NCBI RefSeq assembly: GCF_003184905.1
Contig: NZ_QFRU01000008.1
Coordinates: 62,001-126,000 of the forward strand
Direction: 5' to 3'
Length of the DNA: 64,000 nt
DNA from: Bacillus sp. CGMCC 1.16541
GTDB lineage: Bacteria > Bacillota > Bacilli > Bacillales > Bacillaceae_H
The notes beneath the pieces are model-generated. The model was given only the letters and a program-made list of their open reading frames with translations. It was not told the origin of the DNA and made no database searches. Numbering within the stretch: the first letter of the stretch is position 1; every line of letters begins with the position of its first letter. Both the position numbers and the translations under genes were made by a program. Shown one piece after another: positions 1-64,000 of the stretch.

Positions 1-1668
<1,668 letters not shown>

Positions 1669-1675
1669 CTAGTCA

Positions 1676-1708
1676 ATTAATAATTTATTAATTTATTTAA
1701 TTAATATT
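1676..1708. promoter_or_regulatory. AT-rich operator-like site before the neopullulanase gene
   Basis: The stretch is almost purely A/T, made of overlapping ATTAAT, TTAATT and AATTAA words. It lies between the minus-strand -10 and the ribosome site of the neopullulanase gene. Similar words recur at 1873-1900 and 6621-6641. I infer that it binds the ROK regulator encoded at 5432-6586. ROK/XylR repressors are known to use AT-rich palindromes of TTAATTN-type half sites. Confidence 0.5.
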
Positions 1709-1722
1709 TGATTCTAGCATTC

Positions 1723-1751
1723 ATGTTAGAGGGATGTGTAACGTTTGTCAA
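1723..1751 (-). promoter_or_regulatory. SigA-type promoter for the neopullulanase gene
   Basis: Read on the minus strand, TTGACA (1746-1751) and TAACAT (1723-1728) are separated by exactly 17 bp. The predicted start of transcription falls at the edge of the AT-rich operator-like block. That arrangement would allow repression by blocking initiation or clearance. Confidence 0.6.
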
Positions 1752-1831
1752 TACCATGTTTTTAGTAAAAAAATCTACCTAAGCTTCATTACATGAGGTT
1801 TTTAGGTGAAAAAACCTTCTTAGAAAAGTGG

Positions 1832-1860
1832 TTGCAGTTTTGAAAAAGAGAATCTATAAT
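1832..1860 (+). promoter_or_regulatory. SigA-type promoter for the maltodextrin ABC operon
   Basis: TTGCAG (1832-1837) and a perfect TATAAT (1855-1860) are separated by 17 bp. The predicted start site is just upstream of the AT-rich operator-like block at 1873-1900. Confidence 0.65.
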
Positions 1861-1872
1861 AGGGGACATAAT

Positions 1873-1900
1873 ATAATTGATTAAATTAATTAATAAATTA
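1873..1900. promoter_or_regulatory. AT-rich operator-like site downstream of the malE-like promoter
   Basis: An overlapping ATTGATTAAATTAATTAAT block sits between the promoter -10 and the ribosome site. It shares its words with the sites at 1676-1708 and 6621-6641. The likely ligand protein is the ROK regulator of this cluster; this is inference from position and similarity. Confidence 0.5.
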
Positions 1901-1929
1901 TAATGGTGTTACTAAAGGAGGTTTTCAAC

Positions 1930-3192
1930 TTGAGAAGACATGTAAAACAAATAGTAGCCACACTGTCTATGATGATGATCATAAGTGGCTGTGGCATTGA
2001 AGAGAAGCGGGATGCTGAATGGAAGCAACAAGAAGAAGGAAAGCCAAAAAAATTGGTGATCTGGGAAGAAAAGGGGAAGGGTGCAGCGTTAAAACCAGCG
2101 ATTAAGAGTTTTGAAGAAAAGTATAACATCAATGTTGAGTATAAAGAGTTAGAGTTATCAGCTGAAATGAAAGAGAAAATTCGATTAGATGGACCAGCAG
2201 GTACGGGTCCAGATGTTCTCAGTTTGCCACACGATCAAATTGGTCAGCTTGCATTAGAAGGAGTTATTGTACCAATTGAAGTGAAAGAAGAAACAGTCGA
2301 TACATTTACTGATCAAGCCATTGAAGCACAAATGTACGATGGAAAGTTATATGGACTGCCAAAGGCGATTGAAACACCGATTTTTATCTATAACAAAGCG
2401 TTAATGAGTAAGCCACCAGAAACGATGGAAGAGCTCTATGCTTTTTCAAAAGAAAAACGAAATAAAGAAGAGTATGGGTTTTTAGCGCCGTGGGATAACT
2501 TTTATTTTGCTAATGCGGTGTTAAGTGGAATGGGCGGATATGTATTTAGTCAAGACGGTGGAAAAGCCGACCCGATGAACATTGGATTACATAATGACGC
2601 GTCTATAAGGGGTGCCACATACATTCAAAAATGGTATGAAGAAAAACTATTTCCAAAAGGAATCATCGGTGAAAACGGTGGATCAACATTAGAAGGTCTA
2701 TTTTCAGAAGGAAAAGTTGCATCTGTTATGAGTGGACCGTGGGCGTTTGAAAGCTATCAAAGCGCAGGTATCGACATCGGTGCATCCGCTATGCCGTTGT
2801 TACCAAACGGAAATCCAATGAATACATTTATCGGTGTAAAAGGATTTCATGTGAACAGTTTTTCTCCTTATCAAAAATGGTCGACAAAGCTTGTGGAACA
2901 TTTAACGAATGAGCAAAATGCAAAAATTCGATATGAACAGACTGAAGAAGTTCCTCCAGTAAACAATTTACTAGACGATCCAATGATTAAAGAGAATGAA
3001 AAAGCATCTGCCATCGTAGAGCAAGCAAAAACTGGAGAGCCAATGCCAAATATTCCGGAAATGACTGAAATATGGGGTCCGATGGTTACAGCTATGCAAT
3101 TAGTAGCGAATGGGAAAGAAGAACCAAAGCAAGCACTAGAAGAAGCAGTTCGAACCATTAAAAGTCAAATTGAAGCCAATCATGGTAGCTAA
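1930..3192 (+). CDS. Maltose/maltodextrin ABC transporter, substrate-binding lipoprotein
   Basis: This is the extracellular solute-binding lipoprotein of a carbohydrate importer of the MalE/MdxE type. I place the start at TTG 1930, which follows a consensus AAAGGAGG at 1914-1921 with good spacing. The in-frame ATG at 1903 lies upstream of that ribosome site. The 420-residue product begins with a short charged stretch, a hydrophobic helix and a lipobox ISGC, so it should be lipid-anchored at Cys. The body has the type-1 solute-binding-protein fold (KLVIWEEKGKG, later VMSGPWAFE). It heads an operon with two permeases. No MalK-type ATPase is encoded here, so a shared MsmX-like ATPase elsewhere probably powers it. 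Confidence 0.9.
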   Translation: MRRHVKQIVATLSMMMIISGCGIEEKRDAEWKQQEEGKPKKLVIWEEKGKGAALKPAIKSFEEKYNINVEYKELELSAEMKEKIRLDGPAGTGPDVLSLPHDQIGQLALEGVIVPIEVKEETVDTFTDQAIEAQMYDGKLYGLPKAIETPIFIYNKALMSKPPETMEELYAFSKEKRNKEEYGFLAPWDNFYFANAVLSGMGGYVFSQDGGKADPMNIGLHNDASIRGATYIQKWYEEKLFPKGIIGENGGSTLEGLFSEGKVASVMSGPWAFESYQSAGIDIGASAMPLLPNGNPMNTFIGVKGFHVNSFSPYQKWSTKLVEHLTNEQNAKIRYEQTEEVPPVNNLLDDPMIKENEKASAIVEQAKTGEPMPNIPEMTEIWGPMVTAMQLVANGKEEPKQALEEAVRTIKSQIEANHGS

Positions 3193-3212
3193 CGAGAAAG
3201 GAGCATCAGAGT

Positions 3213-4514
3213 ATGAGTAGACTTAATAACGAAGCCACACCGACACCGATGAACACACACCGGAAAAAAGCATTACGATGGTCTATTATTCCTGGATTAG
3301 GGCAATTTTATAACCGACAATTTGTAAAAGGAATAGGGCTCTTTCTTTTGAGCTTTGCATTTGTTATCACGTTTAAAGACTTATTAAATGAAGGGATATG
3401 GGGGCTTGTTACACTTGGAACAAAGCCATTTCGTGATCATTCTATTTTTCTATTAGTACAAGGAATTATCGCATTGCTTGTATTAATAGGAGGAATCGCC
3501 ATCTATAGTTTTAATTTGTATGACGCCTATCAAAATGGAAAGAAAAAAGATGAAGGACAGCACGTACACTCATTAAAAGAACAATATCACAACTTAATGG
3601 ATAACGGTTTTCCGTATTTGATGATTTCACCAGGTTTTTTCTTGCTCATTTTAGTCGTCGTGTTTCCCATTATCTTTATGGTGCTGTTATCATTTACAAA
3701 CTATAACCTTTATCATTCTCCGCCAGCTAGATTAGTAGAATGGAATGGATTTAACAACTTTATTGATTTGATTAAAATGGATATTTGGCGCGATACGTTT
3801 GTTTCTGTCTTCTCATGGACGATTGTTTGGACTTTTTTTGCCACTACTGGACAAATTGCAATTGGAATGTTACTAGCGATTGGGGTCAATCAAAAAGAAG
3901 TGAAGTTCAAGCGTGTGTTTCGAACCATTTTTATCTTACCATGGGCGGTACCTGCTTTTATTTCCATCCTTATTTTTAGTGGCATGTTTAACGAAACGTT
4001 TGGCGCAATTAACAATGATATTTTAGCATTCTTTGGTATTGATCCAATCCCTTGGTTAACAGAACCCGTTTGGACAAAAGTAGCTCTTGTCTTTATTCAA
4101 TGGTGGATTGGTTTTCCGTTTGTATTTGCGATGATTACAGGAGTTTTACAATCGATTCCAGAAGAGTTATATGAAGCAGCGACAATTGATGGGGCATCGA
4201 TGTGGGAGAAGTTTCGCTACATCACATTCCCGATAATTTTGTTTACAACAGCCCCCATTATGATTACACAGTTCACAAGTAACTTTAACAACTTTAACGT
4301 TATTTACTTATTTAATGGTGGAGGTCCAGCTGTAGCGGGACAAACAGCTGGCAGTACAGACATTTTAATTTCATGGATTTATGAGCTTACACTTTCTTCC
4401 GCTCAATATGGAAAAGCAGCAGCGATTACGATGCTTTTATCACTTATTGTCATTAGTGTAGCACTTTGGCAGTTTAAGCGAACAAAATCATTTCAAGAGG
4501 AGGATATGATGTAA
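3213..4514 (+). CDS. Maltodextrin ABC permease, MalF/MdxF type
   Basis: This is an inner-membrane permease subunit of 433 residues, preceded by AAAGGAG. An N-terminal segment with PGLGQFYNRQF and two extra membrane helices precedes the binding-protein-dependent transport domain, as in Gram-positive MdxF/MalC proteins. The EAA loop that contacts the ATPase is visible as YEAATIDGASMWEKF near residue 325. It starts 20 bp after the binding-protein gene and ends 1 bp before the next permease, so the three are co-transcribed. It pairs with the 4516-5358 product to form the transmembrane channel. Confidence 0.93.
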   Translation: MSRLNNEATPTPMNTHRKKALRWSIIPGLGQFYNRQFVKGIGLFLLSFAFVITFKDLLNEGIWGLVTLGTKPFRDHSIFLLVQGIIALLVLIGGIAIYSFNLYDAYQNGKKKDEGQHVHSLKEQYHNLMDNGFPYLMISPGFFLLILVVVFPIIFMVLLSFTNYNLYHSPPARLVEWNGFNNFIDLIKMDIWRDTFVSVFSWTIVWTFFATTGQIAIGMLLAIGVNQKEVKFKRVFRTIFILPWAVPAFISILIFSGMFNETFGAINNDILAFFGIDPIPWLTEPVWTKVALVFIQWWIGFPFVFAMITGVLQSIPEELYEAATIDGASMWEKFRYITFPIILFTTAPIMITQFTSNFNNFNVIYLFNGGGPAVAGQTAGSTDILISWIYELTLSSAQYGKAAAITMLLSLIVISVALWQFKRTKSFQEEDMM

Positions 4515-4515
4515 G

Positions 4516-5358
4516 ATGAATGCAAAATGGCAAAAGAGTATTCGAGTCACAATTACGTATATTGGTCTACTTACAGCGAGTGCGATTATTATTTATCCTA
4601 TTTTATGGATCATTGGTTCGTCGTTAAATCCAGGAAATAGTTTATCAAACTCGTCTATGTTTCCCCAAAATGCAACGCTTGTTCATTATAAAACATTGTT
4701 TATAGGAGAAGGAACACAGTATCTCCAATGGTACTGGAATACATTGAAAATTAGTGTCATTACAATGGTACTTGCGGTCGTTCTTGTTGGATTAATGGCC
4801 TACTCTTTTTCACGCTATCGATTTGTTGGTAGAAAGAATGGCCTGATGTTGTTTTTAATTTTACAAATGGTTCCGCAATTCTCAGCGCTGATTGCCATTT
4901 ACGTTTTAGCCTATTTAAGTGGTTTATTAGATACACATTTAGCTCTTATTTTGATTTACGTCGGTGGGTTGTTGCCAATGAATACATGGTTGGCAAAAGG
5001 GTACTTTGATACGATTCCAAAAGAACTCGATGAATCAGCAAGGATGGATGGAGCGGGGCATTTTCGGATTTTTTATCAAATTGTGTTGCCACTAGCTAAG
5101 CCTATTTTAGCTGTTATTGCTTTATTTAGTTTTATCACACCATTTACCGATTTTATTTTAGCAACAATTTTACTTCGTTCAGAAGAGAACTACACACTTG
5201 CGGTTGGACTATACCGAATGATTAGTGGTCAGTTTGGAAATTCCTTTACGCAGTTTGCAGCTGGATCAGTGTTAATTGCGATTCCGATAAGCTTACTCTT
5301 TTTATCACTACAAAAATATTTCGTATCAGGCTTAACAGCAGGAGGAACAAAGGGATAA
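4516..5358 (+). CDS. Maltodextrin ABC permease, MalG/MdxG type
   Basis: This is the second membrane subunit of the importer: 280 residues, about six helices and a C-terminal EAA loop (DESARMDGAGHFRIF). Its ribosome site GAGGAGG lies inside the end of the malF-like gene, which points to translational coupling. The length matches the family. It is followed after 73 bp by the ROK regulator gene, which is probably in the same transcription unit or has its own weak promoter (a TATAAT is visible at 5383-5388, without a good -35). Confidence 0.93.
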   Translation: MNAKWQKSIRVTITYIGLLTASAIIIYPILWIIGSSLNPGNSLSNSSMFPQNATLVHYKTLFIGEGTQYLQWYWNTLKISVITMVLAVVLVGLMAYSFSRYRFVGRKNGLMLFLILQMVPQFSALIAIYVLAYLSGLLDTHLALILIYVGGLLPMNTWLAKGYFDTIPKELDESARMDGAGHFRIFYQIVLPLAKPILAVIALFSFITPFTDFILATILLRSEENYTLAVGLYRMISGQFGNSFTQFAAGSVLIAIPISLLFLSLQKYFVSGLTAGGTKG

Positions 5359-5431
5359 CCTATAATTTCGTCGTATGCATGGTATAATGATAATAAAAGT
5401 AAATACGAACGAAAATAGGAGAATAGTTGAA

Positions 5432-6586
5432 ATGGTGTTAAAAGGTCAAAATACAACGCGAACAAAACAATTAAATCAATCGTTAGTTATGAGAGTATTG
5501 CTACAACATGGTCCATTATCTCGTCAAAAAATTGCAGAAATGACCGAGCTGACACCAGCAACGATTACATATATTACCGCTGAACTTATCCAAGAAGGTT
5601 TTATTATGGAGCGCGGTGATGTTCAAGAAAGCAAAAAGAGAGCAGGGCGAAAATCAATTGCCCTTGATTTGCAAGAGAATAGTTACTGGGTACTTGGTGT
5701 GCACATTAGTATGGAATCGCTTCAATTAGGGTTAGTCAATTTAAAAGGAACAACACGTCATCTTCAAACGATTACAGTTCCTGCATCTTTTAATCAAGAA
5801 CAATATGTAGAATTTGTCGCCAGTGAACTTATTCAATACATCGAGTCACAAGACGTTAATGTTCAAAGTATTGGAATTGGAGCCCTTGGTGTTGTAGATA
5901 TTGAAAATGGCCAGCTGATTGGTAACGATCGATTAGGATGGCCAGACGTTCCACTTCTTGCATATTTAAAAAAGAAGATTAATCTTCCTATTTTTTTAGA
6001 TAACAATGTTAGTGCGATGGCGTTAGCTGAAAAAATGTTTGGACATGGACGAAATGTAGCGGATTTCATGTGCTTGTATGTTGGTTACCGAATTGGAGCG
6101 AGTCTTGTATTAAACGGTGAACTACATCGTAGTGGTTTAACAGGTGCAGGAGAGTTTGGTCATATGACGTATTTGCCTGACGGAAAGCCTTGTTGGTGTG
6201 GAAATAGTGGCTGTTTAAATCAATATGCCTCTGAACAAGCCATTGTAGAAGAATTACAACAAAACGATATACAATCGATTCTTCAACAGGTTAGAGATAG
6301 AGAGCCTAAAACGATTAGAGTGATTGACAAAGCAGCAGAGAGAATAGGTGTTGTATTAGCTTCTTTCGTTAATATGATTCATGTACAAAAAGTAGTTATT
6401 TGTGGAACGCTTTCACATAAAGAATTTTCGGTCACACCAACGATCGAACGAGAAGTAAATGAACGGTCTTTTTTAGCGAGAAAAGAAGCGATTGATGTGG
6501 TTCCTTCGGAATTAGGTGAACACGTTGAAATTATTGGAGCTGGTGGTCTAGCACTTTGGTACGGATTGTATCAAAAGCAAGCATAA
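5432..6586 (+). CDS. ROK-family transcriptional regulator (XylR/NagC type)
   Basis: This is probably the sugar-responsive repressor of the maltodextrin cluster. I start it at ATG 5432, 10 bp after AGGAG; in-frame ATGs at 5375 and 5387 lack a ribosome site. The 384-residue protein has an N-terminal winged helix-turn-helix (about residues 19-58, LSRQKIAEMTELTPATITY) and then a ROK sugar-kinase fold with the zinc motif CWCGNSGCLNQYAS and GEFGHM. The phosphate-binding DxGGT loop of true ROK kinases is replaced by HISMESLQLG, so it should bind sugar without phosphorylating it. An intrinsic terminator follows directly. Confidence 0.9.
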   Translation: MVLKGQNTTRTKQLNQSLVMRVLLQHGPLSRQKIAEMTELTPATITYITAELIQEGFIMERGDVQESKKRAGRKSIALDLQENSYWVLGVHISMESLQLGLVNLKGTTRHLQTITVPASFNQEQYVEFVASELIQYIESQDVNVQSIGIGALGVVDIENGQLIGNDRLGWPDVPLLAYLKKKINLPIFLDNNVSAMALAEKMFGHGRNVADFMCLYVGYRIGASLVLNGELHRSGLTGAGEFGHMTYLPDGKPCWCGNSGCLNQYASEQAIVEELQQNDIQSILQQVRDREPKTIRVIDKAAERIGVVLASFVNMIHVQKVVICGTLSHKEFSVTPTIEREVNERSFLARKEAIDVVPSELGEHVEIIGAGGLALWYGLYQKQA

Positions 6587-6611
6587 AGGGCTTAATCAAC
6601 AGCTCTTTTTT
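6587..6611 (+). terminator. Intrinsic terminator after the ROK gene
   Basis: A short stem AGGGCT/AGCTCT with an 8-nt loop is followed by a run of T. It separates the ROK gene from the esterase gene. Confidence 0.6.
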
Positions 6612-6620
6612 ACAGAAAGA

Positions 6621-6641
6621 ATGATTAATTAATTGAATTAA
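6621..6641. promoter_or_regulatory. AT-rich operator-like site before the esterase gene
   Basis: GATTAATTAATTGAATTAAT lies immediately upstream of the ribosome site of the 6661 gene. It is the third member of the AT-rich operator family of this cluster and puts the esterase gene in the same inferred regulon. Confidence 0.45.
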
Positions 6642-6660
6642 TGCAAAGGAGATAAAGATA

Positions 6661-7995
6661 GTGAAACAGCATACGATTGTAACGATTCCAAGCTTTCAAT
6701 CTACTTATTTACAGAACGAGCGAAACCTTTATATTTATTTACCTCCAAGTTATCAAGAAGAAACGAAAAAGACATATCCCGTTTTATATATGCATGACGG
6801 TCAAAATATTTTTCATTCGGCTTTTAATGGTCAATCGTGGAACATACATAAAGTAATTGATCAACTTATTAGCGAAAATAAAATGGAAGAAATTATTGTA
6901 GTGGGCATTCCAAATATGGAGGAAGAACGGCCAAACGAATATAGCTTTCATACGTTAGATGTAAAAGACTTATCCATTCCACATGCGCTATCTTGCTCGA
7001 ACCCAAAAGGAGAATTGTACGAGTGCTTTCTTGTTGAGGAAGTAAAGCCCTTTATTGATGCAACGTTTCGTACGAAAAAAGAAGCAGAACATACAGCTCT
7101 CATGGGCTCTTCTCGAGGAGGAGCAATCACTTATCACATTGGATTTAGGCGACCTGACGTGTTTAGTATGTTAGGGATTTTATGTCCTTATTTTTATTAT
7201 GTAGACCCTAAATCATTGCGAGAATTTCCTCAACTTACGCAACCTAACCAAAAGAAAGCGCACCGTAAAATATGGATGGATGTGGGGGAATATGAAGGGT
7301 TATTAATTCGGGTCAATCACGTAAAAGAGGCAGCCAAACATCTTCTTAAAATTGGGTATACATATGAAGAAGAATTAGTTTATTATCAAGATCCATTTGC
7401 TTCTCATACAGAGAAAGATTGGGAGGAACGCGTCCATGCACCGCTTTTATATTTCTTTGGCCAAAAAAGTGACGTGTCTTCAATTAAACTAACAGGCCGT
7501 TCTTTTTTTGGCTTGAATGAAAAAATAGCAGCATTAAATGCTATTAAAACATATAAAAATGGCATGGTTATGAATGAATTACGAGGATCGTATATCGTGA
7601 AAGACGAAGGGATTTTAGAAGTTTTAGAAGACGGTACTGTTGTTCCAAAGTCAGTCGGTCAAACGACAGTTACTTTACAAGTAGGTGAGTTAACAATCTC
7701 AAAAGATATTGAAATTGTTAACTATGTATCTGATAAAATGCTCGTTTCAATTCAAGTAGAAACAAAAGAAGCGATGAGAGGTACTTCTACTTTGTACGCA
7801 GATTTACCCCTAAAAAAGGTAAATGACCATCACTTTTACAATATGTTTATCCTTCCCATTGATACAGGGTTTCGCTTTCAAATTCATACCGATGATGGAC
7901 GTGGTGAAATTGATCCATATAAGAAGAAAGTTTATCACCAAATCAAAATTGAAAAACCACTTGAGTTTACATTTGTTGTAAATGATTGGGGGTAA
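6661..7995 (+). CDS. Alpha/beta-hydrolase (esterase D/enterochelin-esterase-like) with C-terminal Ig-like/carbohydrate-binding-like region
   Basis: The start is GTG 6661 after AAAGGAG. Residues 1 to about 280 form a putative esterase domain (RNLYIYLPPSY, VLYMHDGQNIF) with nucleophile Ser151 in GSSRGG and a late His in the SHTEKDW segment. Residues of about 285-355 resemble a bacterial Ig-like (Big_2) domain, and the last 85 or so look like a beta-sandwich that may bind glucan. There is no signal peptide, so the protein should be cytoplasmic. Position and a shared operator-like site tie it to maltodextrin use. Its substrate is unknown; removal of acyl groups from imported oligosaccharides is one guess. 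Confidence 0.72.
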   Translation: MKQHTIVTIPSFQSTYLQNERNLYIYLPPSYQEETKKTYPVLYMHDGQNIFHSAFNGQSWNIHKVIDQLISENKMEEIIVVGIPNMEEERPNEYSFHTLDVKDLSIPHALSCSNPKGELYECFLVEEVKPFIDATFRTKKEAEHTALMGSSRGGAITYHIGFRRPDVFSMLGILCPYFYYVDPKSLREFPQLTQPNQKKAHRKIWMDVGEYEGLLIRVNHVKEAAKHLLKIGYTYEEELVYYQDPFASHTEKDWEERVHAPLLYFFGQKSDVSSIKLTGRSFFGLNEKIAALNAIKTYKNGMVMNELRGSYIVKDEGILEVLEDGTVVPKSVGQTTVTLQVGELTISKDIEIVNYVSDKMLVSIQVETKEAMRGTSTLYADLPLKKVNDHHFYNMFILPIDTGFRFQIHTDDGRGEIDPYKKKVYHQIKIEKPLEFTFVVNDWG

Positions 7996-8036
7996 AAAAG
8001 GCTTGTTGCGTTTGATGAACGTAACAGGCCTTTTTT
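7994..8036. terminator. Bidirectional terminator between convergent genes
   Basis: An AAAAAAGGC-type arm pairs with GGCCTTTTTT through an imperfect stem (TTGTTGCG with CGTAACA). T-runs are present on both strands, so it can serve the esterase gene and the convergent gene at 8038-8481. Confidence 0.85.
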
Positions 8037-8037
8037 A

Positions 8038-8481
8038 TTATTGAGCAAGGGTGCTTTTTGATGTTTTCCACTTTTTAATAATATCCTGCTCAATGTTTGT
8101 ATACGTTTCTTCGTCAATCACTTTATAGATTAAAAGAGACTGTAGTGAGCTAATAAGGTGATCAGCTACTTTTGCATCAATAATAATTTCTTTTGATTGT
8201 GTAAGATCTTGAATATTTTCAACTAGATGGATGTTAAATAAATTAATACGTTCTTCTAGTGCGAGTTCTTCTGCGTACTGGATAATTTTATCTCGCTTGA
8301 CTTGATACATACGTGTTCCAAAGCGTTTTGCACCCAATAATCCGGCTTTTGCATGATTTAATAACAATTGATAGTGAGCTTGTGCTTCGGCTTTATTCTC
8401 GACTTTTAGCATCTTAACGACAATACTTGCCGCTTCAGGTAGCGTAATGTAGCCTTTATCTGTTTGATACATTCGTTTCAT
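8038..8481 (-). CDS. Conserved hypothetical protein with HTH-like N-terminus
   Basis: This is a 147-residue soluble protein of unknown function. The N-terminal half (ITLPEAASIVVKMLKVENK, then FGTRMYQVKRDKIIQYAEE) looks like a MerR/excisionase-type helix-turn-helix with a following wing. The C-terminal half is helical and charged. The upstream AAGGGGAAT supports ATG 8481, although ATG 8472 is also possible. It is a single gene, convergent with the esterase gene and sharing its terminator. I do not recognise a characterised relative; a DNA-binding role is inference. Confidence 0.65.
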   Translation of the reverse strand: MKRMYQTDKGYITLPEAASIVVKMLKVENKAEAQAHYQLLLNHAKAGLLGAKRFGTRMYQVKRDKIIQYAEELALEERINLFNIHLVENIQDLTQSKEIIIDAKVADHLISSLQSLLIYKVIDEETYTNIEQDIIKKWKTSKSTLAQ

Positions 8482-8696
8482 CTATTTTGTATTCCCCTTA
8501 ATGACTTGATACGTTTATTATACCAGATCTCTCCTAAAAAGGCCGATTGAGAAGTTTTTAAATGTTTGTGTATTATTTTTACAGTTTTACCATTTTTGGA
8601 TGTGATAATGCTGTATGATGAAATAGGTAAGAAGTTACATAGAGAAGGAGGTAAATCATTAGCTATTAATAGAACGAGAATAGGGGGAAATGAATA

Positions 8697-9869
8697 ATGA
8701 TATTCATGAAAAAATGCACCCAGCTACTTTTGGCAAGTATTGTAAGTGTGGCGCTTGTCTTTTCACAGATTAGTCCCGCCTCGGCCGCAAGTTTTAAAGA
8801 TGTACCAACGACTCATTGGGCAAATAAAGAGATGACGTACCTCGTTTCACAGGGGGTCATAAAGGGCTATTCGGATAAAACGTTTCGACCAAACCACTCC
8901 GTAACGAACGCACAAGTCGCTGTGATGATGGCTCGTGCGTTAAAATTAAATTTAAATGGCAGGGCAAACCCAGGATTTAAAGATATTCCTACTACGCATC
9001 ATGCTTATAAAGAAATTGCGGCTGTGGTGGAACAAGGGATTTTTCCAAAGGGAAGTTACTTTAATCCGAACAGCCCTGTCTCAAGGGAATCAATGGCTCG
9101 AGCGCTAGCGAACGGATTCAAATTAAGCGGACAGCATCATATGAACTTTTTAGATGTTCAACCTACTTATTGGGCGTATCCTTATGTTACAAAAGTAGCA
9201 GCCAATAAAATTACAACAGGTTATGTAGATAGTACATTCAGACCGAAAGAGCGAGTGACACGTGCACAGTTTTCCGCTTTTATGGCTCGTGCGTTAAATC
9301 CACATTATCGTCAGCAAACGACAGTAACCAGAAATGTGGCATGGGGAATGAATAAGCAATGGGTTAAAAACGTTGAAAATGGTTATAGCAAGCTCATTGG
9401 TGAAACAGCAGATACGTTAGTGTTTAAGAGTAGGAAGTTTGATATCGATGTTTACATTCTTTATATGTTTGAAAGAGGTAGTGTTTCATCGATCATCGTG
9501 GATTACGCACCAGAAGATACGTATTATTATGAGGATTGGCAAAAGCAAGATATTTTTGATGGATTAATAGGCATGACGGCTCTAGAGCTTGGTTTTCCGG
9601 ATGATTATGTAGAGAATTACGATGAATACGCAGCCTTTTGGGATAAAGGACACTACCATGCGATGGTATTTGTAGCGGATTATCAAGGAATGGATACAAA
9701 AGCTTCCGTTGGCTATTTTAAACCTGAAACGAGTACGTACGAAGCTAAGAAAATTGAAAGTAAGAGTCAGAGAGTGTTACGAGAAGTTTACGGAGAAGTA
9801 GAAAAGAAAGAGACTGAAGAGAAAGAAGATAAAAAGCAAGTTCAACTTCTTCGCTTACTAGAAGAATAA
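8697..9869 (+). CDS. Secreted S-layer-homology (SLH) domain protein
   Basis: This 390-residue exported protein should be anchored to pyruvylated secondary wall polymer. A Sec signal peptide (KKCTQLLLASIVSVALVFS..ASA) is followed by three SLH modules, seen as FKDVPTTHWANKEM, FKDIPTTHHAYKEI and FLDVQPTYWAYPYV, each with an F(R/N)P.xxVTR/N-type second half. The C-terminal 180 residues form a separate domain that I do not recognise, ending in a Lys/Glu-rich tail. Starts at 8697 and 8706 are both served by AGGGGGAAA. The surface location is well supported by the family; the function of the C-terminal domain is unknown. Confidence 0.9.
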   Translation: MIFMKKCTQLLLASIVSVALVFSQISPASAASFKDVPTTHWANKEMTYLVSQGVIKGYSDKTFRPNHSVTNAQVAVMMARALKLNLNGRANPGFKDIPTTHHAYKEIAAVVEQGIFPKGSYFNPNSPVSRESMARALANGFKLSGQHHMNFLDVQPTYWAYPYVTKVAANKITTGYVDSTFRPKERVTRAQFSAFMARALNPHYRQQTTVTRNVAWGMNKQWVKNVENGYSKLIGETADTLVFKSRKFDIDVYILYMFERGSVSSIIVDYAPEDTYYYEDWQKQDIFDGLIGMTALELGFPDDYVENYDEYAAFWDKGHYHAMVFVADYQGMDTKASVGYFKPETSTYEAKKIESKSQRVLREVYGEVEKKETEEKEDKKQVQLLRLLEE

Positions 9870-9887
9870 ATTAATAGTCGGTCAAAA

Positions 9888-9996
9888 GAGGTGAAAAACC
9901 ACACCTGTTTGGCTCGGCCCGCCACAACTCCTGCCTACAACATCCATGTTTCAACGGATAGAGAGGCAAGGGGTGTGGCATATTTACGCTTTTTTG
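9888..9996 (+). repeat. Structured repeat element, copy 1
   Basis: This is a noncoding element of about 109 nt. It starts with a hairpin (AGGTG/CACCT), then GTTTGGCTC. A long imperfect stem GCCACAACTCCTGCCT / AGGCAAGGGGTGTGGC follows, enclosing ATCC/GGAT, and the element ends in a T-run. A diverged copy lies on the minus strand at 12392-12502 with the same order of motifs, including GATAGAGAGG. It may act as the terminator of the SLH gene, but the conserved single-stranded words suggest an RNA or a mobile repeat. I do not recognise the family. Confidence 0.6.
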
Positions 9997-10102
9997 TTTC
10001 AATGACAGATGGTCCTCATCATAGTTATTGGAAAACAAGCAGGAATGTGAAGCTATGATGGAGAATTGTACAAAATCTATTTTCTACATAGGAGATGTTC
10101 AC

Positions 10103-10666
10103 ATGAATCCATTACTATTAGACTTTCCAACTGAATTTGAAACAGATCGACTACTCATACGTATGCCGAAACCAGGTGATGAACATGGGATGTATAAAGC
10201 AATAAAAGACTCACAAGCAGATTTAAAAGAATGGATGATCTTTGCACAAAAAGAGCAAACACTTGAAGACGTTACGCTTGATATTCGTGAAGCACATATT
10301 GCTTTTTTGAAGCGAGAGGACTTACGTTTAGTGGTGTTTTTGAAAGAAACAGGGGAATTAGTCGCCTCTTCTGGTTTGCATCGCATTGATTGGTCCATTC
10401 CACGCTTTGAAATTGGCTACTGGATTAACTCAGCGTTTCGCGGGAAAGGGTATATGACAGAAGCCGTTCAAGGGATTACTGATTTTGCGATTCGTGAATT
10501 AAAGGCACGCCGAATTGAAATTCGCTGTGACTCACGCAATGTAAAAAGTCGAGGAGTAGCAGAGCGCCTCAATTTTACATTAGAAGGGATTTTAAGACAG
10601 AACGGCAAATGTGTGAAAACAGGAGAACTAATTGATACGTGTGTATATGCGAAGGTGATGGATTAA
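10103..10666 (+). CDS. GNAT acetyltransferase, RimJ/RimL type
   Basis: This is a 187-residue N-acetyltransferase related to ribosomal-protein alanine acetyltransferases and their metabolic relatives. I start it at ATG 10103 after TAGGAGA; the open frame extends upstream to 10028 but without a ribosome site or family similarity. The signature begins ETDRLLIRMPKPGDE, with the central FEIGYWINSAFRGKGYMTEA acetyl-CoA-binding stretch and a late SRGVAERLNF. A perfect palindromic terminator follows. The acceptor substrate cannot be predicted. Confidence 0.9.
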   Translation: MNPLLLDFPTEFETDRLLIRMPKPGDEHGMYKAIKDSQADLKEWMIFAQKEQTLEDVTLDIREAHIAFLKREDLRLVVFLKETGELVASSGLHRIDWSIPRFEIGYWINSAFRGKGYMTEAVQGITDFAIRELKARRIEIRCDSRNVKSRGVAERLNFTLEGILRQNGKCVKTGELIDTCVYAKVMD

Positions 10667-10692
10667 ATCATCGTAAAGAAACTTCTTTACTG

Positions 10693-10724
10693 CATAAAAA
10701 ACGCTTGGATCAAGCGTTTTTTAT
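10693..10724. terminator. Bidirectional intrinsic terminator
   Basis: A perfect palindrome with arms ATAAAAAACGCTTG and CAAGCGTTTTTTAT and a 3-nt loop. It serves the acetyltransferase gene and the convergent small membrane protein gene. Confidence 0.95.
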
Positions 10725-10725
10725 G

Positions 10726-10947
10726 TTACTTTGCAAAGTTTTTTTTGAAAATAACAACGTTTACGGCGATGAAAAAGCTAATGGTTGCGACAATAAAGAC
10801 TTCATCGTATCCATTTCTTCCAATTTGATAAAAAGTTAGAAAGGGAACCGTTCCAGCGATACTTAAACTTACGATTGGTCGTTTTTTGACTAATTGAAGA
10901 GCTAATAAGATTGCAGCGACAGTTAGAAAGAAAAAAATCCAGCTCAT
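10726..10947 (-). CDS. Small membrane protein, unknown function
   Basis: This is a 73-residue hydrophobic protein with two to three predicted membrane segments (IFFFLTVAAILLALQLV, IVSLSIAGTVPFLTFY, VFIVATISFFIAVNVVIF). The ATG at 10947 is preceded at good distance by GGAGG, and the gene ends exactly at a bidirectional terminator, so it is a real gene. The pattern resembles small conserved Bacillus membrane proteins, but I cannot name it. Confidence 0.75.
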   Translation of the reverse strand: MSWIFFFLTVAAILLALQLVKKRPIVSLSIAGTVPFLTFYQIGRNGYDEVFIVATISFFIAVNVVIFKKNFAK

Positions 10948-11001
10948 TTGTATACCTCCAACATTTTTATGACTTTTAACATATAAACTTGCTTCATTGG
11001 C

Positions 11002-11148
11002 TCATTCCATTAAATTTTTATAGTAAGAGTGTGTTCTCTCCCAAATAAATTCTTTGAAATAGAAACGAAACTCCTCGATAACTTGCTCATCTAGCATATG
11101 TAGAGCATTCTGTATATGATCTGAGACACCACTTCTATTGAACTCCAT
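11002..11148 (-). CDS. Small protein of 48 residues, hypothetical
   Basis: A short open frame starts at ATG 11148 after AAAGGA and encodes a charged, helical peptide (begins MEFNRSGVSDHIQNALHML, ends in SYYKNLME). It fills most of an otherwise empty 360-bp gap. The ribosome site and amino-acid composition favour a real gene, but I do not recognise a family and have no second line of evidence. Confidence 0.4.
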   Translation of the reverse strand: MEFNRSGVSDHIQNALHMLDEQVIEEFRFYFKEFIWERTHSYYKNLME

Positions 11149-11298
11149 GTAAAATCCTTTTTCAACTATACTCTAGTTTAACTAAATCTCTCCTCATTCT
11201 TTATGTTCATCTATTATTTTAACAAATAATGAGAATAATGAGAATATTAAACTTGAGAATTGTTAACATGAAAGGTGATAGAATTTGTATATGAACAT

Positions 11299-11332
11299 AA
11301 AAGCAAGTCGCTCTACGTACGACTTGCTTTTA
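11299..11332. terminator. Terminator overlapping the end of the exonuclease gene
   Basis: Arms AAAAGCAAGTCG and CGACTTGCTTTT enclose 9-10 nt. The upstream arm codes for the last residues (KASRT) of the exonuclease and the stop codon lies in the loop. On the minus strand a T-run follows. Confidence 0.85.
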
Positions 11333-11897
11333 CTTTAGGTTTACTCATGGCTTTATTCATTACTTCAAAAAAATAGGGCTGACCGTTCGGGTTTTGGTAA
11401 GTGAGAAGTTGAAGTGTTGCTTTCACATCGTCCATTGCTCGGTGAGCTTGTTCACGGCCAATATTGTGTGCATCAAGAAGAGTTGTTAACTTTTTAGTGA
11501 AAAACCCATACTCTTTCCATTTCACCGCTCTCATTGAGCAATGCCACTTTTTCTCAAACAGTTCTGGATAGCGTTTAATTAAAAATCCTCGATCAAACGA
11601 TGCATTATGAGCAATAATCATATCGGCCTTTCTAAAAAGACTCACAACTTTTTCATCATCTAACACTTCGTTTTGCACCATGTTATTTGTAATTCCTGTT
11701 AATCTTGTAATATAAGAAGGAATAGGAGTAGCTGGCATATGAAAGCCTGCGTATTCATCCACCATCTCTAGTACTTTTCCTGTATGTGAGTCATAAGAAC
11801 ACAAAACAATGGCTAACTCAATAATCTCGCATTCGTAAGGGCTTAAGCCCGTTGTTTCGATATCCACAATCGCTGCAAGTTTTCTTTCTTCGTTCAT
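11313..11897 (-). CDS. DnaQ-like 3'-5' exonuclease (DEDDh)
   Basis: This is a 194-residue stand-alone exonuclease of the DNA polymerase III epsilon family. Exo I is VDIETTGLSPYECEIIELA (metal-binding Asp and Glu), Exo II is HNASFDRGF and Exo III is HRAMDDVKAT, giving the DEDDh set. No polymerase or helicase domain is attached. Such proteins act in DNA repair or RNA/nucleotide turnover; the exact substrate is not predictable. It is a single gene on the minus strand with a terminator that overlaps its 3' end. Confidence 0.9.
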   Translation of the reverse strand: MNEERKLAAIVDIETTGLSPYECEIIELAIVLCSYDSHTGKVLEMVDEYAGFHMPATPIPSYITRLTGITNNMVQNEVLDDEKVVSLFRKADMIIAHNASFDRGFLIKRYPELFEKKWHCSMRAVKWKEYGFFTKKLTTLLDAHNIGREQAHRAMDDVKATLQLLTYQNPNGQPYFFEVMNKAMSKPKVKASRT

Positions 11898-11974
11898 TTA
11901 TTTATCGCCCTCTCCATTTGCTATTATTGTAACGATATCATATTTTTCTAAGCTGTGTCTTATTTTTTGCCAAT

Positions 11975-12241
11975 GTGCATATAAACAAAGAAAGCACGTC
12001 AAAAAACATGATGAACACACCTTTGCATCTACCCATGTATCTTTTCGGAGGAAGCGATGACCCTGTAAGTGAGTATGGAAAAGGGATCGTACATTTATCG
12101 AATACGTATCAGTCGATAGGGGTTGAAAATATCACATATAAACTGTATGAAGGCGGACGACATGAAATGTTAAATGAACGAAATCGTGATGAAGTGATTG
12201 AAGATATTATGAAGTGGATTTATCAAAACGTCAACGTGTAG
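11975..12241 (+). pseudogene. C-terminal remnant of a serine aminopeptidase S33/monoacylglycerol lipase-like hydrolase
   Basis: About 75 residues match only the end of the lysophospholipase/monoacylglycerol-lipase fold: LPMYLFGGSDDPVSEYGKG carries the catalytic Asp region and YEGGRHEMLNE the catalytic His. The N-terminal two thirds, including the GxSxG nucleophile, are missing, and no ribosome site precedes the open frame. The fragment is therefore a decayed gene. Homology begins about 12010. Confidence 0.75.
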
Positions 12242-12346
12242 AAAGCTGGCTATCTCTTTAAATAGTGTAACTTAACAGCAAATTTTTATAAGAAAGCAAT
12301 TTCCTAGATCAAAAGGAAATTTAACTTACGATGTGTAATAGTATAT

Positions 12347-12360
12347 TGAAAGCGTTATCA
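12347..12360. promoter_or_regulatory. Possible cre (CcpA) site
   Basis: TGAAAGCGTTATCA matches the CcpA consensus TGNAANCGNWNNCA. It lies about 300 bp upstream of the M20 hydrolase gene, in a region with no coding sequence. Distance and the intervening repeat make its target uncertain. Confidence 0.35.
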
Positions 12361-12391
12361 AAATAAAGGCATTCATCAGTCACTAAATGCT

Positions 12392-12502
12392 AAAAAAGTA
12401 AATGTAGATGCACTATCCCGTTCCTCTCTATCTGTTGATAGTAGTGGATTTTTTGAAAAAGGGTTGGTGTCAGCTGAGCCAAACAAGGGTGTTTTTTCCT
12501 CC
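12392..12502 (-). repeat. Structured repeat element, copy 2
   Basis: On the minus strand this region aligns in order with the element at 9888-9996. Shared words are GAGG followed by an A-run, GTTTGGCTC, a CAC..AAC.CC arm, AAATCCA-like bases, AACAGATAGAGAGG, a GGGAT..GTGC arm and CTTTTTT. The paired arms differ from copy 1 but can still pair (CACCAACCC with GGGATAGTG), which is the pattern expected of a conserved RNA structure. The rest of the 12242-12654 gap holds only a small hairpin near 12298-12321 and the possible cre site. Confidence 0.55.
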
Positions 12503-12654
12503 ATTTTGTCTTAGCCCCAAATCTCTCATCGTAGGAAAGTGTGCTAGAAGTTTTGACAAACAAGCGGTGTTACGTCATGGTTTCTGTCATAGTTATGAAA
12601 ATAGCACCAAGACATGCATAACGAATCTGAACTAGTTGAGAAGGAGTGGATGAA

Positions 12655-13893
12655 ATGCAACGACAAAAGTTATTAATCAATGGTGAACGATTAAAACAGG
12701 AGTTAGAACGATTTGCTGATTTTGGCCGCACGGAAAACAATGGAGTCACAAGGTTGGCGTTGTCACAGGAAGATCGTTTAGCGCGTGACCACTTTCGAGC
12801 TTGTTGTGAAGAGTTAGGGATGTCAGTCAATATTGATGACATGGGCTGTATGTATGCGACATTAGAAGGAACAGAGGATGTACCACCGATTGTTATGGGT
12901 TCACACATTGACTCTGTAAAAAAGGGTGGACGATTTGATGGGATTTTAGGAGTTGTAGCTGGCCTAGAAGTTGTGCGTACACTTGTTGAAAATAATGTGA
13001 AGCCTCGCATTCCAATTACAATTGTAAATATTACCAATGAAGAAGGAGCGCGTTTTGAACCGTCAATGATGGCATCTGGTGTGTTATCTGGAAAGTTTGA
13101 AAAAGAAGTCATGATGAAAAAGATAGATATAGAAGGTATTACATTTGAGGATGCGTTAAAGAAAATTGGGTATGATGGAGATAGTGAAAATCGCTTAACA
13201 GAAGCGACAGCATTTCTAGAACTACATATCGAGCAAGGTCCTGTTCTAGAGCAAGAGAAGCTTTCAATTGGGGTTGTTGAATGTGTGTTAGGTATGGTGT
13301 GCTATGACATTGAAGTAAGTGGCTTTTCAAATCATGCAGGAACAACACCTATGCCGATGCGTAAGGATGCTCTATTTGTTACCACTGATTTAATTACCGA
13401 AGCGCGTAAAAAATTAAGTGCGTTAGATGAAAAGCTTGTTTATACAATGGGTCGCATGAACGTATTACCAAATATTCATACGGTCATTCCAAATAAAGTG
13501 GTATTTTCACTTGAAGCGAGACACCAAGATGAAAAGGTGATTGAAGAGGTAGAGAACATCATTCAGTCTTTAACACAATCACCGTCTATTACAGATGGAT
13601 GTAGTGTCAAAGCAACAAAGCTTTGGAATCGTGATACCGTTTGGTTTGACAAAGGTGTAGTTGAACAAGTAGAAGAAGCAACAAAGTCGCTCGGATATTC
13701 CTATAAACGAATGGTAAGCGGTGCAGGGCATGATGCGCAATTCCTACAAAGTTATATTCCAAGCGCAATGATTTTTATTCCAAGTCAAAACGGGCAAAGT
13801 CATTGTGAAGAAGAATATTCAACGTGGGAAGAATGTGAATGCGGTGTGAATGTTCTATTAGAAACTGTGATGGGATTGTTAGCAAAAGCGTAA
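12655..13893 (+). CDS. M20 family Zn-dependent amidohydrolase (N-carbamoyl-L-amino acid hydrolase / allantoate amidohydrolase type)
   Basis: This 412-residue cytosolic metallohydrolase cleaves carbamoyl or ureido groups from amino-acid-like substrates. I start it at ATG 12655, 8 bp after AAGGAG; a GTG at 12646 overlaps the ribosome site. Metal ligands are visible in GSHIDSVKKGGRFDG, NEEGARFEPS and HIEQGPVLE, and the dimerisation-domain signature in GFSNHAGTTPM. The late GHDAQF also fits. No hydantoinase or allantoinase gene is adjacent, so the substrate (N-carbamoyl amino acid, allantoate or beta-ureidopropionate) stays open. Confidence 0.9.
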   Translation: MQRQKLLINGERLKQELERFADFGRTENNGVTRLALSQEDRLARDHFRACCEELGMSVNIDDMGCMYATLEGTEDVPPIVMGSHIDSVKKGGRFDGILGVVAGLEVVRTLVENNVKPRIPITIVNITNEEGARFEPSMMASGVLSGKFEKEVMMKKIDIEGITFEDALKKIGYDGDSENRLTEATAFLELHIEQGPVLEQEKLSIGVVECVLGMVCYDIEVSGFSNHAGTTPMPMRKDALFVTTDLITEARKKLSALDEKLVYTMGRMNVLPNIHTVIPNKVVFSLEARHQDEKVIEEVENIIQSLTQSPSITDGCSVKATKLWNRDTVWFDKGVVEQVEEATKSLGYSYKRMVSGAGHDAQFLQSYIPSAMIFIPSQNGQSHCEEEYSTWEECECGVNVLLETVMGLLAKA

Positions 13894-13898
13894 TGAAC

Positions 13899-13934
13899 GA
13901 AAGGGAGTAGGGACGAGCCTGCTTCCTTTTTCTC
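13899..13934 (+). terminator. Intrinsic terminator after the M20 hydrolase gene
   Basis: A GGGAGTAGG / CCTGCTTCC stem with a 6-nt loop and following T-run. Confidence 0.7.
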
Positions 13935-14094
13935 TCTTCTTGTGATAGCAAGCCCTCATCTTAATGAATGTAAGCCGCATATCTCAAGAATAGGGGAGAA
14001 GTAAATCAGTATTGTTTAAAAGAATAATAAGATGAAAAAAGAGTAACACACTAATAACAAAGCTCGTTATTTTAAACAAAAAGGAGAATATGAG

Positions 14095-14478
14095 ATGTTT
14101 CATTATACAAAAGAAGTAACAATGTCAGTTGAAGAGACGATTTTAAAACTAGAATCATCTTTAAAAACTGAACAATTTGGGGTGCTTTGGCAATTCAACA
14201 TAAAAGACAAGCTCCAAGAAAAAGGATTAGAGTTTGATAAGGAATTTATCGTGTTAGAAGTGTGTAACCCAGGAGAAGCAAAGCGAGTGTTAGAAGAAGA
14301 AAGTTTAGTGAGTTATTTCTTACCTTGTAAAATAGTTGTATACAAAGATGGAAATCAAACGAAAGTCGGAATGCCAAGACCGACTGTTTTAATGGAGATG
14401 TTTGAAAATGATAAGCTTCAACAGCTCGGAGCAGATATTGAAAATCGTTTAGTTCACTGTATAGATCAGCTTTCGTAA
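14095..14478 (+). CDS. DUF302 domain protein
   Basis: This is a 127-residue soluble protein with the DUF302 pattern. An N-terminal strand and helix (VEETILKLESSLKTEQFGVLW) is followed by FNIKDKLQEKGLEF, then EVCNPGEAKRVLEE and SYFLPCKIVVYKDG. The ATG follows AAAAGGAG. DUF302 proteins are small alpha/beta proteins of unknown biochemical role, sometimes linked to redox or stress genes. It appears to be a single gene. Confidence 0.88.
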   Translation: MFHYTKEVTMSVEETILKLESSLKTEQFGVLWQFNIKDKLQEKGLEFDKEFIVLEVCNPGEAKRVLEEESLVSYFLPCKIVVYKDGNQTKVGMPRPTVLMEMFENDKLQQLGADIENRLVHCIDQLS

Positions 14479-14510
14479 GTAAAAATCACACTTATCTTAT
14501 GAAGCGACGG

Positions 14511-14551
14511 TTTTTCAGACTGTTGAGAAGTTTTTTCTCAACAGTCTGAAA
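14511..14551. repeat. Long perfect palindrome, terminator-like without a strong U-tract
   Basis: Arms of about 19 nt (TTTTTCAGACTGTTGAGAA and its exact complement) enclose a 5-6 nt T-rich loop. It lies between convergent genes. It may terminate either of them, but perfect arms of this length and the lack of a T-run after the + strand arm also fit a dispersed repeat. Confidence 0.6.
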
Positions 14552-14613
14552 AGAAACAAAACGACGCTGTTTTTAAAATCTTATCATCATAGCGTTCCAA
14601 GCCTTTTAACAAC

Positions 14614-14838
14614 TCACAGTGATTGTATGCTCGTAAAAAGCTTGCAATCGCGCATAAACGGTACTTGTTCTTCCACTTTGCGTTTTTGAAGTTCAATGAA
14701 GAGTTGTTTGTATTCGGACTTCGTTACATCTCCTTGTGTATAACAAGTTTGAAGATAACGTAATAACTCATTTGTATGAAGTGGACTTCGTTTTTTCATT
14801 AAAATAAATCGAAAAATAAAATCTTCCATTAACATCAT
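14614..14838 (-). CDS. Small helical protein, possibly YppF-like
   Basis: This is a 74-residue protein starting at ATG 14838 after a consensus GGAGGG. The core (HTNELLRYLQTCYTQGDVTKSEYKQLFIELQKR) resembles the short helical YppF-type proteins of Bacillus, whose function is unknown. A cre-like box lies 36 bp upstream of the start codon. The similarity call is from memory of the pattern and should be treated as tentative. Confidence 0.55.
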   Translation of the reverse strand: MMLMEDFIFRFILMKKRSPLHTNELLRYLQTCYTQGDVTKSEYKQLFIELQKRKVEEQVPFMRDCKLFTSIQSL

Positions 14839-14873
14839 AATCCCTCCAGTATAATTCGTATTCCGGTCGCGTT

Positions 14874-14887
14874 TGAAAGCGTTTACA
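14874..14887. promoter_or_regulatory. Possible cre (CcpA) site upstream of the 14614-14838 gene
   Basis: TGAAAGCGTTTACA matches the cre consensus well and lies in the short upstream region of the minus-strand small gene. The remainder of the 14839-15213 gap holds only AT-rich sequence and the terminator at 15134-15173. Confidence 0.4.
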
Positions 14888-15133
14888 AAATCATACCATA
14901 AAAAGATAAAAGAACAACAATAAACATTTAGACAATTTCTAACAAATATGCTAAATTTGTCAAATCATTAGTTTAGAGTATGAAGCAAGTATCTTTTTGA
15001 TTGGGCATCTTGGAAATTTTTTAACGAGAGGTAGTCTTACTTTGTACGTATAAACAAGCGTATACGTGCTAAAAGAGTTACGGAAGAGGGGTGGAATGAA
15101 AAGGGTTGGTTGTTACACGTTACGTTAAGAAAG

Positions 15134-15173
15134 AGTGGTTCAGCTTGACGAAGATTTGATACGTTCTCATCAA
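15134..15173 (-). terminator. Stem-loop after the flavin monooxygenase gene
   Basis: TGGTTCAGCTTGA pairs with TCAAGCTGAACCA around a loop of about 21 nt. The T-run on the minus strand is weak, so termination efficiency is uncertain. Confidence 0.5.
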
Positions 15174-15213
15174 GCTGAACCAACAGTCATCATCTAGTTA
15201 ATGTCCGTTGAAG

Positions 15214-16236
15214 TTAGTTTCCACTCATAATTTCGCTCACAATCTCAAATGAACGTAGGCGAGCATCATGGTCATAAATTTGACCGTGAATCATGAATTC
15301 ATCTGCTTTTGTTTCTTCAGCAAATGCTTCTAACTTACGTTTAACCGTTTCTTTGCTTCCGATAATCGATGTGCTTAATTGTTTGTGCAAAATAGCTTCT
15401 TCGTAAGGTGACATGAGGCCATCCATACTGTCAACAGGAGGCTTGAGTAAGCCAGGTGTATTTCGAATAAGATTTAGAAACTGTTGTTGTAAAGAAGTAG
15501 CTAGTCGGTTTGCTTCTTCATCTGTATCCGCTGCAACGACATTGACACCAACCATCGCATAAGACTTTTCTAAATGATCAGAAGGACGGAAATGATTGCG
15601 ATAAAGTTCAAGAGCCGGCAACGTATTCTCAGGAGAGAAGTGACTGGCGAATGCAAATGGTAAACCAAGTTGTGCCGATAATCTTGCGCTAAATCCACTC
15701 GAGCCGAGCAGCCAAATCGGTACGTTTAATCCTTCACCTGGAATCGCACGAACTCGTCGGTTTTCCCCTTCTGCTAATGGTGTAAAATACGTCTGTAATT
15801 CTTCAAGTTGTTCTGGGAAATCATCCGCACCGCTTTGTAATGTACGACGCAATGCATGAGCCGTTAGTTGATCCGTTCCTGGTGCACGCCCTAACCCAAG
15901 GTCAATCCGTCCTGGAAATAACGTTTCAAGTGTTCCAAATTGCTCGGCAATAACGAGTGGAGCATGGTTTGGAAGCATAATGCCACCAGATCCCACACGA
16001 ATCTTAGATGTACCAGCAGCGATATGCCCAATCACAACAGAAGTTGCTGAACTAGCGATGCCAGCCATGTTGTGATGTTCAGCTACCCAATATCGATTGT
16101 AGCCCCAATTTTCAGCATGTTGCGCTAGATCAAGGGTGTTTCGTAATGCATCAGAAGGTGCAGATCCTTCAATGACAGGCGCTAAATCTAAAATAGAAAA
16201 TGCAATGTTCGTCAAGTTTGTTTCGTTTGTTGGCAT
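15214..16236 (-). CDS. LLM-class flavin-dependent oxidoreductase (bacterial luciferase-like)
   Basis: This is a 340-residue FMN-dependent monooxygenase-family protein of the group often annotated MsnO8-like or alkanal monooxygenase-like. The signature includes [37 protein letters not shown] and [12 protein letters not shown]. The start ATG 16236 follows AAAAGGAAG. No flavin reductase or sulfonate transporter is next to it. The family is clear; the substrate is not. Confidence 0.9.
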
Positions 16237-16479
16237 AAATTCATCTTCCTTTTATCGTATAGTTCATAAACAGTACATTTTTAAATTACAGTTTTATTGT
16301 ATCAAGGATCTTTCGAGGCTCAAAATGATTTGCTTTCTTTCACTCGTAACTATGTCTTAAATGTGAATATTGCAAGAAGTATAGATATTTTCCCCTACTT
16401 TATTGATTGTGAGACTTGTAACATGAGTCTAAATATCTATAAAATAAACATGTGAACAAGTCGAGAGGAGAAAAGCTTT

Positions 16480-18159
16480 GTGAAAACCATTAAACAAAGA
16501 TTATTATTGAGCTTTTTTAGTATTGTTATGCTAATGCTATTACTAGGGGGATTTAATTACTTTGTACTTCAGAAAATAACAAATCAAACGAAAGATGTGG
16601 TGTCAGAACAACTGCCACTTCTTATTAAAGATCAACAGCTTGCATTTAATCTATCTCAGCGTATTGCCGTATCAAGAGCCTATCTTTTATTTGATGATAA
16701 AAGCTACAAAGAAGACTTTATAAGGTATACAGAAGAAAGTAAAAACATTCAAGAAGATCTTTTACAAATGGCACATTCACCAGAAGCAGAAGTATTAATT
16801 AATAAAAGTATTCAATGGAGAGAAATGATTGAAAAAGAAGTATTTGCAGCATATGAAAATGGAGATAAAGAAGCTGCGATTACGATTTTAAACGAAAAAG
16901 CCACTCCTTTAGTTAGAGAAATTATGAGAGGCTTTGAAGAAGCATCATTAAACCGAGAAACGATCATTGTAAAAGACAGTGACCGAGTGATAAAAGATAG
17001 CGAAATGATGGCTAATGTAGGTACTGGTATGTCTATCTTTATTTTAATAGTAGGTATCGTTGTGTCATTAATCGCTGCATCCCGTATTTCTCATCCATTA
17101 ATAAAAGTAAAAGAGCGGCTACAATCCATTGCATCGGGAGATTTAACAACTGAGGCCGTTCAATTACACACAAAAGATGAAATTGGTCAATTAGCTAAAG
17201 CAGCTCAACAAATGCAAATAAACTTACGTACGATGATGAATAAACTGACAATTGCGTCCTTAGAACTTTCAAGGCAAAGTGACGAGTTAAAACAATCAGC
17301 TCACGAAGTAAAAGAAGGAGGAGAACAGATCGCATCTACAATGGTTGATCTGTCTATTGGTACGGAATCTCAAGCCAACCATGCAAGTGAATTAACGGAA
17401 CAAACAAATCAATTCATTAAGCGAATTGAACAAACTCAGCATGACGGAGAACAAATTGCAGATGCATCAACTAACGTTTTAACCATGACTAATAAAGGAG
17501 AAACGTTAATGGGTGAGTCAATTAATCAAATGGCTACGATTCACCAAATTGTAGAAAGTGCCGTTGAATCTGTCAAGTTACTTGATAAACAATCAAATGA
17601 AATCTCAAGTCTAGTTTATGTGATTAAAGACATTGCTGAACAAACCAATTTACTAGCGTTAAATGCAGCGATTGAAGCCGCACGTGCAGGCGAACACGGA
17701 AAAGGTTTCGCTGTCGTAGCTGCAGAGGTAAGAAAGTTAGCTGAACAAGTATCTAGTTCAATTGGGAATATTACAGATATTGTGAATACGATTCAGAGTG
17801 AATCAAAAGCTGTCGTTTATTCTCTTGAAAAGGGTTATAGTGCAGTGAATGTTGGTTCTCAAAAAATTGAAACGACAGGAGAAACGTTTAAAGAAATCAA
17901 CCAAGCCGTGTCTCAAATGACGGAAAGCGTTAAGAACATTTCAAAAAATATTCGTGACATTACGAATCAAAGTCATCAAATGAATCAATTTATTCAAGAA
18001 GTCTCAGCAATATCAGAAGAATCTGCAGCTGGAGTTGAAGAAGTGACAGCATCCACTCAACAAGTGAGCGCAAGTATGGAGGGAGTCTCAAAGAGTTCAG
18101 ACCAACTTTCGCAACTAGCTGATCAACTAACCGAACAAGTAAAACAATTTCGAGTATAA
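16480..18159 (+). CDS. Methyl-accepting chemotaxis protein
   Basis: This is a 559-residue transmembrane chemoreceptor. The start is GTG 16480 after GAGAGGAG. It has TM1 (about residues 8-30), a roughly 150-residue extracellular four-helix-bundle sensor, TM2 (about 185-205), a HAMP linker and a long cytoplasmic coiled coil. The hairpin tip is conserved ([20 protein letters not shown]). Gln/Glu-rich heptads flank the tip as methylation sites, and the C-terminus ([14 protein letters not shown]) matches the family. The ligand is unknown. It is a single gene with a convergent terminator shared with the cupin gene. Confidence 0.95.
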
Positions 18160-18217
18160 GAGCTCGTAAAAATTGGATGGATAGTCAGAGCCATTCACTC
18201 ATATAAGAGAATCAAAA

Positions 18218-18276
18218 CATCCTTTTTCTGTACCATACCTGATAAGATATGTAGGTCGTATGGAAAGAGGATGTCA
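18218..18276. terminator. Bidirectional terminator-like hairpin between the receptor and cupin genes
   Basis: ACATCC..TTTTTC..CCATAC pairs with GTATGG..GAAAGAGGATGT, followed by T-rich sequence on both strands. Confidence 0.65.
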
Positions 18277-18296
18277 TTTTAAAAACCACCAATCTA

Positions 18297-18830
18297 TCAT
18301 TTAGTAAAACACCTTGTTATCGTGCCGTTTCGGCTCCAATAATTAATTAAAGGTCCTTCTGATCCATATACAGGATCTGTACTTGGCATCATCACCTGTT
18401 TAATTTCTTGTAACACCTCTGGCCTTTCTGTTGGTTCTCCAGTTTTAATATTATAATTCATTCCATTTGGATAAGCTCCGACTACTCGGAAATCAGAAGT
18501 TGCATGTAATCGTTTATGGCCGGTTCCGGCGGGTAATACAAAGACATCTCCTCGTGATACTTCTATTCGTTCTCCTCGTTCACCGCCAAGTTGAATGGTT
18601 GAAGTTCCACTGATTACACCGAGTACTTCATGTACGTTGCTATGATAATGATGGTAATCAAAAACCCCATTTATCCAACTGTTTCGCCAATTATGAGTAT
18701 TGAATATGTATTCAATTTCTTTTGGACAGTGAGCAAGCACTTGGTGATACACTAGTACAGGAAGCTCGTCGTTATTTGGGATAGTACCATCATCATTAAA
18801 ATAGTAAGTCGTTATGTCACATACTTTCAT
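18297..18830 (-). CDS. Cupin protein, YjlB-like
   Basis: This 177-residue single-domain cupin has motif 1 HHYHSNVHEVLGVISG (metal-binding His and Glu), followed by GDVFVLPAGTGHK for motif 2. The N-terminal extension (ELPVLVYHQVL, then NNGW-like NSWINGVFDYHHYH) matches the YjlB group of Bacillus, which has no established function. Members may bind a metal and act as a small-molecule dioxygenase or isomerase. It is a single gene. Confidence 0.85.
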   Translation of the reverse strand: MKVCDITTYYFNDDGTIPNNDELPVLVYHQVLAHCPKEIEYIFNTHNWRNSWINGVFDYHHYHSNVHEVLGVISGTSTIQLGGERGERIEVSRGDVFVLPAGTGHKRLHATSDFRVVGAYPNGMNYNIKTGEPTERPEVLQEIKQVMMPSTDPVYGSEGPLINYWSRNGTITRCFTK

Positions 18831-18917
18831 CGTATCTCTCCTCTCTCATTTTACTCACTTTAACAAATAATTCCCAAATTTCTCTATTTATAAACAGCGC
18901 TTTGTCACTTCTGATAA

Positions 18918-18947
18918 TAGTAAACCTATAAAAATGAAAGGTTGACA
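18918..18947. promoter_or_regulatory. BirA-box-like operator before bioY
   Basis: The inverted repeat TAGTAAACC-N13-GGTTGACA matches the Gram-positive BirA operator pattern (TTGTTAACC/GGTTAACAA half sites with a 13-15 bp gap). It overlaps the predicted -35 of bioY. BirA-biotinyl-AMP repression of bioY-yhfT-yhfS is known in B. subtilis; application here is inference from sequence and position. Confidence 0.7.
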
Positions 18948-18970
18948 GAAGTTTACCTTATCTGATAATT
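18942..18970 (+). promoter_or_regulatory. Promoter of the bioY operon
   Basis: A perfect TTGACA (18942-18947) is followed 17 bp later by ATAATT preceded by TG, an extended -10. The -35 lies in the right half of the BirA-like box. Confidence 0.6.
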
Positions 18971-19008
18971 TAGAATAAAATAACATGTTGTAAGAGGGGT
19001 AAGGAAAA

Positions 19009-19587
19009 ATGAAACTAAAAGACATGATGTACGTATCACTATTTGCTGCCTTAGTTGCTGCACTTGGATTACTACCACCGATTGCCCTTCCATTTACACC
19101 TGTACCGATTACTGCACAAACGTTTGGTGTTATGTTAGCAGGTGCGGTATTGGGAGCGCGCCTAGGGGGAATGAGCTTAGGTCTCTTTGTTTTACTAGTT
19201 GCAATCGGTGCACCTATGTTATCAGGTGGACGAGGTGGATTAGGTGCATTACTTGGGCCGAGCGGCGGCTACGTTTTAAGCTGGCCAATTGGTGCATTTG
19301 TAATTGGATATTTAGTGGAAAAGTTATGGAATCAATTAAAGCTTTGGAAAATGATTGCCTGTAACATTATCGGAGGAGTATTAGTGGTTTATGCTGGAGG
19401 AATTACCTATTTGTCATTCGTTGCCGATTTAACATGGATGCAAGCGGCTATTTCAGCACTTGTATACATTCCAGGTGACATCGCAAAAGCAGTTTTATGT
19501 AGTGTCATTGCATTGCGAATTCAAAAAACGTATCCACTGATCAAGCCGAAATCCAAACCAACTAATTCTTACACAAAAGTGGCATAA
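19009..19587 (+). CDS. bioY: Biotin ECF transporter S component BioY
   Basis: This 192-residue integral membrane protein binds biotin and works with an ECF energising module or alone. About six hydrophobic segments are visible. Family signatures include FTPVPITAQTFGVMLAGAVLGARLG, of which GPSGGYVLSWPIGAF is the second hallmark, and the late DIAKAVLCSVIAL. It corresponds to the yhfU position in B. subtilis, upstream of yhfT and yhfS homologues. A BirA-like operator precedes it and a weak terminator follows. Confidence 0.94.
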   Translation: MKLKDMMYVSLFAALVAALGLLPPIALPFTPVPITAQTFGVMLAGAVLGARLGGMSLGLFVLLVAIGAPMLSGGRGGLGALLGPSGGYVLSWPIGAFVIGYLVEKLWNQLKLWKMIACNIIGGVLVVYAGGITYLSFVADLTWMQAAISALVYIPGDIAKAVLCSVIALRIQKTYPLIKPKSKPTNSYTKVA

Positions 19588-19595
19588 GAATGTGA

Positions 19596-19625
19596 AAGGC
19601 GTATCAATCGTGATGCGTCTTTTTA
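19596..19625 (+). terminator. Intrinsic terminator between bioY and the acyl-CoA ligase gene
   Basis: GGCGTATCA pairs with TGATGCGTC over a 4-nt loop, followed by TTTTT. With no clear promoter between it and 19666, the downstream genes may be read through at reduced level. Confidence 0.7.
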
Positions 19626-19665
19626 ACTATCTAAAAATAAATCCTTTTATAAAGGGGCTAGGACC

Positions 19666-21093
19666 ATGATTATTGGACAAACGTTAACCATACATAAAAA
19701 GAATCGAAGTCATCATCCTGCGATTGTTACGGAACATCAAGTTATTTCCTATGCCGAGTTATATGATAGGATTCACGATATTCAGCGAAATCTTGTATTT
19801 CGGTTTGGTACAGGAAAGCAACGTAAAATCGGCATCGCTCTTGGGAATTCTTCTTCATTTATAGAGTTGTTTTTTGCTGTTACCACACTCGGTTGGGTAG
19901 CCATTCCTTTTGACCCAAAATGGAGTCACCGTGAGCGTGAACTCGTTGAAGAAGAATGTCAGGTCGATCTCATTGTCGATAACATTGAACCGATAAAAGA
20001 TCAGGAAAAAGGCGAGTTCATACAATGGACGACGGAAGACGAAACGTTATTTTATATAGGCTATACATCAGGATCAACAGGGAAGCCCAAAGGATTTATG
20101 CGTCATCACCGTTCGTGGGTATCGAGTTTTCAGTCAGTAGAAGAAGCCTTTAACTTAACCATGAATGACGTGTTTTATGTTCCAGGACCACTTTGTCATT
20201 CCTTGTCTTTATTTGCAGCTGTCCATGCCATTCATATGGGTGCCACTCTTTATCTAACCTCTACGTTTGAACCAAAGCGTGTAGCGAGTTTGTTAGAGGA
20301 CAAGCCAATTACAACAATGTATGTCGTCCCTACGATGATTCAAGCTCTGGTCACATTATTTCGTGAGCATGATAAGCAACTAAAGAAGCCGCTAACACTT
20401 ATTTCATCAGGAGCCAAATGTTCACCCGAATTAAAAGATCGTGTAAAGAAGCAATGGCCATCTACAAATCTCATTGAATTTTATGGAGCATCAGAGCTTA
20501 GCTTTATGACCTATCTTACGAGTGAAGAGGGAGAAAAGAAGCCAAACAGTGTAGGAAAACCGTTTCCTCGTGTCGAACTCTATTTATTAGACGAAAATCA
20601 ACAGGAAGTGACAACGAAGCAAGCAGGAACTCTCTATGTGAGGAGTCCATTTGTATTTAAAGGATATGTCAATGAACCGCTTGCGACAAAAGAAGTATTT
20701 CGAGGTGAATTCGCAACAGTGGGAGATGTGGCTTATCGAGATGAAGAAGGATTTATTACGTTAGTCGGGCGAGAAAAAAACATGATCATTAGTGGTGGTC
20801 TAAATATTTATCCTGAAGAAGTAGAAGAAGTAATCAAAAGGATAGAAGAGATTGATGAAGTGGTTGTGACAAGTGAACGTGACGTCTATTGGGGAGAGAA
20901 GGTAGTGGCTCTTATCAAGTGGAAAGAAGGTCAATCGCTATCAATCGATGTGTTGAAAAACCATTGTCGCAATGAATTGTCATCTTTTAAGTGTCCGAAA
21001 GCCTTTATTGAAGTGACCGAACTTCCGTACACATCAAGTGGGAAAATCGCGCGTAAAGAAGTTCAGAAACAAATCAGAGGTGAGAAGGTATGA
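19666..21093 (+). CDS. yhfT: AMP-forming acyl-CoA ligase, YhfT-like
   Basis: This 475-residue member of the adenylate-forming superfamily should activate a carboxylic acid to its CoA thioester. The P-loop is YTSGSTGKPKG (near residue 130), followed by FYGASEL, GDVAYRDEEGF and the C-terminal catalytic Lys in SSGKIARKE. At 475 residues it is shorter than typical fatty-acyl ligases, as in B. subtilis YhfT. It overlaps the thiolase gene by 4 bp. Being in a BirA-linked operon, it may act on a biotin precursor such as pimelate or a shorter diacid; that is inference. Confidence 0.9.
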   Translation: MIIGQTLTIHKKNRSHHPAIVTEHQVISYAELYDRIHDIQRNLVFRFGTGKQRKIGIALGNSSSFIELFFAVTTLGWVAIPFDPKWSHRERELVEEECQVDLIVDNIEPIKDQEKGEFIQWTTEDETLFYIGYTSGSTGKPKGFMRHHRSWVSSFQSVEEAFNLTMNDVFYVPGPLCHSLSLFAAVHAIHMGATLYLTSTFEPKRVASLLEDKPITTMYVVPTMIQALVTLFREHDKQLKKPLTLISSGAKCSPELKDRVKKQWPSTNLIEFYGASELSFMTYLTSEEGEKKPNSVGKPFPRVELYLLDENQQEVTTKQAGTLYVRSPFVFKGYVNEPLATKEVFRGEFATVGDVAYRDEEGFITLVGREKNMIISGGLNIYPEEVEEVIKRIEEIDEVVVTSERDVYWGEKVVALIKWKEGQSLSIDVLKNHCRNELSSFKCPKAFIEVTELPYTSSGKIARKEVQKQIRGEKV

Positions 21094-22232
21094 GAGAAGC
21101 TGTTATTGTTGCAGCAAAACGAACGGCGGTCGGAAAAATAGGGGGAATGTTTAAAGACGTGCCACCAGAAGAACTAGCAGCTACGCTTATTAGACAAATC
21201 ATCTTAGATTATCAGCTTCATCCTAGCTCTATTGATGAAGTAGTACTAGGGAATGCAGTTGGACCTGGCGGAAACATAGCGAGGCTCTCAGCACTTCAAG
21301 CTGGACTGCCAGTGACGGTTCCTGGTGTAACGATTGACCGTCAATGTGGATCGGGTTTAGAAGCGATTAACATCGCGATGCGTTTCGTTCAATCAGGTGC
21401 AATCGATGTTGTGTTAGCGGGAGGTGTGGAAAGTAGTAGTCTAGCACCTTGGAAACTAGCAAAACCGACATCGTTGTATCACCCAGGTGGACCGAATTTA
21501 GTGACTCGAGCTCGCTTTTCACCTGATTGTATTGGAGACCCTGATATGGGTGTGGCCGCTGAGAACGTAGCCAAACAGTTTCATATTTCACGAGATGACC
21601 AAGATACATACGCTCTTCATAGTCATCAAAAAGCCATTCATGCGCAACAAACGAGGCGATTTGAAATGGAAATAGTATCTGTTAACGGAATGATAAGAGA
21701 TGAATGTCCACGTGAGCAAACAAGTAAAGAAAAGTTAGCAAAGCTCCAGCCTGTTTTTCAACAAGGGGGAACGGTTACAGCGGGAAATGCCTGTCCAATT
21801 AATGATGGAGCAGCTCTTGTACTCATCATGTCAGCGGAGAAATGCATCGAGTTAAACTTAACACCAATTGCAACACTTGTTGATGCGACAAGTGCAGGAG
21901 TCGATCCCAATATACTGGGTGTTGGTCCCATTCCAGCTGTTCAAAAATTGTTAGAGCGTACCAACCTCTCTATTTCTGATATCGATGTATTCGAATTTAA
22001 TGAAGCATTTGCATCACAAGTTCTTGCATCAATTCGCGCACTACATATCCCTGAGGAAAAGTTGAACTTAGGTGGAGGGGCACTTGCGATTGGTCATCCA
22101 TACGGGGCATCGGGAGCTATTTTAATCACACGATTATGTACAGAAATGCAACGAACAGGAGCAAAAAGAGGATTAGCAACACTAGGAATTGGTGGCGGAT
22201 TGGGAGTTGCGACGTTACTTGAGCGAAAATGA
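21090..22232 (+). CDS. yhfS: Thiolase-family acyltransferase, YhfS-like, second catalytic Cys replaced
   Basis: This is a 380-residue thiolase-fold enzyme. The nucleophile Cys86 is present in DRQCGSGLEA, as are FNEAFA and GHPYGASGA. The conserved C-terminal CxG loop, normally CIGGG, reads GIGGG, so the acid/base cysteine is glycine. Canonical degradative or biosynthetic thiolases need both. The enzyme may therefore catalyse a modified Claisen reaction, use another residue as base, or be impaired. It starts within the ligase gene (ATGA overlap), so the two are translationally coupled. Confidence 0.88.
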   Translation: MREAVIVAAKRTAVGKIGGMFKDVPPEELAATLIRQIILDYQLHPSSIDEVVLGNAVGPGGNIARLSALQAGLPVTVPGVTIDRQCGSGLEAINIAMRFVQSGAIDVVLAGGVESSSLAPWKLAKPTSLYHPGGPNLVTRARFSPDCIGDPDMGVAAENVAKQFHISRDDQDTYALHSHQKAIHAQQTRRFEMEIVSVNGMIRDECPREQTSKEKLAKLQPVFQQGGTVTAGNACPINDGAALVLIMSAEKCIELNLTPIATLVDATSAGVDPNILGVGPIPAVQKLLERTNLSISDIDVFEFNEAFASQVLASIRALHIPEEKLNLGGGALAIGHPYGASGAILITRLCTEMQRTGAKRGLATLGIGGGLGVATLLERK

Positions 22233-22244
22233 GGGGGAGAAAAG

Positions 22245-22625
22245 ATGACACAATTGCTAGAAGGTAGAAGGTCAGAGGTTGTAGATATAACCGTTACAGA
22301 ACAAATGGTGCGCGATTATTTAGAAGTAATTGGTGCAGACATGGAACAGTTGCATATTCCAGTGACAATGCCGTTTATTTTTTGGCACAAGCTTGAGACA
22401 CCTTGGCTTCATAATGCGGGAACACTTGTTCATGGCGAGCAAGCATTTATGACACACGTACCTCTTTCCATTGGTTCTACATATCAATGTCACGTAGAAG
22501 TAAAAAGAGCGCGTACAAAAGGCTCCATGCAATTTCTAGAGCATGTGTTAGAAGTAAAAGATGGTGACCAATTAATGTGTGAGAGTATTTCAACAATCAT
22601 CGTGATAGGAGGCGGCTCGAAATGA
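22245..22625 (+). CDS. Hot-dog-fold protein, MaoC-N/FAS1-like dehydratase subunit
   Basis: This 126-residue protein matches the N-terminal, noncatalytic half of two-part (R)-hydratases and dehydratases: TEQMVRDYLEVIGADM opens it, and THVPLSIGSTYQCHVEVKRA follows. It lacks the D-x-N-P-x-H motif. Its stop overlaps the start of the catalytic MaoC partner (ATGA, 22622-22625). The two should form a heterodimer like actinobacterial HadAB/HadBC pairs or steroid dehydratases. Confidence 0.75.
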   Translation: MTQLLEGRRSEVVDITVTEQMVRDYLEVIGADMEQLHIPVTMPFIFWHKLETPWLHNAGTLVHGEQAFMTHVPLSIGSTYQCHVEVKRARTKGSMQFLEHVLEVKDGDQLMCESISTIIVIGGGSK

Positions 22626-23014
22626 TGACATTCCGAGTGAATGAAGAGCTATCAACCAATTTCTCGGTAGAAGTAACAAAACAAATGGTCGAGCAATATG
22701 CACGCGTATCAGGTGATTATAATCCTATTCATCTGAAACAAGAAGCAGCCATGAAAGCCGGATTTCCTAATACAATTGCGCATGGTATGTTAGGAATGGG
22801 TATTAGTACGAGACTACTTGCGCCATATTTAAGTGAGAATAGCATCATCACCTCTTATCAAACACGCTTTACTTCGCCGCTAATTGTTGGTGAAACATTG
22901 CATGTAAGTGGAACAGTATATGAAAAATCAGACGATCATGCTGTCATTAAGTTTACCGGCAGTACAAATCAAAACGTATTTCAAGGAACGTGCATCATTC
23001 GCTTTTTAGCTTAA
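22622..23014 (+). CDS. MaoC-like (R)-specific enoyl-CoA hydratase / 3-hydroxyacyl dehydratase subunit
   Basis: This 130-residue single hot-dog domain contains the hydratase-2 catalytic motif in SGDYNPIHL (Asp and His) followed by AHGMLGMG. ATG 22622 follows GGAGGCGG. With its overlapping upstream partner it should interconvert 3-hydroxyacyl-CoA and 2-enoyl-CoA (or ACP) esters. The ketoreductase gene starts 12 bp downstream. Confidence 0.88.
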   Translation: MMTFRVNEELSTNFSVEVTKQMVEQYARVSGDYNPIHLKQEAAMKAGFPNTIAHGMLGMGISTRLLAPYLSENSIITSYQTRFTSPLIVGETLHVSGTVYEKSDDHAVIKFTGSTNQNVFQGTCIIRFLA

Positions 23015-23026
23015 GGAGAGGGTACG

Positions 23027-23824
23027 ATGAACAATCGTGTTGTCATCATTACAGGTTCGACAAGAGGAATCGGAAAAAGTATCGCTGAATTGTTAGCCTT
23101 TGAAGGTTCATCTATCGTAATCAATGGAAGAAGTGAGGAGGCTGTTCAAGATACAGTAAAAGAAATTCAATCACGTGGTGGAAAAGCAGTTGGTGTTTCT
23201 GGGGCAGTGGAGGAGTTAGCGACAGGAAAGCAGCTTGTCTCAGAAGCAGTTCATCACTTTGGAAAAGTAGACGTACTCATAAATAATGCAGGTGTTGTAC
23301 ATGACCGTATGACGCATAAAATGAGTGAACGAGAGTGGGATGAGGTGATGAATAGTCATCTAAAAGGAACATTTGCATCCACGCAACCGTTCATTAAACA
23401 AGTGAAGCAACAAAAAAGCGGTGGCTACTTGGTGAACATGACATCCACTGCCGGACTTGAAGGAACAGTTGGGCAAGTAAATTACAGTGCTGCAAAAGCA
23501 GGTATTCTAGGAATGACGTGGACACTTGCGAAAGAATTAGTACGAGATCATATCATTGTAAATGCGATTGCACCAGCAGCATTAACTGATATGACAAGAC
23601 CGTTTGTTGAAGTCGCAAAACAAAAAGCGAAGGAAAAAGAAACCGAACTTGAAGATTATTGGGATATTGGCAGTGCAGAGGATGTGGCCGTCTTTGTTCG
23701 GGATCTTTTATGCCTTCAGGATTCCACTCTTACTGGTCAAGTTTTTAGTGTGAACGGAAAAACAATTGGACGCTGGCAAGCACCACGTTACGAATCATTT
23801 AATCTAGCAGATTATTCTCTTTAA
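23027..23824 (+). CDS. SDR-family 3-oxoacyl reductase, FabG-like
   Basis: This is a 265-residue short-chain dehydrogenase. The NAD(P) loop is TGSTRGIGKS, then NNAG, and the catalytic Ser/Tyr/Lys appear in STAGLEGTVGQVNYSAAKAG. The Gly-rich loop followed by NGRSEEAV suggests NADPH preference as in FabG. It is the last gene of the acyl-CoA operon and would supply the ketoreduction step between the thiolase and the dehydratase. No enoyl reductase is encoded, so a housekeeping one would be needed to close the cycle. Confidence 0.88.
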   Translation: MNNRVVIITGSTRGIGKSIAELLAFEGSSIVINGRSEEAVQDTVKEIQSRGGKAVGVSGAVEELATGKQLVSEAVHHFGKVDVLINNAGVVHDRMTHKMSEREWDEVMNSHLKGTFASTQPFIKQVKQQKSGGYLVNMTSTAGLEGTVGQVNYSAAKAGILGMTWTLAKELVRDHIIVNAIAPAALTDMTRPFVEVAKQKAKEKETELEDYWDIGSAEDVAVFVRDLLCLQDSTLTGQVFSVNGKTIGRWQAPRYESFNLADYSL

Positions 23825-23882
23825 ATAAAATGAATTCCATTATTTACAACTCGTTATCCGAGATGATAATATAGTGAAAATA

Positions 23883-24162
23883 CATGCGATGAAGAGAAGA
23901 GTACGTGAATAAGGTTTTTCATAGAGAACTCCGGTTGCTGAAAAGGAGTAAAAACCATTCACCGAACCAAGACTCAGAGCAGCACATAGGAACCGCTTTA
24001 GGGGATTGTGTGACAGAAGCTCCTGTTATCGAGCGAAGGTATAAGCCGGATAGGTCGTACCTAATAAGATTAATATGGTGACATATTAATAAACTGGGGT
24101 GGCACCGCGATTTCAAAAGCTCTCGTCCCCAAGACATTTGTCTTGGAGGTGAGAGTTTTTTT
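23883..24162 (+). ncRNA. T-box riboswitch (predicted glutamine specifier)
   Basis: This is a complete T-box leader. Stem I begins GCGATGAAGAGAAGAGTAC (GUAC/AGUA box). The apical arm contains AGAGA and GGTTGCTGAAAA (GNUG/AG-bulge elements), and the 3' side of the specifier loop reads CGAACCAAG. By analogy with glyQS (CGAA-N-XXX) the specifier is CAA, glutamine; CCA (proline) is the alternative reading. The T-box GGGGTGGCACCGCG is at 24096-24109 and the terminator at 24120-24162. Uncharged tRNA should induce the MFS gene. Confidence 0.9.
24120..24162 (+). terminator. T-box terminator hairpin
   Basis: CTCTC..CCCAAGAC pairs with GTCTTGG..GAGAG, followed by seven T. Its CGTCCCC part competes with pairing to the T-box GGGG bulge. 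Confidence 0.9.
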
Positions 24163-24205
24163 ATTGTTCAAAAGCAGCAACGATTTAAAAAGGAGGACAT
24201 TGAAC

Positions 24206-25420
24206 ATGAAATCGTGGAAATATCCGTTACTTCTACTAGGAAGTGTGGGCATCTCAAATCTTGGAGAATGGATTTATCTATTGGCGTTAAACGTCATGAT
24301 TTTAGACATAACAGGTTCACCATCGGCAGTGGTAATCCTTTATTTGATTAAGCCTTTCGCTACGTTATGTACAAATGGATGGGCTGGTAGCTTTATTGAT
24401 CGGTCACCTAAACGTCATATGATGGTAAGTTTAGATTTTGCAAGAGCAATCATGATGGCCTTACTACCTTTCTTATCATCTCTTTGGATTATCTACTTTC
24501 TTGTTTTTTTCATTAGTATGGCGAGTGCAATGTTTCGTTCAACATCTATGGTTTATGTGACAAAGTTGATTCCCAATTCAAAAAAGAAACGATTTAACTC
24601 ATTTTACAGCTTTATAAACTCAAGCGGCTTTTTAATGGGACCCGCGATTGCTGGGGTACTATTTCTTATTGGCACGCCCTTACTTGCTATTTTCGTCAAT
24701 GCAATCGCTCTTTTTCTATCAGGTGTTATTACGTTGTTTATGCCAAACGTGGAAGAAAGCACTCCACGAAATCACCCGACATTTTCGTTTACACTTATTA
24801 AAGAAGATTGGCATGTTGTACGTATGTTTAGTCGTTCTGCTGTTCAAGTGATGGTTAGTTATTTTTTATTTAGCTGGATTGTAATGATAATGGCAAGTGC
24901 ACTTGACTCCTTAGAAGTGGCTTTTGCGAAAGAAGTATTGCACCTATCAAACAGTGAGTACGGCTTTCTTGTCAGCATTGCAGGAGCAGGGATGATGGTG
25001 GGGGCCCTTGTTAACACTTTGATTGTCACTAAATTCTCTACTTCTGTTTTAATGGCCGGGGGGACAGTGGGAGTAGCGGCAGGGTATTTGCTATTTGCCT
25101 GTTCAACGACATTTATGATGGGGAGTATAGGTTTCTTTTTATTAGCTTTTGCTCTTGCATTTGCCAATACAGGCTTTCTTACATTCTATCAAACAAACAT
25201 TCCTGCTCATGTAATGGGCAGAATCGGAAGTATATATGGATTCATTGAAGCAGCTTGTATGATCGTGATGACTACGTTAGCAGGAATTATCGTATATTTT
25301 ATACCGTTACAGTTCGTTGTGATGAGTGGGTCCATTTTTATGATGATAGCGGCAATTGCTCTTTGTTTCTTTCAACTACAACCGATAAAAGCTGTCAAAA
25401 CAAAAGGGTCTGCCACCTAA
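24206..25420 (+). CDS. MFS transporter under T-box control
   Basis: This 404-residue major facilitator has about twelve helices and resembles the MFS_3 (drug or siderophore exporter-like) group. I start it at ATG 24206 after AAAGGAGGACAT. Signature stretches are GEWIYLLALNVMIL near the start and DRSPKRHMM at the 2-3 loop. Placement behind a T-box implies that expression responds to an amino-acid shortage, probably glutamine. Whether it imports an amino acid or exports a product is not predictable. Confidence 0.88.
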   Translation: MKSWKYPLLLLGSVGISNLGEWIYLLALNVMILDITGSPSAVVILYLIKPFATLCTNGWAGSFIDRSPKRHMMVSLDFARAIMMALLPFLSSLWIIYFLVFFISMASAMFRSTSMVYVTKLIPNSKKKRFNSFYSFINSSGFLMGPAIAGVLFLIGTPLLAIFVNAIALFLSGVITLFMPNVEESTPRNHPTFSFTLIKEDWHVVRMFSRSAVQVMVSYFLFSWIVMIMASALDSLEVAFAKEVLHLSNSEYGFLVSIAGAGMMVGALVNTLIVTKFSTSVLMAGGTVGVAAGYLLFACSTTFMMGSIGFFLLAFALAFANTGFLTFYQTNIPAHVMGRIGSIYGFIEAACMIVMTTLAGIIVYFIPLQFVVMSGSIFMMIAAIALCFFQLQPIKAVKTKGSAT

Positions 25421-25638
25421 ATCATAGGTTTACATGAAACGTCACCAGTCTATCTATCTCATTAGTAGTACTGTATGTTAAGAGAAAGAAATGTTGAGGC
25501 GTGAGACAAACAGATGGATTTTTCACTCTATCTCTTGTTGGTTTAAAATAGTTATATATTACCATATGTTTTGTGGAGAATTAGATAGTTCTGGTAAACA
25601 GTTGGAGGTAAAATATAGATATGAAGTAAAATTATTTA

Positions 25639-25667
25639 TTTACAGAACATTTGTTCGTTATTATAAT
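25639..25667 (+). promoter_or_regulatory. Promoter with embedded LexA (SOS) box
   Basis: TTTACA (25639-25644) and TATAAT (25662-25667) are separated by 17 bp. The spacer contains AGAACATTTGTTCG (25644-25657), a near-perfect match to the Bacillus LexA consensus CGAACNNNNGTTCG. A LexA dimer here would block RNA polymerase, so the five genes downstream should be DNA-damage inducible. The rest of the 25421-25692 gap shows nothing else. Confidence 0.82.
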
Positions 25668-25692
25668 AAAAGTATGAAAATAGGAAAAGATT

Positions 25693-27123
25693 GTGAGAGT
25701 GAAAATGATGATCACATTAACTGAAGAATATATTGATTCCGTTGCGCCTAACGCCTCAGCTGTTAAAAATGGTTGGGGGTTAGTCAAAAAGAAAAAATTT
25801 GAAAAGTTACATCAATCAGGCGATCAAATGCTTTTATTTGGAGAGTGTACAGGAAGTGGTAAGAAACCGTATATTACATCTGTTGATTTTATTAACAAAG
25901 AGCAACCTACATATCGCTGTACATGTCCAAGTCGTCAATTTCCGTGTAAACATGCACTCGGCCTTTTATATGCTTATATTGATGGTCAAGCTTTTACAGA
26001 AGCAGACATACCTAAAGACGTAATTGAAAAACGTGAAAAAATGATAAAGCGAGCAGAAAAAAAGCAAGCAGAAGCTGTAGTGCCAAAGAAAAAGAAAGTA
26101 AACAAAGCAGCGCTTCGTAAAAAGTTACAAGCACAACTAGAAGGACTTGAAATGATTGAAACGTTGTTGCATAACCTTGTTCGTGGTGGGCTAGGTGCTA
26201 TCGATGCAAAGACGCTCAAGCAAGTTGAAGCGGCAGCAAAAGAAGCAGGTAATCATTATTTAAAAGAACTTCAACACGCTTTGCGCGAACTTGTGCAATT
26301 ATGGAAAGCAAAGCTTCCAGAAGAACAATTGTATGGAAGAGCCATTCATGAAATTCAACGATTATCAGTTATTTGTAAAAAAGGGAAAAGCCATTTAGAA
26401 AATCGGTTAAACGATGAAGAGCTTACACTTGATACAACAACTTCTATTGAAGAGTGGATTGGTCATACGTGGCAACTAGCAGAGCTGCGAGAGTTAGGAA
26501 AGGTAAAATATGATGTGAAACTTGTTCAACTTTCGTATGCATCTTATCAAAATGATGCTAGAAAAGAATTTGTTGATGAAGGAATTTGGTTATCATTACA
26601 AGATCAACATCTGTATTATACAAGACAATATCGGCCGTTTCGAGCAGCTAAACAGCTCAAACAAGAAGATTCTACATGTTCAGTTTTACACACAGATGAG
26701 TTTGTCATCTATCCAAGTGAAGGGAATGCACGAGTTCGCTGGGAAACTTCGAAACTTGAAGAACTGTCTGAGGAGACGTATTTGTGCATTCAGCAAGCAG
26801 CGAAGCACAGTCTGTCAGATGTGGTAAAACACGTGAAGAATCAACTAAAACAACCGCTAGCCGATAAGCATCCGCTTGCGCTTATTGCCTATGACAAAAT
26901 TGGCAAAGTAAATGAAAAGTGGATACTTGAAGATCAACAAGGTGAACGTCTTACACTAGCAGATGAGGATGGAGATACAATACCACTTTTAACGTTACTA
27001 AGAGCGGATCAATTATCTAATCAAGTATTGCTCGTTCAATTTCACCACAACTTACAAAGCAATGAACTAACTGCAAAGCCATTATCACTTATTACACACG
27101 AACAAATCATTCGGTTTAAATAG
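25693..27123 (+). CDS. SWIM zinc-finger protein, first gene of SWIM-MoxR-DUF5682-VWA operon
   Basis: This is a 476-residue protein. GTG 25693 follows AGGAAA at suitable distance; ATG 25705 is an alternative. A SWIM zinc finger lies at about residues 74-90 with ligands Cys76, Cys78, Cys85 and His87 (CTCPSRQFPCKH). It is followed by a Lys-rich linker (KKKKVNKAALRKK) and a largely helical region with no domain I recognise. SWIM fingers bind DNA or proteins. It lies 14 bp upstream of the next gene. The role in the system is unknown; recognition of nucleic acid is a plausible inference. Confidence 0.88.
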   Translation: MRVKMMITLTEEYIDSVAPNASAVKNGWGLVKKKKFEKLHQSGDQMLLFGECTGSGKKPYITSVDFINKEQPTYRCTCPSRQFPCKHALGLLYAYIDGQAFTEADIPKDVIEKREKMIKRAEKKQAEAVVPKKKKVNKAALRKKLQAQLEGLEMIETLLHNLVRGGLGAIDAKTLKQVEAAAKEAGNHYLKELQHALRELVQLWKAKLPEEQLYGRAIHEIQRLSVICKKGKSHLENRLNDEELTLDTTTSIEEWIGHTWQLAELRELGKVKYDVKLVQLSYASYQNDARKEFVDEGIWLSLQDQHLYYTRQYRPFRAAKQLKQEDSTCSVLHTDEFVIYPSEGNARVRWETSKLEELSEETYLCIQQAAKHSLSDVVKHVKNQLKQPLADKHPLALIAYDKIGKVNEKWILEDQQGERLTLADEDGDTIPLLTLLRADQLSNQVLLVQFHHNLQSNELTAKPLSLITHEQIIRFK

Positions 27124-27137
27124 AAGGAGTATGAAAC

Positions 27138-28943
27138 ATGATACCTATTTTATCGAGTTTACATGATGAAACAAAACGCTTAATGATTGCTGGTAGTGAT
27201 TTAGCAGTCAACGATCCAAAACTACAAAAGCTCATTCCAACCCTAAAAACAATGGGAGAAAAAGCTCCGATATTTGCTAAGCTTGCAGCACTTACAGAAG
27301 AACTAATTCAAACGAAAGAAGAAACAGCTACGAAGCTAATCGAGCTTTCCCAACTACTTACTTCTATTTTATACACACAAGGGAAAACAGGAGAAGAAGG
27401 GACACTTGTACAAAATGAAGTGTCTGTTACGTATGAAACAACGCTTTCTCACCGTCGTATCCATCCCTTGATAGAGGCTTTAACAACAACCGGTTCAGGG
27501 CGCTTGCAAATTATCCAAGAAGCTGTTGAATCAGGCTTATACAAAGATTTACGACTTGTTTTACCGTTTATTTCAGCATTAGAAGATTCGTACGCAGAAA
27601 TTGGAGATTATGTGGCAACGAATGTATTACCAACACTTGACCCATCCATTTTGCCTCTCATTCAAGCACAATTTAACTTGAAAGGATCAAAAGCAGACGC
27701 TCGACGTTTAAAGGTAATTAGCTCCTTTTTAGGAAAAGAAGGCATGTCACTTTATTTAGAAGCAATCGAAAGCGGTTCAAAACAAGTAAAAATCGAAGCG
27801 ATTAAATGCTTAGCATCATTCGATGAAGCAGAAGAGTGGCTTTTAACGTATGCAAAAGATAAAAAGGTAGAGGTGCGAACAGCTGCCTATGAAGCTCTTG
27901 CGAGTCGAGAATCAGAAAAGGCAGCAGCGTGTGTAGCTGATGCACTTCGCGGAAAAGACAATTATCATGTCATGTATATTGTGCAAAATAGTCAGTCCAA
28001 ACGATTAGGTGAACATGTACAATCCTATGTGAAACAAGCGTACGATACCTATCTTGAAACGAAAAAAATTGATGACAAAGATCGTTTTGCAGAGAGTTTG
28101 CGTTTATTAGAAGGAAAGAAACAAGAAGATGTAAAGGCGCTTTTAACAGACATTATTTACAACGTAGAAGTTCAAGCTGCGATTGCAAGAGAAGCGTTAC
28201 ACCTATTAATTGAAACATACGGAATGGAGATTTTGAAAGAGTTTCCAAATGTTCATCAGCTTAGAAATCGAGCAAGCTTAGTTGATTTTTCCTTTCGGTA
28301 TGGGCTCTTACACTCGTCAAAAGAAGATGTGTTTGAGCAATTTTCTCGTTATGTAAAAAGAGGTCGAAACGATTACGGAGCCCGCCTCATTCTTGAGATG
28401 ATGGATCGAGGAATTTTCTTTAAAGGAAATTTACAATCGTTTGATCGAGAGTATGAAAAACAGAGCTATTATTACGATTATTATGAGGAAGAACGAGAAA
28501 ATCCTTGTTTAGCAGTAGAATGGGATGCACGCTGGATTGATTTATTCATGAGCATGGAAGAAGAAAAGCTCGTATTCCGATTGGTAACAGATGGAACAAA
28601 CGAAAAGCACGTACAGTATGTAATAAATAAACTCGCACTTAATCCGTACTTCTCTAGCTCGCGTGGTGTAAATGCGATGACAGCATTGCTGCAAATGAAC
28701 ATTGAAAACGTATTTGATGTATTAGTAGACACGTTGAAAAAAACCGACAAGTATAGCAACTCAATTAAATTTCACTTAACAACAGTGTTAGAAAATATGA
28801 GACTATTTACGGTTTTACAGACAAGGTATGCACCACAATTAGAAAGAATCGCCGTAGAAGAGATTGAAACAGAAAAAATCAAAAATCGTTTATTAACCAT
28901 TGCATATGATTTACAAAAAAGTGAGGAGAGCCAATATGTCTAA
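27138..28943 (+). CDS. HEAT-repeat-like protein (DUF5691-like position)
   Basis: This 601-residue all-helical protein follows GAAGGAG. HEAT/armadillo-like repeats are visible around residues 210-275 (KQVKIEAIKCLASFDEAEEWLL, and KKVEVRTAAYEALASRES one repeat later), so it is probably a scaffold. No catalytic motif is evident. It occupies the place held by DUF5691 proteins in comparable SWIM-MoxR-VWA clusters as I remember them; direct homology was not tested. Its end overlaps the MoxR start by 8 bp. Confidence 0.8.
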   Translation: MIPILSSLHDETKRLMIAGSDLAVNDPKLQKLIPTLKTMGEKAPIFAKLAALTEELIQTKEETATKLIELSQLLTSILYTQGKTGEEGTLVQNEVSVTYETTLSHRRIHPLIEALTTTGSGRLQIIQEAVESGLYKDLRLVLPFISALEDSYAEIGDYVATNVLPTLDPSILPLIQAQFNLKGSKADARRLKVISSFLGKEGMSLYLEAIESGSKQVKIEAIKCLASFDEAEEWLLTYAKDKKVEVRTAAYEALASRESEKAAACVADALRGKDNYHVMYIVQNSQSKRLGEHVQSYVKQAYDTYLETKKIDDKDRFAESLRLLEGKKQEDVKALLTDIIYNVEVQAAIAREALHLLIETYGMEILKEFPNVHQLRNRASLVDFSFRYGLLHSSKEDVFEQFSRYVKRGRNDYGARLILEMMDRGIFFKGNLQSFDREYEKQSYYYDYYEEERENPCLAVEWDARWIDLFMSMEEEKLVFRLVTDGTNEKHVQYVINKLALNPYFSSSRGVNAMTALLQMNIENVFDVLVDTLKKTDKYSNSIKFHLTTVLENMRLFTVLQTRYAPQLERIAVEEIETEKIKNRLLTIAYDLQKSEESQYV

Positions 28944-30021
28944 TCTTTTACGATTGCCAGCTGAACAGTTGTATCAAGAAGAAATTGAAGCGTTAAAAAA
29001 AGCAGAAAGAAATACAGTACCTCCCGGTTGGCAGCTCTCTCCTCGTTCTGTTTATACGTTTATCGCAGGTGGGCAGTGTGGAAAGATGGAGATTACACCA
29101 AAATACATTGGAAACAAACGACTTGTTGAAATGGCCATTGCGACATTGGTAACAGATCGTGCGCTACTGTTAATAGGGGAACCTGGTACAGCGAAGTCGA
29201 CATTGTCAGAGTTACTAACAGCTGCTATTCACGGAGACTCTTCAAAAGTCATTCAAGGAACGGCTGGGACGACAGAAGAACAAGTGCGCTATTCGTGGAA
29301 CTATGCGATGCTGTTAGCGAAAGGTCCTTCATTCGACGCTCTTGTTAAGAGTCCGATTTATCGTGCGATGGAGCAAGGTGGTATTGCTCGATTTGAAGAA
29401 ATTTCACGTTGTTCATCAGAAGTCCAAGATGCACTGATTTCGATTTTGTCAGAAAAAAACATGTCAATTCCCGAGCTTGGTGAAGAGGTATCCGCTGTTC
29501 GTGGATTTTCAGTCATTGCAACGGCAAATACACGTGACCGCGGGGTGAACGAAATGTCATCTGCTTTAAAGCGTCGTTTTAATATTCTTGTATTGCCAAC
29601 ACCTGCAACGATTGAAACAGAAATAGAAATCGTAACAAAACGCGTAAATGAACTTTCCGCTCAATTTGATCTTCAAGCAGAACTGCCTTCAGAAGAGTTA
29701 GTGCGCCGTGTTGTGACTATTTTCCGCGAGCTAAGAAGTGGTATGACTCTTGATCGCAAAGAGAAAGTAAAAGCGCCAAGTGGAGTGATTTCAACAGCAG
29801 AAGCCATTTCGCTTTTAACCAATAGTATGGCTCTGTCTGGCAGCTTCGGAAGCGGTCAGCTAACTGAAGAAGATGTGGCAGCTGGTTTACAAGGAGCCAT
29901 TGTAAAAGATGAGCAAAAAGATGCGATTGTATGGAAAGAGTATGTAGAAAACGTGATGAAGAAAAAAGGCTCAGCATGGCGCGAGTTGTATCACGCGTGT
30001 TGTGAGTTGAACGGACGATGA
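28936..30021 (+). CDS. MoxR-type AAA+ ATPase
   Basis: This is a 361-residue MoxR/CoxD-family AAA+ ATPase, a presumed chaperone-like motor that works with a VWA partner. I start it at ATG 28936 after GAGGAGAG. Walker A is GEPGTAKST (81-89). The Walker B region is IARFEEIS with Glu where Asp is usual. Sensor 1 is ATANTR with Asn198, and the arginine-finger region is SALKRRF. The helix-2 insert typical of MoxR fits the length. The end overlaps the DUF5682 gene by 4 bp. Confidence 0.92.
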   Translation: MSNLLRLPAEQLYQEEIEALKKAERNTVPPGWQLSPRSVYTFIAGGQCGKMEITPKYIGNKRLVEMAIATLVTDRALLLIGEPGTAKSTLSELLTAAIHGDSSKVIQGTAGTTEEQVRYSWNYAMLLAKGPSFDALVKSPIYRAMEQGGIARFEEISRCSSEVQDALISILSEKNMSIPELGEEVSAVRGFSVIATANTRDRGVNEMSSALKRRFNILVLPTPATIETEIEIVTKRVNELSAQFDLQAELPSEELVRRVVTIFRELRSGMTLDRKEKVKAPSGVISTAEAISLLTNSMALSGSFGSGQLTEEDVAAGLQGAIVKDEQKDAIVWKEYVENVMKKKGSAWRELYHACCELNGR

Positions 30022-32237
30022 TTCCCCATATTTTCGGTGTGCGTCATTTGTCACCTGCATCGGCTTATCATGTAGAAAAGTGGTTAGACGATGTGAAACC
30101 AACAGCCGTTTTAATTGAAGGTCCAGCGGATGCGACTCCACTGATTGCACATATCGCGAGAAAAGAAGTGAAACCACCACTTGCTATTATGGCATACACA
30201 CAAGAAGTGCCAGTTCAAACAGTTGTGTATCCTCTAGCTTCCTATTCACCGGAGTATCGAGCCATTATATGGGCAATTCAACATGATGTTCATGTTTCGT
30301 TTATTGATTTGCCGAGTTCTATTACTCTTGCAAGAGAGAAGGAAACAGAGCGATATGAAGGGGAATCAATCTATGAAAGAATGGCTTCCATTGCTGGGGA
30401 ACTAGATTATGAATCTTATTGGGAGCGTTCATATGAACACATTCAGTCATCTCAATCGTTTCAGCAAGCGATTCATACATTTTCCTCGCATTTGCGAGAG
30501 CTTGAAAGAGAAGATGATGAGAATATGCACCGTGAAGCGTTCATGAAACAGCAAATTCGACAAAAAATAGAAGAAGGTTATGATCCGAATAAGATTGCGG
30601 TGATTACAGGTGCTTTTCATGTAAAAGGGTTACAAGAAGCTCAAAATCAAGAAGTGCCAGTTGTTCAACCCGTTGCGACGAACCTAACGTTAATGCCTTA
30701 TTCAAACTTCAAATTGTCTGCAAGATCTGGTTACGGAGCAGGGAATGATGCGCCAGCTTATTTCGAGATGATGTGGGAATGTATGCAAAGAGGAAAGTTA
30801 CATGAACTTCCTTCCTATTATATGACATCCGTTGCTTCAGCTTTAAGAGAATCGGGTACGTTTCGTTCATCTGCTGAAGTGATTGAGGGTGTAAGACTAG
30901 CTCACTCGCTTGCTTTATTTCGGGATGGCTTTTTGCCAACGTTGCGCGATTTGCGAGATGCAGCAACTGTAAACTTAGGGCAAGGTGAGTTTTCGGTCAT
31001 TGCTGAAGCCTGTGCACAAGTTGAAACAGGAATCAATATCGGATTTCTACCAGAAGGAGTTAGTCAAACCCCCATTCAAGACGATTTTTATCGTGAAGTA
31101 AAGAAGTTGAAGCTTGAAAAGTATAGGACCACTGTTAAACAAACGGTTCAACTTGACTTGCGAGAGAATCGACGAGTAAAGAGAAAGGAAGCTGCATTTT
31201 TAGATTTAAATCGTTCCTCTTTCTTTCATAAATTACAAGTGTTACAGCTTCCATTTGCGTTACCTGTCTTCTATGAACAAGATGACGCAACATGGGCAGA
31301 GCGTTGGGACATACAATGGACACCTGAAGTAGAGATGCAACTTGTTGAAACAACTTTACTCGGTGAAAGTATCGATTTAGCCGTTGCTTTTCGATTAAAA
31401 GAGCGACTTGAAAGTAGTAAGCGTGTATCTCAAGCTGCTGAAGTCGTTCATACAGCCTTTCAATGTGGCATGCTTACGATGATGAAAGTCGCTCAAGTCA
31501 CAGTTCAACATTTGACAGTCGATGAAGGAGACTTCATTGAAACTGCTAGTGCAGCAACGAATATTGCACAAGTCGTTCAGTACGGAGATGTTCGTAAAGT
31601 GGATAGCACGTCGTTACAGCCTATTGTGAAGCAACTCTTTTTACGCAGCACACTGTTACTAGTCGATAGTACTCGATGTAATAACGATGCTGCGCGACTT
31701 ATTATGGACGCGATGAATGAAGTGAACGCTATCGCTCTTCAACTCTACGAATTAATAGACGAAGGAGAGTGGTTACGAGTATTAAAAGAAGTAGCATTTC
31801 GAGACGATCTTAATCCTTTGCTATCAGGTTATGCTTGTACGCTTTTACTTGAACGGAATCAAATCGATGCAAAGACACTGTCAGAAGAAGTAGCGAGACG
31901 ATTATCACCAGGGGTGCCAGTGGATTTAGGAGCAGGTTGGTTTGAAGGATTATGTGTTCGGAATAAATATGCGCTTTTATCACGTCCGTTCTTATGGGAA
32001 CAAATTGATGACTACGTCTCCTCACTTTCAAATGAGCAGTTTTATCGTGCACTCGTCTTTTTGCGACGTGCGTTTACATCGTTTACCTCAGTTGATCGAG
32101 CAAAAGTAGCAGAGTTACTTGGTGATTTATGGGGAGGCGATTCACTGATGATAAGCGAACAATTACATGAATCGTTAACAGAGGAAGAAGAAGCGGCAAT
32201 CAATGAATTAAACGACTTTGAGTTTGGAGACTTTTAA
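30018..32237 (+). CDS. DUF5682 family protein
   Basis: This is a 739-residue protein beginning MIPHIFGVRHLSPASAYHV, the hallmark of DUF5682, followed by AVLIEGPADATPLI. The N-terminal region resembles the TraB/EreA-like fold with conserved His and Glu (GVRH, EGP), and a later TGAFHVKGL repeats the theme. An enzymatic role (hydrolase-like) is possible but unproven. The remaining two thirds are helical. It is coupled by 4-bp and 1-bp overlaps to the ATPase and VWA genes and so is probably made in fixed ratio with them. Confidence 0.87.
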   Translation: MIPHIFGVRHLSPASAYHVEKWLDDVKPTAVLIEGPADATPLIAHIARKEVKPPLAIMAYTQEVPVQTVVYPLASYSPEYRAIIWAIQHDVHVSFIDLPSSITLAREKETERYEGESIYERMASIAGELDYESYWERSYEHIQSSQSFQQAIHTFSSHLRELEREDDENMHREAFMKQQIRQKIEEGYDPNKIAVITGAFHVKGLQEAQNQEVPVVQPVATNLTLMPYSNFKLSARSGYGAGNDAPAYFEMMWECMQRGKLHELPSYYMTSVASALRESGTFRSSAEVIEGVRLAHSLALFRDGFLPTLRDLRDAATVNLGQGEFSVIAEACAQVETGINIGFLPEGVSQTPIQDDFYREVKKLKLEKYRTTVKQTVQLDLRENRRVKRKEAAFLDLNRSSFFHKLQVLQLPFALPVFYEQDDATWAERWDIQWTPEVEMQLVETTLLGESIDLAVAFRLKERLESSKRVSQAAEVVHTAFQCGMLTMMKVAQVTVQHLTVDEGDFIETASAATNIAQVVQYGDVRKVDSTSLQPIVKQLFLRSTLLLVDSTRCNNDAARLIMDAMNEVNAIALQLYELIDEGEWLRVLKEVAFRDDLNPLLSGYACTLLLERNQIDAKTLSEEVARRLSPGVPVDLGAGWFEGLCVRNKYALLSRPFLWEQIDDYVSSLSNEQFYRALVFLRRAFTSFTSVDRAKVAELLGDLWGGDSLMISEQLHESLTEEEEAAINELNDFEFGDF

Positions 32238-33409
32238 TGATGACAAATTATCAAAACATGCCAAGGTGGCGTCTGATTTTAGGTGAAGGGTCAAGAGAAA
32301 CATTCACATCGTATGATGAACAAATGGTTCAATTAACAGATGAACAGCAGTTAATGGATGAAGCGTTAGCTGCCATTTATGACAATACAGATGGAAGTTC
32401 AGCAAGTATGGGCTCCTCTTTAAAACTTGCAAAATGGCTTGGGGATGTTCGAACCTTTTTTCCGCAGGATGTTGTCTCCGTTATTCAACGTGACGCCATT
32501 GAACGTAAAGGCTTAACACAACTTTTATTTGAACCTGAAACGATGAAACATGTAAAGCCGAGCATTGAAATGGTTGCCACGCTGTTATCGTTAAAAGGCA
32601 AAATCCCTGAACGAACAAAAGATACTGCGCGAGAACTTGTTCAAGCTGTTGTTGAGGATATTCGGAAGCGCCTCGAGCAAGATATTCGTCAAGCGGTAAA
32701 AGGAGCTTTAAACCGTCAAAAACATTCTCCGTTATCAAGCGGATTACAGAGTGTCGATTGGCAGTCAACCATTAGGCGAAACTTGAGGCATTACAATAAA
32801 GAATATCAGATGGTTATCCCAGAAAGATTTTATTTTTTTGAACGAGCACGTCAATCCAATCATTGGACTGTTATTGTAGATATTGATCAAAGTGCATCGA
32901 TGGGTGAATCGATTATTTATGCTTCAATTGTGAGTTCCATTTTCGCAAGCATACCTGCTTTAAAAACACACGTTGTGGCATTTGATACAGATGTGGTCGA
33001 TTTAACAGAACAATGTGAACAAGACCCAGTTGATATGTTGTTTGGCATTCAACTAGGAGGTGGAACGGATATTAATAAATCCATTGGATATTGTGAATCG
33101 TTTATTACAGATCCAGCTAAGACGCTGTTTATATTAATTTCAGATTTAGAAGAGGGAGGAAATCGGGCAGGTATGATTCGGCGTTTACGAGAGATGCATG
33201 AAGCAGGAGTAAAGGTTATTAGCTTACTAGCACTTTCTGATGAGGGGGTTCCTTATTATGATCAATCGAACGCGAACCAACTTGCAAAAATCGGTATCCC
33301 TTGTTTTGGGTGTACACCGTCACTGCTTCCTGATTTACTTGAAGATGCTCTAAAGGGGAAAGATTTACGTGAGTGGGCGACGAAGTCGTATCACTCGTTG
33401 CGTTCATAA
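32237..33409 (+). CDS. VWA (CoxE-like) domain protein
   Basis: This 390-residue cytosolic protein is the presumed metal-dependent adaptor of the MoxR ATPase. A helical N-terminal half precedes a VWA domain that starts near residue 208. The MIDAS motif DQSAS has Asp217, Ser219 and Ser221, followed by the GGGTDINKS threonine and LISDLEEGG aspartate. The start codon overlaps the previous stop (TAATG). It is the last gene of the operon; a weak TAGAGG/CCTCTA hairpin at 33444-33466 may terminate transcription. Confidence 0.9.
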   Translation: MMTNYQNMPRWRLILGEGSRETFTSYDEQMVQLTDEQQLMDEALAAIYDNTDGSSASMGSSLKLAKWLGDVRTFFPQDVVSVIQRDAIERKGLTQLLFEPETMKHVKPSIEMVATLLSLKGKIPERTKDTARELVQAVVEDIRKRLEQDIRQAVKGALNRQKHSPLSSGLQSVDWQSTIRRNLRHYNKEYQMVIPERFYFFERARQSNHWTVIVDIDQSASMGESIIYASIVSSIFASIPALKTHVVAFDTDVVDLTEQCEQDPVDMLFGIQLGGGTDINKSIGYCESFITDPAKTLFILISDLEEGGNRAGMIRRLREMHEAGVKVISLLALSDEGVPYYDQSNANQLAKIGIPCFGCTPSLLPDLLEDALKGKDLREWATKSYHSLRS

Positions 33410-33485
33410 AGAAATCTAGATTCAAACTTAGTTGTTATGAGCTGTAGAGGGTTATTCCTCTATTGTTTATCATTTCAGTCGAGAA

Positions 33486-33640
33486 GACCCCCACCTCAAG
33501 GAATGAGAAGGGCCAAGCCCAATGAGTAGGTGGGGGATGAATCGTCTTCGGACAAGGGATGGCTTACTTGCCCTCTCGATTGTCCGACTGTTCGAGTGCG
33601 AGTTGCAGTAAATGAAAAATAGCTTGTGTACGAGTACCAA
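33486..33640 (-). ncRNA. Transposon-end structured RNA, omega-RNA-like
   Basis: Nested, highly paired sequence is typical of IS200/IS605 ends. CCCCCACCT (33488-33496) pairs with AGGTGGGGG (33528-33536) around a GGGCCAAGCCC mini-hairpin. Next to it, CGGACAAGGG pairs with CCCT..TTGTCCG. Read on the minus strand it looks like the 3' scaffold of a TnpB guide RNA ending at GGGGGTCTTCTCGACTGAA. It is on the opposite strand from the adjacent tnpB remnant. The RNA assignment is inference; the structure is seen. Confidence 0.5.
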
Positions 33641-33792
33641 AACCACTTTGTATATGTCGACTCTATCTAAAAAAGTCTTGGGAAATCTTAAGACAACGGA
33701 TTGTGTTTCCATATCTTCACCTCTAAATGAAATGTGATATATATCCAATATGGTATAATATGTATATCTCAACGCGCCAGGAGGTGAAAGTC

Positions 33793-34488
33793 ATGTTAGT
33801 CAATAAAGCCTATAAGTTTCGGATCTATCCTAATAAGGAACAAGAAATCTTAATCGCTAAAACAATCGGTTGTTCTCGCTAAACGGGCTCGTCTGTTGGT
33901 GTGGATGTTGGTCTGAAAGATGTTGCGATTCTTTCAACAGGTGAAGTATTTAGTAATCCTAAATGGTTTCGGAAGCTGGAAGAAACATTAGCGAAAGCAC
34001 AGTGTGTTCTTTCGAGACGACAGGAATTAGCATTCAAACGAAACTGTCAACTGGAGGAAGCAAAAAACGATCAAAAGCAAAAACGCAAAGTAGCTCGCCT
34101 CCATGAGAAAATCACGAATGCAAGAACAGACTATTTGCAAAAAATCTCTACTGAAATCATCAAAAACCACGATGTAATCGGTATTGAAGATTTGCAAGTG
34201 TCAAATCTGTTGAAGAATCATAAGTTAGCGAAAGCAATTAGTGAAGTATCGTGGTCACAATTTAGAACGATGTTAGCGTACAAAGCAAAGTGGTATGGAA
34301 AACAGGTAGTCATTGTGTCTAAAACCTTTGCAAGTTCTCAATTATGTTCAATTTGTGGCTACCAAAACAAAGCCGTTTCAAGCAATGGCGAACTTAACAG
34401 GTATGAAGTATTTGCCGACTTATACAGTACAAGGAGTGCGAACATTAACAAGGGAACAGCTACAAGAAAGTGCAGAAGAATTAGTTAG
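33793..34488 (+). pseudogene. tnpB: tnpB (IS605/IS1341-type) pseudogene, internally deleted
   Basis: The N-terminus is intact for 29 codons (MLVNKAYKFRIYPNKEQEIL..), then an in-frame TAA marks the junction of an internal deletion of about 150 codons. RuvC-I ([11 protein letters not shown]), RuvC-II Glu ([11 protein letters not shown]) and the first zinc-finger half (CSICGYQNK) follow. The second CxxC and the DRDxNA motif of RuvC-III are lost where the frame runs into unrelated sequence. It cannot encode an active nuclease. A -10 and GGAGGTG ribosome site survive upstream. Confidence 0.9.
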
Positions 34489-34504
34489 AGCCGTAACAAA
34501 GTAA

Positions 34505-34592
34505 AAAAGCAGGGGTTTTTGAACTGCACCCTAATTGTTAGACACTGATCTAACAATTGGAGGTGCAGTTCATTCTATTCCTGCTTTTTTAC
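34505..34592. terminator. Split terminator carrying an insertion in its loop
   Basis: AAAAAAGCAGG pairs with CCTGCTTTTTT across the 53-bp inverted-repeat insert at 34520-34572. The original terminator was probably compact and had an element inserted into its loop. Confidence 0.55.
34520..34572. mobile_element. Collapsed IS3-type element: two terminal inverted repeats with 6 bp between
   Basis: TGAACTGCACCCTAATTGT continues to TTAGA, and the right arm is its near-perfect complement. TGAACTGCACC-type ends are characteristic of IS150-like IS3 elements. The outer tips face outward, so it is an internally deleted element and not a circle junction. Confidence 0.7.
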
Positions 34593-34659
34593 GTATAGCA
34601 CGTTCATCTTTGTACGAATAAAGCCGTCTTGTAAACTATCTATATGGTGGAATTTACAT

Positions 34660-34842
34660 TCAATAAATTTCTTTTATACCAGATAAACGAACAGAGAAAA
34701 CGTTTTCATTTTCATCTTTTAGTGAAAGCGTTTGCTCACTTAAGTTTAAATGATGAACACGACCTTTAATCGTTTGAAGTAAGCCATCTTTGTAATAGTT
34801 AACCGTAATCAAACCCTCTTTACGTAATGCTTTTAAAATCAT
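34660..34842 (-). CDS. Small YolD-like protein
   Basis: This is a 60-residue protein. I start it at ATG 34842 after GAGGAGAC; upstream codons lack a ribosome site. The pattern ITVNYYKDGLLQTIKGRVHHLNLSE followed by a closing strand and LSGIKEIY resembles the C-terminal beta-rich part of YolD-like proteins, a Bacillus family of unknown role sometimes linked to UV-damage polymerases. A cre-like box lies about 90 bp upstream. Confidence 0.6.
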   Translation of the reverse strand: MILKALRKEGLITVNYYKDGLLQTIKGRVHHLNLSEQTLSLKDENENVFSVRLSGIKEIY

Positions 34843-34931
34843 CTTATAGTCTCCTCTCTGCAGGTTATTTATAATCAAGGTTGTTTAATAAGATTTCTTA
34901 TAGTAAGTATATGTTCATTATATATGAAAAT

Positions 34932-34945
34932 AGAAAGCGTTTTCA
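34932..34945. promoter_or_regulatory. Possible cre (CcpA) site upstream of the YolD-like gene
   Basis: AGAAAGCGTTTTCA, read on the minus strand as TGAAAACGCTTTCT, fits the cre consensus. It lies next to the likely -35 region of the 34842 gene, whose -10 TATAAT is visible on the minus strand. Confidence 0.5.
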
Positions 34946-35002
34946 TTAACTTTTTGAACAAATTGTGAAAAATGTTCAAAGTCTCTTATTTAAACGTTCA
35001 CA

Positions 35003-35033
35003 ATAAAAAAACTCCTACCGTGAGGAGCTTTTA
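35003..35033 (-). terminator. Intrinsic terminator of the phosphotransferase gene
   Basis: On the minus strand, GCTCCT and AGGAGT arms with a short loop are followed by seven T. Confidence 0.8.
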
Positions 35034-36053
35034 TTACTTGGGGAGTAGACAGAGCAAGGTGTTACTCAACACTTTTTCATATTTAGCTAACCAATCTATC
35101 ATCTCAACCGCTTTGTTAATTTGTTTTTTCACTGTTTCTTCATCATTAATCCCATCTAAGTAACGACCAAGAAAATGAATAAATACATCGAGACGTCGCA
35201 GTGAAATTAAAAGAGGAAGAACATCAATTTCTGCTTTTGTTAGTGTTAATATGCTTCCATAACCAGATAAGAATGCAGTAGTCTTGTTCATGATTGTGTC
35301 GATGTCTGAAGCCGGATGTATAAACTCTGATAAACATACAGCTACTTCCATTACACGAAGATCATATGTGACAAATTCAAAATCTAGCACAGCCGTAACG
35401 AACGCATCTTTATTAATTAAGATATTTGATGCATTTAAGTCTCCATGTATAAGTTGGTGTGGAAGGCTCTTTAACGTAGACACGACATCTTGAAACGATT
35501 GTATGGATCTTTGAATTTTTGTAAGGTCGGATGCTTCATTAGTAAAGATATCAGACGGATCTGCACAAAAGCAAAGAACGTCTTCTAATGAACAGCTAGG
35601 ATGTGTTTGGTCAAGATTGTAGTAAGGTTGATAAACAGGCTGTCGAGATACATCTAAAAGTCGAAGAGCCTTTGTTAATTGAGCCGTTACGACTCCATAA
35701 GAGTAATAATAGTTTTCGTTTTTTTGTGGATTTTGTCCATCTGCGAAATAAAACAATGCGGCTAGCTGTCCATTTGATAATACCACGATTGATTCATCTG
35801 TAATGGTTTTGTAAGGCTCAGGCGTTTTAAATGGTAGTAATAGCGCTTTTAACCTCAATAGAACATCATGTTCAAATTGAATCTTTGCGTAGTCACGATG
35901 AGATTCGTAAATTCGCAACACATAGCCCACACCATTAAGTTCAATGAAGCGCGTTGTATTATTTGCTCCGCTTTCACTTTTCCATACTTTAGGACTTTGA
36001 AAAGGAAAGAAAAACGTAAGTGCTTCTGTAATTAATTGTTGTTTATTATGCAC
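35034..36053 (-). CDS. APH/homoserine-kinase-II-like phosphotransferase
   Basis: This 339-residue protein has the aminoglycoside-phosphotransferase kinase fold. The catalytic loop is HGDLNASNIL and the metal-binding DFG equivalent is LDFEFVTYD. An N-terminal GANNTTRFIELNG and VLRIYES match the ATP-lobe strands of this family. Relatives include homoserine kinase type II, CotS-like spore proteins and uncharacterised Bacillus kinases. It is next to a germination operon but transcribed divergently, so a link to spores is only suggestive. The substrate is unknown. Confidence 0.85.
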   Translation of the reverse strand: MHNKQQLITEALTFFFPFQSPKVWKSESGANNTTRFIELNGVGYVLRIYESHRDYAKIQFEHDVLLRLKALLLPFKTPEPYKTITDESIVVLSNGQLAALFYFADGQNPQKNENYYYSYGVVTAQLTKALRLLDVSRQPVYQPYYNLDQTHPSCSLEDVLCFCADPSDIFTNEASDLTKIQRSIQSFQDVVSTLKSLPHQLIHGDLNASNILINKDAFVTAVLDFEFVTYDLRVMEVAVCLSEFIHPASDIDTIMNKTTAFLSGYGSILTLTKAEIDVLPLLISLRRLDVFIHFLGRYLDGINDEETVKKQINKAVEMIDWLAKYEKVLSNTLLCLLPK

Positions 36054-36135
36054 TGTTATCCCTCCTCCCTCGGCGATTTACATATTATTTTACTTTAATG
36101 GAAACCTAATTAGCAAAGAATAAAGGTGTCGAGAA

Positions 36136-37647
36136 ATGAAGAAAAGTGAGGTGAGTATGGTGAGTGAAAGTAATCTGTCTATTAGCATTCCTGCAACAAC
36201 GAGTCTCGAAGCGAATAAACAAGAAATTACAGCCTATTTAGATAACACAGATGATTTAGGTGAGCGCAATGTCATGTATATGGGGACGAAAGGTGTATTG
36301 TTATATTTTGTGCCACTGATGGATTCAGATAAGCTAAATCAGCATATTTTAAAACCTCTACAGGTAGCCGCAAAACAACAAATCGAAGAAGCAGTGAATA
36401 TTGCGTCGATTACGAAAACGAGTAATTTATATGAAGCGATTTACATGATGTGTAAAGGAGCAGCTGTTTTAATTCTTGAAGGTAATAACATTGTCTATGC
36501 AATCGATGCTGCTGCACCAGCTTCGCGACAAATTGGTCAAGCGTTGAATGAAAAAGTCGTGCGAGGTCCGCAAGAAGGATTTATCGAAAATCTAGATAAA
36601 AACGTCAATTTGATTCGACAACGCTTTTTAGATGGCAGTTTAGTAGTAAAATACATTGAAATTGGAACCATCTCAAAAACGAAAATTGCTTTGTTGTATG
36701 TGAAAGGAATTACAAATAAACAGTTAGTTGAAGAAGTAATGAAGCGATTACAACTAATGGATGTTGATGCTGTAGATTCAGAAGGAATGATTGAAGAAGC
36801 ATTAGAAGAATCACCTTACTCACCGTTCCCGCAACTACTTAGTACAGAGCGACCAGACCGAGTAATTGGAAATTTATTAGAAGGAAGAGTTGCGATAATT
36901 ATGACAGGAAGCTCGTCAGCTATTATTGCGCCTGTAAACTTTTTTTCCTTTTATCAATCACCTGAAGACTATAACACAAGATCCATTTACGGATCATTTT
37001 TTCGGTTAATTCGCGTTTTTAGCTTTTTTGTCGCGATGAGTTTACCAGCTCTTTATATCGCAACCATTTCATTTCATTACGAACTCATTCCAGTCGACTT
37101 GATTTCAACCGTTAAAGGCTCTCTTGAAAACGTACCATTTCCGCCACTCATTGAAGCTTTCATCATGGTTATTATTCTTGAACTATTAAAAGAAGCTTCC
37201 CTACGGTTACCATCATCCATTGCTCAAACAATTGGTGTAGTAGGAGGGTTAGTGATTGGGACGGCTATTGTAGAAGCAAGTCTTGTTTCAAACATGATGA
37301 TTATTGTCATTGCACTAACAGCCATTTCGTCATTTGTTGTGCCATCAAATGAGATGAGTACAGCATTACGGTTGTTAAGTTTTCCAATGATGCTAGGTGC
37401 AGCTTTGTTTGGGTATTTAGGAATTGTATTAGTGCTTGTTCTAATTACGATGCATCTTATCACGCTAAAATCAATTTTCACTCCTTATTTAATTCCTCTT
37501 GCACCAATGAGGCTTTCAAATTTAAAAGATGTATTCATTCGCATTCATGAGATGTATATGAATAAGCGACCATTAGGTTCGAGGCCTCAAAAACTTCGAA
37601 GACAAATGGCGATAAGGGATTGGAAACAGAATGAACCAGACAACTAA
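36136..37647 (+). CDS. Spore germination receptor subunit A (GerA family)
   Basis: This 503-residue A subunit of a GerA-type nutrient receptor sits in the spore inner membrane. A hydrophilic N-terminal half contains GDIKLVYI-like strands and the conserved region DGSLVVKYIEIGTISKTKIALLY, of which the last part matches the family. The C-terminal half has about five to six membrane helices (PEDYNTRSIYGSFFRLIR precedes them). The start ATG 36136 follows AAGGTG. It overlaps subunit B by 17 bp. Forespore (SigG) expression is expected from the family; no clear SigG promoter was identified. Confidence 0.94.
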   Translation: MKKSEVSMVSESNLSISIPATTSLEANKQEITAYLDNTDDLGERNVMYMGTKGVLLYFVPLMDSDKLNQHILKPLQVAAKQQIEEAVNIASITKTSNLYEAIYMMCKGAAVLILEGNNIVYAIDAAAPASRQIGQALNEKVVRGPQEGFIENLDKNVNLIRQRFLDGSLVVKYIEIGTISKTKIALLYVKGITNKQLVEEVMKRLQLMDVDAVDSEGMIEEALEESPYSPFPQLLSTERPDRVIGNLLEGRVAIIMTGSSSAIIAPVNFFSFYQSPEDYNTRSIYGSFFRLIRVFSFFVAMSLPALYIATISFHYELIPVDLISTVKGSLENVPFPPLIEAFIMVIILELLKEASLRLPSSIAQTIGVVGGLVIGTAIVEASLVSNMMIIVIALTAISSFVVPSNEMSTALRLLSFPMMLGAALFGYLGIVLVLVLITMHLITLKSIFTPYLIPLAPMRLSNLKDVFIRIHEMYMNKRPLGSRPQKLRRQMAIRDWKQNEPDN

Positions 37648-38737
37648 TCTAATTAATAAAAGTCAATTGTTTTTCTTAATTTTACAAACGCAAATCGGTA
37701 TTGGAATTCTAGCTCTTCCTTACAACATGTTTAAAATTGCAAAAACAGATGGATGGCTTTCAATTATCGTAGCAGGGGGAATTGTACAAATCCTAGCAAT
37801 TACTCATTGGTTATTAACACATCGTCTGCCAAAGAAGACATTATTTGAAATGAATGTAGTATTACTTGGGCGATATGTTGGGAATGCGTTAAATGTAGGG
37901 TATGTTTTTTATTATGTGATTGTATCGAGTGTCATTACAAGTCTATATGTGAACGTACTAAAAAGGTGGGTTTATCACGTAACACCTGTCTTTATCCTTG
38001 TTTTATTATTAGCGATTGTTGCGTTGTACTTCTCAAAAGAAAATGTTCGCAATATTGCACGTTTTTTTGTATTAGTGTCTGTTTTACTTGTCATCATTTT
38101 TATCTTACTGTTAAGTGCTTATACAACAGCTGATATTCGTTATTTATTCCCACTTGGTCAGCAAGGGCTAAAGTCAATTGTGTTAGCGTCCAAAGATGGT
38201 GTCATTGCCATGCTCGGGTTTGAAATCATTTTAATTATCGCTCCGTTTGTTCAAGCAAAATCGAAAGATACATTAAAGATGGTTTCGTTAAGCAATATAG
38301 TTGTTACACTTTTATATGTCTATATTATTGTCACATGCTATTTCTTCTTTAGCCCTGATGAAATGCCCATCGTTCCAGAACCAGTTCTATATGTATTAAA
38401 AGCATCTACATTTTCATTTGTTGAGCGTGTCGATCTCGTATTTTTAACTTTATGGATTGTGTCCGTTATTACCTCTTTAATTATGTACGTGTTCATTGCG
38501 GGAATGGGTATGAAAACTTTATTAAAAAAGAAAACTCATCGTCCCTTTATTCCTTTAGTCGTGATTGGTGTCATTCTTTTATCAAATTACTTTGCTAGCA
38601 CCGATGATTTGCTTGCTTTATTATCAAAGGTTGCTACAACATGTGCATATTTCTTTATTGGCGTTATACCTATTCTTTTATTGCTTGTTTCATTTATTCG
38701 AAAAGGAGTCACAAAACATGAAACAAACAAGAGTTAG
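37631..38737 (+). CDS. Spore germination receptor subunit B (GerB family, APC-type)
   Basis: This 368-residue protein with about ten membrane helices belongs to the APC-superfamily GerAB group, the likely germinant-binding subunit. The N-terminus LQTQIGIGILALPYNM carries the unwound helix 1 motif. The gene overlaps both neighbours (17 bp upstream and 20 bp with subunit C), as usual in ger operons. The germinant cannot be inferred from sequence by eye. Confidence 0.93.
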   Translation: MNQTTNLINKSQLFFLILQTQIGIGILALPYNMFKIAKTDGWLSIIVAGGIVQILAITHWLLTHRLPKKTLFEMNVVLLGRYVGNALNVGYVFYYVIVSSVITSLYVNVLKRWVYHVTPVFILVLLLAIVALYFSKENVRNIARFFVLVSVLLVIIFILLLSAYTTADIRYLFPLGQQGLKSIVLASKDGVIAMLGFEIILIIAPFVQAKSKDTLKMVSLSNIVVTLLYVYIIVTCYFFFSPDEMPIVPEPVLYVLKASTFSFVERVDLVFLTLWIVSVITSLIMYVFIAGMGMKTLLKKKTHRPFIPLVVIGVILLSNYFASTDDLLALLSKVATTCAYFFIGVIPILLLLVSFIRKGVTKHETNKS

Positions 38738-39818
38738 TTGCCTACTTATTGTATTGTTTTTAACAGGTTGCTGGGATCAAAGGGTATTAAAAGACACCGT
38801 TTTTATGTCAACAGTAGCATATGAGAAGACGGGGGATAATCAAATTCAAGAGACCGTCTCTGTTCATTCATATGTGACAAAGGAAAACCAGCCCATTAAC
38901 AAAGTGTTTACCGTTACGGGTGGTTCTCCAAGGCAAGGAAGGATGGAATTGAATCAACAAATATCCGGATCACTAATGTCAGCGAAAGTACGGGTCATTT
39001 TAGTACAAGATGAATTGGCAAGAGAGGGAATGTTAGAGATTTCAGATGTGTTATATCGGACACCAGAAAGTCCATTAAGCGCAAAGTATGCAATTGTTCA
39101 AGGAAGTCCTAGTGAGATTATTAACCTGCAAAGAGTAGGAGAAGAATTGATTGGAGAGTATTTATCTGGTATCGTTCGCACGGCTGAGCAATCTTCTGCT
39201 GTTCCAATTGAAACCATTCAAACCATTTGTACGGTTTTATTTGATCCGGGAAAAGGACTAGCACTTCCTTATCTACGCTTAAATGAGCAAAATCAATCGG
39301 CTGATATTATCGGAACGGCATTATTTGATGGCGATCAATTTTCTGGTGTTACGTTAAATACGGTTCAGTCAGCAATGCTTCTGCTTCTTGCTGATCGGAA
39401 AGCAAAATATATGATGATGAGTGATTATGTGACGGTTGATGGTCAAAAAAATGTCGTTTCTTACGATATTATAGGTTCAAAGTCGAAATTAAAAATAAAA
39501 ATGGACTCAGTTAATATTATATCTGTGACGGTTCCTACAAAGGTAAAAGTTGAAATAAGTGAATTTACGCATAATCAGCTAACACAAAAAAAAGTAAAAA
39601 AAGTAGAAAAGAAATTAGAAGCCATTTTACAGAAGCGAGCTGAAAACGTAGTCAACAAACTTCAAGAAGCGAATTGTGATTTTTTAGAAATTGGTCGAGA
39701 GTTAATGGCTTACTATCCGAAGGAATGGAAACAGCTTGATTGGAAGAAAGATTACGGAGAAATATCGATTAAGCCTGAAGTGTCAGTGGAGATTATCCAT
39801 AAAGGTGTGATTAATTAA
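38718..39818 (+). CDS. Spore germination receptor subunit C (GerC lipoprotein)
   Basis: This is a 366-residue lipoprotein. I start it at ATG 38718 after AAAAGGAG, inside the end of subunit B; the longer open frame from 38565 would mask the signal peptide. The signal ends in a lipobox LTGC followed by WDQRVLKDTVF, the standard GerC opening. The soluble three-domain body matches family length. It completes an A-B-C receptor with no D subunit in sight. Confidence 0.94.
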   Translation: MKQTRVSCLLIVLFLTGCWDQRVLKDTVFMSTVAYEKTGDNQIQETVSVHSYVTKENQPINKVFTVTGGSPRQGRMELNQQISGSLMSAKVRVILVQDELAREGMLEISDVLYRTPESPLSAKYAIVQGSPSEIINLQRVGEELIGEYLSGIVRTAEQSSAVPIETIQTICTVLFDPGKGLALPYLRLNEQNQSADIIGTALFDGDQFSGVTLNTVQSAMLLLLADRKAKYMMMSDYVTVDGQKNVVSYDIIGSKSKLKIKMDSVNIISVTVPTKVKVEISEFTHNQLTQKKVKKVEKKLEAILQKRAENVVNKLQEANCDFLEIGRELMAYYPKEWKQLDWKKDYGEISIKPEVSVEIIHKGVIN

Positions 39819-39848
39819 ACTTATGTTTATGTATCTTCAAAAGTAAAT

Positions 39849-39898
39849 AAGAGGTTAAATCAAAAGGAATAACCTCTTGACTCAACCTCTTATTAAGA
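39849..39898. terminator. Alternative hairpins after the ger operon
   Basis: AATAAGAGGTT can pair with AACCTCTTATT (outer) or AGAGGTTA with TAACCTCT (inner). The two structures exclude each other. It lies between convergent genes and probably terminates both. Confidence 0.55.
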
Positions 39899-39908
39899 GA
39901 ATGATTGA

Positions 39909-40133
39909 TTATTTTGCATTACTTGGTGTAGCTTTTGTATATGGAGCGGTATTTGGTAGGTTATTAATGAAGCGAGTGCCGCTTTTCATGTCACTTTTGC
40001 AGAAAGGACATTGAACAGAATCCCCGATTGAGAAATTTTTTCTCATCCATCCGTTACAATCATCTTTCGTACATTCCAATGTGTCAATATGTTCTTCTGG
40101 TAAAGGTTCTACGCGTTTATTATAGTAAGACAA
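39909..40133 (-). CDS. ydjO: YdjO-like small cysteine protein
   Basis: This is a 74-residue protein of the cold-inducible YdjO family. The start MSYYNKRVEPLPEE is diagnostic. Two CxxC-like pairs (ECTKDDCNGW and QCPFCKSDM) probably bind zinc. A conserved arginine-rich end (MKSGTRFI) follows. Its molecular function is unknown. It is a single minus-strand gene. Confidence 0.88.
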   Translation of the reverse strand: MSYYNKRVEPLPEEHIDTLECTKDDCNGWMRKNFSIGDSVQCPFCKSDMKSGTRFINNLPNTAPYTKATPSNAK

Positions 40134-40280
40134 TGCGTCACTTCCTTGTTCGGATTTATCATTCCTTTCTATTATCTCATACTTTGTGACTTTTTCCTAA
40201 GGTTATCTTTTAAAAGAGCGTATTAAATTTAATACAAAGGAATTGAATAATAATGATAATTATTATCAATAATAGTAAAT

Positions 40281-40307
40281 GAAAAGACCACCATGTCAGT
40301 GGTGGCC
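40281..40307 (-). terminator. Intrinsic terminator of the DUF1540 gene
   Basis: On the minus strand, GGCCACCAC pairs with GTGGTGGTC-type sequence over a 6-nt loop and is followed by TTTTC. Confidence 0.75.
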
Positions 40308-40319
40308 TTAAGTAGAATA

Positions 40320-40478
40320 TTAAAGTCCGCTTGGTTCAAATGTTTTGCAATCTGTTTCTTGACTTGTTTCAGCTTTATTTCCACGGTGGCTGACAACAAA
40401 AATTTCAGAAGCTCCACATTGTTTTCCATTTTTGTTATGAACGCAGTTTGCTACTTCGCATAATACATCTTGTGCCAT
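40320..40478 (-). CDS. DUF1540 small cysteine-rich protein
   Basis: This is a 52-residue protein starting at ATG 40478 after AAAGGAGG. The DUF1540 pattern is complete: LCEVANCVHNKNGKQCGASE and a later SQETDCKTF give four conserved cysteines with a likely metal site. Small DUF1540 proteins are common in spore formers and clostridia, with unknown role. An overlapping 66-residue frame in another phase is a shadow. Confidence 0.88.
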   Translation of the reverse strand: MAQDVLCEVANCVHNKNGKQCGASEIFVVSHRGNKAETSQETDCKTFEPSGL

Positions 40479-40562
40479 TGTCTATTCCTCCTTTAAAAGT
40501 TGTGTGCCACTCCCTATTTACAAGAGGGCAGTTTCACTCTATTAGAATAGACAAAAATCCAC

Positions 40563-41732
40563 TTATTCATTCACATTGACCGCACTTCTTACAGAAGACG
40601 TACGAGTAGACACAAGGATTGACAGCAAGGCTCCTAAAATAAGCGCGGAACCAGCCCAACTATTATAAAGCACGGAGCTGTTATGAATAATGATCCCTCC
40701 GATATAAGAACCGAGAGCAATTCCTAGGTGGCTAATCGATGAATTAGTACTAATTAAGATATCGGATGTGTTAGGTGCACTTTGGATAATATAATTATTT
40801 AAAGCTGGGGAAATGGCCCAGCTAAGTGAACTCCATATAACCATTACGATTAAAAATAAAAAGAATGGGAGCTTTACGCTAAATGGAATTGAGATCATGA
40901 TGAGAAAGAACGCACTTGTCATCATTGTAATCGATGACTGTGGTGTCCACTTGTCAGAAGCCCAACCTCCAACACCTCCTCCAATGACTGCAGCCACTCC
41001 AAAAATAGCGTACACAATGGTAATCGTTGTTGAACTTAGCCCTAACGTTGTTTTTAGAAACGGTGTAAAGTATGCATAAAGTGTTAAGTGTCCTGCTAGT
41101 ATAAAGAAAGTCGTCAAATGAATCGCGATTATTTTTGTATTTCTTAATGCTTGTAATTGTTTTTTTAGTGGAACAACAGGAGCAGGAGCTAATCGTTCCA
41201 TTGAAATGATAACAGCGAGTAGAATACATGCTGTTAAGACCGCAATTACCACAAACACTTCTCGCCAGCCGAACGTGTTGCCAACATAAATCCCCATGGG
41301 TATCCCTAAAACAAGCGAAGCACTAATACCCATAAATACAATTCCAAGTGCTCGCCCTTGATATTCAGGCTTTACAATGCGAGCGGCTATCGTTGTTGAC
41401 AAAACAATTAAAAACGAACCACTAATGGCAGCAAATACACGAGAAAGTAAAAGCATAGAATAAGACATACTGAATGCAGAGAGCACATTACTTAACAAAA
41501 AGAAAGTAAGTGTCCAACTATATACTTTTTTACGTTCTATTTTTGCGGTTATATTTAATAAAATTGGAGCAGCGATTGCGAATACAATCGAATAAATCGA
41601 AATCAGATAGCCTGCTTGTGAAATCGATACATCAAATGCACTTGCAATGACATCCAAAATCCCTCCGAGAATGAGTTCAACCGTTCCAACGACAAAGGAA
41701 GCAACTGCAAGTATGTATACTTTTTTATTCAT
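40563..41732 (-). CDS. MFS efflux transporter (DHA1/AraJ-like)
   Basis: This 389-residue, twelve-helix major facilitator resembles arabinose-efflux and drug exporters. The first helix reads VASFVVGTVELILGGILD and the A-like motif lies after helix 2 (NITAKIERKKVYSW). ATG 41732 follows GGGGG. It lies downstream of a TrmB regulator gene on the same strand, though a terminator sits between them. Regulation by that TrmB protein is a reasonable guess. The substrate is unknown. Confidence 0.9.
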   Translation of the reverse strand: MNKKVYILAVASFVVGTVELILGGILDVIASAFDVSISQAGYLISIYSIVFAIAAPILLNITAKIERKKVYSWTLTFFLLSNVLSAFSMSYSMLLLSRVFAAISGSFLIVLSTTIAARIVKPEYQGRALGIVFMGISASLVLGIPMGIYVGNTFGWREVFVVIAVLTACILLAVIISMERLAPAPVVPLKKQLQALRNTKIIAIHLTTFFILAGHLTLYAYFTPFLKTTLGLSSTTITIVYAIFGVAAVIGGGVGGWASDKWTPQSSITMMTSAFFLIMISIPFSVKLPFFLFLIVMVIWSSLSWAISPALNNYIIQSAPNTSDILISTNSSISHLGIALGSYIGGIIIHNSSVLYNSWAGSALILGALLSILVSTRTSSVRSAVNVNE

Positions 41733-41849
41733 ATTTTAACCCCCTTTATCAAAGTTACAACTGTGATAGTAACCTATAATTATTTTCTTGACAAGGTCCT
41801 TTTTTATAAAAAGAGGGTGGTAACCTTTTCATTTTTTGTTTTATACAAA

Positions 41850-41905
41850 AAATAGAACATGTAACACTCTATCTAAAGAATAGATAGGGCTGTTACGTGT
41901 TCTAT
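41850..41905 (-). terminator. Terminator of the TrmB gene
   Basis: A long imperfect stem, AATAGAACA..TGTAACA..CTATCT with AGATAG..TGTTAC..TGTTCTATTT, lies directly after the stop codon. Confidence 0.75.
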
Positions 41906-42664
41906 TTAATAACGCAAGCGCGTTAACAACCGTTTCGTTTTTTCATCTTGAAGTAGCTGTTTTTGATGTTTTTCGGTAATATGAGTCAAGGCAACATCAT
42001 GGTAAAAGAAATCTGTGAAAAATTTGACGAATGGCTGTGATTCGGTTTTAATCGCTTTCCACGTATGGTTGTCAATACCTGCAAATAAAATGATGCGCTC
42101 GTCTACACTAATAAGTTGAGATGGCTCTAACTGCTTATGATCTTGATGAGGATGCAACGTATGAACGTTCTTAAGGACGGGGTGGATGTCTCCAATCACA
42201 AGTGCTTCCACATCAACACCTTCTTTTTCTTTCTGTTGTAAAAGTGGCAAAAGCCTCTCAATCTCTTCTTGCCATAAAGAGATGATAATAGATTGTTTAG
42301 CTTCGTGTATAAGTGCTTCTATTTCCGAAATAATGGATTGATAATCTTTTAATGACCAAATACGATCATCTGTTGTGACGCTTTTAGGAGTAAATGATTT
42401 GAGCTCCTCGATATCTTGTTTAAATTCAGTAGTTAATTTTTGAATAATTGTATCAAGTGGTACAGCTTTATATAATTTTTTCTTACCTGACATCGTTGTC
42501 AGTATAATCCCTTTATCGCCTAGTCGGTTCAACACTTCGTAGATTTTTGCTTTCGGCACGTTAGATGTGTGAACGATTGAACTAGCATCGAGTGGCTGAG
42601 CACTTGATAACAGCGCTTCATATACTTGACTTTCATATTGTGAAAATCCAAACTTTTGTAACAT
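41906..42664 (-). CDS. TrmB-family transcriptional regulator
   Basis: This 252-residue regulator has an N-terminal TrmB winged helix (FGFSQYESQVYEALLSS, then VPKAKIYEVLNRLGDKGII) and a C-terminal effector domain of PLD-like fold (LIHEAKQSIIISLWQEE). TrmB proteins respond to sugars or related small molecules. It is divergent from the YihY gene at 42779 and upstream of an MFS exporter gene, both candidate targets. Confidence 0.92.
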   Translation of the reverse strand: MLQKFGFSQYESQVYEALLSSAQPLDASSIVHTSNVPKAKIYEVLNRLGDKGIILTTMSGKKKLYKAVPLDTIIQKLTTEFKQDIEELKSFTPKSVTTDDRIWSLKDYQSIISEIEALIHEAKQSIIISLWQEEIERLLPLLQQKEKEGVDVEALVIGDIHPVLKNVHTLHPHQDHKQLEPSQLISVDERIILFAGIDNHTWKAIKTESQPFVKFFTDFFYHDVALTHITEKHQKQLLQDEKTKRLLTRLRY

Positions 42665-42778
42665 AAAACCTCCTCAAAAAGACTTAATTTGAACAAAAAT
42701 GTTTAAAATCATGTACGTTGTATATATATAGTTATTATAACACGGTCAAAGTAGGGGTGTTTATTAAAGGAGAGAACG

Positions 42779-43597
42779 ATGATTCAAATTGTAAAAATCA
42801 TTACACAACGCTTTTTTGTAGAGCGCTTTTTTGACCAAGCTGCTCAAATGGCTTATTACTTTCTATTATCATTTGTTCCATTTTTAATTTTTCTTTTTTC
42901 ATTACTAAGTTTTTTTCCAGTTGATACAACGCAAGTGCTGACAGTTATTGAACCATTCGCTCCAGCTAGTGCGTATCGACTCATTGAGAATTCCATTGGT
43001 TCTATTTTAAATCAAGAAGGAAAAACGGTTTTATCATTCAGCTTACTCGCAACGTTTTGGTTAGCATCTATGGCGATTCAATCACTGGTGAGGTCAATGA
43101 ATGATGCGTATCAAATAAAAAGAAGCAAACCATTTTTTTATATTGTAATAAATGATCTTATTTTAACATTCGGCTTTATGGTTATTGTTGCTCTTTCACT
43201 ACTTGTTCCGATTGGAGAAGAAGTGATTCGTCATTTTGTCATGGATAAAATTGATCTTCCTTCATCATGGTATCAAACATGGTTTCTTGTAAAGTGGGGG
43301 ATGGGGACATTATTTTTACTACTATTTTTTATGCTCTTATATATGTTAGTACCGAGCGCTACTTTAAAATGGAGAGAGGTTATTCCGGGTGCTATTTTTG
43401 CAACGATTGGGTGGCAAGGAATCTCAACGGGCTTTTCGTATTATGTTCAGTTTGGAAGTTACTCTGAAATCTATGGACAACTTGGAAGTATCATTATCTT
43501 GATGGTTTGGTTTTATTTAACAGCCACCGTATTGTTAATTGGTGGGTTATTAAATGCTAGTGTTTATATTCAACGGCACCGTGTATCACGTTCCTAG
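42779..43597 (+). CDS. YihY/BrkB-family membrane protein
   Basis: This 272-residue protein has about six membrane helices. The start (IVKIITQRFFVERFFDQAAQMAYYFLLSF) contains the family AAxxAxYFLLSFVPF-type motif, and the end has LGSIIILMVWFYLTATVLLIGG. The family was once called ribonuclease BN by mistake; it is a transporter-like or envelope protein of unknown role. ATG follows AAAGGAG. Confidence 0.9.
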   Translation: MIQIVKIITQRFFVERFFDQAAQMAYYFLLSFVPFLIFLFSLLSFFPVDTTQVLTVIEPFAPASAYRLIENSIGSILNQEGKTVLSFSLLATFWLASMAIQSLVRSMNDAYQIKRSKPFFYIVINDLILTFGFMVIVALSLLVPIGEEVIRHFVMDKIDLPSSWYQTWFLVKWGMGTLFLLLFFMLLYMLVPSATLKWREVIPGAIFATIGWQGISTGFSYYVQFGSYSEIYGQLGSIIILMVWFYLTATVLLIGGLLNASVYIQRHRVSRS

Positions 43598-43642
43598 TAC
43601 GAGATGAATAAAATGACGGAATTTAATTGAATAACATGTATC

Positions 43643-43696
43643 GAAACTCTTGCTTACTTCTACTAGTGGTTCGTAGATGTCTAGCAAGAGTTTTAT
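43643..43696 (+). terminator. Terminator after the YihY gene
   Basis: AAACTCTTGCT pairs with AGCAAGAGTTT around a structured loop and is followed by TATTTT. Confidence 0.75.
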
Positions 43697-43835
43697 TTTC
43701 GAGAAAAATCTATCTCTAGTAGGATGGAAATTGTAGACAAAATGAGAGATTTGTTCTAGTACCAACTAAGGATCTTCTGTATATATTGATAGAGTGGCTA
43801 GAAAGAGTCATGACTAAGAAAAAGGAGATCAAGAT

Positions 43836-44183
43836 ATGTTTTATTGTTGGTACAAATCGTTGTTACATCGTATTGAACAACTGCTTTTTTCAGCAAAATT
43901 TGGAAAATGGATTCAAAAAAGAGTAAAACGGGTGGTTGAAGAGGTTTTATTTTCAGATGAATTTCGATCCTATTTAATAACAATCATTCAAGAAGCTAAG
44001 AAATCTCCATTTAAGGACATTGCAGAGCAGTACATTGGAGAGCAAGTAGAGATTAATACAACCGCTGGATTGGTACGTGGAATGATTTTAACAGTCGATG
44101 ATGACTACTTAACAGTGAATGAATCAGTGAATACAACCGTCATTATTCCATTTAGAAGTATCGTCAGCATTCGAAGAGATTAA
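43836..44183 (+). CDS. DUF2642-like small protein (spore-protein-like)
   Basis: This 115-residue protein follows AAGGAG. The N-terminal half is amphipathic and basic (KFGKWIQKRVKRVVEE). The C-terminal half is a small beta-barrel-like segment, EQYIGEQVEINTTAGLVRG followed by MILTVDDDYLTV and FRSIVSIRRD, which resembles DUF2642/GerQ-like spore proteins. It is the first gene of the glycosyltransferase operon. A coat-associated or regulatory role is inference. Confidence 0.65.
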   Translation: MFYCWYKSLLHRIEQLLFSAKFGKWIQKRVKRVVEEVLFSDEFRSYLITIIQEAKKSPFKDIAEQYIGEQVEINTTAGLVRGMILTVDDDYLTVNESVNTTVIIPFRSIVSIRRD

Positions 44184-44201
44184 ATGAAAGGAGAAGAAGA
44201 G

Positions 44202-44411
44202 ATGTTTCAAGAAGAATTAAGGCACAATATAGGCTTGTTTACGCAAGTCGTTACACCACTAGAAATTGTAGCAGGGATTTTATTAGCTGTTACTCAAAGT
44301 GCCGTTATTGTCAGAGCATCAAGTACACCATCCTATGGACCAACTGAAGATATTACAATCGCCATTGACGCGATTTCTTACGTTCGAGTTATTGAAAATG
44401 AAGGAGAATAA
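44202..44411 (+). CDS. Second small DUF2642/LSm-like protein
   Basis: This is a 69-residue protein. I start it at ATG 44202, because AAAGGAG lies at 44187-44193, so the in-frame ATG 44184 would contain its own ribosome site. The core (IGLFTQVVTPLEIVAGILL, then QSAVIVRASST and DAISYVRVIE) has the same beta-barrel pattern as the preceding protein. The two are probably related and may form a heteromer. It lies 4 bp upstream of the first glycosyltransferase gene. Confidence 0.65.
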   Translation: MFQEELRHNIGLFTQVVTPLEIVAGILLAVTQSAVIVRASSTPSYGPTEDITIAIDAISYVRVIENEGE

Positions 44412-44415
44412 AGGC

Positions 44416-45954
44416 ATGAAAGTATCAATTATTATCCCTGCTTGCAATGAGGAGAAGGTGTTACCTTTGATTTTAGAAGAAGTGAAAAAGCTTCAACCTT
44501 ACGAGATAATCGTAATCGTAAACGGCTCAACGGATCAAACGAAAGAGATTGCAGAGAAATTTGGGTGTCGCGTCATTAACTACGTAGAGCCTCTTGGGTT
44601 AAACGTTGGACGAGCCATCGGTGCAAAAGCAGCAAAAGGAGATATTCTATTATTTACTGATGGTGACATTCCTATTGCGCACACCGAATTATTGCCTTTT
44701 ATACAATCAATTGAAGAGGGGAACGATCTCGCTTTAAATGATTTAACATGGACACTTCAACGGAAAATTCGCCCTCACCCTGTGGCTGTTGCGAAATATG
44801 CAATGAATCTATTTTGTAAAAGAGAAGACTTGTGTGTACAAGCATTAACGGCTATTCCCCATGCTATGAAAAAGTCAGCAGCCCAAGCCATTGGATACGA
44901 GTATTTAGTCAATCCACCACTTGCACAGATGGTAGCCATGCTTCAAGGTATGTCTATTATCGCTCCTTGTTCAGTAGATGTTATTTACACAAATCGTATT
45001 CGTAACACTCACAAAGAAATTCCTTCAAACTCTCCATTCCCTCTATCAACGACTAGTATTCTTGGTGATCATCTTGAAGCAATTGGCTATCTTGTTCAAC
45101 AAAACGGTTCTCGTGGTGGTTTAACAGATGGAGCAAGAGACCGATCATTTTTACCAAGAATTCAGCCAATCATTCCTGCTAAAAAGAATATTCATTACAG
45201 CGCGGTTATTCCGTTATACAACGAAAAAGAAACAATCGAAGCCGTTATTAAAGAAGTAAAAAAAGCGGGAGTAGAAGAAATTATTGTAGTGGCAAATGGT
45301 GCTGATGAAGATACCATTAACGTAGTAAAGAAAGCAAATGCCATTCTTTTGCAGTTTCCAGATAAGCTTGGTCATAATGTACCAAGGGCACTTGGCGCGA
45401 TGTATAGTTCAGGTGAGGTATGCTTATTTGTTGATGCAGACATTGTGATTGTAGCTGAGCAGCTTTTACCATTTTTACAAGCCGTAGATAATGGCGTAGA
45501 TGTAGCTTTAAACGATTTAGAGGGGTTGCTAGATCAGGTTCATCCACTTCACTCCGTCAGTGCAGCGAAATACTTGTTAAATATAGCGACAAAGCGGCCA
45601 GGTTTAACGATTAACACACTAACCGCCATTCCACACGCAATGAGTCGTCGTGTTATGGAATCGGTTGGATATGACTCACTTATTGTTCCTCCACTTGCTC
45701 AAGTAAAAGCTACCTTAGAGAAGTTTACTGTCCAACCTATTCAATTTGTTGATGTCATTAAAACAAACCGAATTCGGAAGGAGCATAAAAAAGTAAATGG
45801 GTTAGCACCTTCTACAGAACGAATTTTAGGAGATTACGTAGAGGCAATTGCTTATTTAATTGAGCAAACAAATGCGCGTGGAGACTTTACAGAAAAAGAG
45901 AAAAGAATGGACATCCTTCATCAATTTCTTGCAGGTGAGCAACATGGGAATTAA
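44416..45954 (+). CDS. Tandem GT2 glycosyltransferase (two GT-A domains)
   Basis: This 512-residue soluble protein starts at ATG 44416 after AAGGAG. Domain 1 (about 1-250) opens KVSIIIPACNEEKVLPLIL and has the metal-binding DGD (Asp82-Asp84). Domain 2 (about 257-505) repeats the fold (HYSAVIPLYNEKETIEAVI) with DAD. Both carry the unusual motifs ALNDL and TAIPHAM, and ILGD(H/Y)(L/V)EAI near their ends. Two active-looking GT-A domains in one chain suggest alternating addition of two sugars. No membrane segment is evident. Confidence 0.88.
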   Translation: MKVSIIIPACNEEKVLPLILEEVKKLQPYEIIVIVNGSTDQTKEIAEKFGCRVINYVEPLGLNVGRAIGAKAAKGDILLFTDGDIPIAHTELLPFIQSIEEGNDLALNDLTWTLQRKIRPHPVAVAKYAMNLFCKREDLCVQALTAIPHAMKKSAAQAIGYEYLVNPPLAQMVAMLQGMSIIAPCSVDVIYTNRIRNTHKEIPSNSPFPLSTTSILGDHLEAIGYLVQQNGSRGGLTDGARDRSFLPRIQPIIPAKKNIHYSAVIPLYNEKETIEAVIKEVKKAGVEEIIVVANGADEDTINVVKKANAILLQFPDKLGHNVPRALGAMYSSGEVCLFVDADIVIVAEQLLPFLQAVDNGVDVALNDLEGLLDQVHPLHSVSAAKYLLNIATKRPGLTINTLTAIPHAMSRRVMESVGYDSLIVPPLAQVKATLEKFTVQPIQFVDVIKTNRIRKEHKKVNGLAPSTERILGDYVEAIAYLIEQTNARGDFTEKEKRMDILHQFLAGEQHGN

Positions 45955-47170
45955 AAAGAAACAAGTGACTGTGATTGGACTGGGGTATGTTGGATTACCA
46001 CTAGCTCTCCTTTTTGCGAAAAAAGGGTACGATGTGATTGGAATTGATACAGATGATGAAAAGGTGACAAGTCTTCAAAACGCCATTAGCTACATTCCGG
46101 ATGTTTCAACATCAGAGTTAACCACAACTACAACATTTCAAGCCGTGGTTCCATATAAAGGAATTGGTGCATTAAAAGAAAGTGAATATATCATCGTAAC
46201 CGTGCCAACTCCAATCATTAACGAAGATGAACCAGACTTACGTGCGTTGATCGCAGCTTCTCATTACATTAAAAAGCACCTTCAACCAGGTCAAACTGTT
46301 ATTTATGAAAGTTCAACTTACCCAGGGACATTAGAGGAGGTGGTTATGCCTATTTTAGCTCAAGGGCGATTTACTGTTGGAGTTGATTTTCACCTATCAT
46401 ACTCTCCTGAGAGAATTGATCCTGCAAATAAACAGTTTAACATTGAGGTAATTCCAAAAGTAGTAAGTGGTCAAACAGTTCACTGTTTAGAAAAAGTTGT
46501 TCACTTTTATGGGTCTGTTTTTCAAAAAGTAGTTCCTGTTTCATCTCCTAAAATCGCAGAGATGTGCAAGTTATTTGAAAATATTCAGCGTCTTGTCAAT
46601 ATCTCACTAGTAAACGAAACTTCTATATTGTGTAAAAAGATGAATATTGACTTTTATGAGGTGTTAAAAGCGGCAGAGACAAAACCGTTTGGCTTTACCG
46701 CTTATTGGCCGGGCCCTGGAATCGGGGGTCACTGCATACCTGTTGATCCTATCTATTTCTTATGGAAACTGAAACAACATGGATTAACAAGTGAGTTGAT
46801 TGAAGTTGCTCATTCTATTAACAAGCAGATGCCTCATGAAATTGTCGATGAAGTAAAAGCGAAAATCATAAAAGGAAAAGTGTTAGTAATTGGCTTGACG
46901 TATAAAAAAGATGTAAACGACATTCGGGAGTCTCCAGCGATCGAAATTTGTGAACAACTCATTCATGAAGGTTACTTCCTTACGTATCACGATCCGCTTG
47001 TTAACTATGCAAAGTTAAACAATAAAACGTATCATTCAGTCGACTTAACAGAAGAAGTAATCAAACAACACGATCTTGTGTTGATTTTAACCGATCATAC
47101 ATCAGTCGATTGGGACCTTGTTAAATTATCTCCTGTAACAATTGACCCTCGAAATGTGTTGAAGCAGTAA
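45944..47170 (+). CDS. UDP-glucose/UDP-ManNAc-type nucleotide sugar 6-dehydrogenase
   Basis: This 408-residue NAD-dependent enzyme oxidises a UDP-hexose or UDP-HexNAc to the uronate. I start it at ATG 45944 after AGGTGAG, 11 bp inside the preceding gene. The Rossmann motif is VIGLGYVGLPLALLFA, with the family signature SPERIDPAN and the catalytic Cys in GPGIGGHCIPVDP. The WecC/TuaD type cannot be narrowed by eye. It should supply a uronic acid donor to the flanking glycosyltransferases. Confidence 0.92.
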   Translation: MGIKKKQVTVIGLGYVGLPLALLFAKKGYDVIGIDTDDEKVTSLQNAISYIPDVSTSELTTTTTFQAVVPYKGIGALKESEYIIVTVPTPIINEDEPDLRALIAASHYIKKHLQPGQTVIYESSTYPGTLEEVVMPILAQGRFTVGVDFHLSYSPERIDPANKQFNIEVIPKVVSGQTVHCLEKVVHFYGSVFQKVVPVSSPKIAEMCKLFENIQRLVNISLVNETSILCKKMNIDFYEVLKAAETKPFGFTAYWPGPGIGGHCIPVDPIYFLWKLKQHGLTSELIEVAHSINKQMPHEIVDEVKAKIIKGKVLVIGLTYKKDVNDIRESPAIEICEQLIHEGYFLTYHDPLVNYAKLNNKTYHSVDLTEEVIKQHDLVLILTDHTSVDWDLVKLSPVTIDPRNVLKQ

Positions 47171-48642
47171 TGAAAAAACTATCTGTTCTTCTTTTCGCTC
47201 CGAACGAACATATCTCTCAAGAGTTGCTTCTCCATGTACGTGCATTACATTCAGTTGAAGTAAAGGTGATAACGAATGATAGTCGTCTTACTTTTGTAGA
47301 TGAAGATGAAATGGTTAGAAAGGACGGACTGAGTGAGCATGAAGCGTTCATGCAAACCATTTCCACAACTAGCGGAGAAGTGCTTTTATTCCTAGATGCA
47401 ACTATGTATATGTCATTGTCTCAGCTTCAACAATTTCTAAATCCAGTGTTGTATGGTGGAAGTGATGTAGCATTGAATAAGTGGTCTCAAAAAGTCGATG
47501 ATTCATTAAAAGTCGAGTATGTATGGAGTTATGTTTTTCATGACATGATGAAACGACCTGTTCATGAAACAAATGCTTATTTGTCCGTTCCCTTTGCATG
47601 TAAGCGAGATGTATTAGTCTCCTTGCCTCATTATGTTCTCTGTAACCCTGTCGCTGTTTATCACTCTTTTTACGAAAAGAAGTGGAAAGTGAGTTGTTAT
47701 CTTTCAATCGATCCTTGTTCTTCTTTGTGCTATAAAAAACATGGAGAACACCGTTTTAAGCAATCTAGTTATGAACAGCAAATGGTAACGGATTATTTTC
47801 GTTTTCTCCAACCTCAATTTTTCACTGGCGGTGCCCGTCTTCACTATCAACATCCAAACAGAAAGATGCAGTTATTAGAGGATGAACAAAAATTCACTGT
47901 TCATTATGGGTGGGGGAAGCGTACTACTCGATACGGAGGAAAACAAGTTTCTGTGATTATTCCAGCTAAAAACGAAGAAAAACTCATTTCATCACTCATA
48001 CAAGAATTACGCAGACTCGAACCGCTTGAAATTATTGTCGTGGTAAATGGTTCAAGAGATCAAACAGAGCTATATGCAAAAGAAGGTGGCGCAACCACTG
48101 TTGTATTCGAAGAAGCACTAGGTCATGATGTAGGTAGAGCGATAGGAGCGCAGCATGCCAAAGGTGATATTTTGTTATTTGTAGATGGCGATCTGTTTTT
48201 ATATGCACAACAATTACTTCCTTTTATTAAAGCAATAGAGTCTGGAGTAGATGTAGCGCTTAACGACTTAAATGATTTAATGGACACGTCCATTCAAGAT
48301 CATATTGTTAGCGCTTGGAAGTATGCATTAAATAGTGCATTAAATAGAAAAGATTTAAAGATGAGTTCATTAACAGCCGTTCCTCACGCAATAAGTCGAA
48401 CGTGTCTTGAAAAGATAGGCTGGAAAACACTTGCTATACCTTGTGTTGCGTATGCAAAAGCTGTACAGCAAGGTTTTGACGTTGAAGTAGTGAGACGTAT
48501 TGATGTTGATCGCATGAATAAAATACGGCCTCATCTTCATTTTTCTCAAACAGGGCACGCGCCGCTTACTGAGCTCATTATTGGAGATCATCTTGAGGCA
48601 ATTCATTATCTTATGCACTCCGTTTCGCTGTTTATTGAATGA
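47170..48642 (+). CDS. Tandem GT2 protein with degenerate first domain
   Basis: This 490-residue protein starts by a TAATG overlap with the dehydrogenase gene. The C-terminal domain (about 257-485) is a complete GT2 domain like those of the 44416 gene: QVSVIIPAKNEEKLISSLI, DGD, ALNDL, TAVPHAI and IIGDHLEAI. The N-terminal 220 residues keep the layout but have LFLDATMYM in place of DxD and lack the NEE loop. That half is probably noncatalytic and used for binding or assembly. Confidence 0.85.
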   Translation: MKKLSVLLFAPNEHISQELLLHVRALHSVEVKVITNDSRLTFVDEDEMVRKDGLSEHEAFMQTISTTSGEVLLFLDATMYMSLSQLQQFLNPVLYGGSDVALNKWSQKVDDSLKVEYVWSYVFHDMMKRPVHETNAYLSVPFACKRDVLVSLPHYVLCNPVAVYHSFYEKKWKVSCYLSIDPCSSLCYKKHGEHRFKQSSYEQQMVTDYFRFLQPQFFTGGARLHYQHPNRKMQLLEDEQKFTVHYGWGKRTTRYGGKQVSVIIPAKNEEKLISSLIQELRRLEPLEIIVVVNGSRDQTELYAKEGGATTVVFEEALGHDVGRAIGAQHAKGDILLFVDGDLFLYAQQLLPFIKAIESGVDVALNDLNDLMDTSIQDHIVSAWKYALNSALNRKDLKMSSLTAVPHAISRTCLEKIGWKTLAIPCVAYAKAVQQGFDVEVVRRIDVDRMNKIRPHLHFSQTGHAPLTELIIGDHLEAIHYLMHSVSLFIE

Positions 48643-48715
48643 GCAATTTAGTATTCAGTCTCATCTTTGCTATGCTACACTGAGACATATCTACTAACAT
48701 AAATGAGGTGTCGAA

Positions 48716-49432
48716 GTGAAAATTGAAATTTGGTCTGACTATGCTTGTCCGTTTTGTTACATTGGAAAGCGTCGATTAGAAGAAGCATTGTCTCAGTTTC
48801 CGCATAAGGAAGATGTAGAAGTGGTATTTAAAGCATTTGAACTAGATCCCAATGCACCAAGAGATACAGATCTAACTATCCACGAATTATTAGCAAAAAA
48901 ATATGGTACCTCCGTTGAAGAGGCAAAAAAAATGAGTGAAAGTGTTGGTGCACAAGCAACATCAGTCGGCTTAGATTTTAAGTTTGACACGGTTGTGCCA
49001 ACTAATACGTTAGATGCTCATCGCCTTGCTAAGTTTTCTGAAACAAAAGGAAAAGAGAAAGAAACGACTGAGCGACTATTGAGAGCTTATTTTACAGAAT
49101 CAAAACATATTGGAGACCGCGAGACACTTGCTGATTTAGCGGTAGAAGCAGGACTTAACCGAAATGAAGTCTTAGACCTATTAAATAGCGATGCTTTTAC
49201 AGAAGAAGTACGTGTAGATGAGAGTGAAGCACAAGCAATTGGTGTACAAGGTGTACCGTTTTTTGTTGTTAATCGCAAATATGCTATTTCAGGAGCCCAA
49301 CCAGCGGATGTGTTTGCGGGTGCATTACAAAAAGTTTGGGAAGAAGAGAAAGCTGAATCTGTGTTGCAGCCGTTAGGAGAACAAGGTACAACATGTACCG
49401 ATGAGCAATGTGACATTCCAGAGTCTAAGTGA
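48716..49432 (+). CDS. DsbA-family oxidoreductase, FrnE-like
   Basis: This is a 238-residue cytosolic thioredoxin-fold protein. GTG 48716 follows GAGGTG. The active site is CPFC in IEIWSDYACPFCYIGKRRLE, followed by the all-alpha insert and the cis-Pro loop GVQGVPFFVVNRKYAISGAQ. Two extra cysteines near the C-terminus (CTDEQC) fit FrnE-type proteins. No signal peptide is present. It probably acts in thiol or stress metabolism. A strong terminator follows. Confidence 0.9.
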   Translation: MKIEIWSDYACPFCYIGKRRLEEALSQFPHKEDVEVVFKAFELDPNAPRDTDLTIHELLAKKYGTSVEEAKKMSESVGAQATSVGLDFKFDTVVPTNTLDAHRLAKFSETKGKEKETTERLLRAYFTESKHIGDRETLADLAVEAGLNRNEVLDLLNSDAFTEEVRVDESEAQAIGVQGVPFFVVNRKYAISGAQPADVFAGALQKVWEEEKAESVLQPLGEQGTTCTDEQCDIPESK

Positions 49433-49440
49433 AAACTTAT

Positions 49441-49486
49441 AAAGGAAACCATCCATCTTCTCTTAGTGGACGGTTTCTTTTTTTTG
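49441..49486 (+). terminator. Intrinsic terminator after the FrnE-like gene
   Basis: AAAGGAAACCATCCA pairs with TGGACGGTTTC-type sequence and is followed by eight T. Confidence 0.9.
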
Positions 49487-49672
49487 TGACTAAAGAGGGT
49501 TAGACAGTGTAGTCAACCGCTTTTTTTATAGATAACCTAATTAATAATTGTTATTATATGGAATGTATTCGTGAGTATCTTCCTCTTTTTTTAGAACTTT
49601 CATTTATTTACAAAAAATTAAAATAATAGATACATTTTTACGATATGATGAAGCGGAAAGAAGCGATCATGA

Positions 49673-50251
49673 AAGTCGCTTCGACAAACGGATGAAGATC
49701 CTAACAACTCTAACAATGTACTGTTGTTATACACAGGTCGTTCTCAAAGTAAGTTTACAAATGGTGGCACGGTGAATGATTGGAATCGCGAACATGTTTG
49801 GGCAAAATCACACGGTGATTTCGGAACAGTACGTGGTCCAGGAACAGATCTTCATCATTTGCGCCCAACAGATGTATCTGTAAACAGTTCAAGAGGGAAT
49901 TTAGATTTTGACAATGGTGGAACTCAGCATACAGAAGCGTTGGGAATTTATTATGATTCTGATTCTTGGGAGCCTCGTGACGAAGTAAAAGGCGACGTTG
50001 CACGTATGTTGTTTTACATGGCTGTTCGTTATGAAGGAGACGGTGGTGAAGTAGATTTAGAACTTAATAACTACGTGAATAACGGTACGGCTCCTTATCA
50101 TGGGAAGTTATCCGTTTTACTTGAATGGCATCGCCAAGACCCTGTCGATAACTTTGAACGTCGACGAAATGACATTATTTATCAACAGTATCAATTCAAC
50201 CGTAATCCATTTATTGATCATCCTGAGTGGGTAGAAGCAATCTGGCAATAA
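49673..50251 (+). pseudogene. 5'-truncated endonuclease I family (secreted nuclease) gene
   Basis: From 49673 the frame matches the catalytic part of EndA/Bsn-type nucleases: TDEDPNNSNNVLLLYTGRS, then WNREHVWAKSHGDFG (the beta-beta-alpha metal His region) and DLHHLRPTD, with NFERRRNDIIYQQYQFNRNPFIDHPEWV split over the end. An in-frame TGA at 49670 precedes it. There is no signal peptide, ribosome site or N-terminal third, only an internal TTG as start. It is most likely a remnant, though the catalytic core itself is intact. Confidence 0.8.
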
Positions 50252-50284
50252 GAAATGATAAAATAAGTAAATGGATATCTATTC

Positions 50285-50308
50285 ATTACTATTACTATTA
50301 CTATTACT
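50285..50308. repeat. Hexanucleotide microsatellite (ATTACT)x4
   Basis: Four perfect ATTACT units lie downstream of the nuclease remnant, outside any gene. Confidence 0.9.
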
Positions 50309-50336
50309 AGATTTTGTAGACAAGGAATCATAGTCT

Positions 50337-50670
50337 CTGAGTCAAAGAGAGGCTAGGATATAAGTGTTTCAGTTGATAAGATATCCGAACTATTTTGAGT
50401 TATATACTCTTGATAATTTAGATATTTATGGTTAATAAACCAAGCTTAAAAGAATAGTGGAATGGAGCGTAGGACACTCGACTCCTGCGGGAAATAGAGG
50501 AAAGGATGAAGCCCTGCAAGTACGAGGAGACTCAGGTTCCTCTCCGCGGAAAGCAAGTGGCTGGAGCACAATGGAGTGAACTTGTTGTTGTAACTTAACG
50601 ATTATAGAAATGGCATTGTTCGTTTTTGAGAAGGAATCATTTCGTTATGTCCCATCCTCTTTTGTCTCAG
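50337..50670. repeat. 334-bp inverted-repeat (MITE-like) element, long copy
   Basis: Imperfect terminal inverted repeats of about 28 bp bound it: CTGAGTCAAAGAGAGGCTAG on the left and the complement of a CTGAGACAAAAGAGGATGGG type on the right. A second, shorter copy lies at 61364-61576 and shares both flanking arms (TTTCAGTTGAT, ATACTCTTGAT, GAAGGAATCATT). The central part is replaced here by the GC-rich Bacillaceae repeat. Confidence 0.75.
50458..50582 (+). repeat. GC-rich Bacillaceae intergenic repeat
   Basis: The sequence TGGAGCGTAGGACACTCGAC..CTGCGGGAAA..GCCCTGCAAG..CCGCGGAAAGCAAG..CTGGAGC is a copy of the dispersed GC-rich repeat common in Bacillaceae intergenic regions. Internal palindromes (CTGCGGG with CCGCGG-type arms) suggest a folded RNA. 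It is nested within the inverted-repeat element. Confidence 0.8.
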
Positions 50671-50815
50671 TATCGTTGCATTGTATCACTTATAGAAAAA
50701 ATATCCAAATATGACTTGTATCTAAATGAATCATCGATTACTATAATAGTAAGCTTTTCCTCTCATTTTTCTCTGCGGTTCGATCCCCATTCTAATCCAC
50801 AAAGGAGCTTGTTAA

Positions 50816-51277
50816 ATGACCGGTACCACTACTTCCACACAAACCGATATCCACATTCAAGTAACGAAAGAACAATATTACAACCTTCTTAATCTCATTC
50901 ATTTAGGAAATTGGATGGTGAATGCATTATCAGATACGGTTGATCAAGAGCAAGTCGCAAAATATGAAGAATTAGAACAGAAATTATTTTCTTATGCTCG
51001 TCCATTTCTCAAGGATTCCCGCTTTTACTCATTAAGTCCATTTATTGTGTTTAGTGCTAAGTATGAAAAAGTGCTGCAAGAGATGATTATGGAATATGAT
51101 AATGAAGTGTTTTGGGAGAGTTTAGCTCTTAGTTTAGCAAAACGAGATGTGATGAACGGAATAGGTCCTGTTTCAAAGATGACAGATGATCACGTCGCAA
51201 GTATTTTAAAGAAAGAATCATTTTATTTAGACGAATTTGAAAAATATGGCGTAAGTCGTTTAGTCATTCGTAAGTAA
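50816..51277 (+). CDS. Hypothetical protein, 153 residues
   Basis: This soluble helical protein follows AAAGGAG at good distance and is followed by a strong terminator, so it is a real gene. The sequence begins MTGTTTSTQTDIHIQVTKEQ and includes LNLIHLGNWMVNALSD and FWESLALSLAKRDVM, a pattern I associate with uncharacterised Bacillus proteins. No catalytic motif is visible and I cannot name it. Confidence 0.75.
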   Translation: MTGTTTSTQTDIHIQVTKEQYYNLLNLIHLGNWMVNALSDTVDQEQVAKYEELEQKLFSYARPFLKDSRFYSLSPFIVFSAKYEKVLQEMIMEYDNEVFWESLALSLAKRDVMNGIGPVSKMTDDHVASILKKESFYLDEFEKYGVSRLVIRK

Positions 51278-51302
51278 ACGTGAAAAAGAGAGGGAAAGTA
51301 AA

Positions 51303-51352
51303 TGAAAAAGGTGATTCATGTAGAGGCTATCTCTCTTATGAATCACCTTTTC
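51303..51352. terminator. Bidirectional terminator
   Basis: AAAAAGGTGATTCAT pairs with ATGAATCACCTTTT over a loop of about 18 nt between convergent genes. Confidence 0.88.
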
Positions 51353-51353
51353 T

Positions 51354-52565
51354 TTAGTGGGTTTGTTTTTTGAATTGTTGAACTTTTCTATACGTCATCG
51401 TTCTCCATAGCCATTCGAATGGACCAAAACGGTACATTTGGAGCCACTTCCTACTAATGAATACTTGTAAACTATAAATAATGAAGCAAAGAATCGTTCC
51501 TGTTGTCAGACTAATTTGACCATATAAATTAAAACCAAGAAATAAAATGACGCAAAGAATGGTTTGAAGTAAATAGTTTGTCAACGCCATTTGACCAACA
51601 TAACCAAGTGGGCGAAGCCTTTTTTGCCAGTTTTCTGCTTGTAATAATAAGGTCAATGTAGAGATATAGAAGAAGCATAACCCCACTCCACTTAAGCTCG
51701 TAAATAGCTGAATAACGCTATCTTCATATGCGCCTACATTCCATCCTTTTGTTTTGACTAGTCCGAGTAAAATCGCAAAGATAACCCCGATTAGAAAAGA
51801 GAACACTTGAACTTTTCTTAAAAGATTTCGCTGTTCTTCTACTCGTTCAAACAGGCCAATTTTCCCTGCATATAACCCAAACAAGAATAGTGATAAAACA
51901 GGCATTAATGTAATGGGCAAGTTAGCTAAGATTGACGGAATTTCTATGTCGATTCGATATAAAACCCAATCGATGTAACTAGCTTGTTCATAAACAGCTA
52001 CATAATTATTTAGTTTCTCGTCGTAACCTTCTTGCATATCCGCTTGCATGTCTTCTAACATGGTTTCTGGCACTAAAAAAGTTAAACTTATCAGTGCGTG
52101 GAATAAGAAGAGAATGCTAAATGCCCATATGAGAATCGTTTTTGGTTTCCGTTTATAAAAGAATAAAAGGAGAAAGCCTGTAATGGCATACAAGTGTAAA
52201 ATGTCACCAAACCATAAAAAGATGAGGTGAAGAGCACCAAACAATAGTAAACCTAACAATCTTCGACTAAATAAACGTTTAACGTTAAATCCTTTTTGTT
52301 CAGCACGACTCATGAAAATATAAAAGCCTAATCCAAATAAAAATGAAAAGATCGTAAAAAATTTCATCTGCACAAACATTTGGAGAAATAAATCAACCCA
52401 GTAATCTATTCCTGTATATTCTACATGCATGCCGCTTATTTGAACTTTAAAATCAGGTGAATGAAATGCAGGCATGTTGACAAGGAAGATCCCAAAAAGG
52501 GCAAAACCACGAATAATGTCAATCGTGACAATCCTGTCTCTTGTAGATATGGGTGATACATTCAT
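51354..52565 (-). CDS. DUF418 (YeiB-like) membrane protein
   Basis: This is a 403-residue protein with about nine to ten membrane helices. I start it at ATG 52565, preceded by GAGAGGAG; the open frame extends further upstream without a ribosome site. The family opening RDRIVTIDIIRGFALFGIFLVNM is clear, and the DUF418 core GPFEWLWR appears near the C-terminus (FGPFEWLWRTMTYRK). These acyltransferase-3-related proteins have no confirmed role. Confidence 0.92.
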   Translation of the reverse strand: MNVSPISTRDRIVTIDIIRGFALFGIFLVNMPAFHSPDFKVQISGMHVEYTGIDYWVDLFLQMFVQMKFFTIFSFLFGLGFYIFMSRAEQKGFNVKRLFSRRLLGLLLFGALHLIFLWFGDILHLYAITGFLLLFFYKRKPKTILIWAFSILFLFHALISLTFLVPETMLEDMQADMQEGYDEKLNNYVAVYEQASYIDWVLYRIDIEIPSILANLPITLMPVLSLFLFGLYAGKIGLFERVEEQRNLLRKVQVFSFLIGVIFAILLGLVKTKGWNVGAYEDSVIQLFTSLSGVGLCFFYISTLTLLLQAENWQKRLRPLGYVGQMALTNYLLQTILCVILFLGFNLYGQISLTTGTILCFIIYSLQVFISRKWLQMYRFGPFEWLWRTMTYRKVQQFKKQTH

Positions 52566-52728
52566 AAAAACGCTCCTCTCTCGTTCCAAACTCTTCATAT
52601 TAAAGTATAAATGTGCATACATAGTGATAATATCATATATATTCCTAAAAATTCCTATATTTATAAAATATAGCTTTTTATATGTGATTGTATTAATGTT
52701 ATAGATAATAGTAAAGGAGGAGTGTCTC

Positions 52729-53622
52729 ATGAAAACGGCTTTAGTTTTAGGAGGAACACGCTTTTTTGGTGTGAATTTAGTCGAATCGTTGTTAGCAAAA
52801 GGTATACAAGTGACCATTGGAACGCGAGGAGAAACACAAGATCCTTTTGGTGATCAAGTACAGCGCATTAAATTAAATCGCTTTGACAAGATGTCTCTTA
52901 TTGAAAAAACGTATGGAAAAACGTGGGACGTTGTCTTTGATCAAATTTGCTACGCCTCTCATGATGCATCCATTGCCATTGAAGCATTTAAAGATAAAGT
53001 GAAGCACTATGTGTTTACCTCAACGTTATCGGTATACGGATTTCTTGATCATACGTGTCGAGAAGAAGATTTCGACCCGTACACGTATCCAATCTCGTAC
53101 GTTAATAGAGAAAACCTATCGTATCAAGAAGGCAAGCGACAAGCCGAAGCGGTCTTTTTCCAACACGCTCCTTTTTCGGTAACTGCTGTTCGGATTCCAA
53201 TTGTATTAGGAGAGCAAGATTATACAAATCGATTGCTTTTTCATGTTGATAAAATTCTGCACGAAGAAAGCATTGGTTTACAAAACAAAGAAGCTGAAAT
53301 GAATTTCATTTCTCAGCAAGAAGCAGGGGACTTTCTAACTTGGTGTGGTGAAAATCAATTAAAAGGTCCTGTAAATGCTTGTGCAAATGGTTCCATTTCT
53401 CTTCAAGAGCTTATTCAAACAATCGAAAAAGAAACAGAGAAAACAGCAAACATCACTACCACAATTACGGATGAAAACGGATCTCCATATGGAGTCGAAC
53501 AATCATGGACAATGAGTAATGAACGAGCAACGGCATGGGGATATCCATTTACAGATTTACGTAGTTGGTTACCATCTTTAATCAACCATTTTGTACATGA
53601 AAAAAACACGACATCTAAGTAA
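52729..53622 (+). CDS. NAD-dependent epimerase/reductase (extended SDR)
   Basis: This 297-residue Rossmann protein follows AAAGGAGGAG. The nucleotide motif is LVLGGTRFFGVNLVESLL. The usual YxxxK catalytic pair is represented by a YQEGKRQAE region. It resembles mRNA-binding/CSP41-like and isoflavone-reductase-like SDRs in Bacillus. It is a single gene with a perfect terminator. The substrate is unknown. Confidence 0.88.
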   Translation: MKTALVLGGTRFFGVNLVESLLAKGIQVTIGTRGETQDPFGDQVQRIKLNRFDKMSLIEKTYGKTWDVVFDQICYASHDASIAIEAFKDKVKHYVFTSTLSVYGFLDHTCREEDFDPYTYPISYVNRENLSYQEGKRQAEAVFFQHAPFSVTAVRIPIVLGEQDYTNRLLFHVDKILHEESIGLQNKEAEMNFISQQEAGDFLTWCGENQLKGPVNACANGSISLQELIQTIEKETEKTANITTTITDENGSPYGVEQSWTMSNERATAWGYPFTDLRSWLPSLINHFVHEKNTTSK

Positions 53623-53623
53623 G

Positions 53624-53667
53624 AAAAAGATTCACCGAGTAATCCGTTACTCGGTGAGTCTTTTTCT
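53624..53667 (+). terminator. Intrinsic terminator after the epimerase gene
   Basis: AAAAAGATTCACCGAGTAA pairs with TTACTCGGTGAGTCTTTTT over a 4-nt loop. Confidence 0.95.
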
Positions 53668-53775
53668 TGTGAATACTACTGTAATATTATTATGTAAACA
53701 GAAATAGAAAAGTTGGCTTTATTCGTTGCACTCGTTAAAATAAAATACACATAGTAAATGAAAGGAAGGATTAAC

Positions 53776-54219
53776 GTGGCAAAACATCACTTTCACTTAA
53801 AAGCAGACTGGCCAGGAGGACGAAACGATGTTGGCAACATTGAATCCGGACAACTGCGTACATCCATTTCAATTCCAAAAGAAATGGACGGCCCGGGTAT
53901 TGGAACAAATCCAGATGAAATGTTACTAGGAGCCGCAGCAACGTGCTACATTATAACACTTGCGGCGATGTTAGAAAGAAGTGGAATAAACACGATATTG
54001 TTAACCATGGATTCAGAAGCAATCGTTGATGTAACAAAAGGGGTGTTTACATACGAAAGAATCATTCATCGTCCACACATAGTGTTAGAGGAGTGGTCTG
54101 AACAACTCAATAAAAAAGCTGCAAGAATTGCAGAGAAAGCCGAATCTACATGTATGATTTCAAAAGCGGTGAAAGGGAATGTTAACATTGAAGTAGAAGC
54201 AAGAATTGAAAGTGAATAG
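53776..54219 (+). CDS. OsmC-family peroxiredoxin-like protein
   Basis: This 147-residue protein starts at GTG 53776, six bases after AAAGGAAGG; the in-frame ATG 53758 lies before that ribosome site. The two OsmC/Ohr cysteines are present: AAATCYIITLAAM and ESTCMISKAV. The SACOL1771-like subgroup fits length and the opening HFHLKADWPGGRNDVG. Family members reduce organic peroxides with thiol cofactors. Confidence 0.88.
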   Translation: MAKHHFHLKADWPGGRNDVGNIESGQLRTSISIPKEMDGPGIGTNPDEMLLGAAATCYIITLAAMLERSGINTILLTMDSEAIVDVTKGVFTYERIIHRPHIVLEEWSEQLNKKAARIAEKAESTCMISKAVKGNVNIEVEARIESE

Positions 54220-54236
54220 AAAACATAAAAAGGGCC

Positions 54237-54292
54237 AAGACAAAAGGGGGAGAATCCCCCTGGTTGACCTATCGAGCAACCGCTTTTGCCTT
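54237..54292. ncRNA. Three-way-junction RNA-like structure
   Basis: AAGACAAAAG pairs with CTTTTGCCTT and encloses two hairpins placed back to back, GGGGG-agaat-CCCCC and GGTTG-N10-CAACC, with almost no unpaired junction bases. No T-run follows on the + strand; on the minus strand a CCCCCTTTTG tract follows the G/C hairpin. The rest of the 54220-54814 gap is AT-rich leader of odhA. Confidence 0.45.
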
Positions 54293-54646
54293 AGAATTTA
54301 GTTATAGCAATAGATAAAGAGGTAAGAGCGTGTAAACTTACTTTTTTACGTTTATTTACTCATGTTCTACCCTCATTGAAAAAAAGAACACTATTTAATA
54401 TGAAGAAAAGAGAAGAAAAGCTTAAAATCTGACATTGTCAAAATGAAAATACTATCCAATGTATAATGGAATTTTTTTGAAACTGATGATAGTGCCTCAT
54501 TCTGTTAGAACAACTCTTAAACAGCTTGATAACAATAATTTAACACTATTTTGCTAGAGTCATTCACTTTTCTTATGAAGCGCTTCCAAAATATAGTTTG
54601 ACTATTAAAAAAATAAAAAAATTTATAGAAATATAGCGATTTCATT

Positions 54647-54675
54647 TTGAATGAAACGCAAAAGAGTGGTAAAAT
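54647..54675 (+). promoter_or_regulatory. Candidate SigA promoter of odhAB
   Basis: TTGAAT (54647-54652) and TAAAAT (54670-54675) are separated by 17 bp, about 140 bp upstream of the odhA start. Other weaker -10-like sequences exist in this AT-rich leader. Confidence 0.4.
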
Positions 54676-54814
54676 GAAAACAAGGATAATTTTACAAGGT
54701 AAAGCACATAAGTAACTTGTAAACATGTCTGATAAGTAGGTTGTAACAACAAGTCTTCTTAATTCTAGAAATCTCATATGATTTCAAGTATTATGAATCG
54801 TTGGGGGTTTTTAA

Positions 54815-57688
54815 ATGGGTAATCAAACGTCAAACAAAGGTGAACCATGGCAAGGGTTTTTAGGACCAAACTATGGTTACGTATTAGAACAGTATGAATT
54901 GTATGAACAAAATCCAGAAGAAGTTGATTCAGAATTAAAAGAACTATTTGATGTATGGGGAGCTCCACCGAGTTCGGAGGAGTTATCAGATGATCGTGTG
55001 TTATCAAAAGGGGACAACCGCACGTCTGTTGCACCGGTGAGCACCGCGAAAATTGCAGCTGCGATTAAATTTGCTGAAAACATTCGTACGTATGGTCATT
55101 TATATGCATCTATTAATCCACTAGAAGATCAGAAAAAGGATATGGTCCTTTTACATCTAGAAGACTACAACTTGACTGAGGAAGACTTAAAAGGAATTCC
55201 TGTAGAAATTTTATGTCCAGACGCACCTACCTATGTAAAAAACGGATTAGATGCGATTAACTATTTAACAGAGCTTTATACAAAAACAATTTCATTCGAG
55301 TTTCATCATGTACATAATCTTGAAGAAAACAAATGGCTTACGCAAATGGTGGAAAAAGGCGATATCTTCCGTTCGCTATCAAAAGAAAAGCGTACGAGTG
55401 TATTAAAGCGCTTAACGGAAGTAGAAGGATTTGAACAATTTTTACACCGTACATTCGTCGGTCAGAAGCGATTCTCAATTGAAGGTGTGGACATGCTTGT
55501 TCCATTATTAGATGAGATTATCGGCTGTTCTGTTCAAGATGGTCCGAAAACGGTTAACATTGGAATGGCACACCGTGGTCGCTTAAATGTATTAGCACAT
55601 GTGCTAGGTAAGCCATATGAAATGATTTTCTCAGAGTTTCAACACTCACCAAATAAAGATCTCGTTCCATCAGAAGGTTCAACAGGAATCAACTATGGAT
55701 GGACTGGAGATGTAAAGTACCATTTAGGTGCCGATACACAAATTAAAGATGAAAGCACAGTTCGTGCACGTTTAACATTGGCAAACAATCCGAGTCATTT
55801 AGAATTTGTGAACCCAGTTGTGGAAGGGTTTACAAGAGCAGCGCAAGATGACCGTGAAGCAATTGGCTATCCAACACAAGATGTAACAAAATCATTTGCT
55901 ATTTTAATTCATGGTGATGCAGCGTTCCCTGGTGAAGGTATTGTACAAGAAACCTTAAACTTAAACCAGTTAACTGGATATCAAACAGGTGGAACGATTC
56001 ATATTATCGCCAATAATATGATTGGATTTACAACCGAAAGTGTTGACTCACGTTCAACAAAATATGCGAGTGATTTAGCAAAAGGATTTGAAATCCCGAT
56101 TGTCCATGTAAATGCGGATGATCCTGATGCATGTTTAGCGGCAGCGTATTTTGCTTATGAATATCGCAAGCGCTTTAATAAGGATTTCTTAATTGATTTA
56201 ATTGGATACCGTCGATTTGGACATAACGAAATGGATGAGCCAATGGTGACACAACCTAAAACGTACGAAATTATCGGGAAGCGTCCGACAGTTCGTGCTT
56301 TATATGCAAAAACGTTGCAAGAACAACAAGTGTTGTCTAATGAAGAAGTCGATAGCATCCAAGAGCAAATTCAACAAAAACTAAAAGCAGCGTATGACAA
56401 AGTACCGCCAAAGGCAGATAAAAAGCATCACTTAATGGAATTGCCAGAAGCTGTGATTAATGGATTACCAAACTTAGACACATCTGTATCTAAAGATGTC
56501 CTATACGATCTAAATACTGAAATCGTTACGTGGCCTGAAAACTTTAATGTGTTCCCGAAACTTGCGCGTATTTTAGAGCGTCGTGCAAAAGCGTTAGAAG
56601 ACAACGGGAAAGTAGATTGGTCATTAGGTGAAGCACTTGCATTTGCGACAATCTTACGTGATGGCACACCTATTCGTATTACAGGACAAGATTCAGAGCG
56701 TGGAACGTTTGCACATCGTCATATTGTGTTACATGATCACGTAACGGGAGATGTGTATTCACCGTTACACACATTATCTGACGTAAGCGCTTCCTTTGAT
56801 ATTCATAACAGTCCATTATCAGAAGGGTCTGTCATTGGATTTGAATATGGTTATAACGTATTCGCGCCAGAAACACTAGTTATTTGGGAAGCACAATTCG
56901 GTGACTTTGCAAATGCGGGTCAAGTTATTTTTGATCAATTTATCTCTGCAGGTCGCGCAAAGTGGGGACAAAAATCAGGTATGGTTCTATTGCTTCCACA
57001 TGGACACGAAGGGCAAGGACCAGAGCATTCAAGTGCAAGACTAGAGCGTTTCTTACAATTAGGTGCTGAAAACAACTGGACAGTTGCCAATGTAACAAGT
57101 GCAGCTCAATATTTCCATCTGTTAAGAAGGCAGGCAGCAATCTTAAAACGTGAAGAAGTTCGTCCACTTGTGGTGATGACACCAAAGAGTTTGTTGCGTA
57201 ACCCATTTAGTGTGTCGGAGATTACTGAACTAACAGAAGGGTCATTTAAACGTGTTGTTGAACAACCTGAACTAGGTCAAAATACAGATGCAGTTGAACG
57301 TATTGTTCTATGCACTGGTAAAGTATCAAGCGACTTAACTGAAAAACTTCAAAAACAAGAAGGTAACATGGATTGGTTACATGTATTACGTGTGGAAGAA
57401 ATCTATCCATTCCCACGACGTATTATTGCTGAAATCTTTGCTCGATATAAAAACTTAAAAGAAATTGTGTGGATGCAAGAAGAGCCTGAAAATATGGGAG
57501 CTTGGAGCTACATTGATCCAAAACTTCGCTCTGTTGCTCCAGAAGGCGTAGCTGTGAAATATGTAGGACGCAGAAGACGTTCAAGTCCAGCTGAAGGGGA
57601 CCCAACAAGCCATAAGCAAGAACAAGAACGTATTTTACAAGACGCAATCACAAATGAACATATTGCAAACGATGCAGTAACACGATAG
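54815..57688 (+). CDS. odhA: 2-oxoglutarate dehydrogenase E1 component
   Basis: This 957-residue thiamine-diphosphate enzyme of the TCA cycle decarboxylates 2-oxoglutarate and transfers succinyl to the lipoyl group of OdhB. Signatures include [16 protein letters not shown], the TPP/Mg motif [17 protein letters not shown] to NNMIGFTT, and the C-terminal transketolase-like [20 protein letters not shown] segment. The N-terminus lacks a long lipoyl-like extension, as in Bacillus. It is 15 bp upstream of odhB; the E3 gene is not in the window. Confidence 0.98.
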
Positions 57689-57703
57689 GAAGGGGATTTA
57701 ACA

Positions 57704-58996
57704 ATGGGAGAAATCAAAGTACCGGAATTAGCAGAATCAATTACAGAAGGAACAGTTGCGCAGTGGTTGAAACAAGTTGGGGACTACGTAGAAAAAGGTG
57801 ACTACGTTGTTGAACTTGAAACAGATAAAGTAAACGTCGAAATTACAGCAGAAGAGTCTGGTGTGTTAGCAGAGCTACTTGTCGGAGAAGGAGATACCGT
57901 TCAAGTAGGTGAAACAATCGCTCGCTTAAATGAGCAAGGTGCAGCAGCAAGTACTCCAGTAGAGAAGCCAAAAGCGGCACAACCTGCAAAACAAGAAGAG
58001 CCAGTACAAGCGGCTCAAGAAGCAGCGCCTGCTTTAGAAGAAAAAGCAGCAGAAGGTCAACAAAAGCAGTGGATCATTGCCTCTCCATCTGCACGTAAAG
58101 CAGCAAGAGAGCGTGGCATCAAATTAGATGAAGTTCCAACAGCTGATCCACTAGGTCGTGTACGTAAGCAAGACATCGAAGTTTACGCTGAAAACAAAGC
58201 AACTGTTCAAAAAGAAGAAGCAAAGCCAGCATCAGCCCCAGCACCGCGTGCAGCGAAACCGGTACAACCTGAAGTGACAAACGAAGGTGGCGAGAAGCCT
58301 GTACAACGTATTCGAATGTCACGTCGTCGCCAAACAATTGCAAATCGTCTTGTTCAAGTGCAACAAACAGCGGCAATGTTAACAACATTTAATGAAGTAG
58401 ATATGACAGCAGTTATGGCACTACGTAAGCGTCGCAAAGATAAATTCTTTGAACAGCACGATGTTCGTCTTGGCTTTATGTCATTCTTTACAAAAGCGGT
58501 TGTAGCGGCACTTCGTAAATACCCATTATTAAACGCTGAAATTCAAGGCGACGAAATTGTGTTAAAGAAATTCTATGATATCGGAATTGCTGTTTCTGCT
58601 CCAGACGGACTTGTGGTACCTGTTGTTCGTGATGCAGACCGTAAAACATTCGCTGAAATCGAGGGGAATATCGGTGAATTAGCGAAAAAAGCACGTGATA
58701 ACAAGTTAGCATTAAAAGATTTACAAGGTGGCACATTCACAATTACAAATGGTGGTGTATTCGGTTCGTTAATGTCTACACCAATCCTAAACGGTCCTCA
58801 AGTGGGAATTTTAGGGATGCATAAAGTACAACTTCGTCCAGTTGCAATCGACGAAGAACGTTCAGAAAACCGCCCAATGATGTACATTGCTCTTTCTTAT
58901 GATCACCGTATTATTGATGGAAAAGAGGCAGTAAGCTTCCTTGCAACGGTTAAAGAACTGTTAGAAGATCCAGAAACACTATTATTAGAAGGATAA
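57704..58996 (+). CDS. odhB: Dihydrolipoyl succinyltransferase (E2 of 2-oxoglutarate dehydrogenase)
   Basis: This 430-residue E2 core protein has an N-terminal lipoyl domain with modified Lys in [11 protein letters not shown]. An Ala/Pro/Lys/Glu-rich linker and the peripheral-subunit-binding domain ([16 protein letters not shown]) follow. The C-terminal acyltransferase domain has the catalytic His in [13 protein letters not shown]. It forms the 24-meric core and is co-transcribed with odhA. A terminator follows immediately. Confidence 0.98.
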
Positions 58997-59008
58997 ATCC
59001 TTCATCAA

Positions 59009-59045
59009 ACACCAGGTAGACGTGATTGTCTACTTGGTGTTTGTA
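59009..59045 (+). terminator. Intrinsic terminator after odhB
   Basis: ACACCAGGTAGAC pairs with GTCTACTTGGTGT over a 6-nt loop, followed by a T-rich tail. Confidence 0.88.
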
Positions 59046-59092
59046 TTTGTTTTGACTAAGCTTACAGAGCATTGTTGACTTAGGATGCTCTT

Positions 59093-59130
59093 AATACCTA
59101 CTTGACAAATAGGAATAACAGGTATTAATC
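59093..59130 (+). promoter_or_regulatory. CymR-box-like operator and promoter, orphaned
   Basis: AATACCTA-N9-TAGGAATA is an inverted repeat of the CymR (Rrf2) type found before sulfur genes in Bacillales. It overlaps TTGACA (59102-59107), with a -10-like ATTAAT about 16 bp downstream. It lies before a decayed sulfonate monooxygenase gene, which supports a sulfur-control role in the past. Confidence 0.5.
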
Positions 59131-59171
59131 TTTAAGTAAGAGTAAAATAATTTGCTGATCAGACAGACTGA

Positions 59172-59217
59172 AGGCATTTGTATTCCATAATAAGAAACAA
59201 ATGCTTTTTTTGTTTTT
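59172..59217 (+). terminator. Orphan leader terminator
   Basis: GCATTTGT pairs with ACAAATGC around 15 nt, followed by seven T. It lies between the CymR-like promoter and the ssuD remnant, as a transcription attenuator would, but no riboswitch fold was recognised. Confidence 0.6.
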
Positions 59218-59285
59218 GAATGTAAGGTGAAGCAGTAATGGTTACATAACGAACACGATCATAAGGTTTAAAAAGTATTCGCAAA

Positions 59286-59995
59286 ATGATTGTAAGGAGG
59301 CGTAGGGGTGAATTTTTAACAGTATGGCGTCAAACAATGCAAGGAGAACATGTTGACTTTCATGGTAAACACATTGATGTGACCGGAGCAAAAGTCCCAA
59401 CGTTACCTGTTCAAAAACCTTATCCTCCTCTTTATTTTGGAGGTTCATCACCAGCTGGTAAAGAAGTAGGTGCCAAACATGCAGATGTATACCTATTATG
59501 GGGAGAGCCTCCAGCGATTATTGAAAAGAAAATAAGTGAGATGAAAGAAAAAGCAGCAGTCCAAGGAAGACAGCTAAAGTTCGGTATTCGTCTTCATGTC
59601 ATTGTGCGTGATACTGAATTAGAAGCATGGAACGCTGCAGAGGAACTTATTCAATACGTTAGACCATACGTGGATTCCAAGAAAGGTTTGCTAAATTTGA
59701 TTCTACAACAGCTCAAAAAACACAAACGAGCTTGCATCAAGGTTCAAAAGAGCGAAATACACTTGAAATTTCTCCTAATCTTTGGGCTGGTATTGGTTTA
59801 GCACGTGAAGGAGCTGGCACAGCAATTGTAGGAAACCCAGAAATTGTCGCAGAGCGTATTCGTGAATATAAAGCAATTGGTGTTGATACATTCATCTTAT
59901 CTGGTTATCCACATTTAGAAGAGGCTTATCAGTTTGGAGAACTGGTATTACATTTGTTGAAAAATCAAAAATCAGCAGGAGTTACGTATTCATAA
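59286..59995 (+). pseudogene. ssuD: Alkanesulfonate monooxygenase (SsuD) pseudogene
   Basis: Only the C-terminal 60% remains. From about 59307 the frame reads GEFLTVWRQTMQGEHVDF, then PPLYFGGSSPAGKEVGAKH and FGIRLHVIVRDTE, all typical of FMNH2-dependent alkanesulfonate monooxygenase. Near 59685-59695 the frame shifts, and homology continues in another phase ([20 protein letters not shown] to [15 protein letters not shown]) up to 59995. The first 150 or so residues are absent. The gene is inactive. Confidence 0.88.
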
Positions 59996-60058
59996 TAAAG
60001 TAACTTATTTGATAACACGTTGTATTGTGTTTCATAGGTTTATAGTGTTGTAAAGATG

Positions 60059-60146
60059 AAGAGCTCAGCAGGTGGTACCGCACCTCAGAAGTTAGAGTGA
60101 AAAATCTAACTTTGTGGGGACAGTACTAACAACAGAGCTCTTTTTA
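60059..60146 (+). ncRNA. T-box 3' domain remnant
   Basis: AGGTGGTACCGC (60070-60081) matches the core of the T-box sequence. Flanking AAGAGCTC and GAGCTCTT arms with a following T-run form a terminator that encloses it and an AAGTTAGA/TCTAACTT hairpin. No Stem I or specifier loop is recognisable upstream in 59996-60058. The next gene starts about 170 bp downstream. It is probably a decayed leader. Confidence 0.6.
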
Positions 60147-60314
60147 AAATTCAAACGAATGGTCATGCGCTATTTTTAATAAGAACGAATAGGTAAAAAG
60201 GATGATAGAAAGAATGGGATAGTATTTAAAAACCTAGTTGACTCATAGGATTTATTGGTATATGATATTTATAATATTTAATCAGAAAATTCGAATAAGA
60301 GAGGGGAATAACGA

Positions 60315-61085
60315 ATGGAAAACTACCCTGTTATGAGTGGAGCGGAATCTTTTTTTATTCAAGGAAATGAAATTGGGGTACTTGTATCACACGGGTTTAT
60401 CGGTACACCACAAAGCATGAAGTATGTCGGGGAAGGATTAGCGAAGAATGGGTATACGGTATATGGACTTCGATTAAAAGGGCACGGAACGCATTATGAA
60501 GATTTAGAGGGATCAACATATGAAGATTGGAAACAAGATTTTTTAAATGGCTATAACAAACTAAAAGAAACATGTAAGCATGTATTTATTGTAGGACAGT
60601 CAATGGGCGGGACATTGACATTACGTACGGCGAGTGAGTTAAGAGATTTAACAGGTATCATGCTAATTAATCCTGCCATCTCTTCTATTCCATCGATGGA
60701 GCCATATCGTCATTCGTTTACCCCTCGTTATTTACCAGAAGGAGCACCAGACATTAAAGCTAGTGATGTACACGAAATTACTTATGAAAAAGCACCGATA
60801 AAATCCATCCAGCAACTTTTGTCATTGATGGATGAAACAAAAGCGCGTTTGTCACGGGTGTTGTGTCCAACGTTACTTCTCACTTCAACGGTTGACAATG
60901 TTGTTCCACCTAGCAATTCGACGAACATTTTGAATCATGTTCGTTCAGTAGATAAGCGACAACTATTCCTTCAGAATTCTTATCATGTTGCTTCTATGGA
61001 CCATGACAAAGATCAAATTGTCGCAGAATGTACAACGTTTATAACGGAACAATTAGAAAAAAGAAGCTGTTTACGTGCACAATAA
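60315..61085 (+). CDS. Carboxylesterase, Est30/YvaK-like
   Basis: This 256-residue alpha/beta hydrolase of the thermostable Est30 type acts on short-chain carboxylic esters. The oxyanion HG is in VLVSHGFIGTPQSM, the nucleophile Ser in VGQSMGGTL, and Asp and His lie in STVDNVVPP and NSYHVASMD. The ATG follows AGAGGGG. It is a single gene; it lies downstream of a T-box remnant but too far to be confidently controlled by it. Confidence 0.92.
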   Translation: MENYPVMSGAESFFIQGNEIGVLVSHGFIGTPQSMKYVGEGLAKNGYTVYGLRLKGHGTHYEDLEGSTYEDWKQDFLNGYNKLKETCKHVFIVGQSMGGTLTLRTASELRDLTGIMLINPAISSIPSMEPYRHSFTPRYLPEGAPDIKASDVHEITYEKAPIKSIQQLLSLMDETKARLSRVLCPTLLLTSTVDNVVPPSNSTNILNHVRSVDKRQLFLQNSYHVASMDHDKDQIVAECTTFITEQLEKRSCLRAQ

Positions 61086-61158
61086 TCCCTTTCAAGAGTT
61101 TTCTTTTAGAAGAAAGTAAGCTAAAATGAATCTATATGAGCTAAAGGAGTGTACATAC

Positions 61159-61359
61159 ATGATTCATTTAGAATGGAATGATCGTCCAACGATTAAACAA
61201 GTAAAATGTATTCATACGAATGCAGCGAAGTATATGGTAGAAAACGTATTAACGGCAGGAAAAGTATACGATGTGAAAAACGAGACAGAAGAATTTTATT
61301 TTGTAGTTGACAACACAGGTCAAGTTGGCGGGTTTTACAAAGAATACTTCGAAAACTAA
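61159..61359 (+). CDS. DUF6501 family small protein
   Basis: This is a 66-residue protein. I start it at ATG 61159 after AAAGGAG; the frame upstream to 61126 has no ribosome site. The sequence MIHLEWNDRPTIKQVKCIHT and the ending EFYFVVDNTGQVGGFYKEYF match a small conserved Bacillus family of unknown role. The inverted-repeat element copy 2 begins directly after its stop. Confidence 0.85.
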   Translation: MIHLEWNDRPTIKQVKCIHTNAAKYMVENVLTAGKVYDVKNETEEFYFVVDNTGQVGGFYKEYFEN

Positions 61360-61363
61360 GAAG

Positions 61364-61576
61364 AAAGAGGCTGAGACATAAGCCTTTCAGTTGATGATAT
61401 ACCCGAGCTATTGTGAGTTCTATACTCTTGATGGTTCGGGTATTTTTATTTGTTTGGAAAGTCTGTTCAAAGGGATAGTTGTAGCGCAATAGAACGAATT
61501 GGTTTGATAACCGAACGATGATCGAAAAGTCATTGTTTAGCTTTTAGAAGGAATCATTACATTATATCCCAGCATA
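61364..61576. repeat. Inverted-repeat (MITE-like) element, short copy
   Basis: Left end GAAAGAGGCTGAGACATAAG and right end (complement) of a GCTGGGATATAATG type form the terminal repeats. Shared internal blocks with 50337-50670 are TTTCAGTTGAT, GAGCTATTGTGAGTT, TATACTCTTGAT and GAAGGAATCATT. It lacks the GC-rich core of the long copy. The remaining 61577-61825 stretch is AT-rich and holds only the leader of the next gene. Confidence 0.7.
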
Positions 61577-61825
61577 TTTTTTTAAAAATATATAAACCAA
61601 TTAAACTATGTTCTAAGTAATCACTATAAATGTAGATGGCCATTTAGAACAAAATTAAAACGAAACTGCTTGTAATTAAGTCAGCACGAACATGATATAA
61701 ATAAAAAAACAAGTAGAAAGCTTCAAAAAATGTTTATTATTCACAACCAATTTCTGTATAATAAGTGTAGGAAAAAGCTTGATGTATATACGGGGCTTGA
61801 TAAAAAGATGGGAGAGAACGATAAC

Positions 61826-62296
61826 ATGTCTAATGATCAGGAAGTTTTATTTGATAAAGGCAAACAAAATGATGCAAAAGTGAAAGTAGAAAGAAAAGAA
61901 GGGGAACCTACGTCAGCGTTTAAAGGAGCTTCTTGGGCTGCGTTGCTAGTAGGCGTAGCGGCTTACCTTATTGGCTTATTTAACGCCACGATGGAATTGA
62001 ATGAAAAAGGATATTATTTTGCCGTATTAGTTTTTGGACTATATGCAGCAGTTTCATTACAAAAAGCTGTACGAGATAAAGAAGAGGGAATACCTGTTAC
62101 CAATATTTATTATGGTCTAAGCTGGTTTGCTTTAATTGTAGCGATTTCATTAATGGCGATTGGTTTGTACAATGCAGGGAGTATCGTTTTAAGTGAAAAA
62201 GGATTTTATGGGATGGCATTTGTGCTTAGCTTATTTGCAGCGATCACGGTTCAAAAGAATATTCGAGATACGCAGATAGCAAGAGAGAAAGATTAA
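61826..62296 (+). CDS. YiaA/YiaB-like membrane protein
   Basis: This is a 156-residue protein. I start it at ATG 61826 after GGGAGAG; the frame runs upstream to 61730 but without a good ribosome site. Two copies of a YiaAB unit (WAALLVGVAAYLIGLFNA and WFALIVAISLMAIGLYNAG), each with a following helix and a QK(A/N)(V/I)RD end, give four membrane helices. The function is unknown. Confidence 0.88.
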   Translation: MSNDQEVLFDKGKQNDAKVKVERKEGEPTSAFKGASWAALLVGVAAYLIGLFNATMELNEKGYYFAVLVFGLYAAVSLQKAVRDKEEGIPVTNIYYGLSWFALIVAISLMAIGLYNAGSIVLSEKGFYGMAFVLSLFAAITVQKNIRDTQIAREKD

Positions 62297-62323
62297 GAAT
62301 AATTAGTGAAAGATAAAAAGTAT

Positions 62324-62373
62324 AAAAAAGAAGCGTGCAAGTTAGTACCAGGAACTTGTGCGCTTCTTTTTTA
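62324..62373 (+). terminator. Intrinsic terminator after the YiaA-like gene
   Basis: AAAAAAGAAGCGTGCAAGTT pairs with AACTTGTGCGCTTCTTTTTT over a 9-nt loop. Confidence 0.95.
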
Positions 62374-62471
62374 TAGGGAATAAAAATAATCTCACCTTAA
62401 ACTATGTTCTAAATAAACAATAAAAATGATATTAGCTGCTTAAGAAAAATTTCTTTTTCGTTTATTGGTCA

Positions 62472-62509
62472 AATTCAAAAAGCTGACGATATCATCAACT
62501 TTTTGAATT
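62472..62509 (-). terminator. Terminator overlapping the end of the sodium-channel gene
   Basis: AATTCAAAAAGTTGA pairs with TCAGCTTTTTGAATT on the minus strand; the TGA stop is within the structure. Confidence 0.7.
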
Positions 62510-63298
62510 CATCTCTTTTATTAATTGTTTAAGCTCCGCCATTTCTTCTCTCATTGCAGCCATTTCTTTTTGCATTTTTGCTTCATCAGATTCTTCATCA
62601 TCAAAGTTTGCTTTTTCCATATTATTAACGATGACACCAATAAAAAGATTAATAATAATGAATGTCCCTATTAAGATGAATAATACAAAGTAAATCCAAG
62701 ACCATGGGTGCACAGCAAAGATAGGTCGCATAACACCACTAGCCCATGATTCAAGTGTAACTACTTGAAAAAGCGTTAAAAGAGACAACTGCAAGTTTCC
62801 GAAATACTCAGGTGCTGTGTTTGCAAACAACATCGTACCTGATACACCAAATATATAAAAGAAAATACCCATTAAAAATAAAATATTCCCCATCGCTGGA
62901 ATCGTCATTAACAGTGCGTCTACTAATTTACGTAAAGATGGAATAACCGAAATTGCGCGAAGTACACGCAACACGCGTAAAACACGTAGCAAGGTGATAA
63001 AATAGGCACCAGCAAATAAATGACCACTTAAGACAATTAAAAAATCAAACCAATTCCAACTGCTTTTAAAGAAACGATACATGGGTTTCTCAGCAAACAA
63101 TCGAATCACAATTTCAATCGTAAACACCCAAAGTAAAATGCGATCGGCATAATGAAAAATGTTAGCGTAAGATGTGTACAAAGAAGGGTACGTTTCAAGC
63201 CCAACTAAGATGGCATTGAGAATAATGAGGGTAAGTACAACTTGTGTAAAGCGCCTATGCGCAACAAGCTTTCGACAATAAGAATAAATAGTGGTCAT
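62495..63298 (-). CDS. Voltage-gated sodium channel, NaChBac type
   Basis: This 267-residue single-repeat, six-helix channel assembles as a tetramer. I start it at ATG 63298 after GGAGG; the TTG at 63310 overlaps that site. S4 is TLLRVLRVLRVLRAISVIP (arginines at every third position), and the selectivity filter TLESWAS (181-187) is identical to NaChBac. A C-terminal coiled coil (MQKEMAAMREEMAELKQL) fits tetramer assembly. In alkaliphilic Bacillus such channels support pH homeostasis, motility and chemotaxis. Confidence 0.95.
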   Translation of the reverse strand: MTTIYSYCRKLVAHRRFTQVVLTLIILNAILVGLETYPSLYTSYANIFHYADRILLWVFTIEIVIRLFAEKPMYRFFKSSWNWFDFLIVLSGHLFAGAYFITLLRVLRVLRVLRAISVIPSLRKLVDALLMTIPAMGNILFLMGIFFYIFGVSGTMLFANTAPEYFGNLQLSLLTLFQVVTLESWASGVMRPIFAVHPWSWIYFVLFILIGTFIIINLFIGVIVNNMEKANFDDEESDEAKMQKEMAAMREEMAELKQLIKEMNSKS

Positions 63299-63446
63299 GA
63301 TCGCCTCCAAAAATAGTATTCATACTCGACACTCCATTCCTTATTGTACAAGAAGTACGGAGTGGATAAAAGAAAAAACATTGTGAACGTGTTACAGGTG
63401 AAAGCGTAATAGAAAAAGAAGGATAAAAGGTAGACAAAATTTTATG

Positions 63447-63474
63447 TTGACCAATTTTTTCATTGTAGTACAAT
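63447..63474 (+). promoter_or_regulatory. Candidate promoter of the DAACS symporter gene
   Basis: TTGACC (63447-63452) and TACAAT (63469-63474) with 16-bp spacing lie about 58 bp upstream of the start codon. Confidence 0.5.
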
Positions 63475-63531
63475 CGGTAAAGTGTCAACTTAGTAGACAA
63501 GTTGATGTATCTTATATAAAGGAGGGTACAT

Positions 63532-64000
63532 ATGGGTTCATTTAAGTCATACCGTTTTCCATTGATTCTATTAGCTTCGATTGCATTAGGGGCGATCATT
63601 GGATTTGTGGTAGGAGAAAAAGCGGAAGTGTTAAAGCCGCTTGGCGATATGTATTTAAACTTAATGTTTATGGTCGTTGTACCACTTGTATTCTTTAGCA
63701 TTTCGTCAGCTGTTGCGAATACATCAAATATGCAGCGATTTGGTAAAATCATCGGTTCGATGTTTGGTTTCTTTATTTTTACTGGTATTATTGCATCTGT
63801 TCTTATGCTTGTTGCCGTAAAAGCATTCATTCCTGTCGGCGACTCACCGATTGATATTGCTAAACCAGACGAAGTCGAAAAAGTAAACATTGCTGATCAG
63901 TTTGTACAAGCGTTTACAGCACCCGATTTTGTTGACTTATTGTCACGTCAAAATATGCTTGCACTCATCGTGTTTGCTGTGCTATTAGGTCTTTCTACAA
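63532..64000 (+). CDS. Dicarboxylate/amino-acid:cation symporter (DAACS), 5' part
   Basis: The first 156 codons of a GltT/DctA-type sodium- or proton-coupled glutamate/aspartate/C4-dicarboxylate symporter. ATG 63532 follows AAAGGAGGG. The opening PLILLASIALGAIIGFVVG and the stretch LGDMYLNLMFMVVVPLVFFSI are characteristic. The C-terminal transport motifs lie beyond the window, so substrate and coupling ion cannot be told. Confidence 0.93.
   Translation, partial: MGSFKSYRFPLILLASIALGAIIGFVVGEKAEVLKPLGDMYLNLMFMVVVPLVFFSISSAVANTSNMQRFGKIIGSMFGFFIFTGIIASVLMLVAVKAFIPVGDSPIDIAKPDEVEKVNIADQFVQAFTAPDFVDLLSRQNMLALIVFAVLLGLST

Follow-up and report, generated by a model that had tools for sequence, protein, structure and literature searches.

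A predicted LexA-controlled SWIM/HEAT/MoxR/DUF5682/VWA operon of Bacillus and its relatives ddrTUVWX and yehLMPQ

Is the five-gene operon found in Bacillus sp. CGMCC 1.16541 switched on by DNA damage, and if so, what kind of machine would it encode? The operon lies in the 64,000-nt stretch of contig NZ_QFRU01000008.1 analyzed here (the window), where genes for SWIM, HEAT, MoxR ATPase, DUF5682 and CoxE-type VWA proteins are tightly packed on the forward strand (25705-33409; Table 1). Coordinates and Pfam matches confirmed the gene set and the junctions proposed in an earlier note on this DNA: a 14-bp gap between the SWIM and HEAT genes, followed by overlaps of 8 bp (HEAT/MoxR), 4 bp (MoxR/DUF5682) and 1 bp (DUF5682/VWA). 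The LexA-like palindrome that the same note placed in the 17-bp promoter spacer was also found at the position given. Both promoter hexamers are conserved in a sister species (L041), and the substitutions that separate the box from that of Metabacillus iocasae are confined to its four central bases. Overall the operon promoter looks like a LexA (DNA-damage) switch.

Table 1. Positions of the operon genes and promoter elements in the window.
Feature	Position	Strand	Details
Sigma-A-type promoter	25639-25667	+	TTTACA 25639-25644, 17-bp spacer, TATAAT 25662-25667
Candidate LexA box AGAACATTTGTTCG	25644-25657	.	Begins at last -35 base, covers most of spacer
SWIM zinc-finger protein, ddrT-like	25705-27123	+	472 aa; Pfam PF04434 1.4e-06; alternative GTG start 25693
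HEAT-repeat protein	27138-28943	+	601 aa; Pfam HEAT_2 4.7e-11; position of DUF5691/ddrU
MoxR AAA+ ATPase, YehL subfamily, ddrV-like	28936-30021	+	361 aa; ATG 28936; AAA_5 1.6e-37
DUF5682 protein, ddrW-like	30018-32237	+	739 aa; PF18934 1.6e-141
VWA (CoxE-type) protein, ddrX-like	32237-33409	+	390 aa; PF05762 (VWA_CoxE) 3.3e-47

Simple patterns did not set the box apart. By plain mismatch count, the window has no excess of sites with at most two mismatches (12 observed versus 17.6 expected); AGAACATTTGTTCG is the sole site with one mismatch and sits inside the promoter. Genome-wide, neither the loose pattern (147/112 versus 128/121 for the reversed control) nor the strict pattern MGAACNNNNGTTCK (11/11 versus 10/10) was enriched, and since the latter occurs at 11 places in the 3.97-Mb genome versus 10 for its reversed control, a strict match alone proves nothing. 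Because neither pattern exceeded its reversed control, we turned instead to a matrix whose training set was confined to 13 lexA/recA operators of eight related genomes (the recA gene of G011, which carries stops, was left out); seven of these genomes supplied 336 other upstream regions as background. AGAACATTTGTTCG scored 19.6 bits by this matrix, a value equalled by none of the 336 background regions, and a chance palindrome was rejected on that basis. The same genome encodes LexA and RecA; its own lexA promoter carries CGAACTTATGTTTG and CGAACACTTGTTTT, and its recA promoter carries CGAACATTTATTCG. The LexA control proposed earlier is well supported at the level of sequence; the box matches the genome's own operators.

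Boxes of this type also precede related operons, in part of the family. DUF5682 matches were found in 10 of 397 genomes of the order, and all eight genomes with a gene above the cut-off (G030 and G064 fell below it) have a LexA-type box of at least 14 bits, a score reached at two positions in 620 kb of background. Among 398 genomes of the class, 53 had DUF5682 matches; leaving out G530 and G549 (below cut-off), G577 (a fragment with a stop) and G000 and G094 (counted before), and with two loci from G721, the class sample comprised 49 loci. Some of these belong to a second layout (B-type), seen in genera g3 and g44 of the same order and families f50 and f68 of the same class, which shares the MoxR, DUF5682 and VWA core and in many cases carries LexA-type boxes. 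In the three g3/g44 genes scanned, DUF4132 with HEAT_2 replaces the HEAT protein, and g3 and g44 form a separate clade in a MoxR tree built without f50 and f68. The region scored was the one before MoxR in L189-L225 and the one before SWIM in L177-L188, which are A-type loci and added L179 (15.8 bits); L047 and L052 were left out of scoring. Of the 49 loci, 11 have a box scoring 14 bits or more, 25 have a variant dyad alone and 13 have neither. The variant-dyad count (25 loci versus 2 occurrences in 620 kb) is descriptive, because the pattern was composed after seeing the sites it describes, and in family f50 the dyad has GATC in one half and may not be LexA's site. With the trained matrix the box was absent from three other Bacillaceae relatives, L043, L044 and L053. 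The expectation of LexA boxes before orthologous operons therefore held throughout the order sample and for a minority of the class sample; control by the box is not universal, being missing in these three relatives and in several other lineages.

Judged by domains and gene order, the operon is of a known type, matching ddrTUVWX of Deinococcus. In Deinococcus deserti these genes (Deide_18730-18690) have been reported to carry an upstream RDR motif, to be induced by radiation in an IrrE-dependent manner and to be under IrrE/DdrO control. D. deserti and other deinococci share the order SWIM, second gene, MoxR, DUF5682, VWA. We set the identities of the ddr genes via D. taeanensis, where an additional 78-aa gene lies between ddrV and ddrW; they are fixed by the place of this gene in L067, between the AAA ATPase and DUF5682. 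The D. taeanensis DUF5682 protein is 28% identical to that of Bacillus. The two operons differ in their regulator, DdrO/IrrE in Deinococcus versus predicted LexA in Bacillus, and the best RDR match in the window is 11/17, inside a gene, with 10/17 upstream of the operon. They also differ in the second gene, which is DUF5691 by Pfam in ddrTUVWX whereas the Bacillus protein matches HEAT_2 only. HEAT and DUF5691 profiles gave no match by hhalign (probability 0.6%), and hhalign supported neither a divergent DUF5691 nor the HEAT part of DUF4132 as the identity of the HEAT protein.

The E. coli cluster yehF-yehI-yehL-yehM-yehP-yehQ also unites a YehL-subfamily MoxR, DUF5682, VWA and SWIM, with the differences that SWIM comes last and that DUF4132 (yehI) and WGR (yehF) replace HEAT. 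In blastp comparisons with YehL and RavA, the Bacillus MoxR is 41% identical to YehL (2.6e-84), and the operon is a cousin of yehLMPQ. E. coli molR, a listed LexA target, is a gene that we take to be yehF, the head of the cluster. The WGR gene yehF carries AACTGGATAAAATTACAGGG, a LexA site at the cluster's head gene; this does not establish LexA control of yehLMPQ, because a 306-bp gap precedes yehL. The earlier statement that SOS control of this gene set is undescribed thus stands in part: damage induction of ddrTUVWX is published and molR is a listed target, while our literature searches found no paper describing the LexA-controlled Bacillota version or linking these lineages, and no prior connection between the uncharacterized ddrTUVWX and yehLMPQ operons.

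Sites for other damage regulators were found in further lineages. PafBC-type promoter matches lie upstream of all five actinobacterial loci, four of them full and one 9/10. Because the same 15 upstream regions were screened at once for PafBC, E. coli LexA, alphaproteobacterial LexA and RDR motifs, a single weak match means little here. No 8/8 alphaproteobacterial LexA site was found in six loci (best 7/8, at scattered positions), and none of the motifs tried gave a convincing damage site at the Hymenobacter, Iodobacter, Fusobacterium, Myxococcota and clostridial loci. The MoxR tree has two deep branches, each with LexA sites and PafBC sites, so damage control looks to have been acquired more than once, and this repeated origin argues that function, not just shared descent, maintains it. 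From these comparisons there appears to be one machine, in two architectures, placed several times under each lineage's own damage regulator. That related machines bear the sites of other damage switches suggests that the job of the machine is tied to DNA damage. The presence of one family (ddrTUVWX, yehLMPQ and the LexA-type Bacillota operon) under unrelated damage regulators yields the testable claim that it deals with the aftermath of DNA damage, and the Bacillota version offers culturable Bacillaceae as test hosts. A search of viral contigs found no relative, and one of phages gave a single unverified faecal scaffold.

The proteins themselves indicate what such a machine might do. The SWIM motif CxCPSRxxPCKH is invariant across 14 aligned homologues. 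Walker A and sensor motifs are kept in MoxR, and the MIDAS residues of the VWA protein (DQSAS, T, D) are intact, which fits the MoxR-VWA motor suggested in the earlier note. In the N-terminal part of DUF5682, H10, E34, R172-E173..M176 and G198xxH201 are invariant over 16 homologues including E. coli YehM, a set that forms a weak Tiki/ChaN-like signature. Related Pfam models matched weakly (PF04187 in 4 of the 16 members, best 0.0052; PF01963 in 2, best 0.13; PF18950 in 1, 0.0076), and unrelated models reach similar E-values; a sequence comparison with the PDB found no solved relative. The N-terminal part looks like a Tiki/ChaN-type hydrolase, and the proposed effector role of DUF5682 is plausible given the Tiki-superfamily matches, weak as these are.

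Taken together, the operon probably encodes a single AAA+ protein-remodelling machine held off by LexA until DNA is damaged. RecA-stimulated LexA cleavage would free the promoter, and the five proteins would be produced together. The MoxR ring and the MIDAS-bearing VWA protein would serve as motor and adaptor, the SWIM and HEAT proteins would pick out the target, probably a protein on damaged DNA, and the hydrolase look-alike DUF5682 would be the activity that the motor delivers or controls.

An unlikely alternative is an anti-phage or anti-plasmid conflict system with SOS as its infection alarm, in which SWIM and HEAT sense the invader, MoxR-VWA sets a threshold and DUF5682 kills or disables. 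Its distribution is patchy in both the order and the class samples, and among Bacillaceae loci HEAT shows the lowest conservation of the five proteins (36-44% identity to L042, L043, L044 and L053 versus 77-83% for MoxR), with four tandem HEAT genes in L052 and two in L184. On an Iodobacter plasmid, a B-type cluster adjoins type I restriction genes. The MoxR and VWA pair is also common to the ternary conflict systems proposed in PMC7159879, and the Bacillus MoxR weakly matches the Pfam model bpMoxR (29.8 bits versus a cut-off of 27). However, Pfam detected no VMAP, iSTAND, FtsH or beta-propeller partner among the five proteins and no effector domain fused to VWA, so that the four third components defining those systems are absent by Pfam and membership was rejected. 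None of the five proteins matches PADLOC-DB 2.0.0, and in Deinococcus the orthologue is part of the radiation regulon. The defence role put forward earlier is left with no positive evidence. RavA-ViaA of E. coli likewise combines MoxR and VWA, but its MoxR belongs to another subfamily and neither protein matches its Bacillus counterpart by blastp at 1e-2.

Distinctly unlikely, too, is a reading of the operon as a widely distributed, AAA+-driven bacterial machine for repair of DNA-protein lesions. MoxR-VWA would pull proteins off damaged DNA, SWIM/HEAT (or WGR/DUF4132) would recognize the lesion, DUF5682 would be a new Tiki-type hydrolase destroying the extracted protein, and the whole would have been captured repeatedly by the host's damage regulator (LexA of two types, DdrO, PafBC).

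Known MoxR-VWA pairs mature enzymes (PMC3893208, PMC7159879), and VWA_CoxE is the best-scoring VWA model for the Bacillus protein. On these grounds the operon could encode a chaperone that matures a metal or cofactor enzyme, as CoxD-CoxE and NorQ-NorD do, its damage control merely reflecting a client sensitive to the same stress. We consider this quite improbable, as the operon family appears to be under several unrelated damage regulators and no client gene is fixed downstream: in the four Bacillaceae loci examined the next gene varies (AP_endonuc_2-fold, TMEM164, AI-2E transporter, luciferase-like).

Finally, it is very improbable that the palindrome is a chance match or another regulator's site and the operon lies outside the SOS regulon: the lack of enrichment of such sites in window and genome and the doubtful f50 dyad speak for it, but the lexA/recA-trained matrix places the box above every control, the box lies inside the promoter, boxes stand at differing distances in Priestia koreensis and in B-type operons, and the B-type box of L120, read on the opposite strand, is identical to an operator before lexA in G005, G012 and G015.

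The five genes, in a genome of 3.97 Mb, encode proteins with the Pfam domains SWIM, HEAT_2, AAA_5 (MoxR), DUF5682 and VWA_CoxE, in this order. The junctions, Pfam matches and promoter sequence bear out the earlier note's claim of five packed genes behind a LexA-like box in a 17-bp promoter spacer. Two-mismatch sites were no commoner than chance in the window, and neither a loose nor a strict consensus pattern was enriched in the whole genome against a reversed control. As such counts did not suffice, we instead built a weight matrix from the 13 distinct operators found before lexA and recA in eight related genomes, none taken from the operon. The background comprised 336 upstream regions, drawn from 20 stretches in seven of the eight genomes. 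The window site scored 19.6 bits, reached by 0/336 background regions, so the "near-perfect Bacillus LexA box" of that note is supported at the sequence level. The box of the operon in M. iocasae, of the same genus as the window's genome (AGAACGTATGTTCG), scored 19.2 bits (one background region of 336 as high); it shares both arms with the window box, from which it differs only in the four central bases. In two Priestia koreensis-type genomes the box scored 14.6 bits (2/336 as high); in P. koreensis it occupies a different promoter position, 131 bp upstream of the gene. The two higher-scoring background sites may be true LexA targets, as one of them lies upstream of a gene that shares 95% identity with another LexA-box gene, in the window's genome.

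Coordinates of the operon, its promoter and other features (window positions unless a fetched locus, L, is named)
Feature	Position	Strand	Details
Five-gene operon	25705-33409	+	junctions +14, -8, -4, -1 bp
Operon promoter			TTTACA-17-TATAAT; box AGAACATTTGTTCG from last -35 base, covering most of spacer
TnpB fragment	33901-34488		IS200/IS605 type, N-terminal half missing
234-aa gene, L087	ORF 1554-2258		box 1501-1514
234-aa gene, L128	ORF 12384-13088
Sigma-70 region 4 gene, L090	ORF 843-1442		box AGAACATTTGTTCG at 1501-1514, minus strand, 59 bp before gene
Variant dyad, L204	7737-7750		example from L177-L225
Clostridia MAG, L052	926-8820		four tandem HEAT genes

A box of at least 14 bits was found at 8/8 loci of the order sample (397 genomes, 10 matches, two of which fell below the cut-off and were dropped); two genomes represent each of four genera, which brings the independent cases closer to four or five than to eight. 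Four genomes of the same order (G011, G014, G094 and G199) have a second architecture, DUF4132/HEAT, MoxR, DUF5682, VWA and SWIM, with DUF4132 first and SWIM last (B-type; the window is A-type). The SWIM genes of G011 and G094 and the DUF4132 gene of G011 were placed by alignment. All four carry upstream boxes of 14.6-16.6 bits, and that of G199, AGAACATATATTCT, when reverse-complemented, is identical to an operator upstream of lexA in G005, G012 and G015. In the class sample (398 genomes, 53 matches, 49 loci fetched), the promoter carried a box scoring 14 bits or more at 11 of the 49 loci, a score found at 2 positions in 620 kb of background and in 0/176 class-background upstream regions. Nine of the 11 are B-type loci of one genus (g156 of family f68, presumably Brevibacillus-like) with CAAACATATGTTTT 68-69 bp upstream of MoxR; the others are G734 (family f63) and the A-type G682 (family f50, which we take to be Paenibacillus-like), where GGAACAAATGTTCT lies 108 bp upstream of SWIM.

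A variant dyad, one copy per locus, is present at 25 of the 49 class loci (24 of family f50, one of f68), upstream of MoxR (B-type) or SWIM (A-type), for example as AGAACATACGATCT or CAAACATGTGATCT. The AGAACATACGATCT-like form, found in many f50 promoters of both architectures, reads as a LexA box in which one half is changed. The pattern, composed after the sites were seen, matched the 620-kb background twice. In the 14 genomes examined the boxes before lexA are of the ordinary kind, the best in each genome scoring 13.8-18.7 bits, and the variant dyad is absent there. The dyad could be either a weak LexA site or the site of another regulator. Thirteen of the 49 loci had neither a strong box nor the dyad. 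The matrix also found no box at the loci of Bacillus sp. EB01, Bacillus sp. FJAT-27225 and Neobacillus massiliamazoniensis (best 1.0 bits), or at Paenibacillus L045, L046 and L048, Hungatella L051, Eubacterium MAG L049 and Fusobacterium L078 (best 2.1 bits), and a consensus count gave no close site in Myxococcota L050. Boxes before orthologous operons, for which the earlier note proposed a survey, were present throughout the order loci and in a part of the class loci, and absent in three Bacillaceae relatives and other lineages.

In Deinococcus the gene set is already known under another name, ddrTUVWX. The D. deserti operon is described as induced by gamma radiation in an IrrE-dependent manner, with Deide_18700 absent from the induction table, and its promoter motif, RDR, as lying upstream of every homolog present in the species covered there (PMC5552922). 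Deide_18710 is described as MoxR-like and Deide_18690 as VWA, and a chaperone system was suggested (PMC2669436). An extra 78-aa gene reported between ddrV and ddrW in D. taeanensis (PMC9510100) sits, on its plasmid, between the AAA ATPase and DUF5682, which identifies T as SWIM, U as DUF5691, V as MoxR, W as DUF5682 and X as VWA; the second gene is thus DUF5691, whereas that of the window operon is HEAT. TTACGCCAGAAACATAA, 36 bp upstream of SWIM, is the best RDR-like site in 18 kb of the D. taeanensis locus by core positions (10/12) and ties with one other site when all 17 positions count. The DUF4132 operon of D. radiodurans (drA0165-drA0166) is reported as strongly upregulated upon DdrO depletion (PMC8533742).

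The E. coli K-12 row yehF, yehH (pseudogene), yehI (DUF4132), yehK, yehL (MoxR), yehM, yehP (VWA) and yehQ (SWIM) shares MoxR, DUF5682, VWA and SWIM with the window and DUF4132 with the B-type. DUF5682 was matched in E. coli, YehM aligning to the window protein at 1e-25. Upstream of yehF, which has a WGR domain and which we take to be molR, AACTGGATAAAATTACAGGG starts 27 bp before the start and ranks second in 27 kb. Published lists include molR among LexA targets (PMC4576408, PMC11039860, PMC8533742), and an SOS multi-omics dataset (PMC11002266) gives yehF transcript values between -0.12 and 1.14 along its time course, which amounts to a modest rise. Because of a 306-bp gap upstream of yehL, we confine the claim of LexA control to yehF and do not extend it to yehLMPQ. 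The 26-kb locus of Proteus mirabilis has AACTGTTTATCCATACATGG as its top-ranked E. coli-type site, immediately upstream of the first gene of the cluster, which encodes DUF4132; the site matches 7/8 core bases, as do seven others in the locus. Of damage control of the gene set, whose SOS control the earlier note did not know to be described, the Deinococcus radiation induction and the molR listing are in print. Among the papers listed in a search of mostly open-access literature, no report of LexA control of the SWIM/HEAT/MoxR/DUF5682/VWA set in Bacillota was found, nor any paper joining the window-type, ddr and yeh operons. A search on DUF5682 found no paper.

A mycobacterial LexA-independent damage promoter tied to PafBC is given as tTGTCRgtg-8-TannnT (PMC5656591). 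Nocardia farcinica (A-type) has a full TGTCRGTG-8-TA match 51 bp upstream of the SWIM ATG, the last T of TannnT being unmet, and two Streptomyces plasmids (B-type) have one, with TAGTCT, 106-107 bp upstream of the first gene. Streptomyces L143, which is unannotated, has an identical site whose placement rests on likeness to the other loci. In Nonomuraea a 9/10 match lies 30 bp upstream of the probable start, and the same locus has further 9/10 matches; no other full match was present in the five actinobacterial loci. Four records searched whole contained 24 full sites in 5.7 Mb (about one per 240 kb), and the reversed control 8. Given the close relationship among the three Streptomyces loci, these cases amount to about three independent ones. 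A MoxR tree of 34 loci, unrooted and with long branches, separates A- from B-type with full support, with LexA-type and PafBC-type members on both sides; the starred branches require at least two changes per regulator label, the labels being promoter sites (some from print) and not measured regulation.

Turning to the proteins, MoxR keeps its Walker A, sensor and arginine-finger motifs across the 20 loci compared, the window VWA has an intact MIDAS, and SWIM conserves CxC...CxH, the A- and B-type proteins being profile-related (hhalign 90.7%). In the N-terminal part of DUF5682, H10, E34, D97, R172-E173, M176, G198 and H201 are invariant from Firmicutes to E. coli, and weak profile matches point to PF04187 (described as Tiki superfamily, ChaN), TraB/PrgY/gumN and DUF5694, the latter two presumably belonging with Tiki. 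HEAT varies most (36-44% identity with its counterparts in four Bacillaceae loci, against 77-83% for MoxR), and between SWIM and MoxR it is multiplied to four genes in a Clostridia MAG and to two in class-sample L184; such divergence and multiplication are expected of a recognition part. From the conserved motifs, the DUF5682 signature and the variability of HEAT we infer a damage-induced remodelling machine. DNA damage would induce the operon and the machine would be made; SWIM and HEAT would pick a target, the MoxR-VWA pair would act upon it and DUF5682 would perform the chemistry. Damage control of the operon has solid support from sequence, MoxR-VWA is the likely motor, the putative hydrolase role of DUF5682 is a lead, and the machine's target is a guess. 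Of the roles put forward earlier, MoxR-VWA as motor fits the intact ATPase and MIDAS motifs, and DUF5682 as effector is plausible, with weak Tiki-type matches.

Directly after the operon lies a TnpB fragment. A 234-aa gene without a Pfam match, 95% identical between the window's genome and the M. iocasae-like G005, stands behind a strong LexA box and is a candidate unknown SOS gene. A box identical to that of the operon precedes a sigma-70 region 4 gene in the window's genome. MoxR-DUF5682-VWA also occurs on a scaffold of faecal origin (L080, MT835988.1) that is entered as 'Bacteriophage sp.' but looks like bacterial DNA.
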